From assembly GCF_021655115.1 (NCBI RefSeq), contig NZ_PPXY01000022.1:1-64000 (forward strand): a DNA stretch of 64,000 nt, read 5' to 3'. This document shows, piece after piece, positions 1 through 64,000 of the stretch; the first letter of the stretch is position 1, and each line of letters begins with the position of its first letter. The notes under the pieces are model-generated. The model was not told the DNA's origin and did not search any database. It was given only the letters and a program-made list of their open reading frames with translations. A program made the position numbers and the translations under genes. Source of the DNA: Clostridium sp. Cult3. GTDB lineage: Bacteria > Bacillota > Clostridia > Tissierellales > Tepidimicrobiaceae.

Positions 1-124
1 GAAAATTAGGACATATGTCATATTAATATTAATTATTTATATGATAAGCTTTCATTATACGTGTTAGTGGCTAAGTCTGATTAGTGGCAACTAGTATTTG
101 GTTACTAAAAAGGGGTGGGGTAAA

Positions 125-547
125 GTGTACAAGGTAAATGCTGTTTTTATAGGCTTATTAATTGCTATTATGGTAACAGTTAATGGTGTTTTATCTGGAT
201 ATGTTGGGGATTATTTAGGTGTATTAATAATTCATATAGTAGGATTCATATCAATAAGTTTAATTTTAATATTTAGAAAGAAAAAATTTGACCTGAAAAA
301 AGATATTCCTATTTATTTGTTTAGTGGAGGAGCTGTTGGAGTTTTTTTAGTATCTTTTAATAACATATGTTTTAAAAATTTAGGAGTATCTTTAACATTA
401 TCATTAGGATTATTTGGACAATCAATTGCTTCAGTAATTATAGATCACTTTGGATTGTTAGGAATGGAAGTTAATAAATTTAACAGTAAGAAAATAATAG
501 GGTTTATTTTAATATTAGTAGGATTGATTATAATGTTGATATATTAG
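125..547 (+). CDS. YdcZ/DUF606-family small membrane protein (first of a pair)
   Basis: A 140-residue, almost entirely hydrophobic protein with about five membrane helices and short KKK/KK loops, as in the DUF606 (YdcZ) branch of the drug/metabolite transporter superfamily. The GTG at 125 is chosen because a strong ribosome-binding site (AAGGGGTGGGG, about 110-120) lies just before it; an upstream in-frame TTG at 98 would put that site inside the gene. A second protein of the same type follows at 645, so the two probably form a heteromeric (dual-subunit) transporter. The substrate is not visible; the riboswitch and adenosine deaminase downstream make a purine or nucleoside conceivable (inference only). 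Confidence 0.7.
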   Translation: MYKVNAVFIGLLIAIMVTVNGVLSGYVGDYLGVLIIHIVGFISISLILIFRKKKFDLKKDIPIYLFSGGAVGVFLVSFNNICFKNLGVSLTLSLGLFGQSIASVIIDHFGLLGMEVNKFNSKKIIGFILILVGLIIMLIY

Positions 548-644
548 CTTATAAGTAAATTTTTAATTTTTACAGTTTAGAAAATCTTATAATTAAAATT
601 TGAAATATGGAATACAAGTTCTCTTAGTATTAGGAGGAAAATAT

Positions 645-1082
645 ATGTTATATGTAGTACTTGCATTAATAAGTGGATGCTTAGTTATTTTATCAATGGT
701 AATTAATTCACATTTAGCAAAAAAGATAGGTGTATTCCAAGGAACGTTTGTGAATTATTTAGTAGGACTATTATTTATTAGTATGATTTTGATTTTTAAG
801 AATGAGTTTAGCAATTTATCATTTAATAGGTTATCTCCTATTCCGTTTTGGGCTTATTTGGGTGGTTTAATAGGAGTAAGTGTTGTAGCAATATCAAATA
901 TTATAATACCTAAAATTCCAACCATTTATTCCACTTTACTCATTTTCTTGGGACAGCTTTTTACAGGTATAGGTATAGATTATTTTAGAGGTAGTTTAAT
1001 TTCAAAAGGTAAAATAATTGGAGGACTATTTATTATTGCAGGCTTGATATATAATTTTAATGTTGATAAACAGGATTCTTAA
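645..1082 (+). CDS. YdcZ/DUF606-family small membrane protein (second of a pair)
   Basis: A 145-residue protein with about five hydrophobic helices, the glycine-rich first helix of DUF606 proteins, and charged loops. ATG 645 follows a clear AGGAGG at 632-637; the longer in-frame start at 600 has no such site. No terminator is visible between this gene and its partner at 125, so they are probably co-transcribed, and the purine riboswitch of add begins only a few bases after the stop. Paired DUF606 proteins are thought to work as two-subunit membrane transporters. Substrate unknown. Confidence 0.7.
   Translation: MLYVVLALISGCLVILSMVINSHLAKKIGVFQGTFVNYLVGLLFISMILIFKNEFSNLSFNRLSPIPFWAYLGGLIGVSVVAISNIIIPKIPTIYSTLLIFLGQLFTGIGIDYFRGSLISKGKIIGGLFIIAGLIYNFNVDKQDS
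1050..1055 (+). promoter_or_regulatory. Possible internal promoter -10 for the riboswitch-add transcript
   Basis: TATAAT at 1050-1055 lies within the 3' end of the preceding transporter gene, about 35 nt before the aptamer, the right distance for a short riboswitch leader. No good -35 box is seen at 16-18 nt, so add may instead be read from the upstream operon. Confidence 0.25.
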
Positions 1083-1084
1083 CT

Positions 1085-1155
1085 TAATTCGTATAACTCC
1101 AATGACATGGTTTGGAGGTCTCTACCAGGAACCGATAACTCCTGATTACGAAGAA
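1085..1155 (+). ncRNA. Purine riboswitch aptamer, adenine type
   Basis: All parts of the purine aptamer are present in order: P1 5' strand TTCGTAT (1088-1094), P2 CTCCAA...TTGGAG closing a loop with TGACATGG, the conserved TCTACC junction, P3 CAGGA...TCCTG closing a loop with ACCGATAAC, and the P1 3' strand ending ACGAA (1148-1152). The L2 GG and L3 CC needed for the kissing loops are there. The base equivalent to position 74, which pairs with the ligand, is T1146, predicting adenine rather than guanine binding. The downstream gene is adenosine deaminase, a known target of adenine riboswitches. A terminator follows at once, and its stem can extend into the P1 3' strand, so this should be an adenine-ON transcriptional switch. 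Confidence 0.92.
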
Positions 1156-1189
1156 AATACTGCTATATTTAATAGAGGTATTTTTTTTG
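1153..1189 (+). terminator. Riboswitch expression-platform terminator
   Basis: AATACTGCTAT (1156-1166) pairs with ATAGAGGTATT (1172-1182) with one G-A mismatch and one wobble, followed by a run of eight T. The stem can be prolonged outward because AAGAAAATAC is complementary to GTATTTTTTT, which draws in the 3' strand of aptamer helix P1. Ligand-stabilised P1 and the full terminator are therefore mutually exclusive. Confidence 0.75.
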
Positions 1190-1299
1190 AAATTAGGAGT
1201 TTTTATATTTAATGAAATTGAATAGTTAAAAATTCTAAATATGAAATGAAAGCTTTGGTATGAACAGTAATTTTAAATTTTAAATGAAAGAGGGATATT

Positions 1300-2286
1300 A
1301 TGAATTTTTTTAATTTACCTAAGATTGAATTGCATTGCCATTTAGATGGAAGTGTTAGACCAAATACAGTTATCGATATAGCAAAAAAAGAAGGGATAAA
1401 TATACCCAGTTCAGATGTTGATACAATTAAACATTTAATGATTGCTCCAGCAGAATGTACTTCTTTAAATGAATATTTAGAAAGGTTTGTATTGCCTTTA
1501 AAAGTAATGCAGTCAAAGGAAAGTTTGAGAAGGATAGCTTATGAACTTCTTGAAGATGCGGCTAAAGAAAATGTAAAATATATTGAGGTGAGATTTGCAC
1601 CATTACTTCATACTGAAAAAGGGTTAACAGTTAAAGAAATAATACAGAATGTTTTAAAAGGCATGAAAGAAGCTGAAAAAAATTTTGATATTAAAGGAAA
1701 TTTAATTCTATCATTTTTAAAGCATATGTCACCGAATAGTATTTTTGATGTAATAGAACAAGGAAAAAATTTCCTTGGAAATGGAGTAGTTGGGGTAGAT
1801 TTATGTGGTTCTGAAAATGAAGGATTTTCTAAAGAATTTATACATCCTATTGCTTTAGCTAGAGAATATGGTTATAGAGTAACAATACATGCTGGTGAGA
1901 CGGGAGTAGGGGAAAATGTGCTTGAAGCTGTAGAACTTTTAGGAGCTGAAAGAATTGGACATGGTGTAGCTATAAGAGATTGTACTAAAGCATACAATAT
2001 AGTGAGAGAGAAAGGTATTATCCTTGAAATGTGCCCAACGAGTAATGTTCAAACAAAGGCAGTTAATGTATTTAAAGAACATCCTATATATGATTTCTAT
2101 AGGGATGGGATAAAAGTGACTGTTAATACAGATAACAGAACAGTATCAAATACAGTATTGACCAATGAATGTGATATTTTATTTAATGAATTTCATATAA
2201 CTTATGATGACTATAAGAAAATTTACAATGATAGTGTAGATGCCTGCTTTATTGATGATGAATTAAAGGCGAATCTATATATTTAA
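1300..2286 (+). CDS. add: Adenosine deaminase
   Basis: 328 residues, the usual length. Hydrolyses adenosine to inosine in the cytoplasm for purine salvage. Zinc and catalytic motifs are visible: ELHCHLDGS near the N-terminus (two metal His), HAGE in the middle (His plus catalytic Glu), GHGV, the PTSNVQTK block and NTDN (metal Asp) near the C-terminus. The C-terminal motif reads NTDNRTVS where many family members have NTDDP, a small deviation. ATG 1300 follows AAAGAGGG. Expression is predicted to be controlled by the adenine riboswitch at 1085-1155. Confidence 0.93.
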   Translation: MNFFNLPKIELHCHLDGSVRPNTVIDIAKKEGINIPSSDVDTIKHLMIAPAECTSLNEYLERFVLPLKVMQSKESLRRIAYELLEDAAKENVKYIEVRFAPLLHTEKGLTVKEIIQNVLKGMKEAEKNFDIKGNLILSFLKHMSPNSIFDVIEQGKNFLGNGVVGVDLCGSENEGFSKEFIHPIALAREYGYRVTIHAGETGVGENVLEAVELLGAERIGHGVAIRDCTKAYNIVREKGIILEMCPTSNVQTKAVNVFKEHPIYDFYRDGIKVTVNTDNRTVSNTVLTNECDILFNEFHITYDDYKKIYNDSVDACFIDDELKANLYI

Positions 2287-2340
2287 GAAAATTGCATAAT
2301 TCTATAAATATATAACTTGCATTACGTATTTCAATTTTTT

Positions 2341-2357
2341 AATTATGCAATTTCCTC
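2341..2357 (+). repeat. 17-bp inverted repeat, left copy flanking the BCCT gene
   Basis: AATTATGCAATTTCCTC at 2341-2357 is the exact reverse complement of GAGGAAATTGCATAATT at 4303-4319. A third partial copy (AAATTGCATAATT, 2289-2301) follows the add stop in the same orientation as the right copy; both that copy and the right copy are followed within a few bases by AATATATAACT. Confidence 0.7.
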
Positions 2358-2436
2358 ATTTAAATAAATAAAAAAATTATTGCACAATTATATGTAATTA
2401 ATTTATATAAAATAAAAGGGGGAATTGTAAGTAGAG

Positions 2437-2478
2437 ATAGGGTTATACCGTAATTTAAAGGCTATAATCCTATTTTTT
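2437..2478 (+). terminator. Terminator-like hairpin upstream of the BCCT gene
   Basis: ATAGGGTTATA (2437-2447) pairs with TATAATCCTAT (2463-2473) over 11 bp with one G-T wobble, then a run of T to 2478. It could end the add transcript or act as an attenuator for the transporter; no riboswitch aptamer was recognised around it. Confidence 0.6.
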
Positions 2479-2704
2479 ATATATAAGAAAATGATTAATT
2501 AACACAAATAAACAAAATATTAAGAAAATTATAATAGTTAAATAGAAAAAGAGCAGGTATACAAGATAAATGTGAATATTAGGCATTTATTGGTTTAATT
2601 AAGATATTTTACAAGAAACAACCTCTATGATATAATTAAGTTGTTTAAAGTTACACTTTTATGTTAGCATATAAGTTGTTGCTTTGTCAAAGGGGGAGAA
2701 TTTA

Positions 2705-4246
2705 GTGATAGATTTAATTAATAAGATAAAAAAAGAAAGGGTATTTTATATTTCAAGTATTAGTTTAGTTAGTATACTTATTTATGCATTTTTTAACATA
2801 AAGACTTTTCAAATAGGATTAAATAAAGCACTTAATTTTTTACTTAATAAATGCTATTGGTTTTATTCTGGAGTTATGTTAAGCTTTTTTATATTTTGCG
2901 TATATCTTATAGTAAGCAAATATGGGAAAATAAAATTAGGTGGAGATAATGAAAAGCCTGAGTATAATTTTATGTCTTGGCTTGCAATGCTTTTCTGTGC
3001 AGGAATGGGAATGGGACTTGTTTTCTGGTCTATATCAGAACCGTTAATGCATTATACAAATCCTCTTAAAGGTCAGCCTTTTACTGAGGAAGCAAAAAGG
3101 TTTGCTCTAGGAAAGTCATTTTTACATTGGGGTACCGCAGCTTGGGCATGTTATGCAATTCTTGCATTAATATTAGCATATATGCAGTTTAGAAAAGGGA
3201 AGCCTGCTTTAATGAGCAGTGCTTTAATACCTCTTATAGGAGAAAAAAGAGCTAAAGGATGGCTCGGAAATTTAATAGATATATTAACTATTTTTACTAC
3301 TGTAGCAGGGGTTATCACTTCACTTGGACTTGGAACTTTGCAAATCAATGCAGGGCTTAACTTCTTATTTAATATTCCAGAAAATATAAAAGTAAAATTA
3401 ATACTAATAGTTATAGTAACTATTTGCTATATGACTTCAGCTATATTAGGAATTAATAAAGGAATAAAAATTTTATCTGATGTTAACCTATTTATAGCGG
3501 CTTTGGTTATTATGCTTACGATAGTTATAGGACCTACAGCAAGTATGATAGAAAATCTATTCATAGGGTTGGGGGAATATGGAAAAGAAATTTTAACTAC
3601 TAATAACAATATATTTTTACATGGTGATTGGTATAATAAGTGGACTTTATTTTACTGGGCATGGTGGATAGCATGGGCTCCTCCGGTGGGAATATTTATA
3701 GCTAGGATTTCAAGAGGAAGAACTATAAGAGAATTCTTACTAGGAGTATTAATAGTACCATCTTTATTATGCTTTGTATGGTTTACTGTATTTGGAACTA
3801 TGGGATTTAATGTAGGAAGTTCATTAGCATTAGAAGCAGTTAAAAATACACAAACAACATTTTTTATTATTATAAGTAAGTATCCTTTAGGATTTTTAAT
3901 ATGTAGTTTGGTCATGATTTTATCAATGATATTTTTTGTAACTTCAGCAGATTCTTTTACTTTCGTTTTAGGAATGCTTTCTTCAAATGGAGATTTAAAT
4001 CCTAAGAGTTCAAAGAAGATTATATGGGGAATAATTCAAGGTGCTTTAACTGTAGTATTTTTATTAGCAGGAGGTCTGGAAATGGTGCAGACAGCCTCAG
4101 TAGTAGCTGCTTTTCCTTTTGCCTTTGTAATGATATTTTCTATGATTTCTTTCAAGAAAAGTTTAAAAGAAGAAAAAGAGGCAGTATTAAGAGATAAGGT
4201 TGTAAAAGAAGTTGCAATAGGCCTGAAACAGAAGACGATGGAATAA
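2705..4246 (+). CDS. BCCT-family (betaine/carnitine/choline) transporter
   Basis: 513 residues with about twelve membrane helices. Family signatures are clear: MGMGLVFWSISEPLMHY near residue 105, the aromatic block YWAWWIAWAPPVGIF followed by ARISRGRTIREF in the last third, and TSADSFTFVLG. BCCT proteins take up quaternary ammonium compounds such as glycine betaine, carnitine or choline, usually with sodium or protons. GTG 2705 is preferred over TTG 2684 because AAAGGGGGAG (2689-2698) sits just before it. The gene stands alone between two terminators and is bracketed by an inverted 17-bp repeat. Substrate cannot be assigned from sequence. Confidence 0.88.
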   Translation: MIDLINKIKKERVFYISSISLVSILIYAFFNIKTFQIGLNKALNFLLNKCYWFYSGVMLSFFIFCVYLIVSKYGKIKLGGDNEKPEYNFMSWLAMLFCAGMGMGLVFWSISEPLMHYTNPLKGQPFTEEAKRFALGKSFLHWGTAAWACYAILALILAYMQFRKGKPALMSSALIPLIGEKRAKGWLGNLIDILTIFTTVAGVITSLGLGTLQINAGLNFLFNIPENIKVKLILIVIVTICYMTSAILGINKGIKILSDVNLFIAALVIMLTIVIGPTASMIENLFIGLGEYGKEILTTNNNIFLHGDWYNKWTLFYWAWWIAWAPPVGIFIARISRGRTIREFLLGVLIVPSLLCFVWFTVFGTMGFNVGSSLALEAVKNTQTTFFIIISKYPLGFLICSLVMILSMIFFVTSADSFTFVLGMLSSNGDLNPKSSKKIIWGIIQGALTVVFLLAGGLEMVQTASVVAAFPFAFVMIFSMISFKKSLKEEKEAVLRDKVVKEVAIGLKQKTME

Positions 4247-4302
4247 AAGTGTGACGTAATAAATAACGGCAGAAGAATAGGTTTCTCTAAATATATGTAG
4301 TT

Positions 4303-4319
4303 GAGGAAATTGCATAATT
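4303..4319 (-). repeat. 17-bp inverted repeat, right copy flanking the BCCT gene
   Basis: Exact inverted copy of 2341-2357, 57 bases after the transporter stop. No transposase or obvious target-site duplication accompanies the pair. Confidence 0.7.
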
Positions 4320-4417
4320 GAAAAATATATAACTCCATGAAAGTTTCATTGTTAACTGCTTCTAAAAATATTATGTTGGCTACAAGAAAATTTTTTCGGT
4401 TTGATTATCGGATATAG

Positions 4418-4470
4418 CCATCAAGCTAATTTATATGTAATTTTACAATTAGCTTGATGGTTATTTTATT
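4418..4470 (+). terminator. Rho-independent terminator after the BCCT gene
   Basis: Perfect 13-bp stem: CCATCAAGCTAAT (4418-4430) with ATTAGCTTGATGG (4448-4460), 17-nt loop, then TTATTTTATTT. Confidence 0.75.
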
Positions 4471-4584
4471 TGGAAATTTAAAAATTCATAAAATCTTATA
4501 GTAATACTTTATAGAAAATAGTTTATATGAAATTTAGGAAGCCAAAATAAAGCATATTAATTTATATATAAATGTAAAAAGTTC

Positions 4585-4634
4585 TTGACATTTATACACA
4601 AGAGATTTACACTATAAATGTCAAAAGTTTTTTT
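4585..4634 (+). terminator. Hairpin with T-run upstream of the lipoprotein gene
   Basis: TTGACATTTATA (4585-4596) pairs perfectly with TATAAATGTCAA (4613-4624), then GTTTTTTTG. The arms resemble -35 and -10 boxes, but 22 nt apart is too far for a promoter. It could be a terminator or a leader attenuator of the next gene. Confidence 0.5.
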
Positions 4635-4700
4635 GTTAAAATAATATTTAGATTGAACAATTTGATTTTATATTATAAACTAATAGCAAAGGAGGATACA

Positions 4701-6287
4701 ATGATGAAAAAAATATTAATCCTTTTTACCATTATAACATTAATATTAGCTGCCAGTGGATGCAACCTCACAGAAGATGGTCCCTTACAAACTATGGAAA
4801 AACTTGAAGAAGAATCTCTCAGCTACAAGATTGAAAAAATCGTACTATCCAAGGGATTCCAATCAATAGAGCCTAGTGTAGAGGTATTAAATAAAAATAG
4901 CAATCTAAAATTACTAATATCTACTGGGCTAATTGAAAGTTCTGGAGTTACCATCAATAGGATTACTAAATCCGGAAAAGAAATAAATATATATATAGAT
5001 CGCTTGTTAGAAAAAGGCAAAGTTCAGCTAGCAGTTCCTCAGATTATGATAGAAGTCGAAGAACCTGTAGTAGAAAAACTTGAAGAATTAAATTACAATA
5101 TTATCAGCCAAAACTACGAACCTATAGCTTTAAAGTTTAACAAAAGTCAGATTTTAAACAAAATATACTCTCAGTATAAAATTTCACCAAATACTGTACC
5201 TACAGTAGACTTAACCAAGAGAAAGGATCAACTTTTTTGGGATATATCCTTTAACAGTATATTTGATAAGGAGAACCATGAATCCCCTCTAGTCAATTTT
5301 AATGTTAAAGTAGATGCTTATACTGGTGATGTATTGGATTTAGAAAAAGACGACATTTCTACCTATGTAGATGACGGATCCCTACTAGATTATATACCCC
5401 ATAGTTGCCTACTTTATAAACGTCAACATGAAAACAAGGATAATAAAACCTACGAAAGCCTATGGAGTTACAATATAGAAACTGGGGAGAAGAAAAAATT
5501 ATATACTTCGAAGGACAAAATACAATCAGCACTTTTTAGTCCAAATAATAAATATGTTTCCTTAATTGAAATGGATGATAATAAAACCGATCTATATATA
5601 ATAATGGTATCAAATAATGCAACCTATAAAGTAACTTCTGTTAACTATTTGCATCCAAAACTGATGAAATGGAAGGATGAAAATAGTCTTTATTTTGTGG
5701 ATACTAATGGACATAGATCTACACTGTTGACTTACGATGTGGAGGAAAATAGTTCTAAGGTACAATTTGATTTAGGAATATCTGTAGATGATTTTGATGT
5801 GTTTAATGGCAACTTTTTATTTGTGGAAAGCCAGGATGATTCCCTAAATAAAACCATATATTTAAAGGAAAAGGATATGGAACTAGAAGAAATTGATAAG
5901 GGATTTAAGGCAACATTTATTAATGAAAATAATATTGCCTATCTAAAAAACCTGGAAAAGGAAGACAAAAACACCTTCCATATATACGATATTAAAAAGC
6001 AGGAAGAAATCAACGATCTAGACTATGATATATCCAATTACTTTAAACTTGATGAAGGGAATATGATCCTTATTGAAAAGAATACCTGTAACAATGATTT
6101 TACATTAAACAAGTATAATATGGTAAATGGACATATATTGCCTATTGCAAAGATAAGCAGTGATAAAGTATTTTATGATGCAGTAAGGGAAAGAGGTTAT
6201 ATAGCTTTAGCACCACCTTTAGATAACAAAAAGGATAATGCTATATATTCTATAGATTTAAGCAAGCTACGTGCTATGGATGATTAA
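4701..6287 (+). CDS. Lipoprotein with PepSY-like and beta-propeller-like regions
   Basis: 528 residues. A type II signal peptide ends in the lipobox LAASGC, so the mature protein should be lipid-anchored outside the membrane. Residues of about 120-215 (…VNFNVKVDAYTGDVLDLEKDD) look like a PepSY-type module. The rest has repeated TolB/WD-like strands such as SALFSPNNKYVSLIE and LYIIMVSN, suggesting a beta-propeller. ATG 4701 follows AAAGGAGG; an ATG at 4704 is an alternative. I do not recognise a named family; sensor or scaffold roles are possible but not shown. Confidence 0.6.
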   Translation: MMKKILILFTIITLILAASGCNLTEDGPLQTMEKLEEESLSYKIEKIVLSKGFQSIEPSVEVLNKNSNLKLLISTGLIESSGVTINRITKSGKEINIYIDRLLEKGKVQLAVPQIMIEVEEPVVEKLEELNYNIISQNYEPIALKFNKSQILNKIYSQYKISPNTVPTVDLTKRKDQLFWDISFNSIFDKENHESPLVNFNVKVDAYTGDVLDLEKDDISTYVDDGSLLDYIPHSCLLYKRQHENKDNKTYESLWSYNIETGEKKKLYTSKDKIQSALFSPNNKYVSLIEMDDNKTDLYIIMVSNNATYKVTSVNYLHPKLMKWKDENSLYFVDTNGHRSTLLTYDVEENSSKVQFDLGISVDDFDVFNGNFLFVESQDDSLNKTIYLKEKDMELEEIDKGFKATFINENNIAYLKNLEKEDKNTFHIYDIKKQEEINDLDYDISNYFKLDEGNMILIEKNTCNNDFTLNKYNMVNGHILPIAKISSDKVFYDAVRERGYIALAPPLDNKKDNAIYSIDLSKLRAMDD

Positions 6288-6290
6288 TAT

Positions 6291-6318
6291 ATAGAGCCTA
6301 GTATATACTAGGCCCTAT
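6291..6318. terminator. Palindrome between convergent genes
   Basis: ATAGAGCCTAGTAT followed by ATACTAGGCCCTAT forms a nearly perfect 14-bp hairpin between the + lipoprotein gene and the - PDZ gene. T-runs are poor on both sides, so it may be a weak bidirectional terminator or a 3'-end-stabilising structure. Confidence 0.45.
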
Positions 6319-7481
6319 CAATTTCTAAAGCGAGCTTTCTTCTTTTTATATTTACTTATCCATCGCCTAAGAGGTGATTTAGCTTCTTCCACTAAAATTC
6401 CATATCTAGAGGAGTTTGAAACCACTACCAAACCTAAAGTTCTAATACCTTTTTGATAATCCTTATACTCCTTGGTGATTAGACCCTTTTCTATATCAAA
6501 AACATCTACCCATATATAATTTGGCCTAAAGTATAAGATCTCTTCCATTGCCTCCTTTGAGTATATTCTATGCCCATTTAAAGTTAACAATACATCTCCC
6601 GTATTTAAGTCCATGGCTTCCCCTATACTATTTGGTAGGACATCCAAGACCTTCAAACCATGGCTAGCAGCCTTAAATATATACTCTCCTCGTTCTTCTA
6701 TTCTTTTTCCTAAGATTATGGTCATCTCATGGCCTAATGGTGCAAAAATAGCTGCAATATATTTAAATATATAGTAGTCTATAGATAATCTAGAAAGCAA
6801 AAGCAGCAAAATACTAAATATGGACAATAGTCCAGCTGTTACTATGGATTTTTTTTCAGGATAATTGGTTAAGGCATAATCCCCATAACCCAATATAGCT
6901 ATAACAGTTACTGGATACATATAACTATTGTTAATAAATATATTAAAAGGAAGGGGCCAAAATCTATTCATAACAAACCCTCCCACTATCTCTTCTTCTC
7001 TTTCCATAAATATGGGGATTTTTCCCCTTTTGCCATCTACCAATATTAAAAAGCTCTCAACTAGATGTAACCCACCTACGACGAATAGGATACTTGACAC
7101 ATTTATATTGTTGTATCCAAATATTAAGCTTATCAGAGAAACTATTCCTGCTGCATATGAAAAACACATAAATCTAGGATGAATTAATGAAAGCAATAAG
7201 GTTAAAGGCAATACTAAATAGAAATCCTTGGGGTTAATGGCAGTGCCTGAAAGGATAAAGATAATACTCCCTAATACACCCCCTATTAACCCAAACACTA
7301 TAGATACTATAGTGTTGTACAAAGGAGATTTCTTATTTGTCCCCAAAATATCCCTTTCCATATTAGCTATTTTTCCATACTGAAAATATATAATAGCTGT
7401 TACAACCCAAAAAATGGGGGATTTTAGGGTACCTAGTATATTATCTATAGAATAATATACTACTTGAAGAAAAATGTGCAT
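6318..7481 (-). CDS. Polytopic membrane protein with C-terminal PDZ domain
   Basis: 387 residues: about eight hydrophobic segments in residues 1-265, then a PDZ domain (LKVLDVLPNSIGEAMDLNTGD, about 280-335) and a basic tail ending KKKKARFRN. Such proteins follow S41 proteases and ftsEX in many clostridia. ATG 7481 is chosen because GGGGAG lies 7 nt upstream; it sits 2 nt after the stop of the S41 protease gene, so the two are translationally linked. The PDZ domain could dock C-termini of envelope substrates to the protease (inference). No catalytic residues of a known protease were found. Confidence 0.7.
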   Translation of the reverse strand: MHIFLQVVYYSIDNILGTLKSPIFWVVTAIIYFQYGKIANMERDILGTNKKSPLYNTIVSIVFGLIGGVLGSIIFILSGTAINPKDFYLVLPLTLLLSLIHPRFMCFSYAAGIVSLISLIFGYNNINVSSILFVVGGLHLVESFLILVDGKRGKIPIFMEREEEIVGGFVMNRFWPLPFNIFINNSYMYPVTVIAILGYGDYALTNYPEKKSIVTAGLLSIFSILLLLLSRLSIDYYIFKYIAAIFAPLGHEMTIILGKRIEERGEYIFKAASHGLKVLDVLPNSIGEAMDLNTGDVLLTLNGHRIYSKEAMEEILYFRPNYIWVDVFDIEKGLITKEYKDYQKGIRTLGLVVVSNSSRYGILVEEAKSPLRRWISKYKKKKARFRN

Positions 7482-7482
7482 A

Positions 7483-8712
7483 TTAATTCTCCCCAATGAT
7501 CTCTTTCATCTTCTTTATAGCTGCTTGAAGCTGAATATCTTGGTCTAAATTTTCTATTCCTATTTCTTCTACGTCCTCTGGCAAATCTACAATAATGTCA
7601 GGCTCTATGCCAATGCCATGAATATTAGTACCATTTGGAGTAAAATATTCTGAAACAGTCAACTTAAATCCAGACCCATCAGATAATTGTCTAATTCTCT
7701 GAACTACTCCTTTCCCGAAGGTTTTGTTCCCTATAAGTACTCCTCTATTTCGATCCTTAACAGCTCCAGCTAGTATTTCCGATGCACTAGCACTTCCCTC
7801 ATTTACTAAAACCACTAAAGGTATATCCGTGTGTTTATTTGAAGATCTTTCATAGGTCCTTTCTCCGCTTCTAGTTTCAGTGTAGACTACAACTCCCTCA
7901 TCTAAAAATTCATCAGCAATATCTACACATATATCTAATAATCCGCCAGGATTATATCTTAAATCCAAAATAATCCCAGAGACTTTTTGATTCATTAGAG
8001 AATTTAAATCCTTTTTAAAGTCTTCATAGGTCAATTCGTCAAAGGAAGTAATCTTCATATAACCAATATTATCCTCTATTACATCTGATTTTACAGTAAC
8101 TAACCTAATCTCTTCTCTTACTATATCTACATCCATATAATTATTCTTGCCATCTTTATCTTTTCTTAATATGGTGATGCTTACCTTTGTATTGGGTTTG
8201 CCTTTCATCAACTTTACTGCCTTATCCATATTGTCTGCTGTAAATTCCTGACCTTCAACTTTGATAATCTTGTCACCAGTCTTTAGTCCAGCTCGTTCTC
8301 CTGGAGTATCCTCAATAGGAGCTACTACTGTTATTAGATTGTCTTCCCCAGGAGTAACTATTACACCTATTCCTCCGTAAACCCCTTTGGTATGTTCCGT
8401 AAAATCTTTGAATTCCTCCTGAGTCATATATACGGAATAAGGATCTTCTAAAGCTTGGAACATTCCTTTTAACTGTCCTTCCACCAACTTTTCTTCATCT
8501 ACTTCTTTTAAAAAGTAGTCCTTAACATAGGATTCCAATCCCATAGCCTTAGAATATTTTTTGTAGGCAGATGTAAGTTGCTCATACTCTACTGCAGGGA
8601 TAACGACTCTATCTTTATACTTTATAGTCACCTTATTGGTAACACCAAAAGTAACGATATTGGTCACCAATAACAGTATAACCATTATGGTTATAGCTCT
8701 TTTTTTTGACAT
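7483..8712 (-). CDS. S41 C-terminal processing peptidase (CtpA/CtpB type)
   Basis: 409 residues. N-terminal signal anchor (about 5-25), PDZ domain (about 85-170, with YGGIGV and GLKTGDKI), then the S41 catalytic domain with the serine in GSASASEILAGA and the lysine in FGKGVVQ. Such enzymes cleave envelope proteins at the C-terminus; CtpB processes sporulation signals in Bacillus, others regulate peptidoglycan hydrolases. ATG 8712 follows GAGGTGAAGG; the longer frame to 8766 lacks this. Lies downstream of ftsEX and an M23 hydrolase, which suggests control of cell-wall hydrolysis. Confidence 0.9.
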   Translation of the reverse strand: MSKKRAITIMVILLLVTNIVTFGVTNKVTIKYKDRVVIPAVEYEQLTSAYKKYSKAMGLESYVKDYFLKEVDEEKLVEGQLKGMFQALEDPYSVYMTQEEFKDFTEHTKGVYGGIGVIVTPGEDNLITVVAPIEDTPGERAGLKTGDKIIKVEGQEFTADNMDKAVKLMKGKPNTKVSITILRKDKDGKNNYMDVDIVREEIRLVTVKSDVIEDNIGYMKITSFDELTYEDFKKDLNSLMNQKVSGIILDLRYNPGGLLDICVDIADEFLDEGVVVYTETRSGERTYERSSNKHTDIPLVVLVNEGSASASEILAGAVKDRNRGVLIGNKTFGKGVVQRIRQLSDGSGFKLTVSEYFTPNGTNIHGIGIEPDIIVDLPEDVEEIGIENLDQDIQLQAAIKKMKEIIGEN

Positions 8713-8768
8713 ATCCTTCACCTCTATATATTGAATTATGTATTCTATTTTATTATTTCTACCCAAAC

Positions 8769-8774
8769 ATTATA
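8769..8774 (-). promoter_or_regulatory. Extended -10 promoter for the S41-PDZ gene pair
   Basis: On the minus strand TATGGTATAAT has a TGn extended -10 at 8769-8774, about 57 nt before the start codon. The -35 is weak. A terminator lies just upstream, so this promoter would uncouple the pair from the ftsEX transcript. Confidence 0.5.
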
Positions 8775-8792
8775 CCATATCACTATCATTGG

Positions 8793-8820
8793 ATAAAAAA
8801 AAGGGGATTATTTCCCCTTT
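8793..8820 (-). terminator. Terminator overlapping the stop of the M23 peptidase gene
   Basis: On the minus strand AAAGGGGA pairs with TCCCCTTT around a 5-nt loop (8800-8820), followed by a long T-run. The stop codon of the M23 gene (8808-8810) is inside the hairpin loop. Confidence 0.75.
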
Positions 8821-9947
8821 AGCCATGGTATTGGATCTACATAAGAACCGTTCTTTCTAACTTCAAAATGCACATGAGGCCCTGTGGAAAATCCGGTACT
8901 GCCTACTTTAGCTATAGTACTACCTTTTGAAACCTGGGTCCCTTCACTAACAGATAGAGAAGAGTTATGTCCATATAAAGTTACTATGCCACCACCATGA
9001 TCTATCATTATGGTCTTTCCATAACCTCCTAAAGTTCCTGAATATATAACCGTACCATCGGCCGCAGCAACTACTGTGGTTCCACTCGGTGCAGGAATAT
9101 CTAATCCTGTATGTAGTTTTTTCACTTTGAATATTGGATGTATTCTATATCCAAAGTATGAAGATATCCTTGAATGACCTGGTACTGGCCAACTCATAGC
9201 ACCACCAGAATAAGGTCCATCTACCCTCTGCAATTTTACTATTTCGGATTCAATATTCTTGGCTAATTTGTTTAGATCGTCATACTGTTCTTCTGCTTTC
9301 TTCAGATCCTTTTCTAATTCACCCATTAGCACTACTTTAGCCCTTGTAGCCTTATCTAAATCTGCCTTCCTAGAATCTAGTTTGGACTTAGTCGCCTCTA
9401 CAGAAGCTCTTTGAGCTTGTAGTTCTGTCTTCTTCTTATCTATTATATCCCTTTGCTCCTTCATATATTTGATTAGATCTACATCATAATTGGCAACGGA
9501 CTGAATCATCTGTCTCCTTGATAGAAAATCTCTAATATCTGCCGATGCTAAAAGCACCTCTAGATAACCGACGCTGCCATTTTTATACATGACTCTTAGA
9601 CGAGAATTAAAAGCATCCTGTTTCCCTTCTATTTTTGTCTCTGCCTCTTCTAGTTCTTTCGTAGTTATATCGATGCTTTCGTTCAGTTTAGTTAATTCCT
9701 TTTCTACAATCTCCAATTCTTTTGCCGCAGCTTCCATTTCCTTGTCCAACTGTTCTATTTGAGCAGATACGTCTTTGGTCTGATTTTTTAAATCCTTGAT
9801 TTCTTTTTTCTTCTGGTCAATCTCTTGAATGGTGCTCTTCTGTTTCTTTTTTAAATCCTGTATACTATTATCTGCAAATACTATAGCACAGTTAAACAAA
9901 AGTACTAAAGCTAATAGCAGATATATAGTCCTCCTTTTTTCATCCAT
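8808..9947 (-). CDS. EnvC-like murein hydrolase/activator: coiled coil plus M23 domain
   Basis: 379 residues. Signal peptide (about 8-27, ending VFADN), a long coiled coil (about 28-240, rich in KEIKDLKNQ- and LDKEMEAA-like heptads), then a LytM/M23 domain (about 265-378). The zinc ligands are intact: HTGLDIP (His, Asp) and HVHFE (His), so unlike E. coli EnvC it may be catalytic itself. Directly downstream of ftsX, the position expected for a hydrolase or activator gated by FtsEX. ATG 9947 follows AAAGGGGGAAAA; ATG 9968 would overlap ftsX. Confidence 0.88.
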
Positions 9948-9960
9948 GTGTTTTCCCCCT

Positions 9961-10863
9961 TTAAACATTTAAAAATCTCTTTAGGGATACTAAGCTTCCT
10001 AATGCTCCAATCCCTACTCCAATTGCAATAAATATAATAGATATATCCTTAATCAACGCAACTGGTGGAACCAAATATACGGTAAATAACACATATAATT
10101 TATCATTTACTGTGTTGAAAAAGTACCCATAACCATAGTTTACTATTAAAATAGATAGGACGGCTCCAATCAAACCAAATAATATGCCCTCTATAATGAA
10201 GGGCCCTCTTATATAGCCATTGGTGGCTCCTACATACTTCATTATATTTACTTCTCTTTGTCTTGCAGTAACCGTAATCTTTATGGTGTTCGATATTATA
10301 AAAATTGATACAAAGATAAGTATTGCTGTAATAATCAAGCCTCCTCCTCTAACATAGTTAGCAAATAATACTAGCTTTTCTATGATATCCTTGTAGTATT
10401 TTACCTCTTCTACTCCTGCTAAACCGCTAACCTTGTCCACTACTGAATCTGCGTACTCTATATCTTTAAGTTTTACTATAAAGGAGTTTGGCAATGGATT
10501 AGTCTCTAGACCTTCTAGAAGTGAAGCATTTTCTTCCCAATCCTCTTTCATAATTTCCATAGCTTGATCTTTTGATTGGTATATTACTGATAAAACCCCT
10601 TCATTGCCTCCAGCCTGGTTTTCTACATGGTCTAATTGTTCATCGGTAATATCGTCTTCTAAGAATATCTGTATTTCATCAAATTTATTCTTCGTTTCCA
10701 ATACCACATTATTTATACTTAATATCATTATAAGGACTATTCCAAGAATAATCAATACCGCTGTAATGGATCCAACAGAGGCTAGTCCCATTCCCCGGTT
10801 ACGCCACATACCTTGAAAACCTTGTTTCACAATATTTTTAAATATGCGGAATTTCATGTTCAT
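9961..10863 (-). CDS. ftsX: Cell division/cell-wall ABC permease FtsX
   Basis: 300 residues with the FtsX layout: cytoplasmic N-terminus, helix 1 (about 22-44), a large extracellular loop (about 45-165, with [13 protein letters not shown]), then three helices in the C-terminal half. FtsEX passes ATP-driven conformational change to extracellular hydrolases such as the M23 protein encoded next. ATG 10863 (after AGAAGGG) is chosen; GTG 10869 and ATG 10857 are possible. The start overlaps the end of ftsE, typical translational coupling. Confidence 0.9.
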
Positions 10864-11533
10864 ACACACCCTTCTCTTCGTCCCTTACTATTTTACCTGC
10901 TTCAATGGCGATTACTCTTCTTTTCATAATATCTACTATATCTTTCGCATGGGTTGCCATGAGTACTGTAGTTCCACGCCTATTGATATCTCTAAGAACC
11001 TTCATTATATCCCAAGCTGTTTCTGGATCTAGATTTCCCGTAGGCTCATCGGCAATTAATATGGGTGGATTATTGACTATTGCCCTAGATATAGCTACCC
11101 TTTGATGTTCCCCACCGGATAGTTCATCGGGATAACAATGAGCCTTTCTACTTAAGTCTACCATACCTAGTACCATAGGTACATTCCTTCTTATATCCTT
11201 TGGATGGGCACCCACTATTTCCATAGCAAAGGCTACATTTTCATATACGGTTTTGTTTGGTAATAGTCTAAAATCTTGAAATACTACCCCCACTTTCCTT
11301 CTAATATAAGGCACCTTCCTATTTTTAACCTTAGTAATATCCATATCATTTAAATATATCTTCCCTTCCGTCGGGTCTTCTTCCTTAAGTATTAACTTTA
11401 TCATTGTGGATTTTCCTGCTCCACTGGGACCAACCAAAAATACAAATTCTCCCTTCTTTATAGTTAAATTAACATTGGACAATGCTTTTACACCATTTTT
11501 ATATTCTTTACTTACGTTGATAAACTGGATCAA
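10838..11533 (-). CDS. ftsE: Cell division ATP-binding protein FtsE
   Basis: 231 residues. Walker A GPSGAGKST (near 36), signature LSGGEHQR, Walker B ILIADEPTGNLD and the switch His (MATHAKDI) are all present. Starts with TTG at 11533, 5 nt or so after GAGGTG; there is no nearby ATG. Its 3' end overlaps ftsX by 26 bp. First gene of the ftsE-ftsX-M23 operon. Confidence 0.93.
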   Translation of the reverse strand: MIQFINVSKEYKNGVKALSNVNLTIKKGEFVFLVGPSGAGKSTMIKLILKEEDPTEGKIYLNDMDITKVKNRKVPYIRRKVGVVFQDFRLLPNKTVYENVAFAMEIVGAHPKDIRRNVPMVLGMVDLSRKAHCYPDELSGGEHQRVAISRAIVNNPPILIADEPTGNLDPETAWDIMKVLRDINRRGTTVLMATHAKDIVDIMKRRVIAIEAGKIVRDEEKGVYEHEIPHI

Positions 11534-11656
11534 ATGTTTTCACCTCTATGTATAGGAATATTTCTTAGTTCTCATATATAAAATTATATCATAACTATTA
11601 TATGATTCTATTTTTATTTACTAAATCCTCTTTATTTATTTTATTTCTTGATCAAT

Positions 11657-11685
11657 TTTACATATCCATTTTGATAATATATTAT
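11657..11685 (+). promoter_or_regulatory. SigA-type promoter for the formyl-THF cyclo-ligase gene
   Basis: TTTACA (11657-11662), 17-nt spacer, TATTAT (11680-11685), 42 nt before the proposed TTG start. The divergent ftsE gene needs its own promoter in the same 190-bp gap; a TATAAT on the minus strand lies near 11583-11588 but has a poor -35. Confidence 0.5.
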
Positions 11686-11727
11686 AATATAAGTTGAAGA
11701 ATAAATAAATAGTAAAGGGTGGTTGTA

Positions 11728-12312
11728 TTGGATAAAAAAGTATTGAGGAAGCAAATATTGGATAAAAGGTCTCAGCTTACACCTCAAGAAATAAAAGAAA
11801 AAAGTAAAAGTATAGAAAATAGATTGTTTAGCTTAGTAGAGTATAAGCAGTCCAATTTTATATTTTCTTTTATTAGCTTCAGAGATGAGGTTCATACCCA
11901 TGAGATAATTAAAACTTCCTTAGATAATGGAAAGAGAATAGGAGTACCTATTACGGTGGTAGAACCCAGAAAACTATTGGTGTCTGAAATAAAGGATTTT
12001 GATGAGGAATTAGAGATGGGTTATTATGATATATTAGCTCCTAAAGAGGAGTACCAACGAATAGTATCCCCGGATCTAGTAGATTTAGTATTAGTCCCTG
12101 GAGTTGCCTTTGATGAAAGGGGTTATAGGGTAGGATATGGTGGGGGTTACTATGATAGATTTTTCAGTGGCTTAAAAAGAGATGTAGTAAAAATCGGCCT
12201 ATGTTACGAATTGCAAATTTCATCTCAAGTTCCTATAGATTCTTATGATATCCCTGTGGATTATATCCTTACTGAAAGGAGACTAATCAAGTGTAGAAAC
12301 AAAAATACTTAA
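11728..12312 (+). CDS. 5-formyltetrahydrofolate cyclo-ligase
   Basis: 194 residues. ATP-dependent conversion of 5-formyl-THF to 5,10-methenyl-THF, returning a storage or side-product folate to the one-carbon pool. The N-terminal basic LRKQILDKR and the C-terminal ATP-site block GVAFDERGYRVGYGGGYYDR are diagnostic. TTG 11728 has AAAGGGTGG at a good distance, whereas GTG 11719 overlaps that site. Confidence 0.9.
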   Translation: MDKKVLRKQILDKRSQLTPQEIKEKSKSIENRLFSLVEYKQSNFIFSFISFRDEVHTHEIIKTSLDNGKRIGVPITVVEPRKLLVSEIKDFDEELEMGYYDILAPKEEYQRIVSPDLVDLVLVPGVAFDERGYRVGYGGGYYDRFFSGLKRDVVKIGLCYELQISSQVPIDSYDIPVDYILTERRLIKCRNKNT

Positions 12313-12387
12313 ACATCTCTATTAATTTCACTTAAAAATGATATAATATTAGAGGACAATACAAATTTTTTTATAGGAGGAATTTTA

Positions 12388-13575
12388 ATGGTAAGAACCG
12401 TTGGTACTACAGTAAGAGGTATAAGGGCTCCCATAGTTAAAAAAGGAGATGACCTAATCAATATTGTAGTAGATTCTGTTTTAAATGCTGCTGAACATGA
12501 ACATTTTGAACTTAATGATAGAGATATAATCGGTATTACAGAATCCTTAGTAGCTAGAGCTCAAGGTAACTATGCTACTATTGAAGATATAGCAGAAGAT
12601 GTCTCCCAAAAATTTGAGGGAGATATTGGAGTAGTATTCCCTATACTTAGTCGAAATAGATTTTCTATTATATTAAAGGGGATAGCCTTGACTGGTAAGA
12701 AAGTCCATATACTTCTAAACTATCCTTCTGATGAAGTAGGTAATCAACTGATGGACATAGATAAGATGGATCAATTGGGGATCAACCCCTATACCGATAT
12801 CTTAACGGAAAAAGAATATCGAAATCTATTTGGTGAAAATGTAGCCCATCCCTTTACAGGAATAGATTATGTAAAGGTTTATAAGGATTTAGCTGTTAAT
12901 GATAATATAGAGATATATCTGTCTAACGACCCTAGAACTATATTGGATTACGTAGATGATGTTTTAGTGGCCAATGTCCATGATAGAAAACGAACTAAAA
13001 GGCTTCTAAGGGAGGCTGGAGCTAACAAGGTATATGGTTTAGATGATCTATTGAGTCAATCCATAAATGGTAGTGGATATAATCCTGAATATGGTCTACT
13101 AGGTTCTAACTTAGCTTCGGAAAATGAGGTTAAGCTATTCCCAAGGGATTCAAAATATTATGTACATGAAATTCAAAAAAAGATGGAAGAAAAAACAGGA
13201 AAGACTATAGAGGTAATGGTCTACGGTGATGGAGCTTTTAAAGACCCTGTAGGCAGAATCTGGGAGCTTGCCGACCCAATTGTATCACCAGGATATACTT
13301 CTGGCCTTGAAGGAACTCCTAATGAAATCAAATTAAAGTACTTAGCTGATACGGAGCTAAAGGATTTGGATGGGGAAAAGGCTCAAGAGGCTATCAAACA
13401 AAAAATTATCAATAAGAACAAAAGTTTAGTAGGACATGCGGAGTCTTTAGGCACTACTCCTCGCCGTTTAACAGATCTATTGGGTAGCCTATGTGACTTG
13501 ACAAGTGGTAGTGGTGATAAAGGAACACCTATAGTACTTATACAAGGATATTTTGATAATTATGCTACAGAGTAA
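12388..13575 (+). CDS. CofE-like (coenzyme F420-0:L-glutamate ligase family) protein
   Basis: 395 residues, ATG after AGGAGG. The N-terminal VGTTVRGIRAPIVKKGDD and ITESLVARAQGN and the later GDGAFKDP resemble the CofE/FbiB ligase fold described in F420-producing microbes. No other F420 gene is in the window, and most clostridia do not make F420, so the real substrate is probably another carboxylate or peptide-like acceptor. Function unassigned. Ends in a bidirectional terminator. Confidence 0.65.
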   Translation: MVRTVGTTVRGIRAPIVKKGDDLINIVVDSVLNAAEHEHFELNDRDIIGITESLVARAQGNYATIEDIAEDVSQKFEGDIGVVFPILSRNRFSIILKGIALTGKKVHILLNYPSDEVGNQLMDIDKMDQLGINPYTDILTEKEYRNLFGENVAHPFTGIDYVKVYKDLAVNDNIEIYLSNDPRTILDYVDDVLVANVHDRKRTKRLLREAGANKVYGLDDLLSQSINGSGYNPEYGLLGSNLASENEVKLFPRDSKYYVHEIQKKMEEKTGKTIEVMVYGDGAFKDPVGRIWELADPIVSPGYTSGLEGTPNEIKLKYLADTELKDLDGEKAQEAIKQKIINKNKSLVGHAESLGTTPRRLTDLLGSLCDLTSGSGDKGTPIVLIQGYFDNYATE

Positions 13576-13609
13576 AAATAGGGCGGAACTAAAATCCGTC
13601 CTATTTTTT
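13575..13609. terminator. Bidirectional terminator between convergent genes
   Basis: AAAATAGGGCGGA (13575-13587) pairs with TCCGTCCTATTTT (13595-13607), one wobble, flanked by A-run and T-run so it works for both the CofE-like gene (+) and the AI-2E exporter gene (-), whose stop lies inside the 3' arm. Confidence 0.8.
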
Positions 13610-14698
13610 ATCCAAAGATATTCCTTTTTGTTTAAATTGTTTGTCTATATACTTACTTAATAGGGATTTAATAACCGCTGCTGTTGGCACTGCGAATAGC
13701 ATTCCCCACACTCCAAAGAATCCCCCTCCGATAAGAATAGATAATATAATCCAAAAGGGCTTTAAGCCTACTTGAATTCCTAATATTTTCGGACCTAAAT
13801 ATAGTCCATCAAACTGTTGTAATAAGAATATAAAGATTAGAACCAACAAAGCCTTGAAGGGACTATAAAAGAGAGTTATTATAGCTGACGGAATCATACC
13901 AATAAAGGGCCCAAAGTAAGGGATCATATTGGTAACCCCTACCATTAAACTTATCAGTAGAGCATAGCGTATCTTCATGATTGAACAACCAATGAAACAC
14001 AATATGCCTATTATCAAAGAATCCAGTAGTTTTCCCACAAAGAAATTAGAAAATGCTTTTTTAATCTCCTTAAACACTCCTAAAATTGCATCTGCTCTCT
14101 CTACGGAAAAAATAGCATAGGTCAACTTTTGAATATTTTTAGCAAAATATTCCTTATCTTTTAATATATAAACTGAAATGATAGATCCTAATATAAAGTT
14201 GATTAAATTAGAAGTCCATGATATTACCTGATTGACGGTTTTATTCAACATAGGAGTTATACTTTCCCCTAGTTTAGAAAACAAATCTTCTAATTCTGCT
14301 TTTAAATAGTCTAATATCCCATATTTATCTATTTCCCTCAAATATTCAGGAGTTTCTGATAACCACTCTTCCGTTTTATTTGCATAATATGGAATCTCCC
14401 TAGCTAAAGTTTTGATACTGTCAACTACTTTTGGAGTAATAATTGTAATAAACAATACTATGGTCCCATAAAAAATTACATATACTATTAAAATATTTAC
14501 CCAGCGTTTTAACTTAAAGTTCTTCTCCAAAACGTTTAATAAGGCATTTAGAAAAAAAGCTATTACAAAGGCCCATATAAAGGGTTTGGCTATCTTTCCT
14601 ATGGTATCAGAAAATTCTGCACTATCGATTGTTTTCCATATTAAAAGTGAAATAATAAGCAAAATAAAAAACTTAATATAGTTAAATTTCTTTTCTAT
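13601..14698 (-). CDS. AI-2E/PerM-family transporter, apparent ATA start
   Basis: About 365 residues with seven or eight helices and family blocks in the C-terminal half (NMIPYFGPFIGMIPSAI; QQFDGLYLGPKILG). Family members export small molecules or ions (AI-2 in TqsA, sodium/proton in some). The first canonical start in frame, TTG 14662, has no ribosome-binding site and cuts into the first helix. Twelve codons upstream an ATA (14698) lies 8 nt after a perfect AGGAGG, and the extra residues (EKKFNYIKFFI) match the normal N-terminus. I therefore extend the gene to the ATA; a mutated ATG or sequencing error is the alternative. Confidence 0.75.
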   Translation of the reverse strand: MEKKFNYIKFFILLIISLLIWKTIDSAEFSDTIGKIAKPFIWAFVIAFFLNALLNVLEKNFKLKRWVNILIVYVIFYGTIVLFITIITPKVVDSIKTLAREIPYYANKTEEWLSETPEYLREIDKYGILDYLKAELEDLFSKLGESITPMLNKTVNQVISWTSNLINFILGSIISVYILKDKEYFAKNIQKLTYAIFSVERADAILGVFKEIKKAFSNFFVGKLLDSLIIGILCFIGCSIMKIRYALLISLMVGVTNMIPYFGPFIGMIPSAIITLFYSPFKALLVLIFIFLLQQFDGLYLGPKILGIQVGLKPFWIILSILIGGGFFGVWGMLFAVPTAAVIKSLLSKYIDKQFKQKGISLDKK

Positions 14699-14781
14699 TT
14701 TTATTCCCTCCTTTTGTCCATTAAAATATCTTCTACAATGGTATCTATTATTTTACCATCTTTTAGTTCTATGTAAAAGAA

Positions 14782-14813
14782 AAACCTTTCTACTATGAGA
14801 AATAGAAAGGTTT
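14782..14813 (-). terminator. Terminator of the Lon-like protease gene
   Basis: AAACCTTTCTA (14782-14792) pairs perfectly with TAGAAAGGTTT (14803-14813). On the minus strand it is followed by TTCTTTT, seven bases after the gene's stop. Confidence 0.8.
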
Positions 14814-14819
14814 GCTTTA

Positions 14820-17204
14820 CTATTCATATTCCTTACTGAGCCTAGAATAGTACTCTAATCTTTTCTGAACTAGATAATTGATGGAACCTTTTTCATATTC
14901 TCCCTGTTCATTCAGTTTGCCCGCTTTTATCCCTGTAAGTATCTCTATACCCTGGTCTATGGTTTTTACTGCATATATTTTAAATAAACCCATCCTTACA
15001 GCCTCTATGACTTCATCGTCCAGCATGAGGTTTTGGATATTTCTAAAGGGTATGATTACCCCTTCCTTTCCCGTTAGCCCCTTTAGCTTACAAACTTTGT
15101 AGAAGCCTTCTATCTTTTCATTGACCCCTCCTATGGGTTGAATTTCTCCTTTTTGATTTACAGAGCCTGTAACGGCAATATACTGTTTAATAGGCCTTTC
15201 AGAAAGACTAGACAGCAGAGCATATAGCTCTGTACTAGATGCACTATCTCCATCTATACCGCTATAGGATTGTTCAAAGGTAATACTAGCTGTTAGGGAT
15301 AGGGGTACACCCTTCGCATATTTTTCCCCTAGATACCCACTTAATATCAAAACTCCCTTATCATAAATACTTCCTGATTGTTCTACTTCCCTTTCTATAT
15401 TAATTATTCCATCTTTTCCTGCATAAGTATTTACTGTTATTTTGCTGGGCCTTCCAAATAGATATTGGCCTGCATCAATTACAGATAGACCATTGATTTC
15501 GCCTATCTTTTCCCCTTTAGTATCTATTAATATATAGTCCTTATCTATTAATTCCATAAGTTTTTCCTCGTAAGCGTCGTTACGATATTTTTTCTTTTTA
15601 ATTGCCTTTTCTACGTCCTCCTTTGTTATCATATCTCTATTTCTTTTGCTAGCCCAACCATCAGCTTCATATAGAATTTCAACCAATTCATTAAACTGGG
15701 CTGTAAGTTTATCTTGATGTTCAGCGATACGGCTACTTTCTTCTATAATAGCTGCCAAAGCGGTTTTGTGGAAGGGTTTTAGTCCTTCTTCCTTACACTG
15801 ATAAGCTACAAAGGAACCAATTTTATTTATATTCTCTTGATTTCTATCCATTTCAATGTCAAAGTCTGCTCTAATCTTAAATAGTTTTTTAAAATCATCG
15901 TCATAATTATATAGTAACTGGTACATCATATAATCTCCGATTATAATAATCTTTACATCTAAGGGGATAGGTTCAGGCCTTAGGGTTTCTGATATTATAT
16001 TTAACCCCGTAATGTTTTCTACCTTGATCTCCTCTGTAGTTAAGGCCCTTTTTAATCCCTCCCAAGCATAGCTACTTTGTAGGATGTCCTTTGCTTGGAC
16101 GATAATATACCCTCCATTGGCTTCATGGAGAGAACCAGCTCTTATTTTAGTGTGATCAGTTCTAAGACCTCCTAATTCATTTACATATTCTATCTTCCCA
16201 AATAGATTATAATAAGTTGGGTTCATCTCTCTTATAACAGGAGCTTGTTTTCTGCTGCTATTGTCTATGAATAAATTTACCTGATACCTTTTCATAAAAC
16301 TTTCTTTTCTATCACCTATCATAAATATATTTTCTATAGGATTTTTCTCATCTTCTGCTATAAACATTTCATAATTCTTTGCAATATCAGCTTTCATATC
16401 CTTTAGATATTCGCATATAGATGGATTATCTTCATATTTTTCTATCAGAAGGTCCATATTCATAGCCAATACTTCATGGACATTTTTCTCCTTTAAGCCC
16501 TTTATCTCATCTATTAAATCCTTTTCTACTTCCCTTACCTTTTTTACGTAGTCAAAGGCTTCCTGACCCAATTGGTTAGATAACTCCATTAGTTCCTCTA
16601 TTTCCTGTTGGGATAGTTCATTTAGCTCCTGATCAGTCATGGGTTTTCCGTCCTTTAAGGGAACACTTAGTATTCCTCTTTCCGTTTGTTTGAAAATAAA
16701 ATTATATCCTTTGGCTAAATCGTTTAATTGGTTCAATATTTCCTGGGCTTTCTTTTGGTGAGTACTATATATTAAATTTCTACTGTTTTCATATTCCTTT
16801 GATGTTAAGGCTTTGGGAATCTCCAAACCAATATCTTTTATTATTTCTTCTACTTCCTTCTTAAATATCTTCCCTTGACCCTTATCCAAACTAATGGCTT
16901 GTGGAGACTTAGGCTTTTTAAAATTATAAACATAACACCAATCCATTGGGACAGACTTCTTCTTTGCAAACTCATTAGCAACTAAATAAGAATAGCTATT
17001 TCTACCAGTTCCTATTAGACCGGAGACAAAAATATTGTATCCTTTTCTAGGTATGGAAAGTCCGTATTCCAGTGCCTCCATAGCCCTCCTCTGACCTATT
17101 AGCTCTCTAGATACAGATAACTTATCCGTTGTATCATACTCAAAAATATTAGGATCACATTTCTTTTTAAGTGTATCCAATGGTAGTAGGTAATCTTCTA
17201 CCAT
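14820..17204 (-). CDS. Lon-like AAA+ protease (LonF/YcbZ-type, COG1067)
   Basis: 794 residues. N-terminal P-loop-like GLIGTGRNSY with arginine in place of the Walker lysine, as in the AAA_32 group; a central insert rich in charged helices (about 140-250); AAA lid; then a C-terminal Lon protease domain with catalytic Ser in DGDSASSTE and Lys in GGVNEKIEG. Probably ATP-linked protein turnover in the cytoplasm, distinct from canonical lon at 63.4 kb. ATG 17204 follows GGAGGTGA directly; ATG 17234 is less likely. The PrcB-like gene lies upstream on the same strand. Confidence 0.85.
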   Translation of the reverse strand: MVEDYLLPLDTLKKKCDPNIFEYDTTDKLSVSRELIGQRRAMEALEYGLSIPRKGYNIFVSGLIGTGRNSYSYLVANEFAKKKSVPMDWCYVYNFKKPKSPQAISLDKGQGKIFKKEVEEIIKDIGLEIPKALTSKEYENSRNLIYSTHQKKAQEILNQLNDLAKGYNFIFKQTERGILSVPLKDGKPMTDQELNELSQQEIEELMELSNQLGQEAFDYVKKVREVEKDLIDEIKGLKEKNVHEVLAMNMDLLIEKYEDNPSICEYLKDMKADIAKNYEMFIAEDEKNPIENIFMIGDRKESFMKRYQVNLFIDNSSRKQAPVIREMNPTYYNLFGKIEYVNELGGLRTDHTKIRAGSLHEANGGYIIVQAKDILQSSYAWEGLKRALTTEEIKVENITGLNIISETLRPEPIPLDVKIIIIGDYMMYQLLYNYDDDFKKLFKIRADFDIEMDRNQENINKIGSFVAYQCKEEGLKPFHKTALAAIIEESSRIAEHQDKLTAQFNELVEILYEADGWASKRNRDMITKEDVEKAIKKKKYRNDAYEEKLMELIDKDYILIDTKGEKIGEINGLSVIDAGQYLFGRPSKITVNTYAGKDGIINIEREVEQSGSIYDKGVLILSGYLGEKYAKGVPLSLTASITFEQSYSGIDGDSASSTELYALLSSLSERPIKQYIAVTGSVNQKGEIQPIGGVNEKIEGFYKVCKLKGLTGKEGVIIPFRNIQNLMLDDEVIEAVRMGLFKIYAVKTIDQGIEILTGIKAGKLNEQGEYEKGSINYLVQKRLEYYSRLSKEYE

Positions 17205-17344
17205 GCCAGTCACCTCCATAGATACTATATACATACCCTATTAAGCTCATTATATATTAAACCAATTTATATTATTAGATATACCCTAATATATTCTAGT
17301 ATTCATGGAAATGTACTTGTTTATTGATTTTTAAGGAATAAAAA

Positions 17345-17363
17345 AGAGAAGATATACTTCTCT
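17345..17363 (-). terminator. Terminator of the PrcB-like gene
   Basis: AGAGAAG (17345-17351) pairs with CTTCTCT (17357-17363); on the minus strand TTTTTT follows. Confidence 0.7.
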
Positions 17364-17370
17364 TCAAATA

Positions 17371-17817
17371 CTAATCATCATATTCTATTTCTAATTTTAT
17401 ATTTTCAGGCATTTTCTTTAGATTGGTCTTTACGATTGCAAAGGGGTAGGTGAAACTCTGGGCAACTATATCATTTACATCTGGGTCTTTAAACTTTGCG
17501 TATATGGTTAGATCGAATTGTTCCCTGTTTTTTTGTTCTTTTATTATTCTATCTACTTCTACGCTATAGCCACCAGTATTCTTCTCCCCTCTAGTTACCA
17601 GTACATATATTTCATCATTGAGCCGACAACTTAATGCCCTTTCCTCTGTCAAGTATTTAGGGAGTATCTCCCTTATTTTTTCCGGAATTTCAGATGATTC
17701 AAGAGCTTTATATTTCACCTTCCTATCACCCTTATTCAAATATTTTGGAGCAAATAAGATCCCCAGTATGATAACAATAATAATCCCTATGATAATATGC
17801 TGCTTCTTCAAATCCAT
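17371..17817 (-). CDS. Membrane-anchored PrcB-domain protein
   Basis: 148 residues: one N-terminal helix (about 7-24), then an extracytoplasmic domain with YVLVTRGEKNTGGYSVEVD, the signature of the PrcB C-terminal domain (protease complex subunit, named from the Treponema dentilisin operon). Start uncertain: ATG 17817 lies right against a G-run, and TTG 17811 has better spacing from it. No subtilisin-type partner is nearby; the adjacent Lon-like protease is cytoplasmic, so a direct complex is unlikely. Confidence 0.65.
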   Translation of the reverse strand: MDLKKQHIIIGIIIVIILGILFAPKYLNKGDRKVKYKALESSEIPEKIREILPKYLTEERALSCRLNDEIYVLVTRGEKNTGGYSVEVDRIIKEQKNREQFDLTIYAKFKDPDVNDIVAQSFTYPFAIVKTNLKKMPENIKLEIEYDD

Positions 17818-17887
17818 CCCCCCCAAATGAATAATCTTATACTATATTATTCTATAGTCAGGGGCTTTATGTACAAAAATATGGGAA

Positions 17888-17911
17888 TAGCACCAATATA
17901 TATTGGTGCTA
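17888..17911 (-). terminator. Palindromic terminator after the transketolase genes
   Basis: TAGCACCAATAT and ATATTGGTGCTA form a perfect 24-bp palindrome 20 bases after the transketolase stop; on the minus strand CCATATTTTTG follows. Confidence 0.6.
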
Positions 17912-17931
17912 TAATTATATTCAACAACTCC

Positions 17932-18867
17932 CTACTTGGATAGTATTTTTTTCGATTTATCTATGATATTTTCTACGTTCAGACCATATTTTTCCAGGAG
18001 GGCACTCCCATCTCCTGACTCTCCAAAGGTATCGTTAGTCCCTATTCTTTCTACATAAGTTGGTTTGCTTTCAGAAACCACCTCTGTTACAGCACTACCA
18101 AGTCCACCGATTATATTATGTTCTTCAATAGTAACTATTCCCTTAGTTTCATTAGCTGCTTTGATTATTATATCCCTATCTATAGGCTTGATAGTGGACA
18201 TATTGATAACCCTTGCAGATATGCCTTCCTCTTCTAATCTTTCTGCTGCCAATAGAGCTTTCTCTACCATCACTCCAGTGGCTATTAAGCTTATGTCTTT
18301 GCCTTCTTTTAACTCTACTCCCTTGCCTATTTCGAATCTATAATCTTCACCAAATATTACAGGTACCTTACTTCTTCCTAATCTTATATATACTGGTCCA
18401 TTGTATTCCGTTGCTTTGTATATACACTGTTTTGCCTCTACTGCATCAGCAGGGTTTAATACTACCATATTTGGCAAGGATCTCATTAGACTTAAATCCT
18501 CTAAGGCTTGGTGGGTTGCACCATCTTCTCCTACAGTTAATCCTGCATGAGTTGCTGCAATCTTCACATTTAGTTTAGGATAACATACGGAGTTTCTGAT
18601 TATTTCGAAGGCTCTTCCCGTTGCAAATACTGCAAAGGTACTAGCAAAGGGAATTTTCCCTGCTGTTGCCAAACCTGCAGCAGTGCCTATTAAATTCTGC
18701 TCGGCTATTCCTACATTGAAAAATCTATCTGGATAAGCCTTAGCAAAAACAGCCGTCTTAGTAGAGCCTGAAAGGTCTGCATCTAGCACTACTATGTCCT
18801 TATTTATATTGCCTAGCTCCTTTAGAGCCTCACCATATGCATCTCTTGTAGCAATCATATTAGCCAT
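17932..18867 (-). CDS. Transketolase, C-terminal subunit
   Basis: 311 residues covering the pyrimidine-binding and C-terminal domains of transketolase ([39 protein letters not shown]). Split transketolases of this kind are common in clostridia and archaea. With the N-terminal subunit it transfers two-carbon units between pentose and other sugar phosphates with thiamine diphosphate. ATG 18867 follows CTAGGAGGTG and overlaps the upstream subunit's stop by 8 bp. Confidence 0.93.
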
Positions 18868-19681
18868 TTACCACACCTCCTAGTTCCTCTATTGCCTTCT
18901 TAGCTTCTTCTTCTGATGGAGCCTTACCATGCCAACCTACTTGATCTTCCATAAAGGATACTCCTTTACCCTTCACTGTCTTAGCTATTATCATGGTAGG
19001 TTTTCCCTTGGTATTTTTGGCTTCGTCAATAGCTTTGAATATCTCTTTAAAGGAATGACCATCTATGTGTATAACATGCCATCCAAAGGATTTAAATTTA
19101 TCTCCTATAGGCTCGATGCTCATTACGTCTTTATTAGGTCCATCGATTTGAAGCCCATTGTGATCTAAGAATACGGTAATATTGTCTAATTTATGATGGG
19201 CTGCCAACATAGCTGCTTCCCATACCAATCCTTCCTGGGATTCTCCATCGCCAATAAGGGCATACACTCTATAATCCTTGTTGTCGATTTTACCTGCTAA
19301 AGCCATACCATTGGCTGCTGCTATACCTTGACCTAAGGATCCAGTAGTCATATCTACTCCTGGGGTATCTTTCATGTCTGGGTGTCCTTGTAGCATAGAG
19401 TCTATTTTTCTTAAACTATTTAGTTCTTCCTTGGGAAAATATCCTTTGGCTGCCAAAGTTGCATAGAGTACTGGTGCACCGTGACCCTTAGATAGTACAA
19501 ATCTATCCCTATCAGCCCAGCGAGGGTTTTTAGGGTCTATATTCATCTCCTTAAAGTAAAGGGCTGTAAGTATTTCTACTGCTGAAAGAGAGCCTCCTGG
19601 ATGGCCTGAGGCAGATTCTTTAAGCATATTTATAATATCGATCCTTATCTGTTTAGCAATCTCTTCTAAATCCTTGTACAT
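18860..19681 (-). CDS. Transketolase, N-terminal subunit
   Basis: 273 residues with the thiamine-diphosphate-binding half: [23 protein letters not shown], and the GDG motif [18 protein letters not shown] 19681 follows AGGAGGGATAAT. Supplies erythrose-4-phosphate and ribose-5-phosphate in organisms without an oxidative pentose pathway. Follows the YitT gene by 10 bp, so it may be read from the polysaccharide operon. Confidence 0.93.
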
Positions 19682-19691
19682 ATTATCCCTC

Positions 19692-20549
19692 CTATTGATT
19701 TTCTATTTCTTCAAATCCTTCACCTAAAACTTCGGACATTTCCGTCACCATAATGAAAGCATCTTTATCTACACTATTTACTATTTCCTTAGTTTTTGTA
19801 AATTGAGATCTATTTACTACGCATAGTAGCACATCTTTATCTTCTTTTGTATACATGCCTTTTCCTTTAAATAGAGTTACCCCTCTATCTAAATCCTTCA
19901 TTATCCTTTCACTAATCTCCTCTGGCTTATTTGTGATGATAAGAAAACCTTTTAAATATCCTATACCTTCTAATATTAGGTCTATTACCTTAATAGTTAC
20001 AAATAAAGCTATAATAGAATATAGGGAAGTTTCTACTTTTCTATCCACTATTCCAGCAAAAGCCACAACTATTATATCTATACCCATCATAAATGTAGAT
20101 ATACTTAGGGATGGAAACATCTTATTAAGTATGGATCCTGCCAAATCCGTTCCTCCTGTTGTACCACCGGATTTAAATACAATACCCAAACCAATACCCG
20201 ATACTAGCCCACCAAATATTGATGCTAGCAATAGATCTGGTGTTACTGCCTGAGGAGGTATTATCTTAAGAAAAAAAGATAATAATGCAGTAGCATACAG
20301 AGTCTTCCAACCAAAATTCTTACCTAATATGATAACTCCTACGATGAATAGAGGTATGTTTATTGCCAAGTTTGTCAGATATACGGGTACATTGGTAATC
20401 TTTTTGAATACTATAGCAAATCCTGTTACTCCACCAGGGGCTATGGTATTAGGTTCTAAAAAAAAGATTAGCCCTATTGCCAATAATAATACTCCTACGC
20501 TTAAACCCAATATAGATACTACATTTCTGTACCAAGTTTTATCCCTCAT
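19692..20549 (-). CDS. YitT-family membrane protein (DUF161 + DUF2179)
   Basis: 285 residues: about six helices in 1-205 with the typical [14 protein letters not shown] and [11 protein letters not shown] blocks, then a soluble DUF2179 domain (about 215-280, [20 protein letters not shown]). Widespread in Firmicutes; transport role suspected, substrate unknown. ATG follows AGGAGG. Confidence 0.88.
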
Positions 20550-20564
20550 AGAAAACCTCCTATA

Positions 20565-21320
20565 TTATTCAATTACATCTTTAGAGAACAATACCTGTAG
20601 CATAAATTTAGGCAATACCAATTGCCTTTTAATGCGGGAGGGTTCTGTTATCAATCTATAGAACCATTCTAGCCCTAGTCTTTGAAAAAATTCTGGTGCT
20701 CTTTTAGCATTTCCCGATATTATATCCATCGTACCTCCATTACCTATTATAACCTTAGAATGGAGCCTATCCTTATTTTCATCTATCCAAAGCTCCTGTT
20801 TAGGAAATCCTAGACCTACAAATATAATGTCCGGTTTCATATTATTGATATTATGTATAATATCCAATTCCTCTTGATGATCCTTATATCCTATATGGCT
20901 ACCTTTAAAATAGCCGTGGTGGTATCCTACTACTTTTATATTTGGATACCTCCTTGTAATATTTTCACCAGCTTCTTTGGCTACTCCTTCCTTACCTCCT
21001 AGAAGATATAAACTATATCCTTCTTTATTAGCTATCTCAAGAATTTTTATAGATAAATCAAAGCCAGTAACTCTTTCCTTAAGAGGCTTTTTCTTTATAT
21101 TGGAGGCATGTATGAGCCCGATGCCATCGGGGATTATTAAGTCTCCAGAGTTGACAATATCCTTTAACTTCTGATCCTCCTTACAGGCCATAATTATCTC
21201 CGTGTTGGGAGTAAATATGGCTTTTAAACCCTCATCCCTTAAAAATACTTCTACTCTATTGGTTGCTTCATCTAAATCTACATTATCAACTCTAACGCCA
21301 AATATCCTTATGCTATCCAA
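20565..21320 (-). CDS. WecG/TagA/CpsF-family glycosyltransferase
   Basis: 251 residues with NTEIIMACKED, PDGIGLIHAS and VGLGFPKQELWI, the GT26 family signature. Members transfer N-acetylmannosamine(uronic acid) to undecaprenyl-PP-GlcNAc, making the linkage unit of teichoic-type wall polymers. TTG start 21320 after AGGTGATAGT. Eight bases after csaB, in line with a role in a secondary wall polymer. Confidence 0.9.
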   Translation of the reverse strand: MDSIRIFGVRVDNVDLDEATNRVEVFLRDEGLKAIFTPNTEIIMACKEDQKLKDIVNSGDLIIPDGIGLIHASNIKKKPLKERVTGFDLSIKILEIANKEGYSLYLLGGKEGVAKEAGENITRRYPNIKVVGYHHGYFKGSHIGYKDHQEELDIIHNINNMKPDIIFVGLGFPKQELWIDENKDRLHSKVIIGNGGTMDIISGNAKRAPEFFQRLGLEWFYRLITEPSRIKRQLVLPKFMLQVLFSKDVIE

Positions 21321-21328
21321 ACTATCAC

Positions 21329-22432
21329 CTACTTTTTTAAAAGATCCAAGGCCATATGAGCATTTTCAAGGGCCTTATATCTCATGTGTTGATCCACTTC
21401 CTCAAGTCTGATTCTTAACTGCTCTCTATTATCCCATACATAATCAATATTTTCAATTAGTTCATCATAATCCATATCCTCCACTGGACACATGTGATCC
21501 ATATCTATAGACCTTAAAAAACCCTCTATCTTAGGATCATATATGATGCCTACCATTGGTACACCTTGACTTGCTGCATATATTAAAGAATGGAGTCTCA
21601 TGGCAATTATCATTTCTAATCTATTTATAATCCCCATAATATCTTCTACACTATATTTATTGGATAAAACATGACAGTCCTTTCCCTCTACTCTGCTCAA
21701 AATATCGTTGCTAATTGAGAGATCTTCTGGATAATGCATAGGTATTAAAACTACATCAACATGGTGTTTATTCATAATGTAGTCTATGGATTTAGCCATG
21801 TTCTCCACCAACCTATGAGCACCTTTCCACTCCCTAACAGAAACCCCTATTAAGGGCTTATTAAGGGGTATGCCTTCCTTTTCTAAAATATTCAATACTG
21901 CAACTTCCTCTGTAGGCTCTAAAGTAAATACAGGATCAGCCGTTATATGGATATTTTCATTTTCAACTCCTAATTCCTTAAGGAATATTTTAGAATCCTC
22001 GTCCCTTAAGGTAATCAAATCCACTTTGTTTAGAATCTTTCTAGTCAAAACCCTATTTATGTTTCTATTGATTGGACCTATTCCATTAGCATATACCATA
22101 ACAGGCTTATTAAATAATTTGGCTAGTTTCATAAGGGTTATATAGTAAAGTAGAGAACGAGTACTGGTAACATCCTGCAATAGACTCCCTCCACCACTGA
22201 TGAACAGATCGCAATCCCTAATAGCCCTAACTACACCCTTGATACCAAATCTATTTACTGCCTCTATATCGTATATCTTCTTTGTATAGGGTGGATTGTT
22301 AGATAATGCTGTTATCTTCACATTGTCCTCAATTTCTTTTATATCTTTAACTATGGCTTTTAATATGGCATCATCACCGCTATTATCAAATCCATAATAA
22401 CCAGAAACTAGTATTTTATTATCTACACCCAT
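21329..22432 (-). CDS. csaB: Polysaccharide pyruvyl transferase CsaB
   Basis: 367 residues. SGYYGFDNSGDDAIL at the N-terminus, SGGGSLLQD and the C-terminal MRLHSLIYAASQGVPMVG are typical. CsaB adds ketal-pyruvate to the secondary cell wall polymer; pyruvylated polymers anchor S-layer-homology (SLH) proteins. No SLH protein is in this window. ATG after GGAG; adjacent to tagA-type and polymerase genes. Confidence 0.9.
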   Translation of the reverse strand: MGVDNKILVSGYYGFDNSGDDAILKAIVKDIKEIEDNVKITALSNNPPYTKKIYDIEAVNRFGIKGVVRAIRDCDLFISGGGSLLQDVTSTRSLLYYITLMKLAKLFNKPVMVYANGIGPINRNINRVLTRKILNKVDLITLRDEDSKIFLKELGVENENIHITADPVFTLEPTEEVAVLNILEKEGIPLNKPLIGVSVREWKGAHRLVENMAKSIDYIMNKHHVDVVLIPMHYPEDLSISNDILSRVEGKDCHVLSNKYSVEDIMGIINRLEMIIAMRLHSLIYAASQGVPMVGIIYDPKIEGFLRSIDMDHMCPVEDMDYDELIENIDYVWDNREQLRIRLEEVDQHMRYKALENAHMALDLLKK

Positions 22433-22446
22433 ATATATTCTCCTTT

Positions 22447-23778
22447 TTAACTAATCTCCTTGGATTCACCTGAAATTCGCATAAGGGCTAGTATAAGACC
22501 AACTAGTGTCCAGAAAGTAATTATGATTTTAGGAAGATATAAAACACTTTCAACGGCTCCATGGGCTAGCAAAGCGGCTAGTCCTGCAAGGACTCCTCCT
22601 GCCATAGTTCTTATATATCTATCTTCTTGTTTCATAAGTCTTTTGATGCCGTATTTGTATAGTACAAATATTAACATAATAAATACTATTAAGCCCAGGA
22701 TACCCATTTCACCCATAGTTTGCAAATAGGTATTGTGGGAGTGGTAAGCGGGCATAGTCCTTATATAGGTCTCAAAGGTTGTCTTAAAAGGAATATATCC
22801 AAACCCTACTCCTACTAGCCAGTTATCTCGTATAATCTCTAAAGTAATCTTCCATAATCTAATTCTATATGCATTAGATGAATCGCCTAAATTCCCAATG
22901 GTTAAAATCCTATTAACAATACTCTGAGGTAAAAAATATACACCTGCCAAAACTATTGGGATTATAGACAATAGTAATTTTTTCTCAATCAATATTATAA
23001 ATATAAATATTCCAAAAGCAAATCCAACCCATCCTCCTCTTGATAGAGTTAAAACTAAGGCTATGGTTAGTATTAGACTAGTGATTAAAAATATAGCTTT
23101 TTTGTGAATTTTCTTGGAATACCAGAATAAAGATGCAGAAATGGGAATTATCATTATCAAATATTCTGCTAAAATATTTGGATTCCCAAAAACAGAATAC
23201 ACCCTAGTCTTTACATCTGGATTGTTTACTGCATCTACCCATTTGTCCTCCATTTCCACCCCAACTTTATATTGGTATAGACCATATAGTGCAACCAATG
23301 TAGCAGCAATGACTAAAAATGTCACAAATATATTAAAATCTTCTTTTGTGTTGATATTGTTAACTATTACCAATACAAATCCTATAGCTGTAAAATGGAT
23401 TGCTAAGTCCCTAAAACTACCAGAGGGGTCGATAGATGTAATAGTTGAGATTAAAATGAGCAATGCATAGACTATAATGGGTATATCTATAGACTCCTTA
23501 GTTAAAGGATTTATCTTTTTGAACAGAGCTTTATAAAAATAAACCCCTACTAAGAATATTAAATACAATAGGTTTAACATATCAGGCATAAAGGGTAATA
23601 TGAGCACAGCCAAATATATACCTATTTTTATATTATAAAGTATTAATGCTATTCCTATAGTTCCTAATAATAAAAACATAAAGTAGTTTAAAGGCAATTT
23701 ATAGTATATTAGAGAAAATATTATGCCTAAGCCTACAGGGAGAATTAATTCTTTGTTATTTATTCGCTCTACCACCAC
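22447..23778 (-). CDS. O-antigen ligase/polymerase-like membrane protein (Wzy_C)
   Basis: 443 residues, about eleven helices, with TLSRGGWVGFAFG and the large outer loop (VGVGFGYIPFKTTFETYIR, HSHNTYLQTMGEMG) typical of O-antigen ligase family proteins. In Gram-positives these polymerise or transfer surface glycans. GTG 23778 (or 23775) after GAGGGAG; overlaps the previous gene's stop by 10 bp. Confidence 0.85.
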   Translation of the reverse strand: MVVERINNKELILPVGLGIIFSLIYYKLPLNYFMFLLLGTIGIALILYNIKIGIYLAVLILPFMPDMLNLLYLIFLVGVYFYKALFKKINPLTKESIDIPIIVYALLILISTITSIDPSGSFRDLAIHFTAIGFVLVIVNNINTKEDFNIFVTFLVIAATLVALYGLYQYKVGVEMEDKWVDAVNNPDVKTRVYSVFGNPNILAEYLIMIIPISASLFWYSKKIHKKAIFLITSLILTIALVLTLSRGGWVGFAFGIFIFIILIEKKLLLSIIPIVLAGVYFLPQSIVNRILTIGNLGDSSNAYRIRLWKITLEIIRDNWLVGVGFGYIPFKTTFETYIRTMPAYHSHNTYLQTMGEMGILGLIVFIMLIFVLYKYGIKRLMKQEDRYIRTMAGGVLAGLAALLAHGAVESVLYLPKIIITFWTLVGLILALMRISGESKEIS

Positions 23779-24323
23779 TGATTCACTCCCTCATCAATAG
23801 TAAATACACTTCTCATAAAGGCACAAAAATGACTTCCCCTTAATATTCCTTCGTAATCATCCTTAACCTTCAGCCCTACAATGGACGCAAATATTAAAGC
23901 CAAGGCTACTATATAGGATTTACCTGCAAAAAAGCCCCTTATCACATTGTTTACTATAATCCCAATACCAAAGGAAAGGAAAAAAACATAAAAAGTCCTC
24001 TGTACCTGTACTCCACCCTGAAACAGATTGTATACCGTATTGTATATAATGCTTCCGGGATTATTCTTGTTTATTCCTCTTCTTAATGCAATAAATATCT
24101 TATTTATAACATCAACAATCTTACAGTATATTTGGTACAAAAAGCTCTCCTCTATTAAGCTTCTATTGGAAGTAAATAGTTTAACTACATTAGAGCCTTT
24201 GGACAGTTTTTTAATACCGCTGCCAACAAAATGATTGAATTTCTTTAAAAGGCTGTATTGATATCCTTCAGCTAAAACACGCCATATATTGGCCAATACA
24301 TTGACAACTACACTGTTGTACAT
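23769..24323 (-). CDS. Unrecognised membrane protein in polysaccharide cluster
   Basis: 184 residues. The first 115 are amphipathic and basic (KKFNHFVGSGIKKLSKG), followed by two hydrophobic segments (about 112-130 and 138-155) and a short tail ending VNQWW. I do not recognise a family. ATG 24323 has GGAG at 8 nt; GTG 24332 is too close to it. Its end overlaps the polymerase gene, so the two are translationally coupled and may work together. Confidence 0.6.
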   Translation of the reverse strand: MYNSVVVNVLANIWRVLAEGYQYSLLKKFNHFVGSGIKKLSKGSNVVKLFTSNRSLIEESFLYQIYCKIVDVINKIFIALRRGINKNNPGSIIYNTVYNLFQGGVQVQRTFYVFFLSFGIGIIVNNVIRGFFAGKSYIVALALIFASIVGLKVKDDYEGILRGSHFCAFMRSVFTIDEGVNQWW

Positions 24324-24341
24324 ATAAACCACTCCTACTCC

Positions 24342-24827
24342 CTATTCTACTTCCACTCCAAGGATAGTGCCTAAAACTGCAACATTTCTATTCTTTAATT
24401 TGAATTGGGTTCCAATTCTAATCTGTTCTCCTCCTGCAATTACCACATCAGGATTTTCTTTTACCTCGGCCTCTACAGTCATAAGAACTACGTACTTTTC
24501 TGGAACTTCTGCTAATATCCACTTTCCATCTCCACTTTCAACTGGCTCTTTATAGGCTTCTATTTTTTTATCTACTATTTCACCGATTTTTTCACCTTTA
24601 TCATAATGGTATAGAGGATCTCCTACAACTATTCCATCTACGGTTGGAGTCCTAATATCTGAAACTTCTATAGTAATAAGGGCTTTCTTAGTTTCAGCTA
24701 CGGCAGCTGGGTTCTTTTTCATTCGCTTAACACCACCACCAACTAACAATACTATAACCAACAATACTATAAGGTCAATTATATTTATTATGCCAAATAA
24801 TTTTCCCTTTTCATTTATAATCTTCAT
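24342..24827 (-). CDS. DUF4330-type membrane-anchored protein
   Basis: 161 residues: N-terminal helix (about 14-32, IIDLIVLLVIVLLVGGGV) then an extracytoplasmic beta-rich domain with DIRTPTVDGIVVGDPLYHYDKG and ending LGTILGVEVE. Resembles DUF4330, found near polysaccharide genes of clostridia and cyanobacteria. Function unknown. ATG after AGGAGG; 5 bp after the glycosyltransferase gene. Confidence 0.65.
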   Translation of the reverse strand: MKIINEKGKLFGIINIIDLIVLLVIVLLVGGGVKRMKKNPAAVAETKKALITIEVSDIRTPTVDGIVVGDPLYHYDKGEKIGEIVDKKIEAYKEPVESGDGKWILAEVPEKYVVLMTVEAEVKENPDVVIAGGEQIRIGTQFKLKNRNVAVLGTILGVEVE

Positions 24828-24832
24828 TCTTA

Positions 24833-25954
24833 CTACCTCCTACATTCCAATATTTGTTTGTAGATTTTATGGTGTTCTTCAGCCATATTTTTGGAAGAAA
24901 AGTTTTGTCTTACGCTTTCATATAGATTTTCTCCCATGGTTTTTATGTCCTCTTGGTTTTCCATAAGAAAAATTATTTTTTCAGCTAAAGCATTGCTATC
25001 ACCTACATCGATTAGCCAGCCATTGTATCCATTCTTAATAAGCTGGTTTATACCTCCTACATTGGTACTGATAACAGTTTTCTTTAGCCTTGCTCCTTCT
25101 AAAATTACATAGGGAAAGCTTTCACTAATAGATGTCAATACATTTACATCTATTGTATTGAAGAAAGAATATTGGTCTTCTACATAGCCTAAAAAATAAA
25201 TATAATCCCCTATTCCCATCTCCTCTACTAGTAATTTAAGTCGTCTTTCATCATTACCTGTTCCAGCAATTAAAAATATCACATCTTTCCTCTTCTGTAT
25301 TACCTTATTTGCTGCCTTTATGAAGGTTTCATGATCCTTCACTGCGTCCAACCTAGCTATAATCCCAACTATAAGCTTCCCTCTTCCAGGAATATCATAC
25401 CTTTCTAAAAACTCCTCTTTTGGTACATAGTCCATATGGCTTTCTAAATCGATTCCATTATAAACGGTAAATATTTTGTCACCTTTAAAGCCTCTACTCT
25501 CCATCATCTCTTTAAAGGTATTGGATATGGCTATGTAATAATCAAAACTTTTTAAAGCTATTGAGTTGATGGCAGTATAGACTATTCGCTTATAAAAATT
25601 GTCCTTAAAATCCAATTTATAGTCGCTATGTATAGTAGTTAACATAGGTTTTTTCACTTTATTCTTTAAGAACATAGCAATAAAATTAGCCCTTGCTCCA
25701 TGACAATGGATTATATCGTAGCCTTCTCTATTTATTTCATCTTCTAACCTACCTATCACTGACATATCAGATCTTTTCTTCTGCTCAAATACTTCAATAT
25801 TGATACCAGCTTCTAAGGCATCGTAGTAAAATGTATCCCTTATGAAGCATATAACTTTAGCGTCTATTAATTTATTTAACTCTTTCACTAACGAAATAAT
25901 GTGGGTTTTGGCTCCTCCTGTATCTCCACCACTGATTAAATGAAGAACTTTCAT
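24833..25954 (-). CDS. GT4-family glycosyltransferase
   Basis: 373 residues with a GT-B fold. N-terminal acceptor domain (HLISGGDTGGAKTH) and C-terminal donor domain with VGIIARLDAVKDHETFI and the EX7E-type region SESFPYVILEGARL. Likely a retaining sugar transferase for the surface glycan; the sugar is not predictable. ATG 25954. Confidence 0.9.
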   Translation of the reverse strand: MKVLHLISGGDTGGAKTHIISLVKELNKLIDAKVICFIRDTFYYDALEAGINIEVFEQKKRSDMSVIGRLEDEINREGYDIIHCHGARANFIAMFLKNKVKKPMLTTIHSDYKLDFKDNFYKRIVYTAINSIALKSFDYYIAISNTFKEMMESRGFKGDKIFTVYNGIDLESHMDYVPKEEFLERYDIPGRGKLIVGIIARLDAVKDHETFIKAANKVIQKRKDVIFLIAGTGNDERRLKLLVEEMGIGDYIYFLGYVEDQYSFFNTIDVNVLTSISESFPYVILEGARLKKTVISTNVGGINQLIKNGYNGWLIDVGDSNALAEKIIFLMENQEDIKTMGENLYESVRQNFSSKNMAEEHHKIYKQILECRR

Positions 25955-25997
25955 TATAATTAGCCCTTAATTAGAGCTTCCCTCCTTCCATAAACGG

Positions 25998-26026
25998 ATT
26001 ATAACACATAGAGTATTATATCATAA
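25998..26026 (-). promoter_or_regulatory. SigA-type promoter within the polysaccharide cluster
   Basis: Minus strand TTATGA (26021-26026), 17-nt spacer, TATAAT (25998-26003), 44 nt before the GT4 start codon. Splits the cluster into two possible transcripts. Confidence 0.5.
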
Positions 26027-26046
26027 TAGATTTTTCTATCCTATAA

Positions 26047-26982
26047 TTATTTGTTGTTTTGTAAATCTACTTGTAGTATGTTTTTTACCTGACGATTATA
26101 ATCTTCTTTTAAGCCCCTATTGGTTCTAAAGGCAAATAGCAGATTATACCTACTGCTTAACTGCCTAAATTCCTCTGGCTTAAAACCTTGTTCCTCCAAG
26201 GCTTTTTCTATTTGAATAAGGATGTCCAAATCCACTTTTACAAATATTTCTGCTCCGTACCCTCTATTTGCAATATACCTTTTTCTTCTATCCAATAGCC
26301 TAAAGGCATTGAAATCCATGGCCCATTGAGAGTCGAAAATATGGTACATATGACCTTTTTCATCATAAAGTTTCTCATCCATGATACTAATGCTATTAAC
26401 CAACTCTGGTGCTATGGGACAATTGACTTCATACATGTATATTTTATCAAAATCCCTATTCCATATTTTTAGTGCCTTCATGATGGATCTAGTAGTTTCT
26501 ACATGATCCCTATGCCCATCTAGTAAAAATGGAGTATATATGATGGTAGGCTTTTCTTCAGATAATAGATTGGCAATGGTACTTATCAATTCATCTTTAG
26601 ATGAATCCAAATTCCCATCTATCTGATCTAAAAAGTAAACTCTATGAAAACCGTAGATATCCTTTACCTTTTCCCCTTCTTTTCTCCTAGATTGTATCAG
26701 GTCTTCCCGTGAAAGATTAGATGTACTTCCTCCACCATCGGTTAAATATACTAAGGTCATCTGATGGTTTGCCTTTTTATGTTTCAATATAGTGGCTCCC
26801 AAACCAATAGTTTCATCATCTACGTGGGGAGAGAATACTACTATTCTTTCATCCTTTCCAATCATATCATCTATTTCATAGTTTTCATTATTAGAGCTTT
26901 TCTTATAATAGTGGTAGGTATATATATTGTTTACTAACATAATAGGATATTTTAATATGATTTTAATTATTTTTTTTAGCAT
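26047..26982 (-). CDS. PIG-L family deacetylase
   Basis: 311 residues, N-terminal hydrophobic stretch then the LmbE/PIG-L domain with FSPHVDDETIGLGAT (zinc His and catalytic Asp) and DGHRDH. Family members de-N-acetylate sugars in glycolipids, mycothiol or bacillithiol; here the surface-glycan neighbours suggest glycan deacetylation. ATG 26982 or GTG 26991 are both possible around a GAGG. Confidence 0.85.
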   Translation of the reverse strand: MLKKIIKIILKYPIMLVNNIYTYHYYKKSSNNENYEIDDMIGKDERIVVFSPHVDDETIGLGATILKHKKANHQMTLVYLTDGGGSTSNLSREDLIQSRRKEGEKVKDIYGFHRVYFLDQIDGNLDSSKDELISTIANLLSEEKPTIIYTPFLLDGHRDHVETTRSIMKALKIWNRDFDKIYMYEVNCPIAPELVNSISIMDEKLYDEKGHMYHIFDSQWAMDFNAFRLLDRRKRYIANRGYGAEIFVKVDLDILIQIEKALEEQGFKPEEFRQLSSRYNLLFAFRTNRGLKEDYNRQVKNILQVDLQNNK

Positions 26983-27006
26983 AATATCCACATCCTCTGT
27001 TTATTC

Positions 27007-27465
27007 TTATCTAATCTCGTAATCTCCCCTAACTAAAAATATAGCATCGGTAATGGCATAGGCCCCTCTTCCATCGTCTCTAGGAACAATGAGCAGATGA
27101 TTTGGTGGAACGGGTATATCCATACTTAGATCTTTGCCATCGGTTACGTCGGATAAACCTCCTAATTCACCAGCAATAATCCTTGCTTTTCCCCCTCTAA
27201 GAATTATCTCCGTACCAGATCTTCCAATTATGGATTGACCGGAATTTACTTCAACTACTTCCATTTTGATAGAGGAAGTGCTGGAATTACCTTCTAGCTT
27301 CTCATCCATATAAAGCTTTAGCTGTTCTAGTCTCTTCTCTAAATAACTTAAAGATACTAATGGATCATTTTCTGAACCTGGCTCAGAAAATACCACCGTT
27401 GCACCTAATATTAATGATACTGCCACTACTAGTATAATAACCCTTTTCAACTTATCCCTAATCAT
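27007..27465 (-). CDS. Secreted/anchored protein of unknown function
   Basis: 152 residues. Signal peptide (about 8-28, ending VVFSEPG), a short coiled coil (SLSYLEKRLEQLKLYMDEKL), then a compact domain with VNSGQSIIGRSGTEIILRGG, DVTDGKDL and IVPRDDGRGAY. Similar proteins occur in clostridial envelope loci but I know no name or function. ATG after AAGGAGG; between the PIG-L and GNAT genes. Confidence 0.6.
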   Translation of the reverse strand: MIRDKLKRVIILVVAVSLILGATVVFSEPGSENDPLVSLSYLEKRLEQLKLYMDEKLEGNSSTSSIKMEVVEVNSGQSIIGRSGTEIILRGGKARIIAGELGGLSDVTDGKDLSMDIPVPPNHLLIVPRDDGRGAYAITDAIFLVRGDYEIR

Positions 27466-27488
27466 TTTTCATCCTCCTTAAATAGCCA

Positions 27489-28259
27489 TTAAAAATGATC
27501 TCCTTTAAATATTGGAATGTCTATTTTGCTACTGTCCTGGCCTTCTCTCTCAAAGGATACAATGGTTGCTTTGTTTTTAAACAATTTATACATCATAGTC
27601 TCCTTAGTGGTATAGTTAAATAGAATAGGGGAATTTACCTTTGTAAAGTACTTGCCATATTCAGACTTAAACCTACCCAATACATAATAAATGTTATTTT
27701 TACGATTAACCAACAGATAAGATTGTCCACCTTTTTCGCAATAAAAATACTTGTTTATTGGAGATTTAGCAAATCTCCACAGCAAGTAGTCATCTTCGAT
27801 ATACTTTGATTCTTCTTCTAAGTTCTTATTACTCATTACCAGTTTCATATAATAATATTTATTAATTTTCCAGCCCAGTTTCAAATACCCTGGCCTTGAA
27901 TTATCATTTGGATAATTGTATATAAATCCATCCTTAGTTTCATCCAATGCCATCAAAGTCATCTTAGAAAATATACCTCTTCCCCTAGCTTCTTTAACTA
28001 CTCCAGTGTCACAAGGTTGATAGCACAAATGACCATCAATATCATTTCTCCAAAAGCTACGAGCACCTACAGCCTTATCCCCTTGATAAGCCAAAACCAT
28101 ATAGGAGTCTCCATAGATATTGTCCATGTACTTCCACCTAAACCAATCCATATCATAGTCAAGACTAAATACTTCATTAAACACATTTAGAAAGTCTTCC
28201 TTTTCCCTTTCCGTAAGCTTACTACTCAACTTACATATATAAGTAATATCTTCTTTCAT
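27489..28259 (-). CDS. GNAT-type N-acetyltransferase
   Basis: 256 residues. The N-terminal half fits GNAT: MVLAYQGDKAVGARSFWRND, then GVVKEARGRGIFSKMTLMAL with the R/Q-x-x-G-R/I-type acetyl-CoA loop. The C-terminal half is divergent. The first gene of the polysaccharide cluster, so glycan or precursor acetylation is plausible (with a PIG-L deacetylase two genes on). ATG after AAAGGTGG. Confidence 0.75.
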   Translation of the reverse strand: MKEDITYICKLSSKLTEREKEDFLNVFNEVFSLDYDMDWFRWKYMDNIYGDSYMVLAYQGDKAVGARSFWRNDIDGHLCYQPCDTGVVKEARGRGIFSKMTLMALDETKDGFIYNYPNDNSRPGYLKLGWKINKYYYMKLVMSNKNLEEESKYIEDDYLLWRFAKSPINKYFYCEKGGQSYLLVNRKNNIYYVLGRFKSEYGKYFTKVNSPILFNYTTKETMMYKLFKNKATIVSFEREGQDSSKIDIPIFKGDHF

Positions 28260-28354
28260 AGTAAATCCACCTTTCTATTAAGCCTTGAGGAATTATTCCT
28301 TCATTAAATTATACTACAGATTGGAGATGTTTCAAATCCATTTTAACAAATAAA

Positions 28355-28382
28355 AAATAAGCATGTTAAAATATGCTTATTT
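28355..28382 (-). terminator. Terminator of mazEF
   Basis: AAATAAGCAT (28355-28364) pairs with ATGCTTATTT (28373-28382); on the minus strand TTTTTTATTTG follows. It begins at the base after the mazF stop. Confidence 0.8.
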
Positions 28383-28733
28383 TTATATATCTATCAATCC
28401 TAAACTTATTTTTAAACATTCGTCTACTTTGGCCATCATCTCATCATTAAATCTGCCAATTTTCTCCCGCAGTCTCTTTTTATCTATAGTTCTCACCTGT
28501 TCTAATAATACCACGGAATCCTTAGGTAGTCCATATTCAGGAGCGTTGATTTCTACATGGGTAGGTAATTTTGCCTTATTAATTTGTGATGTAATAGCTG
28601 CTATGATAATAGTAGGGCTATATTTGTTCCCTATATCATTTTGAATCACAAGAACTGGCCTTACTCCACCTTGTTCTGAGCCAATTACTGGACTCAAATC
28701 AGCATAAAAAACATCTCCTCTTTTAACGATCAC
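28383..28733 (-). CDS. mazF: MazF/NdoA (EndoA) mRNA interferase toxin
   Basis: 116 residues, the family length. [29 protein letters not shown] and the [12 protein letters not shown] block are typical of Bacillus EndoA. It cuts single-stranded mRNA at short sequence motifs, and is neutralised by the upstream antitoxin. GTG 28733 overlaps the antitoxin stop by 4 bp (GTGA), giving tight coupling. The alr-mazE-mazF order matches Bacillus. Confidence 0.94.
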
Positions 28734-29011
28734 ATTTTTTCACACCCCGTAAGTTTTGCCTCGTAAACATTTAACTCTACCATATCTTGTTCTAGCCCCA
28801 TCTCAGCAAGGGTTAGATTGATCTTACTCATCTCTACATATCCATCTTTAAGCTGTTCATAAACCTCAACTTTTCTTTTCTCTCGAATATATAGTTTCAT
28901 TGCCTCTTTTACAAATTCACTCCTGTTTTTCTTTTCCATAGCAACGATAAAATCCACTTCCTCCACCAAGCTATTTGGTAGATTAACCATAATCCTCTTA
29001 GTTTCAGCCAT
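28730..29011 (-). CDS. mazE: MazE/NdoAI-type ribbon-helix-helix antitoxin
   Basis: 93 residues. N-terminal RHH DNA-binding motif ([34 protein letters not shown]) and a C-terminal toxin-binding tail. Binds its own promoter and the toxin. ATG 29011 is preceded by GGGGG; the upstream in-frame TTG at 29032 is less likely. Confidence 0.9.
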
Positions 29012-29084
29012 TAAGTTTGCACCCCCAAGCAAATGTTACTATGACAAAACACAAAATAAGCCTAATATAAAACAATATACTTCA

Positions 29085-29114
29085 ATTATATATTCTTTAC
29101 ATTAATTGTGTCAA
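29085..29114 (-). promoter_or_regulatory. Strong SigA promoter of mazEF
   Basis: Minus strand TTGACA (29109-29114), 18-nt spacer, TATAAT (29085-29090), 74 nt before the mazE start, in the alr-mazE gap. Both boxes match consensus exactly. Confidence 0.8.
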
Positions 29115-29135
29115 CATTAACTAAGATTTATTCAA

Positions 29136-30308
29136 TTAATCCAATAGATAATCCACTATATTTATTAATTTGCCATCTTCCATATAAACTCTTGGAACCC
29201 TTCGTGCTACCATACATATTATTTCGTAGCTGTTGGTATTCAGTTTAGTGGCTATTTCTTCAACAGTAGGTTGATCTTCCTCATATCCAAATATTACCAC
29301 TTCATCACCTATATTTACATCTTCTATTTCCGATACATCTAGCATACATTGATCCATGCAGATTTTGCCAACTACCGGTACTCGCTGTCCTTTAATAAAT
29401 GCTTCTGCCTTTGAGGTTAAAAGTCTGGTAAATCCATCAGCATATCCGATGGGGATAGTAGCAATTGTTGATTCTTTCTTCGTAACATATATCCCACCAT
29501 AGCTAATATTTGTATCCTTAGGCACTTTCTTTATATTGGATACCTTCGCCTTTAAGGTCATTGCTGGCTTTAAAGTTACCCTGCCCTTATTTACCTCTTC
29601 TGAAGGATAGTAGCCATATAACATAATACCTGCTCGAACCATATCCAAATTGTATTCAGGAATATCTATGATTGCAGCACTATTGGATATGTGTTTGATA
29701 GGTATAGTAAGCCCCCTTTCCTCTAATTTTTTTACTATATACATAAATTTTTCAAATTGTAATCTTGTATATTGTTTATCCATCTCATCTGCCCTTGAAA
29801 AGTGGCTATATATGCCTTCTATTTCTAGATTAGGTAGTTTAGCTATTTTAATAATATCCTCTACTGAATCCTCGTCAGGCAAAAATCCTAATCTGCCCAT
29901 ACCACTATCGATCTTTATATGGATTGTTGACCGTCTACCTAAGCTTACAGCCTCCTGAGAAAGAACTTTAGCACTTTCATAATTATATATGGTTTGAGTA
30001 ATACCCCAGTTTAGAGCTAAAGGATATTGGGCCACGGGAATATACCCGAGGACAAGTATCGGTACATATATATTTGCTTTTCTTAGTTCAATAGCTTCTG
30101 ATAAAGTTCCCACTGCTAATCCATCAGCTCCACCGGCTAAAAAAGCCTTAGCAGCGTTTACAGAACCATGTCCATAAGCATTTGCCTTAATTACTGCTGT
30201 GATTAAAACATCTTCCTTGGTAATTCTTTTAACTTCCCTAATATTATGAGCTAAATTATCTAAATTTATCTCCGCCCATACTGGTCTAGTCAAATCTAAA
30301 GCTTGCAT
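29136..30308 (-). CDS. alr: Alanine racemase
   Basis: 390 residues. PLP lysine in VIKANAYGHG (about K41), catalytic Tyr in ISYGGIYV, GIMLYGYYPS. Makes D-alanine for peptidoglycan. ATG 30308 follows AGGGGGGATT; the longer frame to 30365 has no signal. Between the AcpS-NnrD fusion and mazEF, as in Bacillus (acpS-alr-mazEF). Confidence 0.95.
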   Translation of the reverse strand: MQALDLTRPVWAEINLDNLAHNIREVKRITKEDVLITAVIKANAYGHGSVNAAKAFLAGGADGLAVGTLSEAIELRKANIYVPILVLGYIPVAQYPLALNWGITQTIYNYESAKVLSQEAVSLGRRSTIHIKIDSGMGRLGFLPDEDSVEDIIKIAKLPNLEIEGIYSHFSRADEMDKQYTRLQFEKFMYIVKKLEERGLTIPIKHISNSAAIIDIPEYNLDMVRAGIMLYGYYPSEEVNKGRVTLKPAMTLKAKVSNIKKVPKDTNISYGGIYVTKKESTIATIPIGYADGFTRLLTSKAEAFIKGQRVPVVGKICMDQCMLDVSEIEDVNIGDEVVIFGYEEDQPTVEEIATKLNTNSYEIICMVARRVPRVYMEDGKLINIVDYLLD

Positions 30309-30437
30309 ATAATCCCCCCTGTCAACTACGTATAAAAAGTATATTATTATATATTTAATATTCATCTTTTGGGGGCAAAATCCTTCTTTAGGGTATGAAT
30401 TTTTTGAATATTATATCAGTTATAAATATCTAGTGGC

Positions 30438-31688
30438 TTATTCTCCTAGTTTTTTAATGCTATAGGGAATACTGTCTAAAATATCCATTGCAATCATACC
30501 ATATTCCCCTTTATCTCTAGAAGCCAAATCCCCTGCCAATCCGTGACAATATACACCTAATATGGCAGCATCATAGGGATTTATTCCTTGCCCAATGAAG
30601 CTGGCAATCATACCTGTTAATATGTCTCCACTACCAGCTGTAGCCATGCCTGGATTTCCTGTAAAATTAGTATATATATCTCCTCTTGTGCTAGCTACTA
30701 GGGTATTTGCTCCTTTTAATACCGTTATTACATTATATTTATTTGATGTAAGTTTAGAATATTCCAATCGATTCTTTTGAATATCTCCAATACTTACCCC
30801 TAGCAATCTGGATAACTCTCCTGGATGAGGTGTAATTATAGTATGGCCTTGCCTGTCAAATAAAACAGTAGGGTCTAAAGAGATTAAATTAATTCCGTCT
30901 GCATCTACAACTATAGGGTTCTCGTACTCTAATAGTATACTCCTTAAAAGTTCTGCCCTTTCATCATCAACACCTATGCCTGGTCCTATGGCTATAGCGT
31001 CCATGTTTTTTATTATATCCATAATATCCTGAACAGAATCCATAGTAAAGTACCCAGTATCCTGATCCTCTATGGGCTTTATTATCGCTTCTGTTAATTT
31101 TATAGATAGAATTTCTCCTAAACTCCTTGGAACAATAGTATAAACTAGCCCACTACCAGATCTTAATGCAGCCATGGAGGACATATAAGCTGCTCCTGTC
31201 ATCCCCTTGCTACCTGCTATTATGCCAATTCTACCGAAGGTTCCTTTGTGAGAGTCTTCCTCTCTTTTAGGTAGTATTCTTTTAATATACTCTGGTACTA
31301 ACACCTTCATATTTTTTCCATAGCCTACTGCAAAAGCAATGGCATAGTCTCTTTCATGGGATATGGATAGATGAAGTTCATCTATACCTAATTGGTTACA
31401 AACCTTCATCCCTTCACTATATAGTTTTACATAAGGCTTCCCTTTTTTACTATGAAGGATCTCTATATGTTTCCAATTAACATTACCTATTCCTGTGCCT
31501 AGTAGCTTGCTTATAGCTTCCTTAGCTGCAAAAATACCTGCTACAGTCTGAGGATTGTCATTTTTAGACTCTATATATTTTATCTCGTCAGGCGTAAATA
31601 TCTTCATATAAAATTTGTCTTTCTTGTTTTTCATAATTTCTTCTATTCTATAGACATCTACTATATCTACCCCATTGCTTAAAACCAT
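30438..31688 (-). CDS. Fusion of holo-ACP synthase (AcpS) and ADP-dependent NAD(P)H-hydrate dehydratase (NnrD)
   Basis: 416 residues, no frameshift. Residues 1-125 are a complete AcpS: NGVDIVDVYRIEEI, FAAKEAISKLLGTGI (magnesium Asp and Glu), LSISHERDYAIAFAV; it transfers phosphopantetheine to acyl carrier protein. Residues of about 135-416 are NnrD (CARKD): IIAGSKGMTGAAYMSSMAAL, AIGPGIG, VVDADGINL, TPHPGELSRLL, GNPGMATAGSGDILTGMIA; it repairs hydrated NAD(P)H. The epimerase half (NnrE/YjeF_N) that is normally fused in front of NnrD in Firmicutes is absent. ATG 31688 overlaps the previous gene by 10 bp. In Bacillus acpS has the same place before alr. Confidence 0.92.
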   Translation of the reverse strand: MVLSNGVDIVDVYRIEEIMKNKKDKFYMKIFTPDEIKYIESKNDNPQTVAGIFAAKEAISKLLGTGIGNVNWKHIEILHSKKGKPYVKLYSEGMKVCNQLGIDELHLSISHERDYAIAFAVGYGKNMKVLVPEYIKRILPKREEDSHKGTFGRIGIIAGSKGMTGAAYMSSMAALRSGSGLVYTIVPRSLGEILSIKLTEAIIKPIEDQDTGYFTMDSVQDIMDIIKNMDAIAIGPGIGVDDERAELLRSILLEYENPIVVDADGINLISLDPTVLFDRQGHTIITPHPGELSRLLGVSIGDIQKNRLEYSKLTSNKYNVITVLKGANTLVASTRGDIYTNFTGNPGMATAGSGDILTGMIASFIGQGINPYDAAILGVYCHGLAGDLASRDKGEYGMIAMDILDSIPYSIKKLGE

Positions 31689-32302
31689 GTGGATTCTCCC
31701 TTATCTAATATCTTTTCATCTAATTTTTCCATCTCTTGACTTCCTAACATACCATGTAGGAAGGAGTAAGTTGCATCTATCCATTCTTCATAATCGTGTT
31801 TTTTATTTATCAATTCTTTTAATCTTTCCCTTAAAATTTCTAACTCCTCCGTAACGGAGTTTAGCTTCTTTTCCTTCACTTTAAGCTCTTTATATCCATA
31901 TTCTACCGTAGCCTTTAGAAGATCAAAGTTCATCTTCCTTATGTCCTGGGGAATAATCTCTAATTGATACATTATATCATCTAGATCTGCATTTATATCT
32001 TCAATTCTTTGTTTATATTTATCTAACAAGTCTACATTTTCTATCTTGTTTTCATTGTTTACTGCATCAGATATTCCTAAAATCATCTTCATAGCATGGA
32101 GTTTATCCTTCTGAAGCTTTTTAGATAATCTATCTAATTCCCTTTCCTTTTCCATCAATTCCATTAATTTTTCCTTAATCTGTTGAATGTTCTTATTGAC
32201 AATATCCCCAAATAATTCTTGCCAATTATCATCTTCTACTAATAAAGGTATTTTATTTTTACGAATTATATCCTCATCTAAATCTATGCCTCTATAGGAC
32301 AT
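31679..32302 (-). CDS. Unrecognised coiled-coil protein
   Basis: 207 residues, no signal peptide or membrane helix, mostly charged helix with long coiled coils (about 35-65 and 90-175). Starts MSYRGIDLDED, ends with an aromatic Trp-Phe. I do not recognise a family. ATG after AAGGGGGG. Overlaps acpS-nnrD by 10 bp, so translation is coupled; its role may relate to that protein. Confidence 0.6.
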   Translation of the reverse strand: MSYRGIDLDEDIIRKNKIPLLVEDDNWQELFGDIVNKNIQQIKEKLMELMEKERELDRLSKKLQKDKLHAMKMILGISDAVNNENKIENVDLLDKYKQRIEDINADLDDIMYQLEIIPQDIRKMNFDLLKATVEYGYKELKVKEKKLNSVTEELEILRERLKELINKKHDYEEWIDATYSFLHGMLGSQEMEKLDEKILDKGESTWF

Positions 32303-32374
32303 AACGGTCCCCCCTTTACTAAATTATACTACAAAAATAACGAGGGGTTAATAAGGTTATGGTGCTAATTATTT

Positions 32375-33664
32375 TTATCTATTGACCAAATCCTTAGCAA
32401 CTCTTTCTGTGTTGAACATTATCTTCTCTACATCCAATGTCTTTATCTCCCTATTTTCCATTATTATATCACCATCTACTATAACCGTATCCACATCGGA
32501 GCCTTGTACGGAATAGGCTAGTAGCGATATTATGTTGTGAAGAGGATATAGATGGGGTTTGTTTATATCTATTAATATTATATCGGCTTTTTTGCCTTCT
32601 TCTATGGATCCAATTTCTCTATCCCAAAGTAATGCCTTGGCTCCATTTATGGTAGCCATTTTTAGAGCATCTATAGCTGGTACAGATATGGCATCCATGT
32701 TGACTGCTTTGTTGACAATAGCTGCTAAATGTATCTCTTCAAACATATTTAAATTGTTGTTGCTTGATGAACCGTCAGTTCCTAATGCCACAGAGATTCC
32801 TCTTTTGAGCATCTTATCTACAGGAGAAAAACCACTGGCAAGTTTTAGATTGCTGCTAGGATTGTTTACTGGACTTACATCCATTCTATTTAATATTTCA
32901 ATATCTTCATCGTCTACATGGACACAATGGGCTGCTATTGTAGGCAATTCAAATAGTCCTACATCGTATACATGTTTAATAGGGGATTTCCCTAGTTGAT
33001 TGAAGCTATCCTCTACTTCCTTTTTGGTTTCCGATAGATGTATATGAATGCCCGTATTTAGTTCCTTGGCCAAATCTGCTATTCTCTCTAAATAGGTAGG
33101 ACTACAAGTATAAGGTGCATGAGGTGCTACCATCACCTTAATCCTTCCTTCTCCTTTTCCATTCCAGTTGTTATATAGGTCTCTTGTATCCTGTAGTTTT
33201 TCTTCACCTTTACCAGGTTCTTCTATAAGTCCTCGGGTTAAAACTCCTCTAATACCAGCTTCTTCTAGGGCCTTCCCTACTTCATCCATGAAAAAATACA
33301 TATCACAGAAGGCAGTAGTTCCCGATTGTATCATCTCTACCATGCTTAAAAGGGAGCCCCAGTATACATCCTCTGCTGTAAGCTTGGCCTCTACTGGCCA
33401 TATTTTCTGAGTTAACCATTCATGTAATGGTAAATCATCAGCGTAATTTCTTAATAGGGACATACCTATATGGGTATGGGCATTTATTAGCCCTGGCATA
33501 GCTATTTTGTTTTTACCGTCTATGGTTCTAGTAACCTCTATGTCATCCCTCAATTCACCTATATGAATTATCTTATCTTTTTCAATATAGATGTTTGTAT
33601 TCTTCAATACCTCTTCTTTGCCGTCCATAGGCACTAGGGTTATATTTTTTATAAGAATACTCAT
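32375..33664 (-). CDS. mtaD: 5-methylthioadenosine/S-adenosylhomocysteine deaminase (amidohydrolase)
   Basis: 429 residues. Metal and catalytic motifs of the MtaD/TrzN group: [55 protein letters not shown]. Deaminates MTA and SAH (and often adenosine) to inosine analogues. Together with add at 1.3 kb it gives two purine-nucleoside deaminases in the window. ATG after AAGGAG. Confidence 0.88.
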
Positions 33665-33697
33665 CCTATCACTCCTTATGTAATATGGTTTAGAACA

Positions 33698-33706
33698 ATT
33701 ATATCA
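33698..33706 (-). promoter_or_regulatory. Extended -10 promoter for mtaD
   Basis: Minus strand TGATATAAT (33698-33706), 34 nt before the mtaD start. No clear -35. Confidence 0.5.
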
Positions 33707-33775
33707 CAATAGGGATATAGGGGGTATGTTTTATATTGAAGGCTAGAGTTTCTTGTATTTATCCCTTAAAGATTA

Positions 33776-33784
33776 TGATATAAT
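33776..33784 (+). promoter_or_regulatory. Extended -10 promoter for the sortase gene
   Basis: TGATATAAT (33776-33784), 31 nt before the GTG start; TTGTAT lies upstream at a long 20-nt spacing. It diverges from the mtaD promoter, which has the same extended -10. Confidence 0.5.
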
Positions 33785-33815
33785 GATGGTAAAGTAATAT
33801 AGCGGAGGCTTAAAT

Positions 33816-34472
33816 GTGAAGAAAATAATCCCCATATTATTAATCGTAATTGGAATGTTATTTCTATTAACTCCATTTATTACAGAACAAATAGTTAAAT
33901 ATTATAGTAAATCCATAGTAGATGATAGTATTTCAAAGGAAACCCTAAAGGCTAATAATGAAAATGATACCTTAGAAGTAGAATTTGATTTCTCTGCAGT
34001 GGAGGATGTGGATATAAAATCTATAATAAAAGGATCTAGGAATTTTAATAAGGAATTAGTAATTGGAACCTTATTAATTCCTGATTTGGATATTAATCTT
34101 CCAATAATGAAGGGCTTATCTGATGCTAATCTTTTAGCTGGTGCTGCTACCATGAAACCAGATCAATCCTTTGGGTTTGGGAACTATACTCTAGCAGGTC
34201 ACAAGATGAAGAAAAAAGATTTGTTGTTTGGAAGTTTAATGGATATTGAAATAGGAAGTAATGTATATATATCAGATGGAGACAAAATTTATGAATACCA
34301 AATTTATGATACAGTTGTAGTTCCTGACACTGCTATGGAAATGCTCTCTGACGAAAAGGCAGATGAAAGAGGTAGTCCAATAATTTCTTTGATGACCTGC
34401 TATTTTTCTTCTAGTACAGGAAAAAGATTTTTTGCTTTAGGAGAATTAGTAGATGAGTATCCTTTAGATTAA
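33816..34472 (+). CDS. Sortase (class A/D-like)
   Basis: 218 residues. N-terminal signal anchor (about 3-22), then the sortase barrel with catalytic His in NYTLAGH, Cys in SLMTCYF and Arg in GKRFFALGEL. It joins LPXTG proteins to peptidoglycan; the probable substrate is the LPKTG adhesin encoded 1 kb away. GTG 33816 follows GCGGAGG. Class A or D cannot be separated with certainty from sequence alone. Confidence 0.88.
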   Translation: MKKIIPILLIVIGMLFLLTPFITEQIVKYYSKSIVDDSISKETLKANNENDTLEVEFDFSAVEDVDIKSIIKGSRNFNKELVIGTLLIPDLDINLPIMKGLSDANLLAGAATMKPDQSFGFGNYTLAGHKMKKKDLLFGSLMDIEIGSNVYISDGDKIYEYQIYDTVVVPDTAMEMLSDEKADERGSPIISLMTCYFSSSTGKRFFALGELVDEYPLD

Positions 34473-34473
34473 C

Positions 34474-34503
34474 AAAACCACAGAAACACGACTCTGTGGT
34501 TTT
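34474..34503. terminator. Bidirectional terminator between sortase and transglutaminase genes
   Basis: AAAACCACAGA (34474-34484) pairs perfectly with TCTGTGGTTTT (34493-34503); T-rich after it on +, A-rich before it so also usable on -. Confidence 0.8.
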
Positions 34504-34504
34504 A

Positions 34505-35293
34505 TTAATATATCTTTTCTATTCTATATTCCTTTGCATCCTTGATCATAGATATGGGTACCTTCTTCTGTACATAGGCAGAATCATATGTAGTATCTAT
34601 ATTAACCCATTTACCATTCAAATATATTTGATTCCAAGCATGATATTTTTTAATATCCGATTTGTATCCCATAATTAACTTTGTAGGTATGTCTAAACTT
34701 CTTAGCATGGCTGCTGTTAGTACAGCATAATCATAGCATATTCCAGATTGGGACTTTAAAGTGGCATCTATATAAGGTATGTAACCTGATTCCACTGCAT
34801 ATACCTTTTCGTCGTCATATTTTATATTATCTGTTATGTAATTATATATGGCTTTGACCTTTTCTTCATCACCTTTAGCAGTTCTAGTCAGCTCTTTTGC
34901 TTTTTTAATAGCTGCCATATCTTCATTCCAATTGACCATTTGGATAGGTTGTAAAAACAATTCTCTTTCGTCCTTCAATTCTAACTTTACTGTTTCTTTG
35001 TCTATTTGTCTATATTTATTCCCCCGAACATGTTCTAAGATTGAAATAGTGTATTCTCCATTTCCAAATTGTAGGGGATAATTCATGTTTGATTCTAGAT
35101 TATAATGTGCCCTTTTATTGCCTTTCGTTATCAACACCTTCATATTATCAACATTATTTTTATAGTTTATCTTTACTATACCCTTGTCCAAATTATTTAC
35201 GTCCACAATAGCGTTTTGAGCAGATGCTGTGCTAGATATCAACAAAATAAAAAAGATGGCTATTGTGGAGTTTAAGATACGTTTTCTAATCAT
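34505..35293 (-). CDS. Secreted transglutaminase-like protein
   Basis: 262 residues. Signal peptide (about 3-26, ending ASAQNA), an N-terminal beta domain, then a transglutaminase-core fold with the triad Cys in QSGICYDYA, His in KKYHAWNQ and Asp in NIDTTYD. Such exoproteins act as proteases, cross-linkers or peptidoglycan-linked amidases; the reaction here is unknown. ATG 35293 follows AAAGGGGGAG. The 5' leader is a c-di-GMP-I riboswitch, so expression should follow the sessile/motile signal. Neighbours are a sortase and an LPXTG adhesin. Confidence 0.85.
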   Translation of the reverse strand: MIRKRILNSTIAIFFILLISSTASAQNAIVDVNNLDKGIVKINYKNNVDNMKVLITKGNKRAHYNLESNMNYPLQFGNGEYTISILEHVRGNKYRQIDKETVKLELKDERELFLQPIQMVNWNEDMAAIKKAKELTRTAKGDEEKVKAIYNYITDNIKYDDEKVYAVESGYIPYIDATLKSQSGICYDYAVLTAAMLRSLDIPTKLIMGYKSDIKKYHAWNQIYLNGKWVNIDTTYDSAYVQKKVPISMIKDAKEYRIEKIY

Positions 35294-35308
35294 ATCTACT
35301 CCCCCTTT

Positions 35309-35400
35309 CGGTAACTGGCTGCCATCTTGAACTTTCAAGGAAGGCCCTTTAGTTTTGCGTCCTTGGTTTTCACCAAGTTTGCCTTTATCGGTGGAAAGCC
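35309..35400 (-). ncRNA. Cyclic di-GMP-I (GEMM-I) riboswitch
   Basis: Reading the minus strand: CGATAAAGGCAAAC, helix CTTGGT-GAAA-ACCAAG with the GNRA tetraloop, GGACGCAAAAC, TAAAGGG, then ATGGCAGCCAGTTACCG. These are the GEMM-I conserved blocks in correct order (GGCAAAC, GNRA hairpin, GACGCAAA, GGG/CC receptor helix, GCAGCCAGTTACC). The aptamer ends 9 or so bases before the AAAGGGGGAG ribosome-binding site and no terminator is seen between, which favours translational control. Confidence 0.93.
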
Positions 35401-35410
35401 ACCAGACAAA

Positions 35411-35438
35411 ATTATACCCAATTATCAATATTATACAA
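35411..35438 (-). promoter_or_regulatory. Promoter of the c-di-GMP riboswitch transcript
   Basis: Minus strand TTGTAT (35433-35438), 16-nt spacer, TATAAT (35411-35416). The expected start point is a few bases before the aptamer. A second set, TTGTCA with GATAAT at 17 nt, lies just upstream. Confidence 0.6.
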
Positions 35439-35480
35439 TAATTTGACAAATTTGTACATAGGACTTAAGAACGGGGGACA

Positions 35481-35509
35481 TAAAAAAGAGCAAGGTTTCC
35501 CTTGCTCTT
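35481..35509 (-). terminator. Terminator of the LPXTG adhesin gene
   Basis: AAGAGCAAGG (35486-35495) pairs with CCTTGCTCTT (35500-35509) around a 4-nt loop; TTTTTT follows on the minus strand. Separates the adhesin from the transglutaminase transcript. Confidence 0.85.
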
Positions 35510-35514
35510 CCAAC

Positions 35515-38500
35515 TTATGCTGTTTTCCTTCTAAATACAAAGCCAAATGTTATTAATATTAGACCAGTGAAGTAAAATATTATTTTATCATTTTCTCCTG
35601 TTTTTGGTAATGTTTCAGTTTTTTCTACTCCAGTGCCACCCTTAGGTGTATTGTCTTCTAAGCCAATTAATGGATCATCTTCATCTTCTTTGTCTACATC
35701 TGTGCCACCTGAAGGTACCTCACCATCTATTTCTGTTGTTGGATCTTCTGGGTCTGTTGGATCTATTGGATCCTTTGTTTCTGGATCTTCTGGTTTTTCT
35801 GGGTCCTTAGGTTCCTCTGGTTTTGGATCTTCTGGCTTTGGATATTCTGGTTTCGGATCATATGGGTCTTCTGTTGGTGGTTCGTATGGTGGTATCTTTA
35901 TGTTTTCTAATGTTTCATATACTATTACTCCATTTTCCTCTATATTGAAATAATGTTTTTCGTTATTTCTATAGTATCCTGATGGTGCTTTAGTTTCTTT
36001 GAAATAATACTTACCATAGGGTAAATTTTCAAATTCTGCATACCCATCATCACCAGTTATTTGTTCAGCCATAAAAGTTCCATCTTCTTTATATACTGAT
36101 ATCTTAGCTCCTGATAATAGAGTATCAGTATTTTTACGAATTTTTTTAAGTTTGAAATTACCTCTTATCATTGTGTTAGAAATACTATCTGGATTGGCCT
36201 TAACGGTTGCTCCATCTTCATTTATAGTTGCATATAAAATTTCTTCTGATGGTAAATATCCTTCTGGTGCTTTAGTTTCTTTGATTTTATAGCTTCCAAA
36301 GGCGATGTTTTCAAATCTTACTTTACCATCTTTATCACTTGATACTGTCTTAATTGGATATTCAAAATTATTGTCATCCTTATTATATAAGGTAAACTCT
36401 GCTCCCTCTAAAAGTTCTTGATTTTCACCATATTTGGTAAATTCAATATTTCCTTTTATTTTGGTATTCTTAAACGAATATGTTATATCTTTTTTATCAT
36501 TTTCATCTTTTACTTGGAATCCATAAACTTCTTTGCTTATTGCATATCCTTCTGGTGCTTCTTTTTCTCTTATATAATAAGTTGTATCAAATTTTAATCC
36601 CTTAAATAAGGCTTCTCCATTCTCTCCTGTTGCTTCAGATGTTTTTAAAACATTTCCAAAGGTATCTAATAGCTCAAATATAGCACCTTTTAATTTCATG
36701 GAGTTATCATTCTCATCTACTTTAATTAGCTTAATACTTCCTCTGCTAGAACCAGTTGCGCCGCCTCCACCAATTTGGAATTTAACTTTTATATTTTCAC
36801 TAGTTCCCGTTTCAGTTCTACTACTGCCTTTGAAATTTATGGTGTTTGTGAAAGTAGCATCTTTATGGGAATCAGCAATATCTGTTCTAAATTTCAATAT
36901 ATATGCTTCTTCTATGTTTTCAGTGAAATGGAATTCAAATTTTCTAGTTTCTCCATTATATTTAATATTAGAAGCGTTTAAAGTTACTTCTTCCCCTTCA
37001 TTATACTTCCCATCTTTATCAACCACTAATTTAAACAACTCTACTGATGAAGTATCTAATTCTAATCCCTCTTGAAGTGTATCTTCAAGTATAACATTAG
37101 ATATAGGTAATTGGTTTTGGTTTATGACTACTTCCCAATCAATGAAATTATCTCCATTTTTATAATTACCTTTTTTGCTAATGACAGTATTTTTGATTTT
37201 ATTTTTAGCTGTTGCAGAAACACCACTTTCAGGAGTTTCTTTACTTTTAACTGTTGCTGTATTTTCTAATTCTTTATCACCATTAGTATGGAAAATTGAT
37301 TCGTCAACTATCTTGGTCTTAAATTCTATAGTGTGTATATTATTTATTTCTCCAGTAAATTCAACAGTCAAAGTTTTAGTTTCTTTATTAAAATTAACTT
37401 CAGCCTTATCTTTACTAGATCCAGTTACTACAACAGAATTCTCTACAAATTCTTGATATTCTCCTATTACATCTGTAACTACAACATTATTCATAGGCAT
37501 TTTATTTTGATTAATTACAATTTTCCAAGATGCTTCTCTAGCTAGATAATCATAACCTATGCCAGTTTTTTTGATGACTTGGCTTGATACAGATTGGGAG
37601 CCTTTATCTGGCGAAGGATTTATATTATCTCCTGTTAATTTTACTGTATTATAGAGAGTCTCAGTTTTATTATTTGCCCAAATGTTCTTATCTGTGACTT
37701 TGGTTTTGAAGGTTATTGTGTGAGTACCATTAATATCCCCAAATTTATATGTCCATGTACCCGTTTTATCTTTATCTCCTTCAGCTGCTTTTACATAGCT
37801 AAATCCAGACGTTAGTACATTTCCATCTACCTTAAATGAACCTACTACATATTCTTGACCTAATGGTATATCGTCGGTGACTACAGCATTTATTATATTA
37901 ATTTCATTGGTATTAACTACTATTTTCCATGTGATTTCTTGTGTAGATGGATTATAACCTGCACCTGATTTAGAAATTAAACCTTTACTTTTACCTACAT
38001 CTACACCTTTTTCAGCACTGCCCTTAACGCCGTTATCTCCAGTAAATTCTACTTTGTTTTTATAAGTCTTTACTGTGTTGCCTTTATAGTGATTAGGATC
38101 TTTAATTATTGTTTCATATGTTAATGTATAGTTTTCGTTAATATCTCCTAATTTGTAGGTTAAGGTAGTAGGGCCTTCTTTATAATTTCCAGTTAATTCG
38201 TAATTTGCCCCATCTATATTAGGCTCTAATTTTACGGTACTTTTATCTAGTTCTAGCCATTGAGGAATAGTATCTACTATCTCCGCATTTTTTATATTGA
38301 ATTTATTTTTGTTTACTATTATGGTCCATTCTATTCTATCGTTTTTTCTACTTTCATCACCTTTAATATACCTTCCACTTTTTGTTACATAATCTATTTT
38401 AACGTACTCTATACTAGCTTCATTTGATACAGATTTTCCATCCTTATTAAATATAGCTTCTGCTTTATTTTTAAAATAGATTGTTTCCTTATTTTTAGCA

Positions 38501-39579
38501 CCTTTTAATATTTCTTCTATATTAGGTTTTGTTTTAAAGGTGATATTATAACCCTCCCCATCATTAATTGGTTCATTAAACACATAGGTTAATATACCAT
38601 CCTTAAATTCAAATCTACCTTCTACCTCTGGACTAATAGTAGCTGAGTCTTCTATATAGTTTTGCCCTTCTTGAATTTTATCAGATATAACTACATTTTC
38701 TATAGTTTTTCCCTTAGGTGTTGTCTCAGGCTTAACTTGAATTTTCCAAGTTATTATATTTTCTTCCTCATCATATTCTCCTGATTTAACTAAATTAATA
38801 TTTGCAGTTTCTTCCTCTTTTTCAAATTCAACTGTAATAGTTTCACTACTGCCTCCACCTAAGTCGAATACAATATCAGTTTCTCCACCTTCTCCTACAT
38901 TTTCAGCATCAAATTCTGAATACACCCAGAAATAGCCACTTCTATCATATAAGCCCTTTGTATTTACATTGTCATCAAATTGAATTGTTACATTATTATT
39001 AATGTCGATATTTACTGTGGCTATTAAATCACCATTTCCATTTTTTAATAGGATTTCCATATCTTCTATTATCTTAATTTCTTCAGGTATTTTAAGAGTA
39101 TATTGTTGATTTATATCTACATTAAGTTCATCTTCTATTTCATAGTTATACTGGATACGGATTTTAGAATCTTTTGCAATGGGTCCTTCAAAAGGATTAC
39201 CAGCTTCATCTGTTATTTCTACCCCAGTGAGAAATATAAATTCTATACCATTTCCTTCACTTACTTCTTTTTGTATTTTAGAGTCTTCAATCCCACCTTC
39301 TTCAGGTACTATTGTCTCAGCCGTATCTTTCTCTTGTTCTTCATCCTTAACCTCTTCTTCATCTTCTGGTTCATCTAAGTTTTCTGAATCTGTTGGAGTT
39401 TGTTCCAATTCCTCTTCATCTTCCTTTGGAACATCAACAGTTTCTTCTACTGCCTCAAGTTCCTCTATTCTCTCTTCAGCCCAAACTACATCCCCCACCA
39501 CAGGCATCAACACCTGCAACAACATTACCATAACAACTAGCATACTTATCCTATATTTAGTTGTATTAAAAAACTTCAC
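35515..39579 (-). CDS. LPXTG-anchored adhesin with tandem collagen-adhesin-like and SpaA/Cna-B domains
   Basis: 1354 residues. Signal peptide (about 1-34); Glu/Asp-rich linker (about 35-110); an N-terminal adhesin domain; about five tandem beta domains, each opening with a K-S/T-G-x-Y-like block and I-x-W-x-I-x-V (SKSGAGYNPSTQEITWKI, KKTGIGYDYLAREASWKI); three SpaA/Cna-B domains (about 945-1225) with isopeptide Lys (KLIKVD, EFTKYG, KLKKIR) and Glu (REKEAPEGY, KETKAPEGY, KETKAPSGY); a Pro/Glu/Asp wall-spanning stretch; LPKTG (1324-1328), helix and RRK tail. Predicted to be covalently wall-bound by the sortase at 33.8 kb and to be stabilised by internal isopeptide bonds. GTG 39579 follows GGAGGAG. 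Confidence 0.9.
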   Translation of the reverse strand: MKFFNTTKYRISMLVVMVMLLQVLMPVVGDVVWAEERIEELEAVEETVDVPKEDEEELEQTPTDSENLDEPEDEEEVKDEEQEKDTAETIVPEEGGIEDSKIQKEVSEGNGIEFIFLTGVEITDEAGNPFEGPIAKDSKIRIQYNYEIEDELNVDINQQYTLKIPEEIKIIEDMEILLKNGNGDLIATVNIDINNNVTIQFDDNVNTKGLYDRSGYFWVYSEFDAENVGEGGETDIVFDLGGGSSETITVEFEKEEETANINLVKSGEYDEEENIITWKIQVKPETTPKGKTIENVVISDKIQEGQNYIEDSATISPEVEGRFEFKDGILTYVFNEPINDGEGYNITFKTKPNIEEILKGAKNKETIYFKNKAEAIFNKDGKSVSNEASIEYVKIDYVTKSGRYIKGDESRKNDRIEWTIIVNKNKFNIKNAEIVDTIPQWLELDKSTVKLEPNIDGANYELTGNYKEGPTTLTYKLGDINENYTLTYETIIKDPNHYKGNTVKTYKNKVEFTGDNGVKGSAEKGVDVGKSKGLISKSGAGYNPSTQEITWKIVVNTNEINIINAVVTDDIPLGQEYVVGSFKVDGNVLTSGFSYVKAAEGDKDKTGTWTYKFGDINGTHTITFKTKVTDKNIWANNKTETLYNTVKLTGDNINPSPDKGSQSVSSQVIKKTGIGYDYLAREASWKIVINQNKMPMNNVVVTDVIGEYQEFVENSVVVTGSSKDKAEVNFNKETKTLTVEFTGEINNIHTIEFKTKIVDESIFHTNGDKELENTATVKSKETPESGVSATAKNKIKNTVISKKGNYKNGDNFIDWEVVINQNQLPISNVILEDTLQEGLELDTSSVELFKLVVDKDGKYNEGEEVTLNASNIKYNGETRKFEFHFTENIEEAYILKFRTDIADSHKDATFTNTINFKGSSRTETGTSENIKVKFQIGGGGATGSSRGSIKLIKVDENDNSMKLKGAIFELLDTFGNVLKTSEATGENGEALFKGLKFDTTYYIREKEAPEGYAISKEVYGFQVKDENDKKDITYSFKNTKIKGNIEFTKYGENQELLEGAEFTLYNKDDNNFEYPIKTVSSDKDGKVRFENIAFGSYKIKETKAPEGYLPSEEILYATINEDGATVKANPDSISNTMIRGNFKLKKIRKNTDTLLSGAKISVYKEDGTFMAEQITGDDGYAEFENLPYGKYYFKETKAPSGYYRNNEKHYFNIEENGVIVYETLENIKIPPYEPPTEDPYDPKPEYPKPEDPKPEEPKDPEKPEDPETKDPIDPTDPEDPTTEIDGEVPSGGTDVDKEDEDDPLIGLEDNTPKGGTGVEKTETLPKTGENDKIIFYFTGLILITFGFVFRRKTA

Positions 39580-39893
39580 TTTATCTCCTCCTTTTTAATT
39601 GTCAAGTTCCATTCTCTTTTTATACTAAATTTCAAACCATTTTTGAGTTTTTTGATACATATTTTAATTTTATTAAATCCTACTAATTTACTCTACTTAA
39701 TTTTTGTTTTAATAGTCACTATATTTTGCTAGATTATAGATATCTTTATAGAAATTTATTGTTTTATTAAGTAATTTAAATATTAATAGCAAAAAAGCTA
39801 TAGATATCCAAAAATATCTATAGCTTGCGGCTTATTTATATACAAAATATATTGTAGAAATTTCAATTTGGTGATTGATTTTATCAATATTTC
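39580..39893 (-). other. Upstream region of the adhesin gene
   Basis: About 310 AT-rich bases between the adhesin and the AraC-GH39 gene. It holds the adhesin ribosome-binding site, the terminator at 39795-39826 and about 190 nt of leader. I looked for GEMM-I and GEMM-II motifs and found none; no clear promoter boxes at standard spacing. Confidence 0.5.
39795..39826 (-). terminator. Terminator of the AraC-GH39 gene
   Basis: AAGCTATAGATAT (39795-39807) pairs perfectly with ATATCTATAGCTT (39814-39826), 6-nt loop; on the minus strand TTTTTTGC is formed at its end. Confidence 0.8.
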
Positions 39894-42446
39894 TTATATT
39901 ATCTTTTCCAATACTACCATTTCCACTCCATGGGCTGGTATTTGATGTATACTATTATACTCTCCCTGCAAATTTACATATTCTACAGTCATTTCAGGCT
40001 GGGATATTCCTTTTAAATATTCTATCTTCTCTCTTGTCATATTTTCTGGGGCCCCAACCCTTACCCATTCATCAAATACTGAGCCATTTTCTCTGTTGAG
40101 TTTATACTTTGTTATTTTATAATCTCCCGTAATATCTTCTATACTAAATGCTATTTCTTTTATACCTATATTTTCATAAATTAAATATCTTTCCTTATGA
40201 GATATATGGGAGGTGTCCCCAGATAAAAATAAATCGTCAAAGTAAGCGTAATTATATACTAAAATCTGAATATCCTCTTCTTCTCTGGTGATTATATAAT
40301 CTTCTCCTTGTTCTATTATTGCATTTCCTAATTTAGATAACAGATAATAGGCATAGTAAGATGGCTTTTTTAATCCATCTTTGTTTATTAATCCAAAGCC
40401 TCCATGGAAATGGGATATGCCTAATTTATGTTCTTCAAATATATCTGTAAAAGCCCAATAACCTAGGGAATCTATTTTATCTATGGATTGTATTGCATTT
40501 TTTACTATATAGGTGGATATATAACAAGTATCATGTATGAGGTTACCAAAAAGTGCTGAGGCATTCCATTCGGTAATATGGATTTCTATTTTTTGATTTA
40601 GGATGGTTTTAATTTTTTCATTGATAGTACTTGTAACATCTAATACATGGTCTTTGCCATGATATGCTCTTCTTATATTAACTTGTATTTCTTCTATATC
40701 TACACCATCCTTATATAATTCAATGGCTTTCTTCATACTTTCTTCTGGTATATATTCTGGATAAATATGTATAGATAGAAAATCCAAAGGTACCCCTTCC
40801 TTCTGGATAAACTTTATAAAATCCTCTATCCAACTACTATTCAATAAAGTATGATAGGTTATGGCTGGTCCTCCTACCCTTAGATTTTTTGAAATGGATT
40901 TTATCGCCATAGCTGTTTGGTAATAAAATTCAAAATATTCCTCTTTGCTACCTGCCCAAAAAAAGTTTTCAAATTCTGGCTCGTTCCATACTTCAAAATA
41001 CCAAGTTTCTACTTCCTTTTTTCCGTATCTATTTATACAATGTTTAACAAATTCCTGAACCAAATCTACCCATAGGCCTATATCCTTTGGAGGGGATATA
41101 TTTCCTTTCCACCAAAAAATAGTTTCATTAGTTCTTTTTAATTCTTCTGGCATAAAGCTTAGCTCTACAAAGGGCTTAATATTCATTTCCATAAAAAAGT
41201 CAAATAATTCATCTACATAGGTCCAATTGTATTCAACTTTGCCTTCATTAGAAATATTATATATCATCATCTCATCCATAAATATACCGTGAAACCTTAT
41301 ATATTTAAATCCAATATCCCTTTGTAACTCTCTAAACTGCTCTTGCCAATTGGCTCTTAAGCCTTCTGCTGCCCTGCCAAATGTAATAAGTTCTTGCCAA
41401 TGATGTTTGAAATATTCACCTGTTTTCCTACCATCTACTGTAATATATTCTATACTATCCTTATTACTATAATGATGATCGATTATTCCTTCTATAGGTT
41501 CCAAATAATTAAACAGTTTTTCCAATGCTGCTGTTCTATCTACATCTAAATAGGTACTACTACTATTAAGTCTGTTATTCTTTGTAATAACCTTTTCACA
41601 TTGGGACATGGTTTTATATCGTTCCCTATACTCCGTTGGAGAGCAATTATATGTATCTCTAAAAATCCTATTAAAAGAATTTACGTTAGAAAATCCACTG
41701 GTATTGGATATATCTATTATCGCTTTATTGCTATTTACTAACATATCTACTGCATTAAATAGTCTTATGCTATTTATATATTCTTGAAAAGACATGCCCA
41801 TCTTGTTCTTTATAAAGTGGGATAGGTAGTAATAATTAACATGTTCTTTTTCTGCAATTTCTTTTAAGGTAATTTTTCTATCTATATTTTGATCTATATA
41901 ATCAACTATACGTTGAAGTCTAAGTAGATCTTCATCCATTAGTTTTTCACCAATATCGCTTATTATAGTATAGTCGAAGTTATTCACAAGATGTAATCCA
42001 AGCAAGTGTAAATAACTTCCTATTAGAAACTGATATCCCCGGTCTTTTTTGTTTAGTTCCCATACTATCTTTGCAATATATTGTCTAATTATATCAAACC
42101 TTTCTTGTTCATCTTCCCCAAAGATAAAAGATTTACAATCAAATTGCATCCTGTTAAATTGAGGATAAATGTTATCATAAAATTCAGGATTTATTTGCAC
42201 TACAAGTAGCATATTTTCATCCTTAGTTTTTTTTGTACTATGAAGTTCATTACAGTTTATTAAAATGATATCCTTTTCCTTTAAATAATATGTTTCTTCT
42301 CCTACCCTAACATTTACACTACCTTCTAGAACAAATAATATTTCCAATTCCTTGTGCCAATGAAATTGAAATTCATCAACGCTATGTATTATAGTCTTTA
42401 AAGGTAGGGTCCCCTCCCCCTCAATAATTTCATAGTAATAGTTCAC
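39894..42446 (-). CDS. AraC-type regulator fused to a GH39 glycoside hydrolase
   Basis: 850 residues, one open frame. Residues of about 1-150: cupin sensor (HWHKELEILFVLEGSVNVRVG). About 190-285: AraC double helix-turn-helix (ITLKEIAEKEHVNYYYLSHFIKN; FSNVNSFNRIFRDTYNCSPTEYRERY). About 310-830: GH39-like domain with acid/base Glu in YFEVWNEPEF and nucleophile Glu in HITEWNAS, then GYWAFTDIFEE. No signal peptide, so both halves act in the cytoplasm. GH39 enzymes are beta-xylosidases or related; the fused regulator may sense the sugar that the enzyme releases. GTG 42446 after GGGGGGATACT. No sugar transporter adjoins it. Confidence 0.9.
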   Translation of the reverse strand: MNYYYEIIEGEGTLPLKTIIHSVDEFQFHWHKELEILFVLEGSVNVRVGEETYYLKEKDIILINCNELHSTKKTKDENMLLVVQINPEFYDNIYPQFNRMQFDCKSFIFGEDEQERFDIIRQYIAKIVWELNKKDRGYQFLIGSYLHLLGLHLVNNFDYTIISDIGEKLMDEDLLRLQRIVDYIDQNIDRKITLKEIAEKEHVNYYYLSHFIKNKMGMSFQEYINSIRLFNAVDMLVNSNKAIIDISNTSGFSNVNSFNRIFRDTYNCSPTEYRERYKTMSQCEKVITKNNRLNSSSTYLDVDRTAALEKLFNYLEPIEGIIDHHYSNKDSIEYITVDGRKTGEYFKHHWQELITFGRAAEGLRANWQEQFRELQRDIGFKYIRFHGIFMDEMMIYNISNEGKVEYNWTYVDELFDFFMEMNIKPFVELSFMPEELKRTNETIFWWKGNISPPKDIGLWVDLVQEFVKHCINRYGKKEVETWYFEVWNEPEFENFFWAGSKEEYFEFYYQTAMAIKSISKNLRVGGPAITYHTLLNSSWIEDFIKFIQKEGVPLDFLSIHIYPEYIPEESMKKAIELYKDGVDIEEIQVNIRRAYHGKDHVLDVTSTINEKIKTILNQKIEIHITEWNASALFGNLIHDTCYISTYIVKNAIQSIDKIDSLGYWAFTDIFEEHKLGISHFHGGFGLINKDGLKKPSYYAYYLLSKLGNAIIEQGEDYIITREEEDIQILVYNYAYFDDLFLSGDTSHISHKERYLIYENIGIKEIAFSIEDITGDYKITKYKLNRENGSVFDEWVRVGAPENMTREKIEYLKGISQPEMTVEYVNLQGEYNSIHQIPAHGVEMVVLEKII

Positions 42447-42507
42447 AGTATCCCCCCTGTTTTTTCATTTTCCTTGTCTAATACTTACTACCCTCATATT
42501 AATAAAC

Positions 42508-42930
42508 TCAAACCCTACCTTCAAAAAACTTCCCTATTCTTTCTATCAAAATCTCCATATCATCTACATCAGTAGCAATCTTCTCTATAGGACACATATC
42601 TGTCTTATTCCTATTTTTTATATGAGGACAAGCCTCCCCATAGGTATATACTATATTCCCTTTTTTTAGTTGATCCATAGCGCTATCAGATATTAATTGG
42701 GCATATACCTCTTTAACGCCTATATATCTACAAAGCATAGCTGCCCCTTTGCCTATTACCTTATCTGCAATAGAAGCTCCCTTTGTTATTTCCTTCATTT
42801 TAGTAGCTAGAAAATACATAGGTTTAATGCCCTTTTCTTTACTTTTATATATTAGCTCTCCATTCTTTACTGCAGCTATAGCTAAATTATATTCTTTCAA
42901 ATATTTTATAGCTATCTCTATATCCTTCAT
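42508..42930 (-). CDS. DUF1893 protein
   Basis: 140 residues; soluble, with KGIKPMYFLATKMKE, DKVIGKGAAMLCRYIGVKEVYA and a Cys pair (ACPHIKNRNKTDMCPIE). Matches DUF1893, a family of unknown function in anaerobic bacteria and archaea related to cytidine-deaminase-like folds. ATG after GGAGCTGA. Lies between the GH39 fusion and dppA. Confidence 0.75.
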   Translation of the reverse strand: MKDIEIAIKYLKEYNLAIAAVKNGELIYKSKEKGIKPMYFLATKMKEITKGASIADKVIGKGAAMLCRYIGVKEVYAQLISDSAMDQLKKGNIVYTYGEACPHIKNRNKTDMCPIEKIATDVDDMEILIERIGKFFEGRV

Positions 42931-42980
42931 CTAATCAGCTCCAAACTTGTTATTTGTATTTGCCTATACCTGATATCCTG

Positions 42981-43778
42981 CTATACTAAAAATTCTATGG
43001 CTCTAAGTACTTCCATATAATCTCTAGAGGTAAACTTTATCGACTTTGGGCCTACTTGTTCTGCATTAGGATAAGAAGATCTTCTATAGGCAGTAGCATG
43101 GTCCTTATATTTTATCTCTAATACAAATTCTTCCGGTAGTTCTATATTACATAGATATAAATTCCTATTTAGGCTTTCTTCTACACCGTTTTTTATTAGA
43201 TCTATGGCTAGTTGTGGGTGGATGTTTATAGTTGAATTTCCTATACCCTCTTTTACTGGAATAGTCATAATGTATTCGTTTATCCTTTTTACCTCATCAC
43301 AAATTCCTAAATCCCCAGATACGAATACTACCGGAACTTGTAGATAACTAGCTATATATGAATGGATCAAAAATTCACTTAAAATATCCCCATTTAGTTT
43401 TATATAATCTACTTCTGTATTCATAGTATGGGCTAGGGGACTAGTATTAGTTCCTCCAGCTGAGTGATATCCAATAAAAAGTACCGCATCAAAGCTCTCA
43501 TCCAGTTCCTGTACCATTGAAAAGATATGGCCACTCCACCCTCTGATTAGTTTAGTGTTTTTAGGCAGTAGATTATGGTCTATGTTTCTCCCGCTATCAT
43601 GAGCATCTTTTATCCATATTTCATCTACCCCTGCATTTATAGCTCCTTCACAGGCAGCTTTAACTTCTAAAGTCATCTGATGAGCAAATTCTTTATGGTC
43701 CGTTTCTGATTTTTCCGTTTCATACCAATGGGTAACCCCTGTAATCCCTTCTATATCAGCGCTAATATATATTTTCAT
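42981..43778 (-). CDS. dppA: M55-family D-aminopeptidase (DppA-like)
   Basis: 265 residues. MKIYISADIEGITGV contains the N-terminal zinc Asp and Glu; KDAHDSGRN and FIGYHSAGG supply the His ligands. DppA removes N-terminal D-amino acids such as D-Ala from peptides, for peptidoglycan turnover. Alone, without the dpp permease genes. ATG after GCAGGAGGG. Confidence 0.9.
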   Translation of the reverse strand: MKIYISADIEGITGVTHWYETEKSETDHKEFAHQMTLEVKAACEGAINAGVDEIWIKDAHDSGRNIDHNLLPKNTKLIRGWSGHIFSMVQELDESFDAVLFIGYHSAGGTNTSPLAHTMNTEVDYIKLNGDILSEFLIHSYIASYLQVPVVFVSGDLGICDEVKRINEYIMTIPVKEGIGNSTINIHPQLAIDLIKNGVEESLNRNLYLCNIELPEEFVLEIKYKDHATAYRRSSYPNAEQVGPKSIKFTSRDYMEVLRAIEFLV

Positions 43779-43857
43779 GTTATCCCTCCTGCTTATATTA
43801 TTTCCTATCTTAATTATAACAGTGTTTAGGGTGTTTTTGAGAAAAATATGTTTATTA

Positions 43858-43895
43858 AAGCAAATATCAAATGTTACTTTGTGAAATATTTGCTT
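43858..43895. repeat. Inverted repeat in the dppA-MATE divergent region
   Basis: AAGCAAATAT (43858-43867) and ATATTTGCTT (43886-43895) with an 18-nt loop, about 130 nt before the MATE start and 80 nt before dppA. Possible operator; no T-run for a terminator. Confidence 0.35.
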
Positions 43896-44023
43896 AACTT
43901 GTGCTTTTTAATCTTTTTACCTTATCCTGATTGATATAAAATAAAAAGTATAATAATATATATGTATGCAATTTGAAAATACTAATTTACCTACTAATTC
44001 GGCAATTAAAGGGGTTGATACAT

Positions 44024-45397
44024 ATGAATAATACAGAACAGAATGAACTATTAACAGGAGATTTGAAACGGAATCTATTAAAAATCTCTCTTCCTACTAT
44101 GTTTGGATTTGTACTACAAGCTGTATACGATATGGTAGATATGATATGGATAGGTCGAATTTCCGCTTCTGCTGTAGCAGGGGTCACCATTTTTTCTACA
44201 GTATTTTGGTTGGTTAGCGTCCTTAACGAAATAATAGGTTCAAGCTCCATCTCATTGATTACTCAATCCTATGGGAAAAATGATGTGGAAAGGACTAAAA
44301 AGGTTGTAGAGCAGACTTTGACTTTCAAAGCACTGGTAGCTATCATAGCTGCTTTAATCTTTTCTATTATCTTAGAGCCCTTACTATCTTTTTTTACTAC
44401 GGATAAGGAAGTACTTAAAGCTGCACTGGACTATGGATATATTAGAATGTTTTTCTTGCCTATTATGTTTTCTTCTTATTCGGTAAATACTGCGTTAAGA
44501 TGTTTGGGTGATGCTAAAACTCCTATGAAGATAATGATAGTATCTTCTATAGCCAATATTATTTTAGACCCTATATTCATGTTTGAAAAAATTCCTGGGA
44601 CCTCTATTCCTGGGCTCAATTTGGGAGTATTTGGAGCAGCATTAGCTACCGTTATTTCCACGGTAATAGCTTTTATCATGGGTTTTTACATATTGCTTAA
44701 AGGCAATGAAAAATTGAAGATTGATTTTAGAGGATTATTTCAACTAAATTGGGAAATTGATAAAAAACTATTGACCATAGGATTGCCTACGGGCCTAGAA
44801 GTGCTTATGAGAAACCTATCAGGAGTAATTATATTGAAATTTGTATCTAACTATGGAACTGATACGGTAGCTGCTGTAGGCATTGGTACTAGATTGTTTA
44901 GTTTCGCCTTTATGCCAATTGTAGGAATAGTCATGGGTGCTAGTACTATAGTAGGTCAAGCCCTAGGGGCTGAAAATATTGAAAGGGCAAGGGATACAGC
45001 TAGATTTGCTTCTGTAATCAATATGGTTATGATGGGGGTACTAGCCTTCGTTTCTATACTATTCCCTGCTCAAATTATGGGTATTTTTATAAAGGATTCT
45101 AATGTTATAGAAATAGGTATACCTATGATAAGGCTACTAATGCCTTCACTTATTTTAGCAGGTTTAGCTATGGGACTTGGTTCAGTATTTACTGGTTCAG
45201 GTCACAACACCCCTTTTTTATTATCAAGTTTCATTTCCCGATGGGCTGTTCAAGTGCCTATGCTTGTCATAACCACCAAATTACTGAAACTTCCAGTTAT
45301 ATGGGTATGGCTTAGTTTTTTTGCTGCAGAGATAGCAGAGGTGATTATTGTTTTAATCCACTATAACAAAGGTAAATGGCAAACAAAAAGGGTATAA
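44024..45397 (+). CDS. MATE-family efflux transporter
   Basis: 457 residues, twelve predicted helices, two homologous halves. LTGDLKRNLLKISLPTMFGFV and the twin VGIGTRLFSFAFMPIVGI regions fit the DinF/NorM-type MATE family, which exports cationic drugs or metabolites with sodium or protons. ATG 44024 follows AAAGGGGTTG; the frame to 43973 has no signal. Substrate unknown. Confidence 0.9.
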   Translation: MNNTEQNELLTGDLKRNLLKISLPTMFGFVLQAVYDMVDMIWIGRISASAVAGVTIFSTVFWLVSVLNEIIGSSSISLITQSYGKNDVERTKKVVEQTLTFKALVAIIAALIFSIILEPLLSFFTTDKEVLKAALDYGYIRMFFLPIMFSSYSVNTALRCLGDAKTPMKIMIVSSIANIILDPIFMFEKIPGTSIPGLNLGVFGAALATVISTVIAFIMGFYILLKGNEKLKIDFRGLFQLNWEIDKKLLTIGLPTGLEVLMRNLSGVIILKFVSNYGTDTVAAVGIGTRLFSFAFMPIVGIVMGASTIVGQALGAENIERARDTARFASVINMVMMGVLAFVSILFPAQIMGIFIKDSNVIEIGIPMIRLLMPSLILAGLAMGLGSVFTGSGHNTPFLLSSFISRWAVQVPMLVITTKLLKLPVIWVWLSFFAAEIAEVIIVLIHYNKGKWQTKRV

Positions 45398-45421
45398 TAT
45401 ATCACGAAGGAGGAGAACTTT

Positions 45422-45898
45422 ATGGATATCTTAGTAGATGCTTTCATAGAAATACCTAAAGGGAGTAGCAACAAATACGAATACGATGAAGAAAGAAAGG
45501 TGTTTGTTCTAGATAGAGCATTGTTTTCCCCCATGTTCTATCCTGCTGATTATGGATTTATCCCCAATACTTTAGCGGAAGATGGGGATCCTATAGACAT
45601 AATGGTGCTAATGGCCAATCCTACTTTTCCAGGATGTATGATAAGGTGTAGGGTTATAGGCATGTTCTTAATGGAGGATGAAAAGGGGAAAGATGAAAAG
45701 ATAATAGCCGTTCCTTTAGGGGATCCCAGGTATGAAGAGATAAAAACCATTGAAGATATGGGTTCCCATATGAAAAAAGAATTTGAACATTTCTTTTCCG
45801 AATATAAACAGCTAGAGGGAAAAGAAGTACATGTTAGAGGATGGGCAGATGTAGAGGAAGCTCATAGAGCTATAGAAAAAGCAAAGGAAAATTATTAA
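45422..45898 (+). CDS. ppa: Inorganic pyrophosphatase (family I)
   Basis: 158 residues, short end of the soluble family I. Active-site signature EDGDPIDIMV, plus NKYEYDEE and YPADYGFIP. Hydrolyses pyrophosphate released in biosynthesis. ATG after AAGGAGGAG, 24 bp after the MATE gene. Confidence 0.93.
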   Translation: MDILVDAFIEIPKGSSNKYEYDEERKVFVLDRALFSPMFYPADYGFIPNTLAEDGDPIDIMVLMANPTFPGCMIRCRVIGMFLMEDEKGKDEKIIAVPLGDPRYEEIKTIEDMGSHMKKEFEHFFSEYKQLEGKEVHVRGWADVEEAHRAIEKAKENY

Positions 45899-45900
45899 GA

Positions 45901-45943
45901 ATAACTATCTTTTTTGGTGCCAGGCACCAAAAAAGATAGTTAT
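45901..45943. repeat. Perfect 43-bp palindrome with GGTGCC-A-GGCACC core
   Basis: ATAACTATCTTTTTTGGTGC plus C (45901-45921), central A, and its exact reverse complement (45923-45943): 21-bp arms. It lies between the convergent ppa and ABC-permease genes. The T-run is inside the arm, not after it, so it is not a textbook terminator. The GGTGCCAGGCACC core resembles REP-type palindromes of Firmicutes. Confidence 0.85.
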
Positions 45944-45960
45944 TTGTAACATGATTGTAA

Positions 45961-47634
45961 TCATTCTAATTTCTCAAATTGTCTTCTAATCAAATTCTTT
46001 AAAGTAATGTATAATCCATAGGAAGAGACTGTAAATACAAGTCCTATGATACCATATATAATTAATATATTCGTTTCTACTATTAATAATCTATATACTA
46101 AAAATCCCACTCCCCCCAGGTAAAGAGCGCCTATTCCCATGGCAATCAATACATTTAGATTTTGTTTCATAGCCTTTTGAGGATTATCCCAATCTAATAA
46201 TGGTCTAAATATGTCTATAACCATCCCTAATTCCGTCATAGCTACACTGCCAAGTAAGCCTAAAGTGGTAATCCAAAATATATTTTCAAAATCAATATTG
46301 ATTATAAATGCTAGACTGGCTAGTAAAGATATAATTCCTATGATTTGAACAAATAAGGAGGATAGTATCCTTCCAAAAATCTGATCCCTTGCCTTTATGG
46401 GCATTACCCTTTGAATCCAAAAGCTTTTCCCTTCCCTAGAGAAAGTAGTACATCCTACACAGTTCATCACTCCAAACATGGTGATGATTCCAATTCCTAC
46501 TAGACTAACTATATGTGAATTGCCTTCTGTTAACATACTTAATGCACCTAAAACCTCCTTGCCATTCATAGTAGTGGATATGACCATTACCAAAGGAAGT
46601 ATTAATACCCCTAGTACGGAATTTAGTAAATATACAGGAGTTCTTAGAAGAATTTTTATTTCCTTTAATCCTATGGATAAAAATGGTGGAGAGCTTTTGC
46701 TCAAATCCTCGGTTTTAACTTCTTTATGTTTGCCAGCGGTAGCTACTTCTAATCCGCCAATCAATCCTTCAAAGAATAATTTTTCGCTTAATTGAATCAT
46801 AATCCAAAATACTATTACAGAAGTTCCTACAAATAGTAATAAATTAAATACTCCCCCGATACTAGAATAATTACCCAAGGATAGAGCTGCCCACATGCTA
46901 GGAGGAAATACTAATCCTAGTTTTCTCACTAATATATTGGAATTCTGGGCCATTTCTAAAAAGAAGTCTTCTCCTTTAAGTACGGATTGTTGAGCAATTG
47001 ATTGAATTTTGAACTGAAAGCCTAGCAGAGCTATTAACAGGATAATATATCCTACCACTCTTAATAAATCCTTTCTTCCCTTTATATTGGTGTATTTCAT
47101 AAATAGCATTACTATTATAGAAGCCAATGCTAAAGGTATTATCGGAAGAAATATTATCAGTATAAATGAATATATCCAGTAGAGTAGGCCTTCTTTTCCC
47201 CTTGTTCCATATATTATTATAAAAGGCAATATGATGGGTAAAGATGTCAAATATTCGTTTACCATCAATGTAACAAACTTAGCTCCAACAATATCCTTTG
47301 GCCTTAAAGGTAGAGGAACCAATACATTTAAATCATTGGAAAAATAATATTTCGACATGACATATAAAAATCCAAATAATAATACTATCAATTGAGCATA
47401 TATGAAGCCATTTAAAAGAAACATGGTTTTTTGACCTATACCTATATAAGCTTCATATATCTTAACAAGTCCAGATACTATCATAATATAAGTAGGTATA
47501 AGGGATAGTAGAGCAATAGCTATCAGGATGGTCTGTAATCTATCCCTTTTATTATTAAACTTGTATTGTAAAGCCGAAAGTCCATAGGTAATATTTAAAT
47601 CTGTTTTAATCAAAGAAATTATTTTTTTCATCAT
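45961..47634 (-). CDS. ABC exporter permease
   Basis: 557 residues with twelve or more helices in two blocks and a long central loop (KHKEVKTEDLSKSSPPF) followed by GLKEIKILLRTPVYLLN, like the ABC_export type permeases of clostridia. Partner of the ATPase at 47631; starts overlap as ATGA. Substrate unknown. Confidence 0.75.
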   Translation of the reverse strand: MMKKIISLIKTDLNITYGLSALQYKFNNKRDRLQTILIAIALLSLIPTYIMIVSGLVKIYEAYIGIGQKTMFLLNGFIYAQLIVLLFGFLYVMSKYYFSNDLNVLVPLPLRPKDIVGAKFVTLMVNEYLTSLPIILPFIIIYGTRGKEGLLYWIYSFILIIFLPIIPLALASIIVMLFMKYTNIKGRKDLLRVVGYIILLIALLGFQFKIQSIAQQSVLKGEDFFLEMAQNSNILVRKLGLVFPPSMWAALSLGNYSSIGGVFNLLLFVGTSVIVFWIMIQLSEKLFFEGLIGGLEVATAGKHKEVKTEDLSKSSPPFLSIGLKEIKILLRTPVYLLNSVLGVLILPLVMVISTTMNGKEVLGALSMLTEGNSHIVSLVGIGIITMFGVMNCVGCTTFSREGKSFWIQRVMPIKARDQIFGRILSSLFVQIIGIISLLASLAFIINIDFENIFWITTLGLLGSVAMTELGMVIDIFRPLLDWDNPQKAMKQNLNVLIAMGIGALYLGGVGFLVYRLLIVETNILIIYGIIGLVFTVSSYGLYITLKNLIRRQFEKLE

Positions 47635-48353
47635 TCTGTCAGCTCCAAGAATATTTTTTCTAAAGATTCCCTTTCTTCTGCATGACTACGTAATTCATCC
47701 ATAGTGCCTAAAGCTATTATTCTTCCTTTATTTATGATGGCTATTCTATCGCATAATTTTTCCGCTACTTCTAATACATGGGTAGAGAAGAATACAGTCT
47801 TCCCTTCATCACATCTTTCTCTCATAATTTCCTTTAGCTGAAAGGAGGATTTAGGATCTAATCCTACCATAGGTTCATCTAGTATAAATAGATTAGGCTC
47901 ATGAAGCAATGCAGAGATAAGAACTAATTTTTGCTTCATACCGTGAGAATAACTCCCTATTATATCCCCTACTGCATTTTTAAGATTAAAGATTTCTAAG
48001 TATTTTTCCATTCTTTCTTGCCTTATATCCTTAGGTATTTCATACATATCTGCTATAAAATTGAGATATTCTATTCCCTTTAGCTTATCATATATCTCTG
48101 GACTATCTGGAACATAGGATATCTGACTTTTAGCTTCAATAGGGTTTTCCCAAACATCTATTTCATTGATAAACACCTTCCCACTATCAGGTTTTAATAA
48201 TCCAACTATCATCTTTATTGTAGTTGTCTTTCCTGCTCCATTTGGTCCCAAGAATCCAAATATCTCACCAGGTTCAATATCTAAGTTTACATTATCAACT
48301 GCTTTAACTGTTCCTTTGCTATAGGTTTTAGATAAATTTTGCAATTTTAGCAA
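47631..48353 (-). CDS. ABC transporter ATP-binding protein
   Basis: 240 residues: Walker A GPNGAGKTT, signature YSHGMKQK (SHG for SGG), Walker B LFILDEPMVGLDP, switch His in STHVLEVAEK. EcsA-like exporter ATPase. TTG 48353 follows GGAGGGAAAGG; overlaps the small membrane-protein gene by 7 bp. Part of the GntR cassette 1. Confidence 0.92.
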   Translation of the reverse strand: MLKLQNLSKTYSKGTVKAVDNVNLDIEPGEIFGFLGPNGAGKTTTIKMIVGLLKPDSGKVFINEIDVWENPIEAKSQISYVPDSPEIYDKLKGIEYLNFIADMYEIPKDIRQERMEKYLEIFNLKNAVGDIIGSYSHGMKQKLVLISALLHEPNLFILDEPMVGLDPKSSFQLKEIMRERCDEGKTVFFSTHVLEVAEKLCDRIAIINKGRIIALGTMDELRSHAEERESLEKIFLELTE

Positions 48354-48685
48354 TCCCTTTCCCTCCTTATATATCTAGTAGCTTTTATATTATACATACC
48401 CATCATAATTATATTGGTAATGGGTATTAATATAATCACAAAAATAAAATAATCTCCCATAAAATTAGAAACTATTCCTATTAAGGAGTTCAAAACTCCC
48501 CATAGGATAAATATCTTCCCACAAATATTATTATAAGCTTCTTTGTCTATTATATCTGCTTCTGTCAATCTCCTAGTATTTGCATATAGATTAGCAATCC
48601 TTGGGGTTTTGGCAGTTAAATAGTATATTCCCATTGTGATAAAATATCCACCTACTAACAACATGAGTATACAAAACAAAAACAT
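48347..48685 (-). CDS. DUF3784-like small membrane protein
   Basis: 112 residues with three helices and the conserved GIYYLTAKTPRIANLYANTR block between helices 1 and 2. Resembles DUF3784, which is common next to ABC exporter genes. Function unknown. Confidence 0.6.
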   Translation of the reverse strand: MFLFCILMLLVGGYFITMGIYYLTAKTPRIANLYANTRRLTEADIIDKEAYNNICGKIFILWGVLNSLIGIVSNFMGDYFIFVIILIPITNIIMMGMYNIKATRYIRRERDC

Positions 48686-48705
48686 GCTACCCCTCCTTCT
48701 TTTTA

Positions 48706-49824
48706 CTACCTAATAAATATAAAGGTCAAAATTATCATGATAATGGGAAGTATTAAGAGAAACAGTCCCAATGGCCTTCCAGCATTGACTGTCCAGCCTA
48801 TTCCAAAGCGCTTTTCTACAAATACAGATGAATCCTCTGGATTATAATATATGGTATTGCCAAGCTTCCACATTTCATCGTCATCTTTTCTATAGATTAT
48901 TTCTTCCTTATCTTCTTCTTTTAGTTTTAATTTTTCTCCTCCTTGGCCTAATTTAATACTCAATACAAATCCACCTGCAATTGAAAATATTAGTATAATC
49001 CAGTTTAAAACATCTACCGCTCTAGTGGTTTCAAATATTATTCCATAGGTAAGTAAACTCAATACGCTAAATTCTATTGTAATCAACATTAGAAGAATTA
49101 AAAGATATATAGACCAAGCTTTTTTAAATATAATACTTTTCTTTAAAGATTCTTCTGGATTATTTGGGTCTATCTGTTGTTTTGTCTTCTTTATCATCCA
49201 GTAGATAAGATAGAACATACCTACCATTCCCAGTTGAACTATTGGTAGCAAAAGTACTACACCATAGGATTTATTACTATAGGTGGTAATTTCCCCTTGA
49301 AAATTCCAATGAGTAGGGAGCTTGCTTGGTAAAGAAGGATATACAATAAAAGCTAATATGAAATTGAATAGGGTAATGATTAAGGGGATTAAAAACCAAA
49401 GAGGGGATATATTCCCTATCTTAGATTTATCCCTGCTGTATTTCATATCTACCACTACTATTTTCCTACCGAGTTTATCCCAGCCCTTTGCTTTCTTTAA
49501 ATTTTTAGCCTTAGAATTATATTTTAAGTAGATGATAAACAATACTCCTATATACGAAAACATTAATATCACTTGTAGTTTAGAATTTATGAAAATATAG
49601 AGCAAATAGGAAACTATTATTAGCATTGGTACTCCTATGATTAAATTATCTCTTTTAAAATTTTGCTTCATAAGCTCTACACCATCATCATCTAGTTTAC
49701 TCTCTGGTATAGTAACTCCAAATAATATGTTTTTTCGGATTAATCTAGGCGTTAATATTTGAAGAATAAGCAATACTAGAAGTGTAGAAGTATATATTAT
49801 CATTAGATACATTTTTTCTGCCAT
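48706..49824 (-). CDS. DUF1648 membrane protein (SdpI-like) with DUF5808-type tail
   Basis: 372 residues, about eight helices. The DUF1648 block YPSLPSKLPTHWNFQGEI lies near the middle, and the C-terminal region has DEMWKLGNTIYYNPEDSS before the last helix (DUF5808-like). DUF1648 proteins include the immunity and signal protein SdpI. In cassette 1 it sits 12 bp after the GntR gene; a sensing or immunity role is possible (inference). Confidence 0.75.
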   Translation of the reverse strand: MAEKMYLMIIYTSTLLVLLILQILTPRLIRKNILFGVTIPESKLDDDGVELMKQNFKRDNLIIGVPMLIIVSYLLYIFINSKLQVILMFSYIGVLFIIYLKYNSKAKNLKKAKGWDKLGRKIVVVDMKYSRDKSKIGNISPLWFLIPLIITLFNFILAFIVYPSLPSKLPTHWNFQGEITTYSNKSYGVVLLLPIVQLGMVGMFYLIYWMIKKTKQQIDPNNPEESLKKSIIFKKAWSIYLLILLMLITIEFSVLSLLTYGIIFETTRAVDVLNWIILIFSIAGGFVLSIKLGQGGEKLKLKEEDKEEIIYRKDDDEMWKLGNTIYYNPEDSSVFVEKRFGIGWTVNAGRPLGLFLLILPIIMIILTFIFIR

Positions 49825-49836
49825 ATTTCCCCTCCT

Positions 49837-50217
49837 CTATTTATTGTCCAATCCATCATAGATAGCTTTACAAAGCTTTAAAAACTCCTCCTTTGTTATC
49901 CCCCTACAGTATGAATTCGCAATAATATATTCCATTTCAGAATGGAGATAACCGGTGTACTCTTCTTCTGCTAAAGGCATTGTATCCTTTACCATTGCCC
50001 CCTTTCTTCTATCTATTACTAAAAATCCTTCTTCTTTCAATATATTATATGTCTTATTTACCGTATGAAGATTTATCCCTATATCTTCTGCTAATTGTCT
50101 TACCGAAGGCAATTGTTCCCCCTTTGCTAAATCACCTCTAGCAATTCCTTTTATTATTTGTCGTCTCAACTGCTCATATATTGGCATTTCCGATTCAAAA
50201 TCTATCTTAATAAACAT
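49837..50217 (-). CDS. GntR-family regulator, YtrA subfamily (cassette 1)
   Basis: 126 residues: N-terminal winged helix (PIYEQLRRQIIKGIARGDL, LPSVRQLAEDIGINLHTV) and a short C-terminal dimer domain, as in YtrA regulators of ABC exporters. Likely autorepressor of its own operon (regulator, DUF1648, DUF3784, ATPase, permease); a perfect palindrome overlaps its promoter. ATG after AAAGGAAG. Confidence 0.88.
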   Translation of the reverse strand: MFIKIDFESEMPIYEQLRRQIIKGIARGDLAKGEQLPSVRQLAEDIGINLHTVNKTYNILKEEGFLVIDRRKGAMVKDTMPLAEEEYTGYLHSEMEYIIANSYCRGITKEEFLKLCKAIYDGLDNK

Positions 50218-50232
50218 AGTATTCTTCCTTTC

Positions 50233-50261
50233 TATCTGTTATATATATTATATAACAGATA
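50233..50261. promoter_or_regulatory. Candidate operator of GntR cassette 1
   Basis: TATCTGTTATATA (50233-50245), 3-nt centre, TATATAACAGATA (50249-50261): perfect 13-bp arms. It covers the -10 box (50247-50252) of the cassette's promoter. Confidence 0.7.
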
Positions 50262-50275
50262 ATTATAGATTTCAA
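50247..50275 (-). promoter_or_regulatory. SigA promoter of GntR cassette 1
   Basis: Minus strand TTGAAA (50270-50275), 17-nt spacer, TATAAT (50247-50252), 30 nt before the regulator's start. Confidence 0.75.
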
Positions 50276-50292
50276 TAACATATTTTTGCAAA

Positions 50293-50326
50293 ATAAAGAG
50301 ACAGCTTTATTTTGCTGTCTCTTTAT
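50293..50326 (-). terminator. Terminator of the HAD phosphatase gene
   Basis: AAAGAGACAGC (50295-50305) pairs with GCTGTCTCTTT (50314-50324) with two extra outer pairs; ATTTTGC follows on the minus strand, six bases after the stop. Confidence 0.75.
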
Positions 50327-50331
50327 CCTAT

Positions 50332-51024
50332 CTATTGAGCCTCTTCTCTATGCTGGAACAAGTATTCATTAATATCATAAAAATCTTCCCATCCGATATA
50401 GTCTATATCCTTTTCAGCACAATATTCTTCTAAATAATCCTTAGCAAATAATATGTCCGCCTCCTTTGCTACATACTTATCCGTAAAACCATCACCAAGG
50501 AATATTATCTTTTTATATTTTTTCCTATATTTATTTAATATTTCTACCTTACAGTCTATATAATCCTCCCTATGGATAAGATGGTTTAAATATTTTTCGT
50601 CATAAAATTCCACTTCAATATCTCCACCATCAAAAATCAATCTATTACCATATATAGGGATATCCTTGAATCCATGTTTTGCCATAAAAGGTTCTATTCC
50701 ATTTATAAATCCTCCACTTACTATTACAAAAGGAATATGGTGTTTTTTTAAATTATTGTAAAATATCTTAAATCCTTCCTGTAGTTGAATATCTGTAAGT
50801 ATATACTCTACATAGGCTTCTTCAGTCATATCTATGCTTCTAAATTCCAATGTGGATAGAGTTTTTAAGTCGATTTCTCCCTTAAAATATCGTTCTCTAA
50901 GCTTATTTATATATTTCTCTTCTCCATATTTATCAAATAACCTAACATTTGTATCAAAAGTAGTTATTGTTCCATCGAAGTCAGATAGAACAATAGCATT
51001 ACTCAAATCTTCTATGATTCTCAT
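50332..51024 (-). CDS. HAD-IB phosphatase, MtnX-like
   Basis: 230 residues. HAD motifs: VLSDFDGTIT (nucleophile Asp), VIVSGGF, and IFLGDGFTDKYVA. Closest in layout to MtnX, the phosphatase of the methionine salvage pathway, but no mtn genes are adjacent, so the substrate is open. ATG after AGGAGG. Confidence 0.82.
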   Translation of the reverse strand: MRIIEDLSNAIVLSDFDGTITTFDTNVRLFDKYGEEKYINKLRERYFKGEIDLKTLSTLEFRSIDMTEEAYVEYILTDIQLQEGFKIFYNNLKKHHIPFVIVSGGFINGIEPFMAKHGFKDIPIYGNRLIFDGGDIEVEFYDEKYLNHLIHREDYIDCKVEILNKYRKKYKKIIFLGDGFTDKYVAKEADILFAKDYLEEYCAEKDIDYIGWEDFYDINEYLFQHREEAQ

Positions 51025-51215
51025 ATTTACCTCCTAAAATAGTTTATCTATAATTAAGCTAAATATTTATTGACTATGTATCAGATTATAATATTTTCTG
51101 TTATTTGTCAATTAAGAGGTATTTTACATAAAATATTAGATCTACTTAATAATTTCATTATAAATAGCTCATACTAAATAGGAAACAATCTAATAAATAG
51201 GAGAGGATGAGCTCT

Positions 51216-51452
51216 ATGGAAAATCCAAGAACCATTGGTGAAATTTTAGCCCAGACTAAAAGGATTGATGAAAACAACTGGAACAGTACCCAATACTTAA
51301 ATAGCATAAATATGCTTCTTACCTCCAGTGATTTAGGAAAAGCAAAAGATGAGAAGCTATCGGAAAAATTTACCCAACTCCATCATAAAATGGAGGACAT
51401 CAATAAATTAACTGAAGACCTACTCTCCCATTTAAGCAGCAGACATAATTAA
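51216..51452 (+). CDS. Small helical protein of unknown function
   Basis: 78 residues (MENPRTIGEILAQTK...), two amphipathic helices, no signal or membrane segment. ATG 51216 is 9 nt after AGGAGAGG; ATG 51207 overlaps that site. A CATACTA about 30 nt upstream resembles the -10 of forespore sigma factors, so sporulation expression is conceivable but unproven. The hairpin at its 3' end shares sequence with the start of the sigma gene downstream. Confidence 0.65.
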   Translation: MENPRTIGEILAQTKRIDENNWNSTQYLNSINMLLTSSDLGKAKDEKLSEKFTQLHHKMEDINKLTEDLLSHLSSRHN

Positions 51453-51474
51453 AGTGATGGATATCCATCACTTT
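51451..51474 (+). terminator. Perfect 24-bp palindrome after the small protein gene
   Basis: AAAGTGATGGAT and ATCCATCACTTT form a perfect 12-bp hairpin immediately after the stop, followed by AATTTATTATAT. The T-run is weak. Its 3' arm contains ATATCCATCAC, complementary to the ribosome-binding and start region of the sigma gene (51569-51579). Confidence 0.6.
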
Positions 51475-51577
51475 AATTTATTATATAGAAAAATATGCAA
51501 AATAAAATTATATATTTTATATGGTTTATAAAGGATTTTATGAATCTATGTAGAATATAATATATTAGGTGATGGAT

Positions 51578-52408
51578 ATGAAAGCAAAACAATTGGAATT
51601 CAATAACCAAGAACAGCTTTCCAATGAACAGCTCCTTATTCTTTATAAAAAAAATAAGGATATAGCTACTAGAAACGAAATCATCCTAAATAACATAGGT
51701 CTAGTATATGTTGCAGCAAGAAAAAGGTTAAATACCTCTACTTGCTTTACCTTTGACGATCTAGTACAAGAAGGAGTCATAGGCATGATTAAAGGAATAG
51801 AAAAGTTTGATATCACCAGAGACACCAGCTTTTCTACCTATGTTTATTATTGGATTATTCAACAAATGGATAGAGCTATTATGAATAATGGCTACATAAT
51901 AAGGCTTCCTGCCTATATGTACGAGAAGATAAGTACCGTATCCGTGGCAGAAAACGACTATATTGCTAATAATCATGAAGTAGATATAAAAGCTCTTTGT
52001 GATGAAATGAATATTGATGAGGAAGAATACTATCAAATCAATTACTACAAAAAAAATTATTATAATTTGACTTCTCTTAATTCTATTATCAACCCTGATT
52101 CTGATGAAAGCTATGTTGAACTTCAAGACTATATTCCATGCCAAGACCTTCCTATAGAAAATGCCATTATCTCTAAAAACCTAAAAAAACAATTAAGTAA
52201 AATGCTAGATACCCTGTCCCCCAAGGAAAGAGATGTATTGGAACTTAGATTTGGACTGAATGGAAAAGCCCCCCTTACCTTGGAGGCTATAGGTAATAAG
52301 TATAATCTTACTCGGGAAAGGATAAGACAAATTGAAAGCAAAGCTTTAAAAAGAATCCAGAGACAAAATCCTAAAACTAGCCTTAAAGATTATCTAATAG
52401 AGTATTAA
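51578..52408 (+). CDS. RpoD-related alternative sigma factor
   Basis: 276 residues: sigma regions 2, 3 and 4 without region 1. Region 2 has DDLVQEGVIGMIKGIEKFD and a changed -10-recognition helix, FSTYVYYWIIQQMDRAIM, in place of the RpoD YATWWIRQAI. Region 4.2 TLEAIGNKYNLTRERIRQIE is RpoD-like. Probably a non-essential group 2-type sigma factor with a shifted promoter preference. ATG 51578 follows AGGTGAT; GTG 51569 is too close to it. It shares overlapping stop codons with the convergent M48 gene. Confidence 0.85.
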   Translation: MKAKQLEFNNQEQLSNEQLLILYKKNKDIATRNEIILNNIGLVYVAARKRLNTSTCFTFDDLVQEGVIGMIKGIEKFDITRDTSFSTYVYYWIIQQMDRAIMNNGYIIRLPAYMYEKISTVSVAENDYIANNHEVDIKALCDEMNIDEEEYYQINYYKKNYYNLTSLNSIINPDSDESYVELQDYIPCQDLPIENAIISKNLKKQLSKMLDTLSPKERDVLELRFGLNGKAPLTLEAIGNKYNLTRERIRQIESKALKRIQRQNPKTSLKDYLIEY

Positions 52409-53634
52409 TCCATATAATTAGAAAAAAATTCTACTCTTTCTTCTGCCGTTGGATGGCTATGATACCATATTTTAAATATATTACTTGAACGAGGGATACT
52501 CAAACTTTCCTCATATAATTTAAATATGGTAGAAATAGCTGTTTCTTTGTTTTTTGTTAGCTCTATTTCTATATTATCAGCTTCTTTCTCCATATATCGG
52601 GAACTAACATTAACTATTGGATTAGCAAAAAACATATAGAAGTTTAAGACCAGTAATATTAAAGGTATAGATGCTATATCATATAATCTATTAAATCCAA
52701 AACTTCCATTGGAATTTATAAGAATCCAATTAGATGTTTTATATACAAGATACATGATAAATATAGATCCAATCCCTCCTAAAACTATTCCCTTCCAAAT
52801 ATGCCCTTTTACATAATGACCTATTTCATGGGCCGTAACACTTAATATTTCCTCTTTACTCAATTTGGATATAGTCGTGTCCCACAGGACTATTCTCTTG
52901 GATTTAAATACTCCTGTCATATAGGCGTTCATCTCCCTTGTATCTTTGCTTTTATCTACCTCATAGATTTCTGCATCTTCTATTCCCGCTTTTTTTAGAA
53001 GTTGTTTTATTTCTTGCCCCAGTTCACCATCTTCTATAGAAGTATATTGATTAAATATTGGGTCTATATACATGGGAGATATAAAAGTAATAAAAACAAT
53101 AACTGGTATGGATAACAATCCTAAATATAGCCACCATCTATTAGGACTTCTATACATTAAGTAGTATGGGAACCATATAATCAAAGAGAATGCTATAGTG
53201 TTTAACAGAAAGCTTTTTAACACTACTTCTAGCCATCTATATATACTTTGATTTGATAGACCATATCTATGTTTTAAAACAAAACTACTATAAAAGCTAG
53301 TAGGTAATGAAACGAGTAAGTCGATTATTGAAAAGATCACTACATATATTACTCCTGATATAAACAAACCCCTTCCCTTTCCACCAGCAAAAGTTCCAAT
53401 TTTATTTGATAATCCAGTAATTAGGAATAATAGGGGCACCAAAAACTTAAGTAATAGATTTATAGCCCATACCTTTAAATTGGACTTTCTATAGTCATAA
53501 GCCTCCTTTGGTATATCTGGGTACTCTATTTCTAATCTATCCATATTCTTATACTCACTTACCAATATGAATACAATAAAGGCCAACAGGAATATGAAGA
53601 ATAGAATAATCCATGAAAATAGTTTTTTATCCAC
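52405..53634 (-). CDS. M48-family metallopeptidase (Ste24/CAAX protease-like)
   Basis: 409 residues. N-terminal helices, zinc motif TAHEIGHYVKGH and downstream Glu in YMEKEADNIEIEL. Membrane quality-control or CAAX-type protease. GTG 53634 follows AAAGGAAGG; the longer frame to 53652 would start inside that site. The 3' end overlaps the sigma-factor gene tail by 4 bp. Confidence 0.9.
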   Translation of the reverse strand: MDKKLFSWIILFFIFLLAFIVFILVSEYKNMDRLEIEYPDIPKEAYDYRKSNLKVWAINLLLKFLVPLLFLITGLSNKIGTFAGGKGRGLFISGVIYVVIFSIIDLLVSLPTSFYSSFVLKHRYGLSNQSIYRWLEVVLKSFLLNTIAFSLIIWFPYYLMYRSPNRWWLYLGLLSIPVIVFITFISPMYIDPIFNQYTSIEDGELGQEIKQLLKKAGIEDAEIYEVDKSKDTREMNAYMTGVFKSKRIVLWDTTISKLSKEEILSVTAHEIGHYVKGHIWKGIVLGGIGSIFIMYLVYKTSNWILINSNGSFGFNRLYDIASIPLILLVLNFYMFFANPIVNVSSRYMEKEADNIEIELTKNKETAISTIFKLYEESLSIPRSSNIFKIWYHSHPTAEERVEFFSNYMD

Positions 53635-53744
53635 TTTAGTCCTTCCTTTCAAATTTCTATATATAATATTATATCAAAATCTATAATAATATTATTATTT
53701 GCCACCCTAAGCATAAACAAAGGGTTTCAATTCAGAATGGAATA

Positions 53745-53790
53745 CTATAAAATATAGAATCTCCTTTTTAGGAGATTCTATATTTTATAG
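53745..53790 (-). terminator. 20-bp-stem terminator of ABC cassette 2
   Basis: CTATAAAATATAGAATCTCC (53745-53764) pairs perfectly with 53771-53790 around a 6-nt loop. It takes in the stop codon of the permease gene (53785-53787). Confidence 0.7.
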
Positions 53791-54609
53791 ATCTATTTTA
53801 TTTTCTATTATATGTCCAGTTCCCAAGAAGAGTAGTACCGCTATTGCTATACTGTAAATAAATCCTGGAATGTTTAATATAGTATTCCCCAGATCTCCAC
53901 TTGCCATTAGGCCTGCATTATTAATTTCAATGTTCAAATCATAACTTAGCATATCCTGAGATATAATCCTAAAGGTATTTAAATCTAAATAATATGGCAA
54001 TGCTTGAATGACTTTCACCTGACCAAGGGCTATCAATGCACTTAATACCAAGAATATTACAAACCAAAAGCCACCAATTTTTTTATTCCTAAAAGTAACC
54101 CTGCTGAGGGCCATGGAGAAGTATATTAATATCAATGTACTAACACCGCTTATAAGCATAATTAGTATAAATGTAATGATATTTCTAGTAGGTATACTCC
54201 TTATGAATGCTACTATATCTGATATATCTGGTTTTATAGGGCTAAAACTATAAGCCATCAAAATATTGTATAAGCCTATTACAGCTCCTAATACTGCAAA
54301 CCATATTATTGCTACTATTAGTTTAGATCCTAGTATTTGATTTCCTGTCAAAGGTAAAGTAAAAGTCAAATACCCTCTATCTTCATACAATTCCTTTCTA
54401 AAGGAACCTACTATATATAAGAATGTAGTAAGCAATGTACCAAATATAACTAAGGTGGACAGTCCCATAAATGTTGCTCCTAAGGCTGATCCCTCTTTAG
54501 TATTGGCTATATAGCCATATATTCCAGTTGTAAGTATTAATACTAAAGCCAATACTCCTAATATAAACTTATAAGAACCTTTCATTTCATATTTTATATA
54601 TCTACTCAT
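53785..54609 (-). CDS. ABC exporter permease-like membrane protein (cassette 2)
   Basis: 274 residues, six to seven helices, ABC-2 type layout: RYIKYEMKGSYKFILGVL start, and RGYLTFTLPLTGNQILGSKLI coupling region. Probably the membrane partner of the ATPase at 54621. ATG after GGGGGG. Substrate unknown. Confidence 0.78.
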   Translation of the reverse strand: MSRYIKYEMKGSYKFILGVLALVLILTTGIYGYIANTKEGSALGATFMGLSTLVIFGTLLTTFLYIVGSFRKELYEDRGYLTFTLPLTGNQILGSKLIVAIIWFAVLGAVIGLYNILMAYSFSPIKPDISDIVAFIRSIPTRNIITFILIMLISGVSTLILIYFSMALSRVTFRNKKIGGFWFVIFLVLSALIALGQVKVIQALPYYLDLNTFRIISQDMLSYDLNIEINNAGLMASGDLGNTILNIPGFIYSIAIAVLLFLGTGHIIENKIDL

Positions 54610-54620
54610 CTTTTTCCCCC

Positions 54621-55319
54621 CTATTCTCCAAATATTTCTTTGTAGATATCATCTATTTGTTTACCTTTCTCTTCCCGTAGGACCTCAGCACTACCTTCAA
54701 GTACTATTTCTCCATCTTTAAGAAACACTACATCATCAAATAGATTTTCCATATCCCTTACTAAATGGGTGGTTATTAACATTGAACTTTTATCATTATA
54801 GTTATTTATAATCGCATCTAAAATCTGATCCCTAGCAACTGGATCTACACCAGCTATAGGTTCATCCAGTATGAATAGCTTTGCATCCCTAGATAGTACC
54901 AAGGATAGATTTAATTTCTCATGCATTCCTTTGGAAAGGGATGTAATTTTCATAGACTTTTCTAGTTTCATAAAATCTAATAACTGTTCAAATCTGTTGT
55001 CATCAAAATCTGAATAAAAATCCTTATAGAATTCACAAGCATCCTGTATACTCATCCAACTATACAAAAAGTTCCTATCAGGTAAATATGATACTATTGA
55101 TTTAGTATATACTCCTACCTGTCGCCCATCTATAAGAACTTCCCCCTTGGATTGTCTTAACAATCCCGTTAATATTTTGATCAAGGTAGTCTTTCCACTG
55201 CCATTTGGCCCAAGTATTCCTACTACTTTACCTGATTCTATATTTAGATTTAAATCATCTAAAGCTCTTTTATTAAAATAATTCTTAGTGAGATTTCTTA
55301 TTTCAACGATAGGTTTCAT
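54621..55319 (-). CDS. ABC transporter ATP-binding protein (cassette 2)
   Basis: 232 residues: Walker A GPNGSGKTT, signature LSKGMHEK, Walker B LFILDEPIAGVDP, His in TTHLVRDMEN. ATG overlaps the regulator's stop by 4 bp (ATGA). Similar to YtrB-type exporter ATPases. Confidence 0.92.
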   Translation of the reverse strand: MKPIVEIRNLTKNYFNKRALDDLNLNIESGKVVGILGPNGSGKTTLIKILTGLLRQSKGEVLIDGRQVGVYTKSIVSYLPDRNFLYSWMSIQDACEFYKDFYSDFDDNRFEQLLDFMKLEKSMKITSLSKGMHEKLNLSLVLSRDAKLFILDEPIAGVDPVARDQILDAIINNYNDKSSMLITTHLVRDMENLFDDVVFLKDGEIVLEGSAEVLREEKGKQIDDIYKEIFGE

Positions 55320-55684
55320 TCTATCTCCTCCTTATCTATCCATTCGGAAATAACATCCATTATTTCACTAGCATTAAAGCCTAGCTTTTTCATCTCTATC
55401 AAAAAGTTGTTTACTACATCTGTAGCCATCCTTTTCTTTAGATTCTTAATCATCTGTTTATCATCTGTTACAAAGGTACCCATTCCTCTTTGAGTGAAAA
55501 CTATATTTTCTCTTTCTAATTCCTGATAAGTCCTTTGGACGGTATTGGGATTTACCTTTAATTCTTTAGATAATTCTCTTACCGATGGCAATTTATCACC
55601 TCCATTGATTTCCCCTGAAACTATGTTACCCTTTATTAAATCCATTATTTGAATGTATATAGGAAAATTGTCGTTAAACTCCAT
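55316..55684 (-). CDS. GntR-family regulator, YtrA subfamily (cassette 2)
   Basis: 122 residues, winged helix (PIYIQIMDLIKGNIVSGEI, LPSVRELSKELKVNPNTVQRT) and a short C-terminal helix region. Likely represses its own three-gene operon. ATG after GGAGGTGAAG. Paralogue of the regulator at 49837, with a different candidate operator. Confidence 0.88.
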   Translation of the reverse strand: MEFNDNFPIYIQIMDLIKGNIVSGEINGGDKLPSVRELSKELKVNPNTVQRTYQELERENIVFTQRGMGTFVTDDKQMIKNLKKRMATDVVNNFLIEMKKLGFNASEIMDVISEWIDKEEIE

Positions 55685-55713
55685 ATCTTCACCTCCATCG
55701 ACCTAATGTTTTG

Positions 55714-55735
55714 GTGTATTAATTATATAGTACAC
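55714..55735. promoter_or_regulatory. Candidate operator of GntR cassette 2
   Basis: GTGTATTA...TAGTACAC, a 22-bp inverted repeat with one mismatch (GTGTA-N12-TACAC). It covers the -10 of the cassette's promoter. Confidence 0.65.
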
Positions 55736-55755
55736 TCATATTGCTTATATGTCAA
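55727..55755 (-). promoter_or_regulatory. SigA promoter of GntR cassette 2
   Basis: Minus strand TTGACA (55750-55755), 17-nt spacer, TACTAT (55727-55732), 43 nt before the regulator's start. Confidence 0.75.
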
Positions 55756-55768
55756 TATAAAATTTAAT

Positions 55769-55802
55769 AAAACCTTGTAACTTTTTTTAGTTACAAGGTT
55801 TT
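55769..55802 (-). terminator. Terminator of the LPG-synthase-like gene
   Basis: AAAACCTTGTAAC (55769-55781) pairs perfectly with GTTACAAGGTTTT (55790-55802), 8-nt loop. Confidence 0.75.
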
Positions 55803-55805
55803 AAT

Positions 55806-56864
55806 TTAAACTACAGCTTTTCTATTTCTTATAATCGTATCTATCAAAGCCACTAGTCCAGTAATTATCAATCTAAAATAATAGCTTATGGATCTCCATA
55901 GTAGGAGAGCATAGCCAATAAAATTCTTTGTAAATAGAGGCTTAAACAATATATAATAGCCCCCTTCTGAAGCTCCAGCTGTTCCTGGAGTAGGAATATA
56001 GGAAGCAGCCATATAGACTAAAGATTGAACTGCTATAATATCTAAAAAGCTAGCCCCTTCCAATCCTAATGCCATATATACAAAATAAGTTATGCTAAAA
56101 TAACAAGTTAATTGGATTAATGTTAGCAAAAATAATTTAATACTTGTTGCTCTATTTTCCTTTATCTTTGACAGGCTCTGTTCATATTCCTCCATAGTTG
56201 TGTCCAATTTATCTATATGTTTATTTAAATCTTTTATAATCTTGATTTTATATAATCCTTTATAACAATATACTATAATTGGTCTGATCCATTGGGGTTT
56301 ATAAAATAAAAGAATTATTCCTACTAGAATTACTAAATTGACTAGAAAACCAATAGCTATAAAAGGTATTGCTGCCTTGGCATCGTTTAAAATAAATCCA
56401 ATTTTAGATACCAACATAGTTAAAGAGTAAAATGTTACAGCCATCTGGTAGATAATAAATTTATTAAACAATATGGTAGAACCTTTAGTAACGGAAATAT
56501 TATCCTTACTCATCAAATATACCTGTACCGGCTGCCCTCCTGTTGAAAAAGGGGTTATAGCATTATAATATTGGCCAATAATGGTAATCCTTAAAGACCT
56601 AAAATAACTAATATTGCCATGGACAGTTTCAGTTATGATATTTAAAATAAAGCCATCAAATAGCCAATCTATCACCATCATCATCATTGCCATTTCTAAA
56701 TACCTAATATTTGTTTGTCCCATTAGTTTACTAAAATCTCCATAACCCTTAAGGATAATGGTAAAGGTAATAAGGGTTACCGATAATAAAAATATACGAT
56801 TTGCCTTCTTTATATTCATATAGTCCCACGACCTTCTAAGAGAATATCCTATTTTTCCTTCCAT
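55806..56864 (-). CDS. Lysylphosphatidylglycerol-synthase TM-domain protein (YbhN/UPF0104)
   Basis: 352 residues, about eight helices. PFSTGGQPVQVYLMSK and YIPTPGTAGASEGGYYILF are the family signatures. It is the flippase-like membrane half of MprF without the synthase domain; probably moves a lipid. ATG 56864 overlaps the aminotransferase gene by 16 bp; ATG 56819 is an alternative start. Confidence 0.85.
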   Translation of the reverse strand: MEGKIGYSLRRSWDYMNIKKANRIFLLSVTLITFTIILKGYGDFSKLMGQTNIRYLEMAMMMMVIDWLFDGFILNIITETVHGNISYFRSLRITIIGQYYNAITPFSTGGQPVQVYLMSKDNISVTKGSTILFNKFIIYQMAVTFYSLTMLVSKIGFILNDAKAAIPFIAIGFLVNLVILVGIILLFYKPQWIRPIIVYCYKGLYKIKIIKDLNKHIDKLDTTMEEYEQSLSKIKENRATSIKLFLLTLIQLTCYFSITYFVYMALGLEGASFLDIIAVQSLVYMAASYIPTPGTAGASEGGYYILFKPLFTKNFIGYALLLWRSISYYFRLIITGLVALIDTIIRNRKAVV

Positions 56865-57697
56865 TCCAGATTTTTAGCATTGATATAATTCCTCATCCTA
56901 TTTACATAGGTATTATTTATTTTCTTAATGATTTTGTTGTTAACTGAACCAAGTTCTATATGGTCTACACTGGTTATAGGAAGCACATTTACCGAAGTTC
57001 CTGACATAAATGCCCCATCTAACTTCTCTAAATCATCCACGTGAATGTTTTCTTCAATAATTTTTATGCCCAATTTTTCACATATATCTACTATATGTTT
57101 CCTAGTAATCCCTAATAATACATCTCCTTTCGGAGCTGTATATACTTTTTCTCCTTTAACAAAGAAGATATTAGATCTGCTTCCTTCTGGTATATAACCT
57201 TCCCTATTCACTAGTAATGCCTCAAAAGCCTCTTTTTCCTCTAATGTCCTAGCCACTTCCTCCTTAAAAGAATTTATCAATACTTTGGCGTTAGGATTTT
57301 TTCTTTCGTAATGGAGTAATATAGTATGAATTCCACTTTTGTAATATTTTTCCGGTGGATAAAAACTGTCAATAAAATAGACTAAAAACACCTGCCCCAT
57401 TCCTTCTACATCAGTACATAGTAGCTTTATATTTAAGTTGTGAATCCTATTTTTAATGATCAAGCTTTTCATATCTGCCTCTATGTCTTCAGGTTTTCTT
57501 TCGATCTCATAGTTTACAATATGAGCAGATTCAGCCATTCGACTTAAATGATCCTCTAAAAATAAAGGAACTCCCCCTATTACCCTAATTACCTCATATA
57601 TAGGCGGCTTTTCTATCTTTTCAAATATCTCCACATCTGTAGTTGATCTCATTTCACCATTTATCATATAAAAATCCTTTATTGCTTCAGGTTTCAT
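56849..57697 (-). CDS. Class IV aminotransferase
   Basis: 282 residues. Probable PLP lysine in NPNAKVLINS and the family block EGSRSNIFFVKG. Belongs with branched-chain aminotransferase, D-amino-acid transaminase and ADC lyase; substrate class not resolved. ATG after AAAGGGGG. Next to a lipid-envelope gene; alr and dppA elsewhere in the window would fit D-amino-acid use (weak inference). Confidence 0.85.
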   Translation of the reverse strand: MKPEAIKDFYMINGEMRSTTDVEIFEKIEKPPIYEVIRVIGGVPLFLEDHLSRMAESAHIVNYEIERKPEDIEADMKSLIIKNRIHNLNIKLLCTDVEGMGQVFLVYFIDSFYPPEKYYKSGIHTILLHYERKNPNAKVLINSFKEEVARTLEEKEAFEALLVNREGYIPEGSRSNIFFVKGEKVYTAPKGDVLLGITRKHIVDICEKLGIKIIEENIHVDDLEKLDGAFMSGTSVNVLPITSVDHIELGSVNNKIIKKINNTYVNRMRNYINAKNLEWKEK

Positions 57698-57728
57698 TTT
57701 AGTTCCCCCTTTGCTCTAGATTACACAT

Positions 57729-58544
57729 CTATTCTTTTAGGGAATCTATATTCTTTAGTATTATATCCTTCTTTATTCCCAGTAGCTTGTCACTGTTTTC
57801 CTTTAGGGATTGTTCCATATCCTTTATTGATAAAGATAGTTTGTCTAGATCTTTTAACTTAGCTTTATCTTTTTCTAGCTTTTGTCTAAGTCTTAATACA
57901 TAGTCTTCCGTTTTATCCAGTAATTCCTTACCACCATCAGGGTTTAGATAGGCTTGGAGAACAACATGCTTAATTCTGGATAGATCTCCATTGATATCGT
58001 CTTTATATAAATCGAAGTAATAGGCGAGAGCAAGTATGGATTTACTAGTAGCATCGACAATCTCTGAGGTTTTTCTATTTTCAACTGCTGTAGTCAAATA
58101 GTTTAAGCTATGTTTAAACTCCTTTCCCTTCTCGGTACTCGCTCCTTTTTTCCTGCTTTCTATTTCGTAGCTATTCCAATCCCTGTGAATCTTATCTATT
58201 TGGCTATCCATAGCCTTCCATTGCTTCGTAAGTTCAATATCCTTATTAGAAACCTTATCTTCTGTTTCCTTTTTTTCATCTTTATCTTCCTTGGATTTGC
58301 CCTCTTTTTTCTCCGTTTTTGTTTGAAGGGATTCAAATTCCATTTGGCTCAGCTTTGAGGTTTCTTCTATTTTATCTACAGAACTCAATACTCGATCTAA
58401 TTCTTCTAAAACCATTACTAATTTTTTGGGAGCTCTCTCTTTTGTTTCAACCTTCTTTGGCTTTTTGCTTTCCTTATTCATACAAGCTGTAGACATAATC
58501 AAAGCCATCATAAGTAGGAGCAAAATAATTTTGTTTTTCAACAT
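57729..58544 (-). CDS. Lipoprotein of unknown function
   Basis: 271 residues. Signal peptide with lipobox (ALIMSTACMN), a Lys/Glu-rich linker (about 80-105) and helical domains with coiled-coil character. No family recognised. ATG 58544 follows GGAGG; GTG 58550 would lie within that site. Between cardiolipin synthase and the aminotransferase. Confidence 0.65.
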   Translation of the reverse strand: MLKNKIILLLLMMALIMSTACMNKESKKPKKVETKERAPKKLVMVLEELDRVLSSVDKIEETSKLSQMEFESLQTKTEKKEGKSKEDKDEKKETEDKVSNKDIELTKQWKAMDSQIDKIHRDWNSYEIESRKKGASTEKGKEFKHSLNYLTTAVENRKTSEIVDATSKSILALAYYFDLYKDDINGDLSRIKHVVLQAYLNPDGGKELLDKTEDYVLRLRQKLEKDKAKLKDLDKLSLSIKDMEQSLKENSDKLLGIKKDIILKNIDSLKE

Positions 58545-58585
58545 TACCACCTCCAGGATAGTGTTTCCTCAAGGCAGTTTTTTTA

Positions 58586-60043
58586 TTATAATATTGGAGA
58601 TAATAGCCGTGAAATAGATTCTTTTAATTTTACTATATTAGATCTTTTTTCGTATTCTTCCATAGTAATTTCTTTACAATAATCTAGGTCCAGATGGAAT
58701 TGATCTACCATCCTTTTGTTTACACCTTCATCGTATATGAAGGCATTTACTTCAAAATTAAGCTTAAAGCTTCTAATATCCAAATTAGCAGTACCTACGG
58801 AAGTAATAAAATCATCCATTATGAAGGTTTTGCTGTGTAAAAAGCCATTTTCATAGGTATAAAATTTAACTCCTGCTTCCAACAGTTCCCCTATATAAGA
58901 TAGACCTGCCCAATATACAAAGGGATGGTCTGGTTTGCAGGGTATCATAACCTTTACATCCAATCCGGAAAGGCCTGCAACCCTTAGGGCTTCAAATATG
59001 CTATCATCCGGGATAAAATATGGAGTTTGGATATATATTCGTTCTCTAGCATTGGTTATCATCTTGAAGTATCCATCTTTGACACTAGCCCATTTAGAGT
59101 CAGGTCCGCTGCTCACTATCTGTATCCCTGCATTTCCTTCAGTTTTGATCTTTGGCAGGTCTACTTCACAATGGGCATTGTCCTTATGTGCTGCAAATCT
59201 CCAATCCTTGAAAAACCTCCACTGCAATCCACCAACGGCTGTACCTTTTATCTTAATATGGGTATCCCTCCAAAATCCAAACTTTTTAGAAAGACCTAAA
59301 TACTCATCCCCTATGTTAAATCCTCCTACATAGGCTTCCTTTCCATCAATTATACATATCTTTCTATGATTCCTGTAGTTGATCCTCAAGGTAAAAAAGG
59401 GTACAAAAGGAGGAAAGAATATGGCAATTTCACCGCCTGCCTCCTTAAATTCATCAAAGCAACCTCTCTTTAAATTTCTTCCACCCATCCCATCGAATAA
59501 TACCTTGACCTCGACTCCTTCCTTAGCCTTCTCTGTTAACTTGTCTATTATCTTGGTACCTATTCCATCGCTTTTTATGATATAGTATTCAATATAAATA
59601 TATTTTTCTGCATTGGAAATGCTTTCAAGAAGAGCAGCGAATTTTTCTTCTCCAGAAAAATATAATTCTACTTCATTGTCCTGAGAAAAGTATGCCTCTG
59701 ATGTTAAAATGTGCATTTTAATAATATCCTCATGTTCTAAAAATTTCGGATTTAAATACTTATATTCTTCTTCCTGAATTTTTTGCCCTTGTTTTAGTAC
59801 TCTATCCCTAAAACCTCTGTCTTCCTCTTCTTTCTGTTGAAACATCTTCTTTTTGCTCATATCCTGACCAATGAATAGATATAGTAAAAAACCAATACCT
59901 GGTAAAAAAGTCAATACCATAAGCCACAACCATGTGGTTGTAGGATTTCTTCTCTCAAAGAATACCAAAAGTATGGCAAATATAATGTTTAACCACAATA
60001 TGTTTCTAAAAAACCACGTATATGCAGTTACTATATAATCCAT
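58586..60043 (-). CDS. cls: Cardiolipin synthase
   Basis: 485 residues. Two N-terminal helices, then two phospholipase D motifs: HRKICIIDGKEAYVGG and HSKTFIMDDFITSVGTAN. Condenses two phosphatidylglycerols into cardiolipin. ATG after AAAGGTGATATT. Confidence 0.94.
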   Translation of the reverse strand: MDYIVTAYTWFFRNILWLNIIFAILLVFFERRNPTTTWLWLMVLTFLPGIGFLLYLFIGQDMSKKKMFQQKEEEDRGFRDRVLKQGQKIQEEEYKYLNPKFLEHEDIIKMHILTSEAYFSQDNEVELYFSGEEKFAALLESISNAEKYIYIEYYIIKSDGIGTKIIDKLTEKAKEGVEVKVLFDGMGGRNLKRGCFDEFKEAGGEIAIFFPPFVPFFTLRINYRNHRKICIIDGKEAYVGGFNIGDEYLGLSKKFGFWRDTHIKIKGTAVGGLQWRFFKDWRFAAHKDNAHCEVDLPKIKTEGNAGIQIVSSGPDSKWASVKDGYFKMITNARERIYIQTPYFIPDDSIFEALRVAGLSGLDVKVMIPCKPDHPFVYWAGLSYIGELLEAGVKFYTYENGFLHSKTFIMDDFITSVGTANLDIRSFKLNFEVNAFIYDEGVNKRMVDQFHLDLDYCKEITMEEYEKRSNIVKLKESISRLLSPIL

Positions 60044-60074
60044 AATATCACCTTTGTTTTTATAATAGATATAA

Positions 60075-61901
60075 TCAAATTTTCTTTTTTGATTTATATC
60101 TTTTATTTGTATCTAAGATCTTTTTCCTTATTCTAAAGGCAGTAGGAGTAATTTCGATTAGCTCATCATCTTCTAAAAATTCCAAAGCTTCCTCTAAGGA
60201 CATTACTCTAGGTGGTGATAACCTTAAGGCCTCGTCGGAACCTGATGCTCTTACATTTGATTGATGTTTTCTTCTACATATATTTACTTCTATATCCATT
60301 CCCTTAGGATTAGAGCCTATAACCATGCCTTCGTATACATTAGTACCTGGTGTTATAAATAGAGTTCCCCTGTCTTGAGCTGAATACAGTCCATAGGCGG
60401 TAGCTTCCCCGGTTTCGAAGGAGATAAGTGAACCCTCCACTCTTTGAGGAATATCACCTTTGTAGGGAGCATATCCATCAAATACGGAGTTCAATATTCC
60501 CTCCCCTTTGGTATCGGTCATAAATTCTCCCCTATAGCCAATTAGTCCTCTGGCAGGAATCGAAAATATAAGCCTGGAATATCCACCTTTAGCTTCTGTC
60601 ATGTTAATCAATTCACCTTTTCTTCTACCTAACTTTTCTATTACTGATCCAATATATGCTTCTGATACATCTATTGTTACCTTTTCTATAGGCTCCAGCC
60701 TTTTCCCTTCCTCATATCTAAACAATACCTCAGGTTTAGATACTTGAAATTCATAGCCTTCTCTTCTCATATTTTCTATAAGAACAGACAGGTGTAGTTC
60801 CCCTCTTCCAGATACTTTAAAGGCATCTGTTGAGTCTGTTTCCTCTACCCTTAGACTTACATCTGTCTGTAATTCCTTAAATAGCCTATTTCTTATTTGT
60901 CTTGAAGTTAAATACTTGCCTTCTTTTCCTGCAAAAGGACTATCGTTTACAGAAAAAGTCATGGCGATAGTAGGCTCTGATATCTTTACAAAAGGCAATG
61001 GTTCTGGATAGTCTACATGGCAGATGGTATCTCCTATATGGATCCCTTCAACCCCTGTTACTGCAATTATACTGCCTACTGTTGATTCTTCTACTTCTAC
61101 CCGGCTTAACCCTTCAAATTCATATATATTTGTTATTTTTATTTTTTCTAAATCACCTGATCTATTTGCATTGACTATTACCGCTTCTTGATTGGCTTTA
61201 ATCCTTCCTCTTTCTATTTTACCAATACCAATTCTACCTACATAATCGTTATAGTCTATAGTGGAAATCAACACCTGTAGTGGTCCATCTATTTCCCCTT
61301 TTGGTGCAGGGATATATTCAACTATAGTTTCAAATAGATCCTCCATATTGTCTTTTTCCTTATTTAAATCTATAGTGGCATTCCCTTCCCTAGCGGAAGT
61401 AAACACAAAAGGTGAATCTAAATATTCTTCTCCTGCCCCTAATTCAATAAACAAATCTAAGACTTCATCTATAACCTGATCTGGCCTTGCTTCAGGTCTA
61501 TCGATTTTATTTATACAAACTATCACTGGCAAATCCAATTCAAAGGCTTTTTTTAGCACAAATTTTGTCTGGGGCATAGGGCCTTCAAAAGCATCTACCA
61601 ATAGCACAACTCCATCTACCATTTTGAGCACCCGTTCTACTTCTCCACCAAAATCCGCATGGCCAGGGGTGTCAATTATGTTTATCTTCGTATCTTTATA
61701 ATAGATGGCTGTATTCTTTGACAATATGGTAATTCCTCGCTCCCTTTCAATTTCATTAGAATCCATAACTCGATCTCTAACTATCTGGTTTTCCCTAAAA
61801 ATTCCACTCTGTTTTAACATACTATCTACTAGTGTGGTTTTTCCATGGTCTACATGAGCAATAATAGCAATATTTCTAAGATCGTCTCTTGTAATATTCA
61901 T
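60075..61901 (-). CDS. typA: Ribosome-associated GTPase TypA/BipA
   Basis: 608 residues. G1 [10 protein letters not shown]3 DTPGHADF, G4 NKIDRPEA, then elongation-factor-like domains II, III, V and the BipA C-terminal domain (ending KSKKKI). Functions in 50S assembly and stress adaptation. Confidence 0.96.
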
Positions 61902-61985
61902 AAAAAATAATCACTTCCCATATAATAATTAATTACCTGATTAACAAAATTAATTTTATCATAATATTAATAAAAATGATAGTCT

Positions 61986-62023
61986 AAATACTATGGCAGG
62001 GATCAATCCCTGCCATAGTATTT
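61986..62023 (-). terminator. Terminator-like hairpin after the HATPase gene
   Basis: ATACTATGGCAGGGAT (61988-62003) pairs perfectly with ATCCCTGCCATAGTAT (62006-62021) with a 2-nt centre, extended by A-T pairs. Lies between the HATPase gene and typA on the minus strand; the T-run is short. Confidence 0.65.
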
Positions 62024-62060
62024 TATTGACTATATATATAATAACATACTATATTTACTT

Positions 62061-62465
62061 CTAACAGATGTATTTAACAACTTCTACCCTATTCTTGTCT
62101 ATATATACCTCATCGGATAATCCATCTACTAATACAAGCCCTCTTCCACAACATTTCAATTCCTCAGGATCATACGATGATATATCAAAATCAATCCCTT
62201 GTCCTTCATCACTTACTTCTATTCTAATGGTATCCTTTACCACCTCCATATACAGATGCACACATTTATCCCGTTTGCATTTATTCCCATGAATGACACT
62301 GTTAATAACTAGTTCATTTAATATTAGTTTTAGATCAAATAGAAGGTCTTCATCATTTACGATACTCTCAAGCCTACTCAATATGTCCTGTATGAAATTT
62401 TTAATATCCTCCAAATCGCTACATACTGAACCTTGATATCTAAAATACACTTGAATCACGCCCAT
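62061..62465 (-). CDS. Anti-sigma-like serine kinase ATPase (SpoIIAB/RsbW type)
   Basis: 134 residues of HATPase_c_2: N box LILNELVINSVIHGN, G1 DEGQGIDFD, G2 CGRGLVLVDGLSDEV. Such proteins bind a sigma factor or phosphorylate an anti-anti-sigma. Neither partner gene is adjacent, so it is an orphan here; the sigma factor at 51.6 kb is not of the SigB/SigF type. ATG 62465 has a poor ribosome-binding site. Confidence 0.8.
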   Translation of the reverse strand: MGVIQVYFRYQGSVCSDLEDIKNFIQDILSRLESIVNDEDLLFDLKLILNELVINSVIHGNKCKRDKCVHLYMEVVKDTIRIEVSDEGQGIDFDISSYDPEELKCCGRGLVLVDGLSDEVYIDKNRVEVVKYIC

Positions 62466-62641
62466 CTAACTTATAATATTTATTATGTTATAAACTATAA
62501 TTATTTTACCCACAAATAACTCCTTTAATCTATATGTACAAACCTATTTATTTTTTATGTGGATTATTAAAAAATAAGTTTAAAACCCATAATTAGTGGG
62601 TAATATTTCTATTGACTACATAATGAAAGGAGAATTATATT

Positions 62642-62800
62642 ATGGACAGATATGTATGCGAACCTTGTGGCTATGTTTATGATCCAGCTGAAGGAGATCC
62701 AGATAATGGTGTAGAACCAGGCACTCCTTTTGAACAACTACCTGACGATTGGGTATGTCCAGTTTGTGGCGCTACAAAGGATATGTTTGTAAAGGAATAA
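62642..62800 (+). CDS. Rubredoxin
   Basis: 52 residues, complete. Two C-x2-C iron knuckles: [12 protein letters not shown] and [11 protein letters not shown], plus the conserved [12 protein letters not shown]. One-electron carrier, in anaerobes often serving peroxide/superoxide detoxification. ATG follows AAAGGAGAATTATT. Only 52 codons. Divergent from the HATPase gene. Confidence 0.96.
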
Positions 62801-62806
62801 TGTTTA

Positions 62807-62838
62807 AAAGGCAGCAATCCACTAGGGTTGCTGCCTTT
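62807..62838. terminator. Terminator between rubredoxin and ysxC
   Basis: AAAGGCAGCAA (62807-62817) pairs perfectly with TTGCTGCCTTT (62828-62838). The 3' arm codes for the last residues of YsxC, whose stop (62822-62824) lies in the loop. Confidence 0.75.
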
Positions 62839-63433
62839 GATTATCCATCAATAGTTTCCCTAATCTCTCCCATATTTCCTCCCTATTGATCTTCTTGGTA
62901 GAGGAATAGGGAAGGATTATATTTATATCCTTTATCCCTAGCTTATTTCTTATTATTTTCATATTAGCTTGATATTTTCCCTTGGATATCTTATCTGCCT
63001 TTGTAGCTATGACAAGGCCAGTAAACCCAAAAGTCTTGATCCAATTATACATCATCAAATCCAATTCCGTTGGTTCATGTCTTATATCTACTAACAAAAC
63101 CACTTCTAGTAGATTCTGCCTGCTGCTTAAATATTCTTCGATTATATGTCCCCATTTCGCCTTTTCAGATTTAGATACCTGAGCATATCCATAGCCAGGT
63201 AGATCTACAAATCTAAATTGATCATTTATATTGTAAAAATTAATAGTTCTAGTCTTCCCTGGTTTTCCACTGGTCCTAGCTAAATTAGTTCTATTTACCA
63301 TAGAATTTATAAAGGAAGACTTTCCTACATTGGATCTTCCAGCAAAGGCTATTTCCGGTAAACTACTATCTGGATATTGTTTTTTGTTTACTGCAATCCT
63401 TTCCAGATCAGCTTTATTTATCTTCATGATCAT
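62822..63433 (-). CDS. ysxC: Ribosome-biogenesis GTPase YsxC/EngB
   Basis: 203 residues. G1 GRSNVGKSS, switch region TRTINFYN, G3 DLPGYG, G4 TKAD. Essential for 50S assembly in Bacillus. Starts 20 bp inside the 3' end of lon, the usual lon-ysxC order. ATG 63433 or 63427. Confidence 0.95.
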
Positions 63434-64000
63434 CGTCCTCTTTCAGTAAAACATGTTCAAGAACTTGCTCCATACTCTTCACTAACACAAATTCCATACT
63501 TCTCTTCACCTTCTCCGGTATTTCCTCTAAATCCTTCTTGTTCTCAAAGGGTATCAATATCTTCTTTATACCAATTCTATTGGCTGCTAATACCTTTTCT
63601 TTAATGCCTCCTACTGGCAAAACCCTTCCTCTCAAGGTAATTTCCCCTGTCATGGCTATATCCTTGTCAATAGGCTTGTTGGTAAGGGCAGATATAGCGG
63701 CAGTAGTCATAGTTATCCCTGCTGATGGCCCATCCTTTGGAATGGCTCCTTCTGGCACGTGAATGTGGATATCCATTTCCTTGTAAAAGTTATCCTTTAT
63801 ACCCAAATTCTTTGAATTTGCACGAATATAGCTAATGCCAGCCATGGCAGATTCCTTCATTACCTCTCCTAGTTGTCCAGTTAGCTGAAGTTTGCCTGTG
63901 CCTTTCATACAGTTGACTTCAACAGACAAGGTTTCTCCTCCAAAAGCGGTCCAAGCTAAACCAGTAGCTACGCCAACTTGATCTTCCCGTTGGCCAGGGT
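63414..64000 (-). CDS. lon: ATP-dependent protease Lon, C-terminal part (cut by window edge)
   Basis: The 195 C-terminal codons of canonical Lon. Reading from the edge: [20 protein letters not shown], then the proteolytic domain with catalytic Ser in [10 protein letters not shown] and Lys in [14 protein letters not shown]. The ATPase domain lies outside the window. The last residues are acidic (EDDDHEDK). Confidence 0.95.

Follow-up and report, generated by a model that had tools for sequence, protein, structure and literature searches.

A 64,000-nt stretch of the Clostridium sp. Cult3 genome (contig NZ_PPXY01000022.1; hereafter the window) encodes a small transglutaminase-fold protein beside genes for a sortase and a large LPXTG-anchored protein. 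An initial annotation made from the sequence placed a c-di-GMP-I riboswitch directly before this gene and gave no direction of control, which raises the questions of whether c-di-GMP would switch the enzyme on or off and what the enzyme may act on. As judged from its expression platform, the riboswitch probably represses the gene when c-di-GMP is bound. Overall, we propose that this locus is probably a c-di-GMP-I OFF switch on a secreted, transglutaminase-fold cysteine enzyme that may act on the neighbouring anchored adhesin.

A c-di-GMP-I aptamer precedes the gene for a transglutaminase-fold protein

Using the Rfam covariance models, we found a minus-strand match to RF01051 (c-di-GMP-I, GEMM-I) that covered the full model (1-87/87) and, at 80.3 bits, exceeded the gathering score of 35; its E-value of 3.5e-14 rules out a chance match. 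The aptamer stops 13 nt short of the ATG that opens the enzyme gene (Table 1), in agreement with its annotated place ahead of the ribosome-binding site; the interval given initially, ending at 35438, includes part of the leader. GGCAAA, GACGCAAA, and ACCG, which we take to be the binding core with residue roles known from Vc2, are present in the window aptamer as judged from the match and a 28-sequence alignment, and the aptamer is predicted to bind c-di-GMP. Apart from this aptamer, the Rfam scan of the window matched only a purine riboswitch (RF00167, 1069-1168 (+), 68.9 bits) upstream of an ORF starting at 1300.

The riboswitch also appears to have its own promoter, as had been suggested. 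A sigma-70-like site, TGTACA-17-TATAAT (35458-35430), scored 10/12, with 2 such sites found compared to 0.8 expected from shuffled sequences, and the two closest relatives (L004 and L005) carry similar hexamers at the same spacing, with TGGACA as the -35 element. An intrinsic terminator of the adhesin gene, absent from the terminator-scan listing, separates that gene from the riboswitch transcript. Just past this terminator, TCCCCCGTTC (35469-35478) is complementary at 9/10 positions to the Shine-Dalgarno (SD) sequence of the enzyme gene (35300-35309). On read-through transcripts it could mask the SD independently of c-di-GMP, or it may be a chance match; a complement of this kind was not seen by eye in the nearest relative.

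Table 1. Features of the enzyme locus, in coordinates of the window.
Feature	Position	Strand	Basis
Sortase CDS, 218 aa, downstream of and convergent to the enzyme gene	33816..34472	+	profile match
Secreted transglutaminase-core protein CDS, 262 aa, ATG 35293	34505..35293	-	ORF and PF01841
SD region GGGGGAG	35299..35305	-	sequence and fold
GGGGAG, 3' strand of P1 extension	35304-35299	-	sequence and fold
c-di-GMP-I (GEMM-I) aptamer	35307..35393	-	RF01051
CTTTCC, 5' strand of P1 extension, complementary to SD region	35393..35398	-	pairing, fold, and covariation
Predicted alternative hairpin, 12 pairs, loop CTTT	35383..35411	-	minimum-energy fold
Promoter -10 hexamer TATAAT, 17-nt spacer	35430..35435	-	motif scan; kept in relatives
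Promoter -35 hexamer TGTACA	35453..35458	-	motif scan; position kept in L004 and L005
Intrinsic terminator of upstream adhesin gene, AGAGCAAGG-GAAA-CCTTGCTCT then T run	35487..35508	-	by eye
LPXTG-anchored adhesin-like protein CDS, 1354 aa	35515..39579	-	Collagen_bind, SpaA, LPKTG

The gene product matched Transglut_core (PF01841; E = 2.2e-25, 89.5 bits against a cut-off of 23), its N-terminal residues resemble a signal peptide by eye, and the Cys186, His218, and Asp233 triad is invariant across 52 orthologues, which bears out the description of the target as an exported Cys-His-Asp protein of this fold. A longer ORF that starts at a TTG and runs through the aptamer (34505-35449) was also considered, and ATG 35293 was preferred because an SD is present and because of the alignment with orthologues. 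The AlphaFold2 model (mean pLDDT 94.5) consists of a signal helix, an N-terminal beta domain, and the transglutaminase core.

Both annotated neighbours, the sortase and the LPXTG protein, were recovered, and this context is conserved in relatives. The 1354-aa adhesin-like protein is a possible substrate of the enzyme. The Rfam scan detected no riboswitch upstream of the adhesin gene (39579) in the window. Beyond it, at 39894-42446 (-), lies an 850-aa AraC-type regulator (cupin, HTH_18) fused to a GH39 glycosidase. The genome as a whole encodes two c-di-GMP-I copies and two GGDEF domains; c-di-GMP-II was not found in it, in a search whose control gave no match either. The second c-di-GMP-I copy (L002 1501-1622; G000:C5:85818-85909) lies in a type IV pilus region, between pilC-like and pilin genes, and a terminator overlaps the 3' end of its aptamer by 10 nt, which looks like the layout of an ON switch.

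The aptamer accompanies the enzyme in close relatives across Bacillota

Close homologues of the enzyme occur in 57/249 genomes of the same order. At 54/62 orthologue places, a c-di-GMP-I or c-di-GMP-I-GGC aptamer lies upstream on the same strand, 33 of the order orthologues having an aptamer-to-start gap of 8-16 nt. Places lacking an aptamer are mostly two-domain versions, a decayed copy, or contig edges. A search model made from the aptamers of the order matched neither these places nor other Transglut_core genes. The decayed enzyme gene (L006 1501-2268) has in-frame stops, and its upstream region fails the aptamer model. At another locus, L214, a second copy of the enzyme gene with its own c-di-GMP-I lies directly downstream (4947-5852).

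To look beyond the order, we took the 80 best named relatives from an alignment query over 84,980 species genomes. An aptamer was present within 600 nt upstream in 71/80 of these, 66 of them at 8-16 nt from the start, and tandem aptamers occurred at 40; describing the nearest 80 among at least 585 relatives, these rates are valid for the enzyme's subfamily rather than for all transglutaminase-like proteins. These relatives come from Paenibacillus, Brevibacillus, Bacillus, Cohnella, Saccharibacillus, Clostridium, Tissierella, Natronincola, Syntrophomonas, Fusibacter, and others. Thus, a c-di-GMP-I aptamer upstream of the enzyme is the rule among close relatives across Bacillota, and the view that such a target is unusual did not hold. 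A plasmid search with the enzyme returned mainly distant transglutaminases, plus a pilus locus of Acetoanaerobium noterae (L029 2017-6792) in which an enzyme homologue without a riboswitch ends a type IV pilus operon, after pilT.

The pairing itself is also already known, since tandem c-di-GMP-I aptamers upstream of COG1305 genes in Bacillota were tabulated in a 2025 survey (PMC12452182). The tabulated entries share the aptamer class and the broad protein class (COG1305) with the window and related loci; they are tandems, whereas the window's copy is a translational variant with a single aptamer, and the arrangement occurs at the related loci in either tandem or single form. Where searched, the main text of the survey did not describe a platform, a direction, an orthologous family, or gene neighbours for the COG1305 target, and a functional discussion of the link was not found in the literature searched. 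As far as that literature goes, new results are how far the orthologous family extends and that its architecture is fixed, the covariation of the SD helix and the OFF direction it implies, the tandems that combine two platforms, and the link to sortase and adhesin genes.

A helix that would hide the SD points to repression by c-di-GMP

Transcription-terminator control was rejected for the window itself, where no hairpin followed by a T run lies between the aptamer and the ATG. At short-gap loci, the strand directly 5' of the aptamer is complementary to the SD region, often up to the start codon. Examples are CTTTCC with GGGGAG in the window, GTAAACTTTC with GGAGGGTTTAC in L093, AATCTTTTC with GGAGAGATT in L094, and GCAGACTGTC with GGAGAGTTTGTG in L133. 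The SD lies inside this P1-extension helix at 86/95 loci.

We compared the duplex energies of each locus's own partners with those of permuted partners, a procedure that keeps base composition and does not remove the full relatedness between loci. In the order set, own partners averaged -8.92 compared to -7.62 for permuted ones (z -3.7, 2/5000); in held-out loci fetched afterwards, the values were -9.35 and -7.02 (z -8.6, 0/5000). The two sets share a few loci, and pooling without those gave 0/5000. By this measure, the helix joining the aptamer 5' flank to the SD region is covarying. Since it extends P1, the stem stabilised by the ligand, the bound state is expected to hide the SD, and c-di-GMP would probably repress the gene in the cell.

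Fold calculations for the window leader were consistent with this direction. With P1 forced closed, the SD was 13% unpaired, compared to 66% in the unconstrained fold, in which the 12-pair hairpin formed and engaged both the aptamer 5' strand and the anti-SD CTTTC. Forbidding P1 alone left the SD hidden (14% unpaired), so in the calculation it is formation of the competing hairpin that exposes the SD, not the loss of P1 by itself. The open fold was favoured over the P1-closed fold by about 5 kcal/mol in energies that carry no ligand term, and switching would therefore depend on the energy of ligand binding. This preference for the free state is in keeping with an OFF switch powered by tight binding of the ligand.

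Related loci use other platforms. At a long-gap group of 19 loci, 69-178 nt separate the aptamer from the start, and next to the aptamer comes a non-overlapping terminator whose 5' arm is complementary to the conserved GCAAAGC core of the aptamer (19/19), so folding of the aptamer is expected to free the terminator. In tandems, the P1 extension of the first aptamer is followed immediately by a T run at 43/47 loci, and this helix also covaries (z -6.7). Tandem loci (L151, L156-L170, and others) apparently carry two OFF platforms in series, a P1 terminator and then SD sequestration; at the first unit, binding would stop transcription, and at the second it would block translation. Judged from their layouts, the three different platforms upstream of the enzyme family all read as OFF. 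In L157, L211, and L214, an LPXTG gene carries a c-di-GMP-I whose aptamer 3' end is overlapped by a terminator by 10 nt, and these copies look like ON switches. At two further places (L188 2185-2263 and L216 326-402), c-di-GMP-I precedes a short exported protein (MKKR...GGTMAWFTA...) that by eye resembles TasA/CalY-type matrix proteins.

Fold and gene neighbours suggest a cell-surface substrate

The best Foldseek structure match to the enzyme was 3isr, named putative cysteine protease (E = 2e-8), followed by S. pyogenes TglA, human and animal transglutaminases, and LapG (E from 4e-5 to 6e-4); the pseudomurein endoisopeptidase PeiP was also among the matches. This fold comparison did not tell protease, transglutaminase, and endoisopeptidase apart. 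The LapG profile NF045674 gave 15.8 bits against a cut-off of 320 (E = 0.006), so the enzyme is not a LapG family member by the NCBIfam cut-off. Literature searches on TglA and on Gram-positive LapG-like enzymes returned nothing on this enzyme family.

A sortase or LPXTG gene lay within 1.5 kb at 58/139 enzyme loci, compared to 0/22 other Transglut_core loci and 0/23 other c-di-GMP-I loci. More than half of the enzyme loci have no such gene within 1.5 kb, which, together with the Acetoanaerobium pilus homologue, indicates that at some loci the enzyme may have a substrate other than an adhesin. Prepilin-like neighbours were found at four loci, among them L095, L097, and L223.

In our view, the repression suggested by the leader makes a biofilm-building enzyme less plausible and favours one active at low c-di-GMP. 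Known systems offer two models. LapG is a transglutaminase-fold cysteine protease that releases a large adhesin, and it has this fold in common with the window enzyme. In the LapG/LapD/LapA system of Pseudomonas, as described in PMC3032545, LapA is freed by LapG at low c-di-GMP. Control there is exerted by a membrane c-di-GMP receptor that holds LapG, whereas in the window an RNA switch would act on synthesis. In C. difficile, ZmpI (PPEP-1) is repressed by c-di-GMP via a type I riboswitch and cuts the sortase-anchored CD2831, encoded next door, leading to shedding (PMC4591827). The window likewise combines a secreted enzyme, a c-di-GMP-I riboswitch with a predicted OFF direction, and an adjacent large sortase-anchored adhesin. 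The two loci differ in that ZmpI is a zinc metalloprotease, and in that CD2831 is switched on by a type II riboswitch while the window adhesin has no riboswitch. In B. thuringiensis, Bc2 c-di-GMP-I precedes a collagen adhesion protein gene (PMC4933901), and Bc3-5 precede the cell-surface proteins cspABCDE and are described as an ON switch with terminators (PMC4759541); these sit on surface-protein genes, whereas the window aptamer sits on an enzyme gene and reads as OFF.

Alternative readings of the locus

c-di-GMP binding might instead free the SD, so that the enzyme would help to build an adhesive surface. Other c-di-GMP-I copies in these genomes do have the look of ON switches, the copy in the type IV pilus region of the window's genome among them. 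At the enzyme gene, however, closure of the aptamer and pairing of the SD involve one and the same helix, this helix covaries, and all three platforms of the family read as OFF; we regard an ON switch as improbable. We see a similarly slim chance that the enzyme serves type IV pili, with the sortase linkage reflecting co-inherited surface genes. The Acetoanaerobium operon, the prepilin-like neighbours, and the pili under the second c-di-GMP-I of the window's genome would suit such a role, but sortase/LPXTG neighbours are far commoner than prepilin-like ones.

An alternative that keeps the OFF riboswitch deserves more weight, unlikely as we consider it: in the motile state, the enzyme could cross-link or modify surface proteins as a true transglutaminase or a ligase, or it could hydrolyse wall cross-links. 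The Transglut_core domain with its triad would allow this, as would the structural matches to human transglutaminases, TglA, and PeiP. A matrix cross-linker repressed by c-di-GMP, however, is at odds with the usual logic of this messenger, and the best structural match is the one named as a cysteine protease.

Processing of the adhesin is favoured since predicted repression, export, and an adjacent anchored adhesin match ZmpI and, functionally, LapG. In this proposal, a single c-di-GMP-I riboswitch would control translation of the enzyme. With c-di-GMP bound, CTTTCC would pair with the SD region, extending P1 and turning translation off; in its absence, the hairpin overlapping the aptamer 5' end would take up the CTTTCC strand, leaving the SD free and allowing the enzyme to be made. 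At low c-di-GMP, the exported enzyme would then act on the sortase-anchored adhesin, with release of this protein by cleavage, or its remodelling, as the most likely outcome. This suggests that the enzyme frees or remodels the adhesin when cells leave a surface. That it does so by proteolysis is a tentative proposal, drawn by analogy with ZmpI and LapG.

Implications for surface detachment in Gram-positive bacteria

For Lap in Pseudomonas and for ZmpI, a single case in C. difficile, c-di-GMP-controlled adhesin release is well understood. More speculatively, the family described here might represent a Bacillota-wide RNA counterpart of Lap, in which a transglutaminase-fold protease, repressed by a riboswitch that sequesters the SD or, in tandems, combines a terminator with SD sequestration, sheds sortase-anchored adhesins when c-di-GMP falls. 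If so, tests could start from a defined RNA switch and from an enzyme that is small and can be purified, and the predicted direction of control shows which growth state to examine. Detachment under c-di-GMP control would then be a general Gram-positive programme, in Paenibacillus, Clostridium, Tissierella, and others.
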